Virus record (IMG/VR): IMGVR_UViG_3300012017_000234
Coordinates: 1-25,357 of that record
DNA length: 25,357 bases
Direction: 5' to 3' (one strand)
DNA from: a virus
This document shows positions 1-25,357 of this stretch, in pieces. Position 1 is the stretch's first letter. Every line of letters starts with the position of its first letter. The notes beneath the pieces were generated by a model, which saw nothing but the letters and a program-made list of their open reading frames with translations, searched no databases and had not been told where the DNA came from. The translations under genes were made by a program, and so were the position numbers.

Positions 1-575
1 ACTCTATACAATTGAGTGCATACTTTAAAATCAGGAAACAATAACTCTTTAGGATTGGATGCTGCATCAAAAAAGATGCAGCGGTTATTTGGTTGTGCTG
101 CAAACTGTCCGTTTGTTAATTGTATAAAATTAAATGATTTATGATCCTCAGGCCATTCACTGTAAGTTGTATCTATAACGTTAGGATCCGGTGCTGCATT
201 GTCAATAGTAAACATGTAGTCGCCAAAATACCATTGTTTATTTTTTGCTAAAAACTTACATGATAGATTTTTGAGAAATGACTTTTGAATCACTGCAACA
301 TTATAACTGAAACAATCCCATATTTGCAAGTGATCCAGTGGCAAAAAGTCAGTCAATGATTCTGTTCTAGAAACAAAAGCATTTAATGGTAACTTGTCAT
401 AGAGTGCGCCATAATTTGGTAGATATGCTTCTATGCGAAATGCTTGACCACGAATAGACTTAGCCGTTATCCAAATACAAGGTTCAAATTCTCCATGGCC
501 CTTTTCAAAGTCATAGAGAAATTCTTTACGAATATAACAATGTAATGGTGGTATGTTTGCGACTAGAAAGGACAT
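1..575 (-). CDS. Conserved phage hypothetical protein, C-terminus cut by window edge
   Basis: An open frame runs from an ATG at 575 to the left edge without a stop, giving at least 191 residues; the C-terminus lies outside the window. It starts MSFLVANIPPLHCYIRKEFL and carries aromatic- and Cys-rich stretches such as WDCFSYN, KQWYFGDYMFTIDN and FAAQPNNRCIFFD. I recall this pattern as a widely conserved, unnamed protein of T4-like marine phages; its function is not known to me. No signal peptide or membrane segment is visible. The ATG overlaps the stop of the upstream 65-aa gene by one base (TAATG), so the two are probably translationally coupled, at the end of the primase-ThyX-NrdA unit. Confidence 0.8.
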   Translation of the reverse strand, partial: MSFLVANIPPLHCYIRKEFLYDFEKGHGEFEPCIWITAKSIRGQAFRIEAYLPNYGALYDKLPLNAFVSRTESLTDFLPLDHLQIWDCFSYNVAVIQKSFLKNLSCKFLAKNKQWYFGDYMFTIDNAAPDPNVIDTTYSEWPEDHKSFNFIQLTNGQFAAQPNNRCIFFDAASNPKELLFPDFKVCTQLYR

Positions 576-772
576 TAAGTCTCCGTTGGTGTTATATTTT
601 TTATACGTTCTTCTTCTATCATTTTGATGATGTCTTTGGTTAGTTTGATTTCTCTTTCTAACCAAAGCATCTTATCTTGTAGTTCTGCCATTTTTTCTTT
701 GTAAAAGGCTAACTCTTTTTCTTTCTGTTCTTTAAGTGCATAAACATCTTTTAAAAGAATTATCTTACTCAT
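575..772 (-). CDS. Small coiled-coil protein (65 aa)
   Basis: This 65-residue protein is almost entirely charged, heptad-like helix: ALKEQKEKELAFYKEKMAEL around residues 12-31, then a second charged stretch LEREIKLTKDIIKMIEEER. That predicts a short coiled coil with no membrane segment. It begins two bases after the stop of the glycosyltransferase gene, and its own stop shares a base with the next ATG, so it sits inside a tight operon. I recall similar small proteins in the same position in marine T4-like phages, but none with an assigned role. It could be a dimerising accessory or regulatory factor; the sequence does not show which. Confidence 0.7.
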   Translation of the reverse strand: MSKIILLKDVYALKEQKEKELAFYKEKMAELQDKMLWLEREIKLTKDIIKMIEEERIKNITPTET

Positions 773-774
773 GA

Positions 775-1671
775 TTATGTTTTACTTTTTATATCTTTTA
801 AAAGTATTTCACACATACCATTTAATTCGTCGTTTGTGTATTCTAATGTTCTTTCATTTTGAACACCTGCTAACCAATAATCAAACTCTGATATTCTAAA
901 CGGCATGTATTTTCTATGTTCAGCCTTCTCATGAATCTTAAACCAATTTGGATAACCAAAGTTAATTAAACTTGATCCACCCCACCAAGTGAAGCCGTTT
1001 TTACCTAAAGCATATGCCATGTGCTGCCCTGAACTATCACATCCAATAAAATAATCGCTGAGTGATATAATTGCAGCAACATCTCTATAGTTTAGATGAT
1101 TGAGTGCAGGAAAATCTTCAGTATTGATAAATGGTGCATCCATTGTATTGAATATCATAACACGATATCCACTTCTTTTCAATGCTTGTAGGATTTTTAC
1201 TACCATTTCTTTAGACATGGATCTACAAGAATCATCAATCACATCACCATTCAAAAGTTTTGCTGTGCTACCAAAAGGCTGAAAAACAATATTCTTTCTA
1301 TTCGTTTGAATCCATGTCGTAGCATTATTTAATTCGGCTTTGGTAGGATACAATTTAGGCCTATCAATGATACAATCTGAACCATTCAACTCTTCGTTGA
1401 ATGCTTGCATCATTGATATTTTCTCTGATATAAAATTAGTATTATAGTAAGGTTCAGGTTTTATAATTTTAGTATCTTTGATTCTTTCAAACATGCCTTT
1501 AGTGTTTATATCAAAAATTCTGTCCGTTAAAATTGGATTACCCCAAAAAATAGATGTCCAATAATTCGTGATAATTGTCGTATCTGGATTTTTTTCCACA
1601 TACTTTTCAAGTGATGGTATTGATGCAATATTTCTACCTAGACCACCATCTATAATTAACGTTGTCTTCAT
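775..1671 (-). CDS. Glycosyltransferase family 9-like protein
   Basis: This 298-residue protein resembles GT9 heptosyltransferase-like GT-B enzymes, which move a sugar from a nucleotide donor to an acceptor. The N-terminus has a short strand with a glycine-rich turn (LIIDGGLGRNIASIPSL, residues 5-21), as in GT-B N-domains. The C-terminal half has NIVFQPFGS (127-135) and the characteristic DYFIGCDSSGQHMAYALGK (206-224), which in GT9 forms the donor-binding loop. The ATG overlaps the stop of the upstream 2OG oxygenase gene (ATGA), with GAGG a few bases upstream as ribosome site. Pairing with a hydroxylase suggests modification of a hydroxylated base, protein or glycan, but the acceptor is not visible. 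The family call is fairly secure; the substrate is unknown. Confidence 0.7.
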   Translation of the reverse strand: MKTTLIIDGGLGRNIASIPSLEKYVEKNPDTTIITNYWTSIFWGNPILTDRIFDINTKGMFERIKDTKIIKPEPYYNTNFISEKISMMQAFNEELNGSDCIIDRPKLYPTKAELNNATTWIQTNRKNIVFQPFGSTAKLLNGDVIDDSCRSMSKEMVVKILQALKRSGYRVMIFNTMDAPFINTEDFPALNHLNYRDVAAIISLSDYFIGCDSSGQHMAYALGKNGFTWWGGSSLINFGYPNWFKIHEKAEHRKYMPFRISEFDYWLAGVQNERTLEYTNDELNGMCEILLKDIKSKT

Positions 1672-2195
1672 AATATAACCTCAAATTTATAGGCCAAACT
1701 TACTCTTTGACTCTTACAATATGTAGTTGGCTCTAATCCCATGTGTAGAAGAGTGCTATCAAATAAAACACCAGAATTGTATTGTGGCAATATGGACATG
1801 ATGTCCGTTTCTGAAATTTTAATCATCAAATGTCCGCCGTATTCTGGCTTCCAATTTTTATCAAACCAATATACTAATGTAAAAAATTTTTTATTATCTA
1901 CAACATCTTTAAGTTCTCTATCTGTATGCCAAAATCCACATTGACCATGCGCCTGGCCATTGAGATAAATTCTATATGTTATAATTTTACTTTTATCAAC
2001 TCTAAGTATCTTTGATAAACGATCATTAAACATACCTTCAAGTTTTAGCGTACTAATATTATTGTACCAAAACGAAGGTTTAATACCATCATAATCTGAA
2101 GTGCCGATTAATTTCCACGGACATAAATCTTCGGCTTTTATTAGAAGGTCTATCTCAGGTTCAGACAGAAAATTCTTCAATATCAAAGGAGACAT
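1668..2195 (-). CDS. 2OG-Fe(II) oxygenase, prolyl-4-hydroxylase-like
   Basis: This 175-residue protein has the full facial triad of 2-oxoglutarate/iron(II) dioxygenases. HxD is H90-T-D92 in GFWHTDREL, the distal histidine is H151 in SGVLFDSTLLHMGLEPT, and the 2OG-binding arginine is probably R164 in SQRVSLAYKFE. The GGHL segment (120-123) fits the strand before the distal histidine. The length is typical of phage minimal P4H-fold enzymes. The start lies directly after the nrdA stop, with GAGGG as ribosome site, and the gene runs into the GT9-like glycosyltransferase through an ATGA overlap. It probably hydroxylates a protein side chain, sugar or base; the substrate is undetermined. It is not closely similar to the tandem oxygenase pair near 23 kb. 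Confidence 0.8.
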   Translation of the reverse strand: MSPLILKNFLSEPEIDLLIKAEDLCPWKLIGTSDYDGIKPSFWYNNISTLKLEGMFNDRLSKILRVDKSKIITYRIYLNGQAHGQCGFWHTDRELKDVVDNKKFFTLVYWFDKNWKPEYGGHLMIKISETDIMSILPQYNSGVLFDSTLLHMGLEPTTYCKSQRVSLAYKFEVIL

Positions 2196-3992
2196 TTATC
2201 CCTCACATGCTAAACATACATCCTCAGTTGCTAATGCTTTCATATCTAATTCTTCAATAACTTTACGTTCTACTTTTTTAGAGACTTTATCAGCTTTCGA
2301 AATCTTCTCGCTGCGGCAGTAGTAAAGCGTTTTGAGTCCTTGCTTCCACGCCATGAAGTGTACCGCATGAATGTACTTGATATTTGAGTCGGGTCTGAAA
2401 AATAGATTGAGACTTTGCGCTTGATCAATATAGGACTGGCGATCAGCGGCATGCTGTATGATCCATCTTTGGTCAATTTCCATTGAAGTTTTGAAAACGT
2501 CTTTTGTCCAGTCATCAAGGAATTCAAGATGTTGAACGCTGCCATCGTTGGCGATGATACTTGACCAGATTTCGTTATAGTCCAAGTTAGAATCGGCATC
2601 ACATTTTTCCTTTATAATAATATCTAACCATTTATTCTTATTCAGAAAAGCACCTGAAAGAGTGTCTTGTCTATAAGCATTAGCACGATAAGGCTCAATG
2701 GAGGGACTAGTATTGCCCATAATAATGGAACTTGAAGCATTAGGAGCAATGGCAAGCATATGGCTAAACCTTTTACCTGTACCAACAGCATCAGGAGCCT
2801 CGCCTCTTTCTTTTCCCAGGTCGATATTTGCATGATCCAATCCTTCACGGATATGTTTAAACATTTGGCGATTTTTACTTACAGCCAAGGCTGACTCAAA
2901 CGGGACTTGTATCTTTTGGAGGTAAGCATGAAAGCCGAGAGCACCAACACCAATAGACCGTTCACGGCTAGCGGAATACTTTGCTCTTGAAATGCTGTCA
3001 GGAGCATTATCAATGAAATACTGAAGAACGTTATCAAGCATCTCCGCAACGTCCCGAAGAAAAAGTTTGTCATTTTTCCAATCATCATAATACTCCAGAT
3101 TCACTGAAGATAGGCAACACACTGCTGTTCTATCTTTATCGGTTGGTAAAATAATTTCGCTACACAAATTAGATTGTTTAATTGATAGACCTAATTTCTT
3201 TTGAAAGTCAGGCATTGTTTCATTGCTTGTATCAATGAAATGAATGTATGGTTCACCTGTTTGCATTCTAAGTTCTAGAACTCTTTGCCAAATTTCTTTT
3301 GCTGATACAATTTCACGAACAGTACCATCGTGCGGATCAACTAAAGGCCAGTCATCGTTTGCATCAGGATTTAACATACATGCTTCAATAATACGCATGA
3401 ATGCGTTAGTAATATTTACACCATGATGTAAATTCAATGCTCTCATATTAGGATCACCAGTAGGCTTCCGCATATCCAAGAACATTAAAATATCAGGGTG
3501 AGAAATATCAAGGTATGCAGCATAAGAACCACGACGAGTCCTACCTTGTCTATAAGCGAGAGATGATGCGTCATATGTGCGAAGATGTGGCATGATTCCA
3601 GTTGACTTATCATCCGCTGAACGTATTCCGATACCGATTCCAATTCCACCTCCTAACATTGATAACCAGTTTACTTCTGATAACGTATTGACCAAACCTT
3701 CAGCACTATCATCAAGATAAGGTAGAAAGCAACTAATAGGAAGACCCCGCTTTGAACGTCCAAAAGAGAGTATAGGTGTGCTATAGCTAAGCCAGTGATT
3801 ACTGCTATAATCATAAAGACGCTGACTGTGTCCTGGATTGCTTCCGAATTTTGATGAGACATATGCAAACCTTTCTTGCGGAGACTTTTCATCCTCTCGC
3901 ATATAACTTTCTTGTAATCTTTTGATGCCTAACTCATCAAATAAGGAATCTCTAGAGAAATCTACCCTAATGCCGTGAACAATATCTGCCAT
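2196..3992 (-). CDS. nrdA: Class I ribonucleotide reductase, large (alpha) subunit
   Basis: This 598-residue subunit reduces ribonucleoside diphosphates to deoxyribonucleotides for phage DNA synthesis. Visible catalytic residues are C88 (ISCFLP) and C292 (AVCCLSSVNL) as the redox pair, the active-site N275-L-C277-S-E279 with the thiyl-radical cysteine, the LYYCRSE radical-transfer tyrosines near residue 560, and a C-terminal relay pair C593 and C596 (DVCLACEG). It is much shorter than E. coli NrdA (about 760 aa): the N-terminus goes almost straight into the catalytic barrel with no ATP-cone, so overall dATP feedback inhibition is probably absent. No small subunit follows; the next gene is an oxygenase. 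AGAGG precedes the ATG, and thyX lies 14 bp upstream, forming a deoxynucleotide supply operon. Confidence 0.95.
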   Translation of the reverse strand: MADIVHGIRVDFSRDSLFDELGIKRLQESYMREDEKSPQERFAYVSSKFGSNPGHSQRLYDYSSNHWLSYSTPILSFGRSKRGLPISCFLPYLDDSAEGLVNTLSEVNWLSMLGGGIGIGIGIRSADDKSTGIMPHLRTYDASSLAYRQGRTRRGSYAAYLDISHPDILMFLDMRKPTGDPNMRALNLHHGVNITNAFMRIIEACMLNPDANDDWPLVDPHDGTVREIVSAKEIWQRVLELRMQTGEPYIHFIDTSNETMPDFQKKLGLSIKQSNLCSEIILPTDKDRTAVCCLSSVNLEYYDDWKNDKLFLRDVAEMLDNVLQYFIDNAPDSISRAKYSASRERSIGVGALGFHAYLQKIQVPFESALAVSKNRQMFKHIREGLDHANIDLGKERGEAPDAVGTGKRFSHMLAIAPNASSSIIMGNTSPSIEPYRANAYRQDTLSGAFLNKNKWLDIIIKEKCDADSNLDYNEIWSSIIANDGSVQHLEFLDDWTKDVFKTSMEIDQRWIIQHAADRQSYIDQAQSLNLFFRPDSNIKYIHAVHFMAWKQGLKTLYYCRSEKISKADKVSKKVERKVIEELDMKALATEDVCLACEG

Positions 3993-4006
3993 ACGACCTC
4001 TTTTTC

Positions 4007-4693
4007 TTATAGTGTTTTAATGATTGGAAAAACTTTTGATATAATTTCTGCACATGCTACTGCAATTTGCATGTGTTCTTTTTGTGTACCATTTGCTGAT
4101 CTAAGTTCTATATAATGAATCCATGACCGAAGTGTACCATTCATATACATCTTACTAATTGTGTTACCTTCAGGCAATACTGATCTTGCAACTTCTTTAG
4201 CAATACCATTTTTGATAGCCCAATCGTATGCTGCTTTTGCTTCATGTATAACTCGCTTTTGTGCCCATTCCCATTTCTCTTGAAGATTTGCACCTTCTAA
4301 TGTTGGAGGCAATTCTATAGAATTTTGTCTGTTATTGGCGTCTTGATACCTTGCTTCTCTAAGAACAAAATCGAGTTCTTTAATTGGGTCAGCATATCGT
4401 TGACTAAATTCTTGGAATGCGAAACTTCGGTGCCTGAGCATTTGTCTTGCGATATCTCTTGTGGTTGTGATTTCGAGACATGCGGAGACCATTTCAAAGG
4501 GTGACCAGTGTTTGTGTTCGATAAGGTATGCGAGTAGTTTTTCTGAGGTTTTTGTATTGAACTGATTGGATGGATTCGATACTCTTGCACAGAAAGCAAC
4601 GAGGTCTTGTGCGCTTCTTGGGTAATCGGTAATTTCATCATCGCTGAAAGCACCTGGGTTAGTTTGTGAATAGGAAATTAATTTTACTCTCAT
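4007..4693 (-). CDS. thyX: Flavin-dependent thymidylate synthase ThyX
   Basis: This protein of about 228 residues makes dTMP from dUMP using FAD, NADPH and methylene-tetrahydrofolate. The ThyX signature RHRx7S is exact at residues 87-97 (RHRSFAFQEFS), followed by QRY. Downstream, SVLPEGNTISKMYMNGTLRSW and the basic LRSANGTQKEH segment match the substrate-binding and C-terminal parts of the family. I chose the ATG at 4693 rather than the in-frame ATG at 4705 because it overlaps the primase stop (ATGA) and has GGAAGA at good spacing. It sits between primase and nrdA, consistent with a joint role in feeding deoxynucleotides to the replisome. Confidence 0.95.
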   Translation of the reverse strand: MRVKLISYSQTNPGAFSDDEITDYPRSAQDLVAFCARVSNPSNQFNTKTSEKLLAYLIEHKHWSPFEMVSACLEITTTRDIARQMLRHRSFAFQEFSQRYADPIKELDFVLREARYQDANNRQNSIELPPTLEGANLQEKWEWAQKRVIHEAKAAYDWAIKNGIAKEVARSVLPEGNTISKMYMNGTLRSWIHYIELRSANGTQKEHMQIAVACAEIISKVFPIIKTL

Positions 4694-5703
4694 ACTTTCT
4701 TCCATTTGTTAAAGTTAATCATCGCTTCAAGCCCACGAAAAGTGTTTTTATTTATTATAGTGTAAATTTCATCCTGCGTTTGTCCCGCAAGAATCATTTC
4801 GTTAATATCTTTTTCTTTCGTACCACTCGGCCAAATACATACTGTTGCATCAGCAGCAATCGCCCATTTTATTTCACGGACAATCTCTCTATTTCTTGGC
4901 TGATTGTCATAAATGAGAACACAATTTTTCACATACTGCAATGCTATGGTAAGATTTGAACTACCTACAGCAATTGCATTAGGCAAAAACATACTATCAA
5001 AAGGACCTTCTGTTACGTAACATTTTTCTTGCATATTAACATTTTCAATGTTATATAACAATGGATTATCATCTTCTATGATCCGCATTGTTATATAGCG
5101 AATACGATTTTCTGAAATTGCTCTGGCTGACACTGCAATCAATTCTTTTTCAGAATTATAAAAAGGTATAACAAGTCTTGCTTCGTCAGTTGTAATGCGA
5201 TCTTTATAGTTTGGATTGATTTCAGTGAGTCTTGAAACATCATTGACATAGAATAGTGATTCTATTTTGTTTTCTGGTAAACCACGTGATAAAGCATAGG
5301 TCCATGCTTCATGCGTTCTAGGCAATTTACTTAATGGTGTAAGTATATTTGGATAAGAATTCTTCGTCGTAAACGTTACAGGTTTGAAAACAAACGTTGG
5401 CTTGTGTGCCGCTTTGTTTCCATTTTCACCATCCTTGTACCGTTCTAATGCATACTCTTTGTAGAGTGATGAATCAAGTTGTTTTATAAATGTGCCAAGA
5501 GACATGCTTGCTGCACAATTATGGCACTTATAAAACATACCACCTTTCTTCGCAAACAAATATCCTCGTGCTTTGTTTCGATTGGTTTGACTATCACCAC
5601 AAATAGGGCATCGGAAGTTGTATAGGTATTCGCCTTTTCTTGCAAACTTGTCAAGCCGAATGGAAAGTGTACCAATGTACTTTTGATCAAGCCACATACT
5701 CAT
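4690..5703 (-). CDS. 61: DNA primase, T4 gp61-like
   Basis: This 337-residue primase should lay down RNA primers for lagging-strand synthesis together with the gp41 helicase. The N-terminus has a zinc ribbon with C32-P-I-C35 and C60-H-N-C63. The central Toprim domain starts with CYVTEGPFDSMFL (E232 and D236 as metal-binding residues), with a second acidic position in VLIYDNQPRN (D266). The length matches T4 gp61 (342 aa). ATG at 5703 is followed by a second ATG two codons on, so the start is uncertain by two residues. It is the first gene behind a strong sigma70-like promoter containing a palindrome, and its stop overlaps thyX. Unlike in T4, it is far from the helicase gene, about 14 kb away here. 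Confidence 0.93.
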   Translation of the reverse strand: MSMWLDQKYIGTLSIRLDKFARKGEYLYNFRCPICGDSQTNRNKARGYLFAKKGGMFYKCHNCAASMSLGTFIKQLDSSLYKEYALERYKDGENGNKAAHKPTFVFKPVTFTTKNSYPNILTPLSKLPRTHEAWTYALSRGLPENKIESLFYVNDVSRLTEINPNYKDRITTDEARLVIPFYNSEKELIAVSARAISENRIRYITMRIIEDDNPLLYNIENVNMQEKCYVTEGPFDSMFLPNAIAVGSSNLTIALQYVKNCVLIYDNQPRNREIVREIKWAIAADATVCIWPSGTKEKDINEMILAGQTQDEIYTIINKNTFRGLEAMINFNKWKKV

Positions 5704-5731
5704 AAATGTATTCCATAATAAACGCTCATAT

Positions 5732-5757
5732 AGTGCTTATAATATACTATAAGCACT
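5732..5757. repeat. Perfect 10-bp inverted repeat in the promoter before primase
   Basis: Arms AGTGCTTATA and TATAAGCACT (5732-5741 and 5748-5757) are perfect reverse complements separated by 6 bases. The repeat lies in the 66-bp gap between the lysis-like cassette and the primase gene, and covers the -10 hexamer and part of the spacer of the promoter described here. No T-run follows on the minus strand, so a Rho-independent terminator is unlikely. It looks like an operator for a dimeric DNA-binding protein or a 5'-leader hairpin. Confidence 0.75.
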
Positions 5758-5768
5758 CATAAAGTCAA
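5741..5768 (-). promoter_or_regulatory. Sigma70-like promoter for the primase-thyX-nrdA unit
   Basis: On the minus strand, TTGACT (5768-5763) and TATATT (5746-5741) are separated by 16 bp; each differs from consensus at one position. The -35 box starts just after the stop codon of the upstream membrane gene, and the predicted start is about 30 bases before the primase ATG. It fits an early promoter that separates the lysis-like cassette from the replication unit. The inverted repeat overlaps the -10 box. Confidence 0.6.
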
Positions 5769-5769
5769 G

Positions 5770-6198
5770 TTAAAATAATTTTGATAACGCTTCTAATTTA
5801 ACATGTGAAAGCAACCATGCAACTGCTATGATACCACCAGCAGCCATCCATTTGAATTCCCAAATCTTTCTAAGTTCAGAATCTTCCTTTTGATTATGGT
5901 CAGCAATGTCTTTCTTCAACTCTTCAATCTTGTCCATAATACGTCTTTCAGTCAGTTCTACTTTCTCTGAAAGATCCTTAGTTACACCATTAATTTTTAG
6001 GTGCAACTCCTTTACATCAGCATCTTTGTCTTCTTCTCTTTGGCGCATATCGGTATAAATTTGATTAACAACTTTATCGTGGTTCTCTACCAACTTATCA
6101 ATCACACTGTCCATCTTAGTGCAAAGTTGTGTTAGTGTAGCCACTTGTGTTTTGAGAACCTCTACGTCAATTTTAACTTGAACATTGTCATCCGTCAT
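5770..6198 (-). CDS. Coiled-coil protein with C-terminal membrane anchor
   Basis: This 142-residue protein is mostly a long charged coiled coil (about residues 10-110, for example VELTERRIMDKIEELKKDIA). It ends in a single hydrophobic segment, FKWMAAGGIIAVAWLLSHV, about 15 residues from the C-terminus. The topology resembles XhlA-type lysis-accessory or tail-anchored phage proteins. I placed the start at the ATG at 6198 because it overlaps the previous stop as ATGA; a longer frame could begin only at a TTG four codons upstream. It is the last gene of a four-gene coupled membrane cassette, so a role in lysis or envelope alteration is inferred from context. No enzymatic motif is visible. Confidence 0.7.
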   Translation of the reverse strand: MTDDNVQVKIDVEVLKTQVATLTQLCTKMDSVIDKLVENHDKVVNQIYTDMRQREEDKDADVKELHLKINGVTKDLSEKVELTERRIMDKIEELKKDIADHNQKEDSELRKIWEFKWMAAGGIIAVAWLLSHVKLEALSKLF

Positions 6199-6464
6199 AA
6201 CCCTAACCAATTTCGTTTTGGTGCTTCTACTTTTAACGTTTCATTTTTACATTTCTCTGCTAAAGCAATTGCACCAACCTTAGCGCCACCGTCACCACCT
6301 TTAGCGATATCTGATATCGCTGCCCAACATGCTGTTTGACTCATTGTATTATCTTTACTAACACTCTTTACAGTGTCATAGTACATCTGCTCTTTGCTTG
6401 TAGCACAGCCCGTAAGTAACAAACAAAGCATAAAAGTAAAACCTATAAGTGTATATTTCATCAT
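6195..6464 (-). CDS. Small phage lipoprotein
   Basis: This protein of about 89 residues has an N-terminal lipoprotein signal: KYTLIGFTFMLCLLLTGC, a hydrophobic core followed by the lipobox LLTGC. After acylation of that cysteine the mature part should be periplasmic and anchored in a membrane. The mature region has QTACWAAISDIAKGGDGGAK and ends in APKRNWLGL, a pattern I recall from unnamed phage lipoproteins. GGAG precedes two adjacent ATGs (6464 and 6461), so the exact start is uncertain by one codon; both overlap the previous stop. It follows a second lipoprotein and a spanin-like gene, so it is probably an envelope or lysis accessory. Confidence 0.72.
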   Translation of the reverse strand: MMKYTLIGFTFMLCLLLTGCATSKEQMYYDTVKSVSKDNTMSQTACWAAISDIAKGGDGGAKVGAIALAEKCKNETLKVEAPKRNWLGL

Positions 6465-6778
6465 TTGCTCCAAACATCATACCAAGGTTTAGACTTCTTA
6501 TCAGGCACTACAGTTTCATAAACTTTCTTTTGAGATTCATACCAATCATTCCAACCATCAACTTTAGATGAACATTCGTAATGCAGTGTATAATTTTCAA
6601 CAATCACTTTCATCATATCTGTCAAGGAAACCTTGTCACCTGCAACAGTCTTGAGTGCTTCACATTTCTTTTTTAATTCTGCTGGTACTTCTGGCCATTG
6701 TGGGGCTATAGGAACCGGTTGTTTAAACATAGAACAACTTGAAATCAGCAATGCAAGAGAGAAAATTAAAATTCTCAT
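6461..6778 (-). CDS. Lipoprotein, probable o-spanin
   Basis: This 105-residue protein starts with a short hydrophobic signal, MRILIFSLALLISSC, whose lipobox cysteine is C15. The mature N-terminus is proline-rich (QPVPIAPQWPEVPAEL), as in outer-membrane spanins such as Rz1. It then carries a conserved-looking YHYEC-like and WNDWYESQKKVYE segment, with two further cysteines (about 38 and 69). It is translated from an ATGA overlap with the upstream membrane coiled-coil gene, the usual order of inner- then outer-membrane spanin genes. The known role of such pairs is to fuse inner and outer membranes at the end of lysis. The assignment rests on architecture and neighbourhood, not a strong sequence match. 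Confidence 0.65.
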   Translation of the reverse strand: MRILIFSLALLISSCSMFKQPVPIAPQWPEVPAELKKKCEALKTVAGDKVSLTDMMKVIVENYTLHYECSSKVDGWNDWYESQKKVYETVVPDKKSKPWYDVWSK

Positions 6779-7302
6779 TTTTTCTCTCCTTTGTTCTCCA
6801 TGCTTGCAGCTTTGTTATGAATTTCAACAGCAAGTTGTGGTATAGGGCAGTTCGCTAAAGCGTTTTCATATTCTTTAATTTTACTATCATACTTAGCACG
6901 CTCTTCTGGTGCCATATCTTTTACAATCTCAACAGATTTTCCTGGTATAGGAATTTCTTTGATGATTGTTTCACCTTTAATTTTAACTTGTCTTACAGTT
7001 TCTATAATCTTTTCTTCAACTCTTACGTTCTCTTTTTTAGCTTCAGCTTCAGCAGCAACAACTTTATTTTCCATTTCCTTTATCTTAGACTGCCACTTCT
7101 CCTCATTCGCCATCACACCCTGCATCCATATTGAAAATATTAATAACATGCCCATCAATACCTGAAATGGTAACTTATATTGATTGAAGAAAGGCAACTT
7201 GCCTAAGAAACTCGCACCAGCAAGACCCATTATAGCACAAATCAATAACAAATGATAGATCCACGATGGAAGAAAACTAAACATCCATAGTATTTGGTCC
7301 AT
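6775..7302 (-). CDS. Inner-membrane coiled-coil protein, possible i-spanin
   Basis: This 175-residue protein has two hydrophobic segments, about residues 13-36 (WIYHLLLICAIMGLAGASFL) and 44-64 (LPFQVLMGMLLIFSIWMQG). A long charged coiled coil follows from about 66 to 110 and a C-terminal tail contains ALANCPIPQL. The membrane anchor plus periplasmic-type coiled coil and the immediately following lipoprotein gene fit an i-spanin/o-spanin pair. Two membrane segments rather than one are unusual for an i-spanin and would put the coiled coil on the same side as the N-terminus, so topology needs testing. No endolysin or classical holin is visible in the window. The spanin call is inference; the membrane coiled-coil description is secure. 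Confidence 0.55.
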   Translation of the reverse strand: MDQILWMFSFLPSWIYHLLLICAIMGLAGASFLGKLPFFNQYKLPFQVLMGMLLIFSIWMQGVMANEEKWQSKIKEMENKVVAAEAEAKKENVRVEEKIIETVRQVKIKGETIIKEIPIPGKSVEIVKDMAPEERAKYDSKIKEYENALANCPIPQLAVEIHNKAASMENKGEKK

Positions 7303-7304
7303 TG

Positions 7305-7985
7305 TTATAACCCTCTTTGATCAGGATCAAACTGCTCTGAAAACATACCAGACTTACCATATCTCAGAAAAATCATTGCGCCTGTTTTGTCATCTTGGAG
7401 AATGATTGGTTTCTTTGGATACTTACGACCATATTCACGAATTGCATTGCCAACATCATCGTTACCAACATAAGTTTCATACTTAAGATATTTTCTTTTA
7501 CCTAATCTTGCTTTGAGATATCTTGCAGTGTCTACAACAAATACATCATTCTTAGCAAATCTACGAAGCATTACTTTACTGCCAACAGGAGGATCGCCAG
7601 TGGTACCTGCTACTGATGGACCAGTTACATTTACAATTTCTTCTTTAAGTTCTTGACTGTTCATGTACGCTACAAATTTTTCTTCAAGATTTTCTTCGGT
7701 CAAATTCTTTTCTTCTTTAATCAGAAACAATGCTGCACCATATGATGCCAATTTTGTTTTACCGAATGGCAATTTACCCAATATCTTTTTAAGATTTAAT
7801 ATCAATACATCTAAAGTGGTTAACGAATCTTTTTGAGCCAGCGTTGTACGATCATCAGGCTTAATGATTATATTACCTTCTGCATCAATGACGCCTTCTT
7901 TATACGCTTCCCATTGATCGAAAGGTGTTGTTAACTTTCGAAGAATGCGATAAACAATATAAAGGTCTACTAAATTTGTCATCAA
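7305..7985 (-). CDS. Conserved phage hypothetical protein (226 aa)
   Basis: This 226-residue protein appears to have two parts. The N-terminal part has LVDLYIVYRILRKLTTPFDQ (about residues 5-24) and WEAYKEGVIDAEGNII. The C-terminal part has RKYLKYETYVGNDDVGNAIR and KPIILQDDKTGAMIFLRYG. I recall both segments from unnamed proteins encoded near structural genes of marine T4-like phages, but no function. No signal peptide or clear membrane segment is visible, although residues around 66-90 are moderately hydrophobic. The start overlaps or closely follows the preceding gene (ATGA), and the stop lies two bases before the next ATG. It lies at the junction between the structural-like genes and the membrane cassette, so it is probably a late gene. 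Confidence 0.7.
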   Translation of the reverse strand: MMTNLVDLYIVYRILRKLTTPFDQWEAYKEGVIDAEGNIIIKPDDRTTLAQKDSLTTLDVLILNLKKILGKLPFGKTKLASYGAALFLIKEEKNLTEENLEEKFVAYMNSQELKEEIVNVTGPSVAGTTGDPPVGSKVMLRRFAKNDVFVVDTARYLKARLGKRKYLKYETYVGNDDVGNAIREYGRKYPKKPIILQDDKTGAMIFLRYGKSGMFSEQFDPDQRGL

Positions 7986-8341
7986 ACTGCCTTGTTTAAT
8001 GTGTTATATAAATTTAAATCTAAAATATCTATATCTTCAGGATCAACATACTTTAGAAAAACTAAAAAGGCATTTAAAATATCATGCTGCCCGGTGTCAA
8101 TTTTATAATATAACATATTGACTGTAGCTTCTACTCCAAATACATTTGAAAGAGAGATGATGTGATTTAATATCAATCTCTCTTTCAAGTCATGATGTAC
8201 ATAATACTTGTTAATTAATCTTTTAATATACTTTATTGTTTTTAAATCATCTAGAAATTCAAGTATTGATACACAGTTTGGATTTCTATAATTTTTTACA
8301 GCATAAGTATTAAAAGTATCATCATTCAATGATATAAACAT
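7982..8341 (-). CDS. Conserved phage hypothetical protein (119 aa)
   Basis: This 119-residue, helix-rich protein contains YIKRLINKYYVHHDLKERLI (about residues 38-57), then LNHIISLSNVFGVEATVNML, and an acidic end DPEDIDILDL. I recall the segment around LKERLILNHIISLSNVFG from a very widespread unnamed family in T4-like marine phages. It has no recognisable catalytic motif, signal or membrane anchor. Its ATG shares a base with the stop of the fibre-like gene upstream (TAATG), and its stop overlaps the next start, so it is firmly embedded in the late block. Base composition is more AT-rich than the neighbouring fibre genes. Confidence 0.72.
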   Translation of the reverse strand: MFISLNDDTFNTYAVKNYRNPNCVSILEFLDDLKTIKYIKRLINKYYVHHDLKERLILNHIISLSNVFGVEATVNMLYYKIDTGQHDILNAFLVFLKYVDPEDIDILDLNLYNTLNKAV

Positions 8342-8877
8342 TAGAATGTTGTCAGTGAAACCCTCTTAATGTGCGTAGAATTAGCTGCAACATAAAGATA
8401 GTTCTCATCCCAAGAAATGGTTCCTGTTGTCCAACCGTTTGTTGATACATCAGAATTTGCTGGTGTTTGCGTTGTTCTAATTCTAATAGCATCACCATTG
8501 ATGTCTAATACTTCAGTTGGTGCATTAGTGCCAATACCAATTCTATTATTGCCGGCATCAACAAAAAACATATTTGCGTTAGTATCTGATTCAATTCTTG
8601 TATCAGAATCAGCACCATCTTCATTAATGACTACGCCACGTGTAATAGTTACATCATTGTTTGCGTCAAAGGTAAAGTTGTTTGCTGCTAATGTAACATT
8701 ACCGTCAACTGTAATGCCCATTGCAGCAATAGTTAGTGTTGATGTTTTACCAAACAAATCTTCAACTGCAATCTTTTTACTTACTGGTGAACCTGATGGA
8801 TCATCAATAATTAAAAGCAAATCAGTGTTTGCTGGTGCTGTAAGTGCTGTCAACTGCGTGACTTTTTTATCTGCCAT
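8341..8877 (-). CDS. Tail-fibre-like structural protein
   Basis: This 178-residue protein begins MADKKVTQLTALTAPANTDL, a common opening of phage fibre and appendage proteins (ADKKVTxLTAL followed by DDPSGSPVSKKI). The middle is Asn-, Thr- and Asp-rich with short beta repeats, and it contains NRIGIGTNAPTEVLDINGD, the beta-prism type repeat common in tail fibres. The C-terminal part, WTTGTISWDENYLYVAANST, may be a receptor-side or trimerisation segment. It is far shorter than whole fibres, so it is more likely a small fibre, decoration or baseplate-associated protein. GGAG lies six bases before the ATG. Base composition is higher in G and C than in the 3' neighbour, as expected for a repetitive beta protein. 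Confidence 0.75.
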   Translation of the reverse strand: MADKKVTQLTALTAPANTDLLLIIDDPSGSPVSKKIAVEDLFGKTSTLTIAAMGITVDGNVTLAANNFTFDANNDVTITRGVVINEDGADSDTRIESDTNANMFFVDAGNNRIGIGTNAPTEVLDINGDAIRIRTTQTPANSDVSTNGWTTGTISWDENYLYVAANSTHIKRVSLTTF

Positions 8878-8947
8878 TTATTTCTCCGAATGTTATAAAC
8901 CTCATTAAAGAGGAATGCTACTCCTGGGACTCAGGTCAAAATATGAA
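8878..8947 (-). other. Intergenic leader with two small hairpins
   Basis: The 70 bases between two structural genes contain two short inverted repeats, 8923-8935 (CCTG/CAGG) and 8900-8913 (CCTC/GAGG), each with a 4-bp stem. No T-run follows, so a terminator is not convincing. The remainder carries the GGAG ribosome site of the fibre-like gene. I see no promoter here matching TATAAATA. Confidence 0.35.
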
Positions 8948-9427
8948 TTAACTATCCTGTACGACAGTATCGTCTGGCGCATCACTTGTTAAATCATTCA
9001 TTGCAACAAGAATTTCAGTCTTTCTTCTTAAATTGCCATGCATGTCGTGATATGTCTGACGGCGAATCCAACCTGGAGTTGAAATACCGTTAGCATTGTT
9101 ATTTGCCACAAATGCTTCAGCATTTGAAACACCAAAAATTAAATTGCTGCTGATGTCTGCCGCTAACAAATACTTAGGTGTATCTTGTCCAGTTGCTGTA
9201 GCGCCGGTAGTATTTGCTCCTGACCATGCACTTGCAATCGTTAGTGATGTTGCATTTGTAACGGCAGTAACTTTATTTCTAGTTCCTGTAATGACAATGG
9301 TATCACCAATGTCTACTTCAGTTGTAAAAGCCGTGTTTGTTCCTGTAACAGTTGTTGTTGCTACAAGATTGTTAACCGCTATAGTATTCGCAATTGCGAA
9401 TGAATCTCTTGTACCCCATAAAGGCAT
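8948..9427 (-). CDS. Virion structural protein, beta-rich
   Basis: This 159-residue protein starts MPLWGTRDSFAIANTIAV and is rich in Thr, Asn, Ala and Val. A central segment, VTGTNTAFTTEVDIGDTIVI (about residues 26-46), resembles the short beta-sandwich motif VxGTxTxFTxELxVGD found in many phage neck, tail or fibre proteins. The C-terminal part has GWIRRQTYHDMHGNLRRKTEIL, which I recall as conserved in the same unnamed family of marine myoviruses. AAGGAG lies six to eight bases before the ATG, and a TATAAATA late-promoter octamer lies 55 bases upstream. A structural role is inferred from composition, motif and neighbouring fibre-like gene; the exact virion location is unknown. Confidence 0.72.
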   Translation of the reverse strand: MPLWGTRDSFAIANTIAVNNLVATTTVTGTNTAFTTEVDIGDTIVITGTRNKVTAVTNATSLTIASAWSGANTTGATATGQDTPKYLLAADISSNLIFGVSNAEAFVANNNANGISTPGWIRRQTYHDMHGNLRRKTEILVAMNDLTSDAPDDTVVQDS

Positions 9428-9440
9428 GATTTTCTCCTTG

Positions 9441-9947
9441 TTAATATCCTAATTTTCTTAATTGAGAAATAGTGTTTAGACTATTTATATGTCGCACACC
9501 AATTCCTCCTTTTGCTTCCCACTCTTGAATGTTCTTCATATGATCATCAATTAGAACATTCGGTTCACCATTTTCAGCCAAAGCATACTCTTGTTTTTGG
9601 TCACGAGGCACCAATAACACTTTTGAAACGTGACCTAAATGTGTTCTTACCCATTCTTTCTTTTCTGGTATACTTGAAGGCATTCTTCTTGATGGTGTAG
9701 AAAGTATATAAGGATCATATGGTTTAATAAACTTCCATAGTGTCATACCATCAGGCATTGGCTCTAAATTAGCCCAAAATCGTGGTACTTTCTTGAGCAT
9801 TTCCCATTTTTCAGCCTTTTCAATGTGCTGATCCTTTGCATCAAATGCAACATCAACTCCAGCTTCACGCATTGCTTTTTTAGCACCACCCAAGAAATTG
9901 ACTAGCACTTGATCTAAATCGCAATAAATTTGCGGCAACTCTTTCAT
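9441..9947 (-). CDS. HAD-superfamily phosphatase / 5'-nucleotidase-like
   Basis: This 168-residue protein has HAD motif I in IYCDLDQVLVNF (nucleophile D10, general acid D12), motif II around ILSTPSRRMP (S83/T84), a probable lysine of motif III near K118, and motif IV in VLIDDHMKNI (D134, D135). The arrangement resembles phage 5'(3')-deoxyribonucleotidase-like proteins, which dephosphorylate nucleotides; a polynucleotide phosphatase is an alternative. The short insertion after motif I looks like a small cap. The ATG overlaps the stop of the upstream charged protein gene (ATGA). Its 3' end contains a late promoter for the next structural gene. The family is secure; the substrate is not visible. 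Confidence 0.82.
   Translation of the reverse strand: MKELPQIYCDLDQVLVNFLGGAKKAMREAGVDVAFDAKDQHIEKAEKWEMLKKVPRFWANLEPMPDGMTLWKFIKPYDPYILSTPSRRMPSSIPEKKEWVRTHLGHVSKVLLVPRDQKQEYALAENGEPNVLIDDHMKNIQEWEAKGGIGVRHINSLNTISQLRKLGY
9482..9489 (-). promoter_or_regulatory. T4-type late promoter octamer TATAAATA
   Basis: The minus strand reads TATAAATAGTC here, an exact match to the T4 late -10 element TATAAATA. It lies inside the 3' end of the HAD gene and 55 bases before the ATG of the structural gene at 9427, a typical late-promoter distance. The same extended string TATAAATAGTC occurs at the promoter near 18.6 kb. Confidence 0.6.
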
Positions 9948-10969
9948 TTTGTTGGACTCATCTCCGGCGAAACTTCTACAGGCTCTTTCTTACCAGATAA
10001 TGCTTCACCTTTTTTTATTTTATCTTTAGATGTTGGTGCTGTCTTTTCTTTTTCTTTCTTCATTGCTTCCGTGAATAATTCATTCATTGATATATTATTT
10101 GTAGTTCTCATTTTTATCTTTGCTTTAATTCCCATAGCAGCCATTGCTTTGTCAAATTTCTTTGCTAAAGGTTTACCACCAGATTTAAATTCTGGTACAG
10201 TTCCTTCTTTGACTGCTTCACGTTCTTTTCTAAGTTTTTCACGTTCACGTTCTTGTTTGATTTTTAGTTCAGCAGATTTTACTAAAATTTGTGCTCGCTT
10301 TTTGGCATCAATAGCTTGCTTTGCAGCAGGCACAGCAGTGCCACCACCCTCTGCTTCGTTGACTTCTTTTTCTTCGTATGCTGGCGCTTTCTTTAGATTC
10401 TTTAAATACTTAAGATGCTTGCCGTGAATCGCTAACCATTTCTTAGTACCTTCTGGTTCAAGTTTGTTTGAAGGTATTTTCATATCTTCTGGATGCTGCT
10501 CTTCAACTTTCTTTTCTGGTGGCTTTTCCTTCTTTACAGGCTTAGCAACTTGATCCTTTGGTACAGGATATCTTCTCAGAAAATCTCTCATAGGTGTTCT
10601 TGGTTTAGATGCTTCCGTCACTTCTTGCAATTTTTTCAATTCTAATTCAAGTTCTTTGACTTTATGATGGACACCTTTTACTTTGGCAATAGCAATAAGA
10701 TTTTTTAAACTGCGAATTTTATCTTGCTTAATGCTGTCTTTCATCATAGGACTTGGGTCTTTAAATGCAGCCTCCGCCATACCTTCACTTGTGCCTTTTG
10801 CCTTTTGAAGTGCATCAGGAGATGGTGCACCTTTTTCTCCAGGCTTTCTCATGCGTTCACCAGAACCGCTTTTGATGCGTTGGCGTTTTGCACGAATGTT
10901 TGCCCAGAGACCAGGACCTTTCTCCGTTATTTCTTCCTTATTCTCTTTAAGTTCTTTCAGCGTTTTCAT
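9944..10969 (-). CDS. Highly charged modular phage protein (341 aa)
   Basis: This 341-residue protein is rich in Lys and Glu with few aromatic residues, so it is probably largely disordered or helical. The N-terminus carries EKGPGLWANIRAKRQRIKSG (about 17-36) followed by GERMRKPGEKGAPSPDALQK, a module I recall recurring in many phage and environmental proteins without known function. A helical region, SLKNLIAIAKVKGVHHKVKE (87-106), a proline/lysine linker, and basic helix 222-252 follow. Acidic separators such as YEEKEVNEAEGGG resemble those in the 501-aa neighbour. TAATG overlap with that neighbour and ATGA overlap with the HAD gene place it in the late operon. A DNA-associated core, scaffold or internal head role is possible but unproven. 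Confidence 0.68.
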   Translation of the reverse strand: MKTLKELKENKEEITEKGPGLWANIRAKRQRIKSGSGERMRKPGEKGAPSPDALQKAKGTSEGMAEAAFKDPSPMMKDSIKQDKIRSLKNLIAIAKVKGVHHKVKELELELKKLQEVTEASKPRTPMRDFLRRYPVPKDQVAKPVKKEKPPEKKVEEQHPEDMKIPSNKLEPEGTKKWLAIHGKHLKYLKNLKKAPAYEEKEVNEAEGGGTAVPAAKQAIDAKKRAQILVKSAELKIKQEREREKLRKEREAVKEGTVPEFKSGGKPLAKKFDKAMAAMGIKAKIKMRTTNNISMNELFTEAMKKEKEKTAPTSKDKIKKGEALSGKKEPVEVSPEMSPTK

Positions 10970-12474
10970 TACTGCTTCTCATTTAATGAATTGATAAATT
11001 CAATATCCTCAGGTGTAAGTTCATAAGATTCTTTCTGAGGTTCTTTCTGAGGTGCGCTTTGTGCTTTACCTTTTACAAATTTGCCTTTTGCTGATGTAGC
11101 ATGAAGTCTTGCTGCTAAGTCACCTTGTTTTCCTTGTTGAAAACTTGTGAATGGTACTTTACCTTCTGGTGCTTTGCGTTCGTTCTCAGGATTATCATAA
11201 CCCTTACCTTTGACTCTTGCTTCTTCAACTTCTACTTCTTCTCTACTCATTTTGCGAATAGCACGACCGACTGATTTGCTATGTGCTTGGTCAGTTTTGT
11301 GTTCTGGTCCTGGAGCAGGAGTATAATGACCCTGTGCTTTAAAATTGCTACCACGTGATGCGTCCATTGCTTTGCGTTTATCAGCATTTTCTTTATTACG
11401 CTCATCAATTGTTTCTACTTCTTCTTTGTACATATTCAATTCATAACGTTTGTTATCAAGATTTGCAACTTGGACTTGAATTGCTTTCTTGCCTGTCTTG
11501 TCTAACAACCGATACGCATTTGATTTGCCTGAAGATGGTTTCTTAGGACCCATTGCAACATTTCTATCAATCTCCATTGGATCAATTTCAATGTTATATT
11601 TTTGTTTTGCAAAGTCATAAGCATGTGCCATTGCTGAAGAAAAATCTTTATGATACAATTGATAACCTGTACCAGATTTTGCTTCTTCAATTTCTACTTC
11701 TTCATTCTTAGATAGAAGATAGTTCTTACCTTTTTCACCTTGACCACGCTTCATTGCATCAAGTGTTTTTGCTCTATCAGCATTCATTTTTGATGCTTTG
11801 CTGTTTAATTTTGCAGCAATTCTAGAAGCCATAGCTTTCTTCTTATCGTCAGCTTCCTCAATTTCTGTACCATCTTCCTTCAAAGCACCTCTTGCTTTTG
11901 CAGATTTAAGCATAGCAACTCTATCACGATATCCAGCGATACCAGGCTTGATGTCTTTAGCGGCTTTCTTTTCACCTGCTGTTGGCTTGCTAATGTGCTT
12001 CATTGTAGTTTTAGATTGATGACTTTCTGCTTCTTCCACATCTTCAACTTCTTCCATCAATTTGTAGCCCATTGCTTTATATTTGTCTAGTGCTGATGCT
12101 TGAATTTTCAATTCTTTACCAGAAGTCTTATGTACAACCATTACAGTTTTTTGTTTTTCTTTTGAAGATGGTAAATCGCTTTCTTCAATTTCTTTCTTCT
12201 TACCTTTCTTCTTCATCTCCATTTCATCATCATCTTCCATTTCCTCTTCATCATCTTTCATTTTCTTTTCTTCATTCTTTGCTTTGTGTGCTGCATCCAA
12301 ATCGTTGAAGAATTTTTTCTTTTCTTCGGGCGACAAATCACCTAAAGATTTGATACCTTTCTTTGCCATGTGTGCTTTAACTTTGTTCTGATATTCAGCA
12401 CTGCCTTCTTGAACCTCTTTGACTGCATCAATCAATGATTGTGGTAAGCCAAATAATCCTGCGTTGTCTCTCAT
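10969..12474 (-). CDS. Modular charged protein with repeated acidic linkers (501 aa)
   Basis: This 501-residue protein is a chain of small modules separated by near-repeated acidic linkers: EEVEDVEEAE (141-150), EIEEAD (204-209), EEVEIEEAK (258-266), EEVETIDER (351-359) and EEVEVEEAR (412-420). The modules include a helical N-terminal part (1-68), a lysine/acid tract (69-98), MVVHKTSGKELKIQASALDK (112-131), and a compact domain from GTGYQLYHKDFSSAMAHAYD to NKRYELNMYK (268-350). I recall the last as a free-standing conserved phage module. Linkers such as IEEA fit the (I/L)xE cleavage rule of the T4 gp21 prohead protease, so a processed core or internal-head polyprotein is conceivable. AAGGAG precedes the ATG. 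Function is not known. Confidence 0.68.
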   Translation of the reverse strand: MRDNAGLFGLPQSLIDAVKEVQEGSAEYQNKVKAHMAKKGIKSLGDLSPEEKKKFFNDLDAAHKAKNEEKKMKDDEEEMEDDDEMEMKKKGKKKEIEESDLPSSKEKQKTVMVVHKTSGKELKIQASALDKYKAMGYKLMEEVEDVEEAESHQSKTTMKHISKPTAGEKKAAKDIKPGIAGYRDRVAMLKSAKARGALKEDGTEIEEADDKKKAMASRIAAKLNSKASKMNADRAKTLDAMKRGQGEKGKNYLLSKNEEVEIEEAKSGTGYQLYHKDFSSAMAHAYDFAKQKYNIEIDPMEIDRNVAMGPKKPSSGKSNAYRLLDKTGKKAIQVQVANLDNKRYELNMYKEEVETIDERNKENADKRKAMDASRGSNFKAQGHYTPAPGPEHKTDQAHSKSVGRAIRKMSREEVEVEEARVKGKGYDNPENERKAPEGKVPFTSFQQGKQGDLAARLHATSAKGKFVKGKAQSAPQKEPQKESYELTPEDIEFINSLNEKQ

Positions 12475-12478
12475 GATG

Positions 12479-12751
12479 TTACTCCTTTTCTTTAATTTCT
12501 AATGTTAAACTTGTTGATCCTTTAAGAATGCGATGGTATGTTTCTGCTTTGATAAAATATCTTTCGCCTTCTTGTAACGCTTTGGGCAATTCGTTATCAA
12601 ATTGTATTTTCCAACCTTCACCTTTCATAACTAGAATTTCCCTATCTTTTCTGTCCCTATGCCAAATCAGTTCTTCGTCTTCTACATCTATATCAAAGTT
12701 TCTTATAAAATGTGTATCAGAAAGTTTACTGTCTGAGTATGGATTTACCAA
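12479..12751 (-). CDS. Small cupin-like protein
   Basis: This 90-residue protein looks like a single cupin barrel: EELIWHRDRKDREILVMKGE (about 27-46), then WKIQFDNELPKALQEGERYF and a late histidine in AETYHRILKG. Cupins bind a metal with histidines from two such motifs and cover dioxygenases, isomerases and sugar- or ligand-binding proteins. Here the metal set looks incomplete (H31 and H73, with few other candidates), so it may be a binding or structural version. I recall close relatives in marine T4-like phages, unnamed. Its ATG overlaps the end of the 1034-aa gene by seven bases, and its stop is four bases before the next ATG, placing it in the late operon. Confidence 0.65.
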   Translation of the reverse strand: MVNPYSDSKLSDTHFIRNFDIDVEDEELIWHRDRKDREILVMKGEGWKIQFDNELPKALQEGERYFIKAETYHRILKGSTSLTLEIKEKE

Positions 12752-15700
12752 TAGAAGTTACCTCCTCCTGAAAGACCTAACTGCTTTGCATATCGTGGTG
12801 TGTTACACGCCCAATATGCTGCTGATGTTCTATCTTTTTGCATAGAGCATTGATGTCTTGCTGCAAACGACTTTCTTGCCTCAGGATCATTTAACTTCAC
12901 TGACAAGCCAGTTGTATCGCCCCATGTTACTTTCTTTATACCACCATCAGGCTTTCTTACATACACATAGAACTTCTTAGGACCACCACGCTTTGGTTGA
13001 TTGAGAGGTGGATTCTTTTCTTCGTCTTCTTCTTTCAAATGTGCTTTAGCGCCTGGTTTATTTTTTGATACAATAAACTTTGCTTTAGGATCATCTTTCT
13101 TAAAGATTTCAAGCCATTTATCTTTTGTTTCTGGTGTAACTTTTCTTTCTGATTTCCATAGACCTGATGCAGAATTATACTTCCACAATGTCATTTCCTC
13201 TTCTTCAATCATTGGGCAATCAAGTGGTACATAACTACCTTCGTGCTCTACAATTTCACCTAAGTCCGTATCTTCAAGAATTGCTTTGTCCATTGGATCA
13301 ATGTTTTCTATGAGACCGTTCTGATAATTTTTTCTTGCAACTCTCCAGAATTCAAAATACTTTTCTGAACCAACACGATATACTGTTTCGTGGAGTGGTT
13401 TATTTTCTTCTTGATGGTACTTGAATGCTTCAGACACATCGGAGACTTCAGCAAATGCATCAAGAATTTCTTGCTCTTCGTTTACTTGGTGTGATCTTTT
13501 TACTTTATCAATGTTTAATTCAAACATTCTGTTCAATGCGTCACGACCGTTATTACCTTTTAAGTGGTCAGCAACTTCAATTTCAGTTGATTGACCTGGT
13601 GTATCATCAGCATATTTTTTTCTTAGTTCGTCAGTGCCCCATTCTAACGCTTCGGCAAATTTAGAAAATGCTTCGTTAGTGTCTTTAGACTTTTTAGCCT
13701 TTGCTGCTAAATCACTATCAGCACCACCCCATGTGCCTTTACCTTTTGTGATGAACGAATTGACTCTTGCAAAAGCCCATTGTTGCGCTGTTGTACCTGG
13801 TCTATGCCCAGTCTGCCATGCAGCCATACCACGATTATATACTTGTTTTAGAATGCTATAAGAAATACCGGACTTCTCTGCTTTCTTTTTCAAACCATCA
13901 ATTTCTTCAAAGATATCTTTTAATTCTGGATCAACTTCAAAATCTTCAGAATTCATTGATGATAGATAATCATCAACTTCCATTTCATCTTCATCATCTT
14001 CGTATTCACTCTCAGCATCTTCATAATCGTAATCATCTTCAAACTGAAGATAATCTCTTACACTTGAAATATAATCTGCTGCTTTAGTAATCTTCGAAAG
14101 TACCCATGCTTCTGGCTCTTCATCCATTGAGTCCATCATTTGAAGTAAGTCTTCGCTATCTTGTATAACGTTCTCAATTTCAATTTGTGCCATCTCTAGA
14201 CCATCAATCTCAGAGTAATCATCATACTCGCCTTTCTCAAGGATGTATGATTCATTGAATTCTTTACCAACTAATTTTACACCAGTTACGCCAGCGACTA
14301 AAGACCACGCACGTTTCACATCTTTGTTTACTAATAACTTCTTGAACATTTCAACTTGTTTAGGATCAGCCATCTTAAAGAACTTAGCCAACTCCATCAT
14401 ACCGATATTGCCTTTATAAGCAATCTCATTTAAACGTTCTTCTTTTTGTAATTGTGTCTTTGTCATTCTAAACAGTGCATCTGCACTTGTTACCATATCA
14501 AGCATTGTCGAAAGAAGATTATTTGTCGCTTCACGTTCTTGCGGTGACATTGTATCACCAGACTTTAATTTAGCGACTGCTCTTTTGATAACTGAAAGCA
14601 TTTTAGCATCAGCAAGACCTAAACGAACTAACTGTTCCAATCTTGATGTCTTTTGTCTTTCTTGTGGCGCAACTGCCTCGCCATACATTCTCTTATACTT
14701 TTCGGTATGCTTAGATTGTGGCATACCTTTCTCTCGTGCTTCTTTGTCTCCTGGTGCGTCTACATACGCATTAGGATCACGATCTGACATCGGACCATAT
14801 TTACGAAAATGTGCTAATCGTTTTTCTTTGGTATCTTTGTCAAGCCCTTTGTAATATACTTTTGGCTGTGTGCCTTCTTTACCTTTGATTTGTGAGTCTT
14901 GTGGTACTTTTGTTTTTTCTATAACAAACGATTCAGAAAATATTTGGTTCAACTCTTCATTTCTATTCATCATCATAGATTGTCTACGCTGAATGTCCTT
15001 TTTTCTCGCTAGTGGCACAAATCTCGCAGCCAACTTGCGAATAGCAGGAATCATTTTTTGTATTCGTGTATCAATGGTAATTTTTTCACCTGGCGATAAT
15101 GATGCATAATCTTTTCCGCCAGATGCTCTACTTCTAATAAATGAATAAGCAAGTTTAGCTGCTCTTCTTTTTAATCTTGATGGATCTGCCGTACGCTTTG
15201 CCTGAAGCATTCTAGTTCTTAATAAACGTTGCTGCATACGTTTAAATCTTGCAGCACGCTGTCTTCGCTGTGCGAATCCTAATACTGCTTCATCAATCTG
15301 TTCGTCTAGTTTCATACCTTTTCTCACTGCGGTAAATAACGCCTTTGCATCAGCGTCAGATAGTTTGGATGGTACACCTTGTTTGAATTTTTCATACTCG
15401 TTATCGGAAGCGAATGATCTCATTTTTGAACCAGACATACCTGTTACGCCTTCTGCATCTGGATCACGCTCTCCTGCTGATACAACTTCAATCTTATCAA
15501 ATTTATAATCTTTATTGTTATAAGTTTGAAGCAATTTATAGAAATCGTCTACTCTGTCACTGCCGACTACGACAGTGAGATTTTTATATTTACCTGTAAG
15601 TTCTTTTGCAACATCAATAATTGTTTTCGCTGATGAGTTTTGAACAATAGGTCCAAAGGCCTTCTTTGCAAATTTAACTTTGGTATTGAAGTCTAACGGA

Positions 15701-15849
15701 TTTTTTTGGGGATTTGTTGAATGTGACAAATAAAGCATAGCATCGCCATGTCTTTTTTGTGCTTCTTTTTTGAGTTTGGTTACAAGTTTCTCATGACCGT
15801 TTGTCATGGGGTTCATGCGACCAAATGATATGACTACAGTATCTTTCAT
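12745..15849 (-). CDS. Giant multidomain protein with cytidylyltransferase-like head
   Basis: This 1034-residue protein starts with a nucleotidyltransferase domain (1 to about 175). FGRMNPMTNGHEKLV is the HIGH-type motif (N17-G-H-E20), VVVGSDRVDDF (93-103) is a core strand, and SGSKMR (139-144) stands in for ISSTxxR. Such domains transfer NMP to NMN, phosphopantetheine or similar. A strongly basic helical stretch follows (190-290). Then come AEAWVLSKITKAADYISSV-like helices near 580-597, a very acidic tract (603-640), SGISYSILKQVYNRGMAAW through TGHRPGTTAQQW (660-691), and a C-terminal module KKFYVYVRKPDGGIKKVTWG to QLGLSGGGNFYW (958-1034) containing C1001 and C1015. These later modules recur in marine phage proteins. 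Substrate and role are unknown; a late or virion protein is inferred from context. Confidence 0.75.
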   Translation of the reverse strand: MKDTVVISFGRMNPMTNGHEKLVTKLKKEAQKRHGDAMLYLSHSTNPQKNPLDFNTKVKFAKKAFGPIVQNSSAKTIIDVAKELTGKYKNLTVVVGSDRVDDFYKLLQTYNNKDYKFDKIEVVSAGERDPDAEGVTGMSGSKMRSFASDNEYEKFKQGVPSKLSDADAKALFTAVRKGMKLDEQIDEAVLGFAQRRQRAARFKRMQQRLLRTRMLQAKRTADPSRLKRRAAKLAYSFIRSRASGGKDYASLSPGEKITIDTRIQKMIPAIRKLAARFVPLARKKDIQRRQSMMMNRNEELNQIFSESFVIEKTKVPQDSQIKGKEGTQPKVYYKGLDKDTKEKRLAHFRKYGPMSDRDPNAYVDAPGDKEAREKGMPQSKHTEKYKRMYGEAVAPQERQKTSRLEQLVRLGLADAKMLSVIKRAVAKLKSGDTMSPQEREATNNLLSTMLDMVTSADALFRMTKTQLQKEERLNEIAYKGNIGMMELAKFFKMADPKQVEMFKKLLVNKDVKRAWSLVAGVTGVKLVGKEFNESYILEKGEYDDYSEIDGLEMAQIEIENVIQDSEDLLQMMDSMDEEPEAWVLSKITKAADYISSVRDYLQFEDDYDYEDAESEYEDDEDEMEVDDYLSSMNSEDFEVDPELKDIFEEIDGLKKKAEKSGISYSILKQVYNRGMAAWQTGHRPGTTAQQWAFARVNSFITKGKGTWGGADSDLAAKAKKSKDTNEAFSKFAEALEWGTDELRKKYADDTPGQSTEIEVADHLKGNNGRDALNRMFELNIDKVKRSHQVNEEQEILDAFAEVSDVSEAFKYHQEENKPLHETVYRVGSEKYFEFWRVARKNYQNGLIENIDPMDKAILEDTDLGEIVEHEGSYVPLDCPMIEEEEMTLWKYNSASGLWKSERKVTPETKDKWLEIFKKDDPKAKFIVSKNKPGAKAHLKEEDEEKNPPLNQPKRGGPKKFYVYVRKPDGGIKKVTWGDTTGLSVKLNDPEARKSFAARHQCSMQKDRTSAAYWACNTPRYAKQLGLSGGGNFYW

Positions 15850-15906
15850 TCTGGAGTTTTCCTTAGACTTATCCGTTTCAGGTTTGCCTTAGCCTAACTG
15901 ATACTT

Positions 15907-15914
15907 TATTTAGT
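15907..15914 (-). promoter_or_regulatory. Possible variant late promoter ACTAAATA
   Basis: The 68-bp gap before the 1034-aa gene contains ACTAAATA on the minus strand, differing from the T4 late octamer TATAAATA at two positions. It is 58 bases before the ATG, nearly the same distance as the exact match before the gene at 9427. The match is weaker than the other two and may be chance in AT-rich sequence. Confidence 0.3.
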
Positions 15915-15917
15915 ATT

Positions 15918-17339
15918 TTAAACATCTATACCAATAACATCGTTTGGAGCATTTGGAGAATTTTTGGATCTTAATGCCAACCATGACGCATATTCTTGTT
16001 CAAAATTTACCAGTGAATAGAAATTGTAGTTTAATGTTTTACCTGTCACTGATGATACTGCATATGCTATGGATTTCTGTGTTAAAACTTGATCATAAAA
16101 CATTTGGTAATAATTGTGTTTTGTGCTTGATGTTTGTTTACTTGCTGACACCAATATTTTTTCACAAAGATATGCCATGTTATATACTGTATTTTTTACA
16201 GGTGTTCCACCAACCTTACTCATCGAAGATTGTATAACTTTTGATGATGCAACGCCTATATCGCCATCAAAAGTAGACATTTCAGTATTGTTTCCAACTT
16301 TTGATATATTCTTTTCTATCGTTTTTAAAATGTTTTCAAATTCATGTACTGTTATAACATTATTTAAAGTGTCATTGATAATTCGTGTAATGTTGGTTCT
16401 GTCATCACGTATTAAATTTAATACTGACATGATTGGAATTCCAAACACGGCTTTTCCTGTGTAAGAATTGTATACATCTAATGCTGATTCAGCTACAATT
16501 TTTGGTCCTTTTTGTTTCTGTTTTAATTGAGAGTTTAAAGAATTGTACCAATCAGTGATATCTTTTTTGTTACTAAACACATCTTTAAATTTTACTGTAT
16601 TGGCTTTAGGACTCTTCACTTTTGACTTGACGCTTATTCTTAAGGCCGATTCTTCAGATTTTTTTTCGGTAGCAGTAATACTAATGTAGTAATCTATTAG
16701 AGGAAAATTTGCTTTCTGAGGTATATAAATTTTAACTTTACTTCTCTTTAAGTCCATATCTTTTGGTATGCCTAATATCTTTCTGATGTCAGCATCATTC
16801 TTTTTTAATAATATAGCAAGTTTCACTGAAGTTAAAACTTCATAAAATTCAGCGGGTATTAAATCTTTTGGTATATCAAAAGGTATTTTTGTTCTTGTAT
16901 CTTTAGCAGTTTCATCTAAAAGATATAAAATTTCTTTTTCAACAGTAGCCTCTAAATCTACACTTTTGATATATTTTTTTACGTTATCAACTATATCATA
17001 AGCATCTAACCAATCGTTAACAATAGAAGGTTTTATGTCAGATGGTTTAAATTTAGCTTTACCCGTTGCAACAGGGTTTGCTTTTATACTTGCTTTAACA
17101 GTGATTTCTAATGGTGCCATCTTTACAGCACCAGTTTTTCCTCCTGATGTCGGCTCAGTATAGGTTGCATTGTAATGCTGAAACATTTTTTGTATCTTTT
17201 TCAGTTCACCCTTTCGATAGGTTCTATCAGCATTATCAACATATACAACTAGGCTTTTCTTGCCATCAAATGATATTTCAGAATATGCTTTACCTAATAA
17301 CGTTTGAACGTCTTTTATCTGAACAGGATTTAGTGCCAT
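15918..17339 (-). CDS. Unrecognised late protein (473 aa)
   Basis: I do not recognise this 473-residue protein with confidence. It has a predicted alpha/beta N-terminus (KKSLVVYVDNADRTYRKGEL, 27-46) and a middle part VKIYIPQKANFPLIDYYISI (202-221), followed by LRISVKSKVKSPKANTVKF (233-251). A helical C-terminal half follows. The middle part is reminiscent of phage proteins in which an aspartate strand is followed by an IS(V/S)K strand, faintly like a PD-(D/E)xK nuclease core, but the expected acidic residue before the lysine is serine, so I do not call a nuclease. The start abuts the stop of the ligase-like 415-aa gene, so the two are co-expressed. The region is notably AT-rich. Confidence 0.7.
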   Translation of the reverse strand: MALNPVQIKDVQTLLGKAYSEISFDGKKSLVVYVDNADRTYRKGELKKIQKMFQHYNATYTEPTSGGKTGAVKMAPLEITVKASIKANPVATGKAKFKPSDIKPSIVNDWLDAYDIVDNVKKYIKSVDLEATVEKEILYLLDETAKDTRTKIPFDIPKDLIPAEFYEVLTSVKLAILLKKNDADIRKILGIPKDMDLKRSKVKIYIPQKANFPLIDYYISITATEKKSEESALRISVKSKVKSPKANTVKFKDVFSNKKDITDWYNSLNSQLKQKQKGPKIVAESALDVYNSYTGKAVFGIPIMSVLNLIRDDRTNITRIINDTLNNVITVHEFENILKTIEKNISKVGNNTEMSTFDGDIGVASSKVIQSSMSKVGGTPVKNTVYNMAYLCEKILVSASKQTSSTKHNYYQMFYDQVLTQKSIAYAVSSVTGKTLNYNFYSLVNFEQEYASWLALRSKNSPNAPNDVIGIDV

Positions 17340-18587
17340 TTATCTCTCCCAACCTTTGATAACATCTGGTGAAAAGTTAGCATAACTAAACCTAAGTCTG
17401 TCAACGATTTTAACTGCACCACCCGACAACTTGTCAATTGCAACATAACCTTCGACGCCAGTGACTTGATAACCAGATTTGGTAAGAAGAAAGGTGTTTA
17501 CACTTTTCACTTCATCGAGTTTTTTGCCCAACATATCTTTAGCTTCCACAATCAAATTCATCAATGTAAAGATATGTTCAAATTGAACTTTATACTTTGG
17601 TGTCATAAATCCTTTAATTGCATTTACTTTGGTTAATGCTTTCTGTTTTGCATCTGGCTTCTTCTTAGCGTTATACTCTGATTCGTAGAATGAATGCAAA
17701 GTCTGTAGCATTTCAGTCACATGACTATGAACGTTTGCTATCTTTTCTTGCCTCTTTACTTTAGAGTTGTTGAATGCTTTAATTTTTGTATTCAACTCTT
17801 CACCAAAACCTGGATAGTCTGAAAGCGAATCAAGAAATCGACCATCAATCGCATTGAATATTTTACCAGCTTGTGATAGAATTTTTGTAACTTCGGCAGT
17901 CTCTTCTTTTGTCATGGACGCTTTGCCTGACACATCTTTATAGTCTGCATTGTCATACCAAACATTCTTAGATTTCTTCATACCTGCAAGAATATTGGTA
18001 CCAAAAACAGCCTTCATATTGTCTAATGTATCACCATCATATCTTGTATGCCATACGATACCCATTTGTGAGTTTCGAATAATTCTAGCCATGTCACTAT
18101 CATAAGGCACGGCATAAACAAGTGTGTTTGGATGAAATGTCGTATACTTTTCACCATCAATTGTTACATTTTTTAGATCACTTTTAGTATACATCAAGTC
18201 ACCTTGAATGACTCCTTTGATACCAATTTCAGGTAGATATTTGAGACATGCTTTGAGTTTGTCTGCCAAATCACCAGACGTGTCCGCATCAATATCCGCG
18301 GCTGTCTTGTAGAGTTTAGGATTTTTGTTGAAGATGCCCTTCTTTGCAACAAAGAATTGGCCGTCCGATGGATCTTGACCAGCAAAAATAGCTGGTGCAC
18401 CATCCCATTTGACTGTTACATTGACTTTGGATTCAGAGTTGCCAGCCAACATATCTCGCAAACTGCGGAGAAAATTGATAGCTTCCCTTGCGCCATAGAC
18501 ACCGCCATTGAGGATGTTATCCTCAATGTGTTCCATGTGAAGATTTTTGCCTGAAGCGGCTTCAGTTACAAAATTTGAAAAGTTCAT
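17340..18587 (-). CDS. Putative nucleotidyltransferase/ligase-like protein (415 aa)
   Basis: This 415-residue protein belongs to a family I recall as conserved but unnamed in marine T4-like phages. It contains four segments in the order expected for covalent nucleotidyltransferases (DNA/RNA ligases, capping enzymes): VTVKWDGAPAIF with K60-W-D-G63 as motif I, KGVIQGDLMY (124-133) as a motif III-like strand, VEGYVAIDK with E379-G-Y-V as motif IV, and AVKIVDR with K393 as motif V. EGYVA is also, as I recall, the motif IV wording of T4 RNA ligase 1. A helical insertion of roughly 150-200 residues separates motifs III and IV, which is longer than usual. It is the first gene behind a late promoter and a start-codon hairpin. 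The ligase relation is inference; the open frame is secure. Confidence 0.75.
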   Translation of the reverse strand: MNFSNFVTEAASGKNLHMEHIEDNILNGGVYGAREAINFLRSLRDMLAGNSESKVNVTVKWDGAPAIFAGQDPSDGQFFVAKKGIFNKNPKLYKTAADIDADTSGDLADKLKACLKYLPEIGIKGVIQGDLMYTKSDLKNVTIDGEKYTTFHPNTLVYAVPYDSDMARIIRNSQMGIVWHTRYDGDTLDNMKAVFGTNILAGMKKSKNVWYDNADYKDVSGKASMTKEETAEVTKILSQAGKIFNAIDGRFLDSLSDYPGFGEELNTKIKAFNNSKVKRQEKIANVHSHVTEMLQTLHSFYESEYNAKKKPDAKQKALTKVNAIKGFMTPKYKVQFEHIFTLMNLIVEAKDMLGKKLDEVKSVNTFLLTKSGYQVTGVEGYVAIDKLSGGAVKIVDRLRFSYANFSPDVIKGWER

Positions 18588-18616
18588 AGTCCATTCTTGT
18601 GCCTTGAATGGACTAT
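18586..18616. repeat. 11-bp perfect hairpin covering the start codon of the ligase-like gene
   Basis: Arms of 11 bp (18606-18616 and 18586-18596; minus-strand ATAGTCCATTC and GAATGGACTAT) are perfect reverse complements around a 9-base loop, AAGGCACAA. The 3' arm includes the A and U of the AUG at 18587, and the only Shine-Dalgarno-like AAGG is in the loop. The 5' arm overlaps the late-promoter octamer and the expected late start point, so only readthrough RNA from upstream would contain both arms. Confidence 0.8.
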
Positions 18617-18621
18617 TTATA
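18614..18621 (-). promoter_or_regulatory. T4-type late promoter octamer TATAAATA
   Basis: The minus strand reads TATAAATAGTC, exact for the T4 late -10 element. It lies in the 35-bp gap after the stop of the 116-aa early-type gene and 27 bases before the ATG of the 415-aa gene. It marks the boundary between the early-type operon and the late block. Expected initiation is near 18607, inside the upstream hairpin arm. Confidence 0.65.
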
Positions 18622-18622
18622 A

Positions 18623-18973
18623 TTATCGGCGCATTGTTGCCTGATCTTTTGCTTCCTCTTGAGAGAAAATAGGCACTGCATTGGACTTATGGAGTGTACC
18701 AATGCCAATCATCTTGTCACCAGTGTACACTTTACCTTCTACTGGCTTAGTGCATGTAGCTGGCAGTGTTGTAATGTGACTTGGATACTGTGGTAAATCA
18801 CGGACATAAGTCTTCGGTGGCTTGTATGGTACACGCTTGATGGATTTCATGGTTGGTTTGTTCTTGTCTAGAAATGCTTGCCATTCTGCTTGAAGTTCAG
18901 CATCCTTTCGCTTTGCGTCAGCGGAAGCCCACTTCTTCTTACCCTTGAATTTGGTAGGTGAATGTATAATCAT
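18623..18973 (-). CDS. Conserved phage hypothetical protein (116 aa)
   Basis: This 116-residue protein is basic and proline-rich in its first half (TKFKGKKKWASADAKRKDAE, then KRVPYKPPKTYVRDLPQYPS). It ends with TGDKMIGIGTLHKSNAVPIF followed by SQEEAKDQATMRR. I recall this C-terminal signature in a broad unnamed family of phages with small basic proteins; the function is unknown. No cysteine motif, signal or membrane segment is present apart from one cysteine. The ATG overlaps the stop of a 42-aa membrane gene (ATGA). It is the last gene before the late promoter at 18.62 kb, so it probably closes the early operon begun at 19.6 kb. Confidence 0.75.
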   Translation of the reverse strand: MIIHSPTKFKGKKKWASADAKRKDAELQAEWQAFLDKNKPTMKSIKRVPYKPPKTYVRDLPQYPSHITTLPATCTKPVEGKVYTGDKMIGIGTLHKSNAVPIFSQEEAKDQATMRR

Positions 18974-19098
18974 AGTAGATATAGCGTTATCAAAAGTACA
19001 ACAGGTGGTAGAAACATCTCAGTAAGCGTCATATTTGCGGCTGAATAAGCATTCCACAATCGTCGGACAATCTCATACCGAATAATATATTCTATCAT
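18970..19098 (-). CDS. 42-aa membrane microprotein
   Basis: A 42-codon frame lies exactly between two genes. Its ATG overlaps the stop of the 107-aa gene (AATGA), and its own TGA overlaps the ATG of the 116-aa gene (ATGA), so it fills what would otherwise be a 121-bp gap. The protein is MIEYIIRYEIVRRLWNAYSA, then a short polar stretch, then a hydrophobic end MFLPPVVLLITLYLL. That is a cytoplasmic basic head with a C-terminal membrane segment of about 14-15 residues, preceded by a proline pair. I do not recognise a family. Tight coupling on both sides is the main evidence that it is real. A membrane-acting early protein, perhaps affecting the host envelope, is a guess. Confidence 0.65.
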   Translation of the reverse strand: MIEYIIRYEIVRRLWNAYSAANMTLTEMFLPPVVLLITLYLL

Positions 19099-19418
19099 TT
19101 TAGCACAATCATAGCAAGTAAAACACTCTGAAAGAAGAAACCAATACCGTTGCTAAAAAGGTACAATCTATCTCTTACGATTGTGGATCTGATGAAAAAA
19201 AGGAGAAGCCCTCCCCATACCATCAGAACCATGCTCAAAGGTGGAAGATTTGCACTTTCACCTTTAATGACTGCATAAGTTGTTGGTAAAGTTGCAGCAT
19301 GGATCATAACCAAGCCAATCCAACCACAAAGTTCACCGAACTTTTCGTAAATGAATAGGCATCCATCCTTGATTTTTTCGGAGTACTGATGAAAAATGTT
19401 TTTAATTTCTGTAATCAT
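19095..19418 (-). CDS. Small integral membrane protein (107 aa)
   Basis: This 107-residue protein has a charged amphipathic N-terminus (about 1-27) and then three hydrophobic segments: about 31-50 (LCGWIGLVMIHAATLPTTYA), 60-76 (LSMVLMVWGGLLLFFI) and 88-106 (NGIGFFFQSVLLAMIVLK). It is therefore probably a three-pass inner-membrane protein. No lysis or transport motif is recognisable. It starts two bases after the stop of the 47-aa gene and overlaps the 42-aa gene, so it is part of the short operon driven by the consensus promoter at 19.6 kb. Expression early in infection is inferred from that promoter; its function is unknown. Confidence 0.72.
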   Translation of the reverse strand: MITEIKNIFHQYSEKIKDGCLFIYEKFGELCGWIGLVMIHAATLPTTYAVIKGESANLPPLSMVLMVWGGLLLFFIRSTIVRDRLYLFSNGIGFFFQSVLLAMIVLK

Positions 19419-19420
19419 AT

Positions 19421-19564
19421 TTAATGAATTGTTTCGCCAGAAGGCGGAATGAGAGCGTCAATTTCTTCGCTCATGGTTTCTAAAAAGAGATCCAAATCAC
19501 CGTGGTCAATCACGGATAAAATAAACTCACGGAAGAATTCAATCAATTGTTCATTGCTAGTCAT
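19421..19564 (-). CDS. Small acidic protein (47 aa)
   Basis: I place the start at the ATG at 19564, giving 47 residues (MTSNEQLIEFFREFILSVID and on to IPPSGETIH), because AAAGGAAC lies five to eight bases before it. The longer in-frame start at 19618 would overlap the promoter and lacks a ribosome site. The protein is acidic with a hydrophobic-acidic heptad look (LIEFFREFILSVIDHGDLDL) and is probably a single helical hairpin. It has no known family that I recognise. It is the first gene after the perfect sigma70-like promoter and should therefore be highly and early transcribed. Small acidic early phage proteins are often host-binding inhibitors, but nothing in the sequence proves that here. 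Confidence 0.6.
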   Translation of the reverse strand: MTSNEQLIEFFREFILSVIDHGDLDLFLETMSEEIDALIPPSGETIH

Positions 19565-19586
19565 AAAGTTCCTTTCATTGAATACT

Positions 19587-19808
19587 TCAATTATAGACGG
19601 ATGTATAAGCCTTGTCAAGCGTGTTGTTTTTACGCAACACTTCTTGGATTAGATCCTTGTCCAACATTCGCATGAAACCATCTTCACGGAATTTACATAT
19701 GGCTACAATTTGTTGTTTATAAACAACATAGTATGTGCCTTTCACAAGGAACATTTCTGCTCCGGTGCAAGCACTGTACCCTACTCGGTGTAATGGATTG
19801 AATGTCAT
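19587..19808 (-). CDS. Small hypothetical protein (73 aa)
   Basis: This 73-residue protein follows the helicase gene with a 20-base gap, and TAGGTAAC precedes its ATG. Residues 14-45 ([20 protein letters not shown] then [10 protein letters not shown]) look like a short beta sheet. The C-terminal part [20 protein letters not shown] looks helical. It has two cysteines but no zinc motif. I do not recognise the family. The last 30 bases double as the strong promoter of the next operon, so the coding sequence here is constrained by two functions. Confidence 0.65.
19590..19618 (-). promoter_or_regulatory. Perfect consensus sigma70-like promoter
   Basis: The minus strand has TTGACA (19618-19613), a 17-bp spacer and TATAAT (19595-19590), matching the bacterial sigma70 consensus at all 12 positions. 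It lies in the 3' end of the 73-aa gene: TATAAT supplies that gene's last two codons (Tyr-Asn) directly before its TGA. The expected start is near 19583, about 20 bases before the 47-aa gene. It fits a strong early promoter. Confidence 0.8.
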
Positions 19809-19828
19809 GGTTACCTATCTAGTCAATT

Positions 19829-21217
19829 TTACATCTTGAAACCGTCAAATTTTGACGTCCTCTTGCCCGTTGGTGTGCCGTCAAATGCTGGTTTGTCTTG
19901 CTGGCCGTTGTCCATCAAACCATCCTGAGCCACCTGTTCTACATCATACAGTTTCATCTTCGCCCTGTCAACCCCTATGACAAACCTTTTATTTGTTGTA
20001 GGATCGCTATACCGGTTCTTTAACTGCTTCACCATGATCTGGTTTAGGTCGGCTAGTTCTTCCGTCGATATCAAAGCAAACATCAAATCAGCGGTGGCTG
20101 GCAGACCAAAGGACTCGGAAGTATCAGTCAAGTCTACATCGGAGTTATCGTAGCCACCTCTGGTAGTCTGAGTTGCGGAAATGACCGGTAGCTTCATCTC
20201 CACCGCTAGGCCGCGGAGTTCTTCGGCAATCGCTTTCACGTATGTATAGGAATTTACGTTCGCTCCTTGCTTGATCCTTGCAGAGGAGCATATATTCAGG
20301 TAGTCAATATAGATGATATCTGGTATAAATTGCCGTTTGAGTTTGAGTTCATTTAGCAAATGCTTGAAATGAGAAACATTCGCAGTTGCAGTTGGATATT
20401 CTTTGATAATGAGTTTGCCAGTCGTTTTGGATCTCAGTCTGTCAATCTTACGCAGGTAGGACTCTTTAGGCAGCGTCACCAGATTGTCCAGGTCTATGTT
20501 GAGTAGGTTAGCATCAATTCGTTCGGCAATGCGCTCCTCGGCCATTTCCAGCGTGATATACAGCACATTCTTGCCAAGTGTAAGATTAGCGGCAGCACAA
20601 TGGCACATAAACAACGATTTACCGACGCCAGTGCCAGCCAGAATGATATTCAGTGTCTTTTCTGGCAAACCACCCTTTGTGATCCGATTCAGGTAGTCTA
20701 AGTCAAATGGTATTCGCTGTTCTACTTTATGATAAAACTCGTACCGTGGATCGGCATCATCGAGGAAATCATGACCGATATGATTATCGAAAGCAACTGA
20801 TAAAGCATCAGCAAGAAGAGTAGGAATGCTCCCTTTGTCCAGTGTGCCTTTATTACTTGCGTCAAGGATCTGGATACTCTGCATGATAGCATTGTAGACT
20901 GCTTTGTCTTTACAAAACTCTTCAGCAGCATCAATGAGCCACTTAGTGTCGGAAGTTTCTTTGTTCTCAGTAATCTCATCTAATTTTTGTACCGTTTCTT
21001 TATGAAGTGATTCTGTTAGATTTCTATTATTGATCTCAATGACCAATGCTTCGTATGTAGGCAAAGTGTTATACTTTGTGACATACTCATTGATTTGATT
21101 GAAGAGTGTTTTATCAGCAGCATCGTGAAAGTATTCACTCTTCAGAAATGGTAAAGTCTTTCTTGTAAAATCTTCATCTAGCAGTAGATGTTTAAGTATC
21201 TTGCTTTCGATCCGCAT
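19829..21217 (-). CDS. 41: Replicative DNA helicase, T4 gp41-like (DnaB family)
   Basis: This protein of about 462 residues is the replicative 5'-3' helicase that would act as a hexamer with the primase encoded at 4690-5703. The N-domain (1-150) aligns in style with T4 gp41, including EYFHDAADKTLFNQINEYV and ALSVAFDNHIGHDFLDD. The RecA-like domain has Walker A GTGVGKS (195-201), the LEMAEERIAERIDANLL stretch, and Walker B IIYIDYLN (301-308). A DnaB motif 3/4-like region follows (ISATQTTRGGYD, then LPATADLMFALI). I prefer the ATG at 21217 because it has a GAGAG-type ribosome site and matches the family start; an ATG ten codons upstream is also open. The start overlaps the 101-aa gene by 26 bp. 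Confidence 0.93.
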   Translation of the reverse strand: MRIESKILKHLLLDEDFTRKTLPFLKSEYFHDAADKTLFNQINEYVTKYNTLPTYEALVIEINNRNLTESLHKETVQKLDEITENKETSDTKWLIDAAEEFCKDKAVYNAIMQSIQILDASNKGTLDKGSIPTLLADALSVAFDNHIGHDFLDDADPRYEFYHKVEQRIPFDLDYLNRITKGGLPEKTLNIILAGTGVGKSLFMCHCAAANLTLGKNVLYITLEMAEERIAERIDANLLNIDLDNLVTLPKESYLRKIDRLRSKTTGKLIIKEYPTATANVSHFKHLLNELKLKRQFIPDIIYIDYLNICSSARIKQGANVNSYTYVKAIAEELRGLAVEMKLPVISATQTTRGGYDNSDVDLTDTSESFGLPATADLMFALISTEELADLNQIMVKQLKNRYSDPTTNKRFVIGVDRAKMKLYDVEQVAQDGLMDNGQQDKPAFDGTPTGKRTSKFDGFKM

Positions 21218-21497
21218 TCTCTTTTTCTCTCTCAATTTGTGATTCAAGAATTGATAATACTACATCACCCATCATCTTGTCAAAGTCTTTTTTGTCCGAT
21301 TCATTGAGAGTTTTTTCATAATCACCGATTGTATTGTACTCAAAATGAAGTATCGCTTCTTCACCAGTTTCTTCTACATTCATTACACCAAAATAAAATT
21401 TAACACCATCATGCACGCCGCTAATCAATTCTAAAACTGCGGTATTGGCTACGTTATGGTCGTAATCGGTAATTTTGTAGTCAACATTAATCTTCAT
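21192..21497 (-). CDS. Small acidic protein between uvsX and helicase (101 aa)
   Basis: The best start is the ATG at 21497, which lies in the last codons of uvsX (11-bp overlap) and has GAAGAAGAG upstream; longer frames would extend into uvsX coding. The 101-residue protein begins [20 protein letters not shown], has an alternating beta pattern through [20 protein letters not shown], and an acidic helical end ([20 protein letters not shown]). I recall an unnamed small gene in this position in T4-like marine phages; T4 itself has gene 40 between uvsX and 41, but I see no clear similarity to it. Coupling to both replication genes suggests an accessory role in recombination or helicase loading; this is inference. 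Confidence 0.7.
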
Positions 21498-22539
21498 GCT
21501 CTTCTTCCTCAGGCGGTTGTTCAAATTGACCATACAAGAATTCTTTCTTGCATACTTCATCAATCATATCCAGGAGTTCTTTCGTCCAGTATTTTTCTGG
21601 TTGATCGTTGATTGATTTACCGAAGACTTTTGTGCCGTCCGGTAATTCATATCGTGTGGATACTTTCTTGATAATGTTATACTTTTCTGCAATGTCAAGG
21701 AGTCCGTAATATCTATCCAACCCTTTGTCGTAGGTAATTTTGACTTCCACATCTTTATTCTCCTTAGTCAATCGGCTTTTATACAACCTAGCCCTTACAA
21801 TGTTACCAATCACTTCAGTTCCATCTTTCTCTTTCTTCTTTGAAAGATATACAATCGTTGATGCGGTATACTTTAGCCCAGAACCACCAGACATTTCTTT
21901 AGTTGGCACATAAGCGCCAACAACATCATACACATGATTCGTTACAATTAATGGTACGTTAATTTTAGCAAGTTTCAAATTCAGTACACGGAATGTAGCC
22001 TTAATCAATTGTGATTTAGTCATGTCTCGTGTTTCTTTACCCTCCGAACTATCTTCCATTTCTTTGGTTGAAGATAGTTGGCCTTGAGAATCAAGCACCA
22101 TCATCATCGGTTTACGTTTCTCTTTTGATTGCGCTGCATACTTATCAATGATTTGCAATGCGGTATGTCTAAACTTTTGAATGGTATCTGGTTCTGATAT
22201 AACGATTCGTTTGGTATCAATGCCTCTTGATTCCATCATATGTTTTGTAACTGCTGCTTCAGTGTCAAAGTAAATCACACCACCTTCTGGATTGTCATCA
22301 AGAAATCGTTTGACTACACCCAGAACAAAGAATGTTTTACCTGTAGCAGATTCACCAGCAAATGCTGTTACTTTGTTGTTAGGTACGCCGCCGTATATAC
22401 TGCCACTGAGTAAAGCGTTAAGTGCATAAGACCCGGTGTCGATGCAACCTGTATACTCAGCACTAGCACCTCCATCAGCAAGAATTTTAGTGTCTTCATC
22501 TTTTAACTGCTCCACTAATGATGTAAAAAAATTGCTCAT
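21487..22539 (-). CDS. uvsX: UvsX RecA-like recombinase
   Basis: This 350-residue protein is the phage strand-exchange recombinase, which drives recombination-dependent replication and repair. Walker A is GESATGKT (62-69), the catalytic-glutamate region is IYFDTEAA (89-96), and Walker B is [11 protein letters not shown] (145-155). DNA-binding-loop-like sequences follow ([34 protein letters not shown]), with the conserved [12 protein letters not shown] before them. The acidic tail [11 protein letters not shown] matches the acidic C-termini of UvsX and RecA. The length is slightly below T4 UvsX (about 390 aa). GGAGAACGT precedes the ATG. It is followed by an overlapping 101-aa gene and the gp41 helicase, the T4 gene order. 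Confidence 0.95.
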
Positions 22540-22550
22540 ACGTTCTCCAT

Positions 22551-23135
22551 TTATCTAAATTTATATCTTGGTGATGCGTGGTACATTATCATGTAAGTTG
22601 GTATATCATTTTTCTTTTCGAGAAATGATTTCATAGACTCTGAAGGAAATAGTATACAACTATTTGACTTCAATTGCAATGTTTTTTGTTCTTTATTTTC
22701 GGCCACAAATGCGATACCATTTATGTCCATACTATTGGTTGATATGACAATACATGCCGTAAGCGATTTGTAATTTTCTCTATGGTAATCTCTGCTCCAT
22801 CCTTTATGTTTTTTAATGACTTCTATATGACTCTCAGCGGTTAGACTGTAGAACATGAATGCACTATCGTTTGTATTTTTATAAATTTCACGCATGTCAT
22901 TGGACCACATCCGATTTTCAATTATTCGTGCGATGGTGCATATTTCTTCAACATCTTTATTCTCATATAACCATATTGAGTTGTATGTTTTATTAGGCTT
23001 TTCGTTCAGTTGTTGATTGTGACTGAACATTGAATCAACTTTCAAGAGATTGGTTTCGATCAATGAAAGGTCAGGCGAACTAAAAAAGTTTTCTATTATA
23101 ACATGTGTAAATGGTTTTTCGTAGTGATGTATCAC
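22551..23135 (-). CDS. Degenerate 2OG-oxygenase paralog
   Basis: This 194-residue protein is a tandem paralog of the gene upstream: [20 protein letters not shown] (70-89) lines up with DTIENLVWSDNMRNIYKQVK of its neighbour, and [11 protein letters not shown] with DNTLIAFPSEC. The catalytic positions have changed: HKD becomes H118-R-E120, the distal histidine becomes K169, and the 2OG-binding arginine position is T180. It therefore probably cannot bind iron and 2OG in the usual way. It keeps an intact open frame and uses a GTG start overlapping the previous stop (GTGA). A pseudoenzyme partner of the active copy is plausible; a shifted metal site cannot be excluded. Confidence 0.7.
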
Positions 23136-23743
23136 GATTTTAATGGCACCGGTGACATGTAAGATGAAAAATATTGAATTGAATATCTTGTGCAGTGATT
23201 TTCTATTCTGGTTACTCTATGCACACATTCGGAAGGAAACGCAATCAACGTATTGTCACGATATTTAATTTCTTTAATTATATTGTTATGAATTAGCTGA
23301 AAATTACCACCGTGAACATCATCTTCAGACAACCAGAAGTTCAGTGTTATGCTTTTAAGCAAGTCTTTGTGCCATTCATATACTGAATCTTTTTGATATT
23401 TTGATATCAGAATTTGACTATAATTAGTATAATCATAAAACAAAAATAAAGAATCTTTAACTTGTTTATAAATGTTTCTCATGTTATCTGACCATACAAG
23501 ATTCTCTATAGTGTCTATGATAATATTTGAACTTTCAATATCTCTGTTAACATAGGGCCAAAAATTGTAATTTCTTTTTATGTCAGGATTTACCAAACTG
23601 CTTTTACCGTCGTTATAGTCACCCACATAAAATTTATCATCCAACTTTTTAAATTCATTCAGTAGCAAAGTTCTTTGATCCTGAGTAAATATATCATAGA
23701 AGATAACATGAACAATAGGATCATAATGTATGTCATACCACAT
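23132..23743 (-). CDS. 2OG-Fe(II) oxygenase
   Basis: This 203-residue protein carries the complete 2OG-dioxygenase triad: H125-K-D127 in VYEWHKDLLKSITLNFWLSE, the distal H175 in LIAFPSECVHRVTRI, and the cosubstrate arginine R186 in CTRYSIQYF. The segment DDVHGGNFQL (141-150) is the typical GG strand before the core's second half. The start is the ATG at 23743 with GGAG six bases upstream; an upstream TTG start would overlap the previous gene. It resembles phage P4H-like or PKHD-type hydroxylases. It sits in the replication region between a membrane protein and its degenerate paralog, and overlaps the latter by four bases. The substrate is unknown; nucleic acid, nucleotide or protein are all possible. 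Confidence 0.82.
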   Translation of the reverse strand: MWYDIHYDPIVHVIFYDIFTQDQRTLLLNEFKKLDDKFYVGDYNDGKSSLVNPDIKRNYNFWPYVNRDIESSNIIIDTIENLVWSDNMRNIYKQVKDSLFLFYDYTNYSQILISKYQKDSVYEWHKDLLKSITLNFWLSEDDVHGGNFQLIHNNIIKEIKYRDNTLIAFPSECVHRVTRIENHCTRYSIQYFSSYMSPVPLKS

Positions 23744-23744
23744 A

Positions 23745-24485
23745 CTAGTCTCCAAATTTTGTAACGTTTTTTAGTTTTTCTTCATCCATTGCTATTGGTT
23801 CAATTGTTGTCACACCAGAATTTATAATTTTCAACGTGTGATTTGCAGCAATCAATAATAGAATGGCTAGGGGATCAAATACACATATTAACACAATAAT
23901 GATCCATTGTACAGACTTTTCTATCGTGTCAAAATCATTCTTACCATATACCAATTCAGCAACATATCTAATCGCACCAATTTCAGCATTGCCTTTGTTC
24001 TTTGCTTCACGGAGTGGTAGAATTTCTTTCGTTAATACCTCAATTTTATTTTGCGATTCGGTGATCTGTCTCTCCAACTTTTGGTTGGGTTGAGCATAGC
24101 CTTCAGACTGCTTGAGTAAAATCGCCAATCTATTTTTTTCAATAGATAGTCGTTCGTTAAGATTGTCGATTCTAGTAGTATTAGTAACATAGTCCACGCC
24201 TGAACCAGAATGAGACTGAGACAAGTAACCAAAAATACCAAGGCTAGTAATAATACTGAGAATGACAACAGTAGTAGTAAAATAAATCCGTAAAGTGATG
24301 TGAATACTATACCAATAACGATAGAGAAAAGATGCTGTAACCAATTTACCAATTTCAAGTGAGCCTCCCATAATTGCTATTGCAATTGGACTTGCTGTAA
24401 AGATTGATATCAATCCTACAATGGAAAAGTATGCTGCGACCGCTGATATTCCTACAGCGGTAAAGAATAGAAGAAGTGTAAACAT
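23745..24485 (-). CDS. Membrane protein with central coiled coil (246 aa)
   Basis: This 246-residue protein has hydrophobic segments at about 2-40 (probably two passes: TLLLFFTAVGISAVAAYFSI and IFTASPIAIAIMGGSL), about 65-90 (YFTTTVVILSIITSLGIFGY), and about 192-215 (IIIVLICVFDPLAILLLIAA). A charged coiled-coil region (about 105-165) lies between them. The motif VFDPLAILLLIAAN is one I recall from unnamed membrane proteins of marine T4-like phages. Function is unknown; a role in the host envelope or in organising replication at the membrane is conceivable. The ATG shares a base with the stop of the upstream 132-aa gene (TAATG), so they are coupled. Confidence 0.75.
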   Translation of the reverse strand: MFTLLLFFTAVGISAVAAYFSIVGLISIFTASPIAIAIMGGSLEIGKLVTASFLYRYWYSIHITLRIYFTTTVVILSIITSLGIFGYLSQSHSGSGVDYVTNTTRIDNLNERLSIEKNRLAILLKQSEGYAQPNQKLERQITESQNKIEVLTKEILPLREAKNKGNAEIGAIRYVAELVYGKNDFDTIEKSVQWIIIVLICVFDPLAILLLIAANHTLKIINSGVTTIEPIAMDEEKLKNVTKFGD

Positions 24486-24883
24486 TATCGTGTCAGTGAC
24501 AATACTTTATCAATCTGCTCTTGAATTTTCTCTTTTCGATTTGGCCAGTAGATATATTCTTTATCAGGGTTCTTCATGAGATTCACTAATAAAGGCATGA
24601 TGAGTTTTTCAAGTTCAACAAGATTACTCTTTACATCATCTTGCATTTGCTTTCGTTCAGCATCAAGTCCTAATTTACCATCATTGTATAGTGATAAAAT
24701 TTGATCCATCTTTGCTTCAATTCTTGCAACTGCTTCATTTGAAGTTGATACAACTTCACGGATGACAGTAGTCTCTAGTGTTTCTTCATTCACGCTTTGC
24801 TTAACTTCGGTTTCATCTACTGCACTGAAACCGAAATCTTCAGCAGTCCTAATTCCCAAATATTCTTGTGGTATGGTACTCAT
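24485..24883 (-). CDS. Conserved coiled-coil hypothetical protein (132 aa)
   Basis: This 132-residue protein has a polar N-terminus (STIPQEYLGIRTAEDFGFSA), a helical coiled-coil middle (about 45-95, including EAVARIEAKMDQILSLYNDG) and a C-terminal tag NPDKEYIYWPNRKEKIQEQI. I recall the KEYIYWPNR tag as a highly conserved ending of an unnamed marine T4-phage family. The ATG overlaps the stop of DNA polymerase (ATGA), so it is made with the replisome. No enzymatic motif is visible. It could be a replication accessory or a partner of the membrane protein that follows; neither is shown by sequence. Confidence 0.75.
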   Translation of the reverse strand: MSTIPQEYLGIRTAEDFGFSAVDETEVKQSVNEETLETTVIREVVSTSNEAVARIEAKMDQILSLYNDGKLGLDAERKQMQDDVKSNLVELEKLIMPLLVNLMKNPDKEYIYWPNRKEKIQEQIDKVLSLTR

Positions 24884-25357
24884 GCGAAAAAACTCTCCAA
24901 TGATGCAACTGGTTCTGTAGTCCAGTTAATGGTTGAAATAATATTACGCAATGGGTCAACAAATGTTTTATCAAACTGTGTATCGTAATCGATATAACTT
25001 TCAACACCAAATTCTTTCGGAAGCACCGTCGGAATAGATAGCACATTCTCTTGAAATGGATTAGGTGTTTTCATGTAGCAGAATTTAATCTTTTCACCTT
25101 CTTTGATTGTCTGATACTTCTTTGTCAGTTTGTGCTTTTCAAGTAGGTGATTATATACGATTGCACCACGAACATGTATCGGTGTACCTTTTGCGTAAAG
25201 ATCCTTTGCATCTCTATATTTAGTCAGTCCAGAAACACCTCGAGGAAATGCAACATCTTCAAATGGTAACATAGAAAACTCTGCTCTAAATTCTGCAATG
25301 AAATCTTGAAGTTCAGACTCATTACCTTTCATTACAATCTTTAGAGCATCTTTAATT
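24880..25357 (-). CDS. 43: DNA polymerase, T4 gp43-like, C-terminal fragment
   Basis: The open frame continues to the right edge without a start, so only the last 158 or so residues of the protein are present. The visible part matches the thumb and C-terminus of T4-type family B polymerase: PFEDVAFPRGVSGLTKYRDA, GTPIHVRGAIVYNHLLEKHK, IKEGEKIKFCYMKTPNPF and EFGVESYIDYDTQFDKTFVD. It ends in ASLESFFA, a sliding-clamp-binding tail like that of T4 gp43. This enzyme replicates the phage genome with helicase, primase and clamp. The exonuclease and palm catalytic residues lie outside the window. An internal methionine at 25332 is not the true start. Confidence 0.93.
   Translation of the reverse strand, partial: IKDALKIVMKGNESELQDFIAEFRAEFSMLPFEDVAFPRGVSGLTKYRDAKDLYAKGTPIHVRGAIVYNHLLEKHKLTKKYQTIKEGEKIKFCYMKTPNPFQENVLSIPTVLPKEFGVESYIDYDTQFDKTFVDPLRNIISTINWTTEPVASLESFFA

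What the first reader, a model, noticed from the sequence alone, without database searches (positions are those of the whole stretch)
18562..18621. Late promoter overlapping a start-codon hairpin: a possible time-of-infection translation switch
A perfect 11-bp inverted repeat places the AU of the start codon in its 3' arm and the only AAGG in its loop. The exact late octamer TATAAATA overlaps its 5' arm. RNA reading through from the early operon upstream would fold and hide the start codon; RNA begun at the late promoter (near 18607) would lack most of the 5' arm and stay open. In T4, genes e, soc and 49 are known to use this layout. A mini-ORF (ATG at 18594, ten codons, out of frame) sits seven bases after the AAGG and overlaps the true start, adding a second possible layer of control.
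Basis: partly seen in the sequence, partly recalled or inferred. Interest (0 to 1): 0.72.

Follow-up and report, generated by a model that had tools for sequence, protein, structure and literature searches.

The report
Late promoter inside a start-codon hairpin
A bacterial virus distantly related to phage T4 seems to keep a late gene silent early in infection by an RNA hairpin over its start, and to free it later by starting a new RNA inside that hairpin; this is the trick T4 uses for its lysis gene, here found on a different gene and conserved across many uncultured phages.

Summary
On the minus strand, TATAAATA (18621-18614) overlaps the 5' arm of a perfect 11-bp hairpin (18616-18586) whose 3' arm holds the AU of the start codon (18587) of a DUF6267 gene. 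It is the window's only perfect repeat of 11 bp or more (0.1 expected). T4 spacing puts the late RNA start near 18608, leaving 3 of 11 pairs. T4 gene e, run through the same calculation, gives nearly the same numbers and layout.

In 55 of 80 related contigs carrying the upstream gene, the same junction has an octamer-embedded hairpin with compensatory changes. In others the hairpin at this spot is followed by a T-run, an intrinsic terminator. Strong sigma-70-type promoters lie upstream in most lineages examined, so readthrough is expected. A 150-kb relative encodes gp55 and has 15 octamers; only this junction has the hairpin.

The time-of-infection switch is therefore well supported by comparison, though no RNA or protein data exist. 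Two claims fail: the loop AAGG and the mini-ORF are not conserved. Beyond the window, GH19 endolysin genes of the same phage group carry a T4-e-like hairpin hiding their Shine-Dalgarno. Verdict: a new member of a known kind.

The parts
18614..18621 (-). late promoter octamer TATAAATA
   Evidence: exact match; conserved as TATAAATA/CATAAATA at this junction in relatives; gp55-like late sigma encoded by three long relatives
18606..18616 (-). hairpin 5' arm ATAGTCCATTC; overlaps the last 3 bases of the octamer
18597..18605 (-). loop AAGGCACAA (AAGG 18605-18602; not conserved)
18586..18596 (-). hairpin 3' arm GAATGGACTAT, holding A and U of the start codon
   Evidence: compensatory changes in relatives
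18607..18609 (-). predicted late RNA start (+1 near 18608), inside the 5' arm
   Evidence: inferred from T4 spacing -13 to -6 (PMC1524935); 3 of 11 pairs remain
17340..18587 (-). DUF6267 gene (415 aa, PF19782, phrog_455), first gene downstream of the switch
   Evidence: the start agrees with homologs' N-termini
18623..18973 (-). upstream 116-aa gene (phrog_27048); its stop codon ends 1 nt before the octamer
19590..19618 (-). perfect sigma-70-type promoter TTGACA-17-TATAAT, about 1 kb upstream, reading into the junction
19829..21247 (-). DnaB-like replicative helicase gene (early/middle class in T4-like phages)
18562..18594 (-). ten-codon out-of-frame mini-ORF; judged a by-product of the stem sequence
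   Evidence: absent in most lineages

Best explanation
This is a T4-gene-e-type switch at an early-to-late junction. RNA begun at sigma-70-type promoters upstream reads through the 116-aa gene into the DUF6267 gene and folds an 11-bp hairpin over its start region, so ribosomes cannot bind. Late in infection, RNA polymerase with the gp55-like late sigma starts at the octamer. The new RNA begins inside the 5' arm, cannot form the hairpin, and is translated from a leader of about 21 nt. Shown by sequence and comparison: octamer, hairpin, overlap, conservation with compensatory changes, upstream promoters, a late sigma in relatives. Inferred: the RNA start, the readthrough, and the block of translation.
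For: Hairpin beyond chance. In the readthrough context the AUG is unpaired with probability 0.20, in the late RNA 0.85. Late leaders show no unusual structure (z -0.3 to -0.7). 55 of 80 contigs with the upstream gene keep an octamer-embedded start hairpin. On 25 distinct sequences, 14 two-sided changes and covariation score 0.350 against 0.197 in shuffles, 0/500, and lower in all slid controls. T4 positive control: the detector's two strongest hits in T4 are upstream of e and soc. T4 e: dG -13.3, 2 of 11 pairs left, stop-to-AUG 37 nt; window: -14.6, 3 of 11, 35 nt. In a 150-kb relative only this one of 15 octamers has it. Strong sigma-70-type promoters upstream; gp55 homologs. Established precedent: PMC3014915, PMC2988022.
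Against: No transcript or protein data. The AUG itself is in the stem only in the window clade; computed AUG accessibility in other lineages is mixed. The late leader has no good Shine-Dalgarno, unlike other late genes of these phages, so late translation is presumed, not shown. Ribosomes ending at the upstream stop could transiently open the 5' arm, although T4 e has the same spacing. A terminator-like site at 19216-19200 could reduce readthrough.
Confidence: 0.77

Rival explanations
1. The hairpin acts mainly on transcription: it is a terminator or attenuator of early readthrough, or the decayed remnant of one, and its overlap with the start codon is incidental.
For: Relatives have the octamer plus a hairpin plus a T-run at the same place (L004, L005, L097, L227, L247, L252), and L235 has T7 directly before the ATG. 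On the DUF6267 tree the no-T-run and terminator states interchange (at least 5 and 3 changes). In the L177 type the stem is followed by a fairly U-rich stretch.
Against: The window has no T-run after the stem, and the terminator scan found nothing there. In lineages without a T-run the stem lies within 0-5 nt of the AUG.
Confidence: 0.15
2. Translational coupling: ribosomes that finish the upstream 116-aa gene melt the 5' arm and restart on the DUF6267 gene, so the hairpin ties the two genes together instead of silencing the second early.
For: The upstream stop (18623) lies 7 nt before the 5' arm, within a ribosome's footprint.
Against: T4 gene e has the same spacing (37 vs 35 nt) and is reported to be repressed about 100-fold (PMC3014915). 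Relatives with a terminator here suggest selection against joint early expression.
Confidence: 0.06
3. The inverted repeat is a DNA-level element (protein-binding operator or recombination hotspot at which genes are inserted) and its RNA fold has no role.
For: Foreign genes sit between the hairpin and the DUF6267 gene in L082, L206, L216 and L221. I-TevI shows that late promoters in such hairpins can also be operators.
Against: Arms change between lineages while pairing is kept, G-U pairs included; a DNA operator would keep its sequence.
Confidence: 0.02

Closest known systems
T4 gene e (lysozyme) leader hairpin with embedded late promoters
   Same: Octamer in the 5' arm, AUG at the 3' end of the stem, +1 inside the 5' arm, similar dG and stop-to-AUG distance (PMC3014915)
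   Different: Gene is DUF6267, not a lysozyme; T4 e hides a strong Shine-Dalgarno, whereas here the start codon region is covered and no good Shine-Dalgarno exists; T4 e has two octamers
T4 soc leader hairpin
   Same: Octamer at the end of the upstream gene, hairpin over the start
   Different: In T4 soc the stem lies further downstream, so more pairs remain in the late RNA by this calculation
I-TevI/II/III, segB and Aeh1 mobE hairpins
   Same: Late promoter placed so that late RNA lacks the inhibitory structure; late gene inside an early/middle transcription unit (PMC2988022)
   Different: Those genes are homing endonucleases; here a conserved phage gene heads a late operon
Intrinsic terminator at the same junction in relatives (L004, L227, L235, L247)
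   Same: Same octamer, same place, hairpin whose 5' arm the late RNA would lose
   Different: T-run after the stem, so it would stop transcription instead of hiding a start codon

Membership tests
T4 e/soc/I-TevI-type late-promoter hairpin switch | Stable hairpin covering Shine-Dalgarno and/or AUG in readthrough RNA | tested here: met
   AU of the AUG in the stem, dG -14.6, z -7.3
T4 e/soc/I-TevI-type late-promoter hairpin switch | T4-type late promoter placed so that late RNA lacks the 5' strand | tested here: met
   Exact octamer overlapping the 5' arm; 3 of 11 pairs left with T4 spacing
T4 e/soc/I-TevI-type late-promoter hairpin switch | Promoter used by a late sigma factor | tested here: inconclusive
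   gp55 homologs in three long relatives; the window fragment itself holds none; use of the promoter not measured
T4 e/soc/I-TevI-type late-promoter hairpin switch | Early/middle transcripts read into the gene | tested here: inconclusive
   Perfect sigma-70-type promoter 1 kb upstream, same strand; no RNA data
T4 e/soc/I-TevI-type late-promoter hairpin switch | Stem kept across relatives by compensatory change | tested here: met
   14 two-sided changes, 0/500 shuffles
T4 e/soc/I-TevI-type late-promoter hairpin switch | Readthrough RNA poorly translated, late RNA well translated | not testable with these tools
   needs toeprint, reporter or infection data
Intrinsic terminator | GC-rich stem followed by a U-tract | tested here: not met
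   TATGAACTTTTC follows; no terminator called here in the window

The most novel reading that the evidence does not exclude
A late promoter embedded in a hairpin is a general insulator of T4-like phages. It blocks early readthrough either by stopping RNA polymerase or by hiding the start codon, evolution swaps one output for the other at the same promoter, and late RNA escapes both because it begins inside the 5' arm.
Probability: 0.5. Interest if true: 0.6.

Novelty: new member of a known kind. Interest (0 to 1): 0.47.

Why it matters
T4's hairpin-gated late genes have looked like a handful of special cases. The same layout here, on an unrelated gene in uncultured phages, kept by compensatory change and exchanged with terminators, suggests a recurring solution to a general problem: how to stop early transcripts from expressing late genes lying downstream. 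The group's GH19 endolysins carry it too, parallel to T4 lysozyme although the enzymes belong to different families, which makes convergent control of lysis timing testable.

Tried and rejected
Mini-ORF as a conserved regulator: rejected, absent in most lineages and explained by the stem sequence. AAGG as the Shine-Dalgarno: rejected as a conserved feature; here it is 14 nt from the AUG. Terminator in the window: no T-run. Known RNA family: Rfam finds none in 15800-25357. Nearest relative L001 (93% identical gene) seemed to lack the hairpin; it lies on the same contig as L082, where another gene is inserted between the hairpin and the DUF6267 gene. Structure of the DUF6267 product: the model is middling (pLDDT 71) and the PDB fold search gave nothing credible; a ligase-like KWDG motif reading is untested. 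Isolates Melnitz, C48C1 and HTVC008M: no strong octamer hairpin, so the trait is not general in T4-like marine phages. Literature searches found no earlier report of this hairpin in these phages or of DUF6267, in open-access papers only.

Full report
What is there. The window is a 25,357-bp IMG/VR virus record with T4-like genes on the minus strand: UvsX- and DnaB-like proteins upstream, then small genes, then a 415-aa DUF6267 gene (PF19782, phrog_455), a 473-aa gene, and a 1034-aa protein with a cytidylyltransferase-like domain. At the start of the DUF6267 gene the minus strand reads TTATAAATAGTCCATTCAAGGCACAAGAATGGACTATGAAC. The octamer is at 18621-18614, the hairpin arms at 18616-18606 and 18596-18586, and the AUG at 18587.

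Chance. It is the only perfect inverted repeat of 11 bp or more with a loop of 3-15 in the window; 0.1 are expected under a first-order model. Folding energy is -14.6 kcal/mol with z -7.3; in 101 nt of context the same hairpin forms, z -4.1. The octamer count in the window is what chance gives, so its role must rest on other evidence.

Late promoter. In T4 the octamer lies at -13 to -6 (PMC1524935), which puts +1 near 18608. A 150-kb relative (G001, the contig of L112) has 14 octamers on one strand and 1 on the other; many precede genes with AAGGAG leaders and no hairpin. G001, G002 and G004 all encode a protein 53-60% identical to Melnitz gp55. The five bases after the octamer are 26% G+C in ordinary late promoters of these genomes, but 60% in the window (GTCCA) and in L177 (GGTCT). 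T4 late promoters are AT-rich there (PMC2988020), so the stem appears to override a promoter preference.

Conservation. The upstream 116-aa gene was used to find the same junction. Of 80 contigs, 55 carry an octamer-embedded start hairpin and 6 an octamer-embedded terminator; most of the rest have an unrelated gene next. Stems differ: GUCCAUUC/GAAUGGAC in the window and L083 (L082 with a G-U), GGUCU/AGACC in L177 and relatives, GUCCAUCG/CGGUGGAC in L217, GUCUAUC/GAUAGAC in L229. On an alignment of 25 distinct junctions, 86.7% of cells pair; 14 cells have two-sided changes; the covariation score is 0.350 against 0.197 in shuffles (0/500 as high), and it drops in every slid control. The sequences are related, so this count is not a count of events.

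Terminator exchange. In L004, L005, L225, L227, L247 and L252 the hairpin is followed by T5-T7 and the AUG lies farther on; in L235 a T7 run sits directly before the AUG. A maximum-likelihood tree of 44 DUF6267 proteins puts all hairpin-bearing junctions in one supported clade (100/96). The start-hairpin state needs at least 5 changes and the terminator state at least 3. In both states the late RNA would lose most of the 5' arm. Strong sigma-70-type promoters lie 289-1447 nt upstream on the same strand in most of these lineages (17 of 18 sequences tested; L002, whose locus has little upstream sequence, gave none), including a perfect TTGACA-17-TATAAT in the window. So early readthrough into the junction is expected, and both states would block its effect.

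Comparison with T4. With the same code, the two strongest octamer-embedded hairpins in T4 are those upstream of e and soc. T4 e: dG -13.3, 2 of 11 pairs left in late RNA, stop-to-AUG 37 nt. Window: dG -14.6, 3 of 11, 35 nt. The T4 mechanism is documented for e, soc, 49 and I-TevI (PMC3014915; PMC2988022). Melnitz, C48C1 and HTVC008M show no strong case.

What does not hold. The AAGG and the mini-ORF are confined to the window's clade or partly so: L177-type junctions have neither, and L002's mini-ORF has two codons. The paired AUG is also clade-specific; the shared feature is a hairpin ending 0-5 nt before the AUG with the late start inside its 5' arm. Computed AUG accessibility is therefore mixed across lineages, and the block would act through the ribosome's footprint.

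Beyond the window. In G004 a second strong case lies before a GH19 endolysin (PF00182). In about 50 related contigs the endolysin leader has TATAAATA or TGCTAAATA plus a hairpin hiding AGGAG or GGGAG, for example TATAAATACTCTTCGTA-atcacaa-TACGAGGAGTATTTTATG in L406 and GCTAAATACTCCTATGA-caa-TCATAGGAGATAGCGATG in L412. T4 lysozyme belongs to a different glycosidase family (GH24; own knowledge), so the same control seems to have arisen on unrelated lysins.

Status of each step. Shown by sequence: octamer, hairpin, overlap, conservation, covariation, upstream promoter matches, gp55 in relatives. Inferred: the +1, early readthrough, and translation control. No RNA or protein measurement exists for any of these phages here.

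Noticed in passing
L396:4820-4868 (G004), L378 (G001), L403-L454: GH19 endolysin genes of related phages carry a T4-e-type late-promoter hairpin that hides the Shine-Dalgarno; T4's lysozyme is of another family, so this looks convergent.
   Followed up: partly
L002:901-2003: The DUF6267 gene of an 87% identical relative is split by an intein at KWDG|(A/S)PA: N-part (weak PF14890 match), a free-standing ORF with its own TATAAATA and AAGGAG, then a C-part ending HN|S. It resembles the fractured split-intein genes described from ocean metagenomes (own knowledge).
   Followed up: partly
17340-18587 (protein): DUF6267 has invariant KWDG and later QGD and VEGYVAI motifs reminiscent of covalent nucleotidyltransferases (ligases); fold search did not confirm it.
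   Followed up: partly
18506-18528: A second 10-bp perfect hairpin (ATTGAGGATAAC-type) lies in the coding sequence about 60 nt after the start codon; not seen in more distant relatives, probably coding coincidence.
   Followed up: no
L056:99-135, L066:553-584, L008:1017-1057: Other genes in T4-like contigs show octamer-embedded hairpins near their start codons, two with AGAGG in the loop.
   Followed up: no
L082, L206, L216, L221: Unrelated genes are inserted between the octamer-hairpin and the DUF6267 gene, so this junction may be a gene-insertion hotspot.
   Followed up: no
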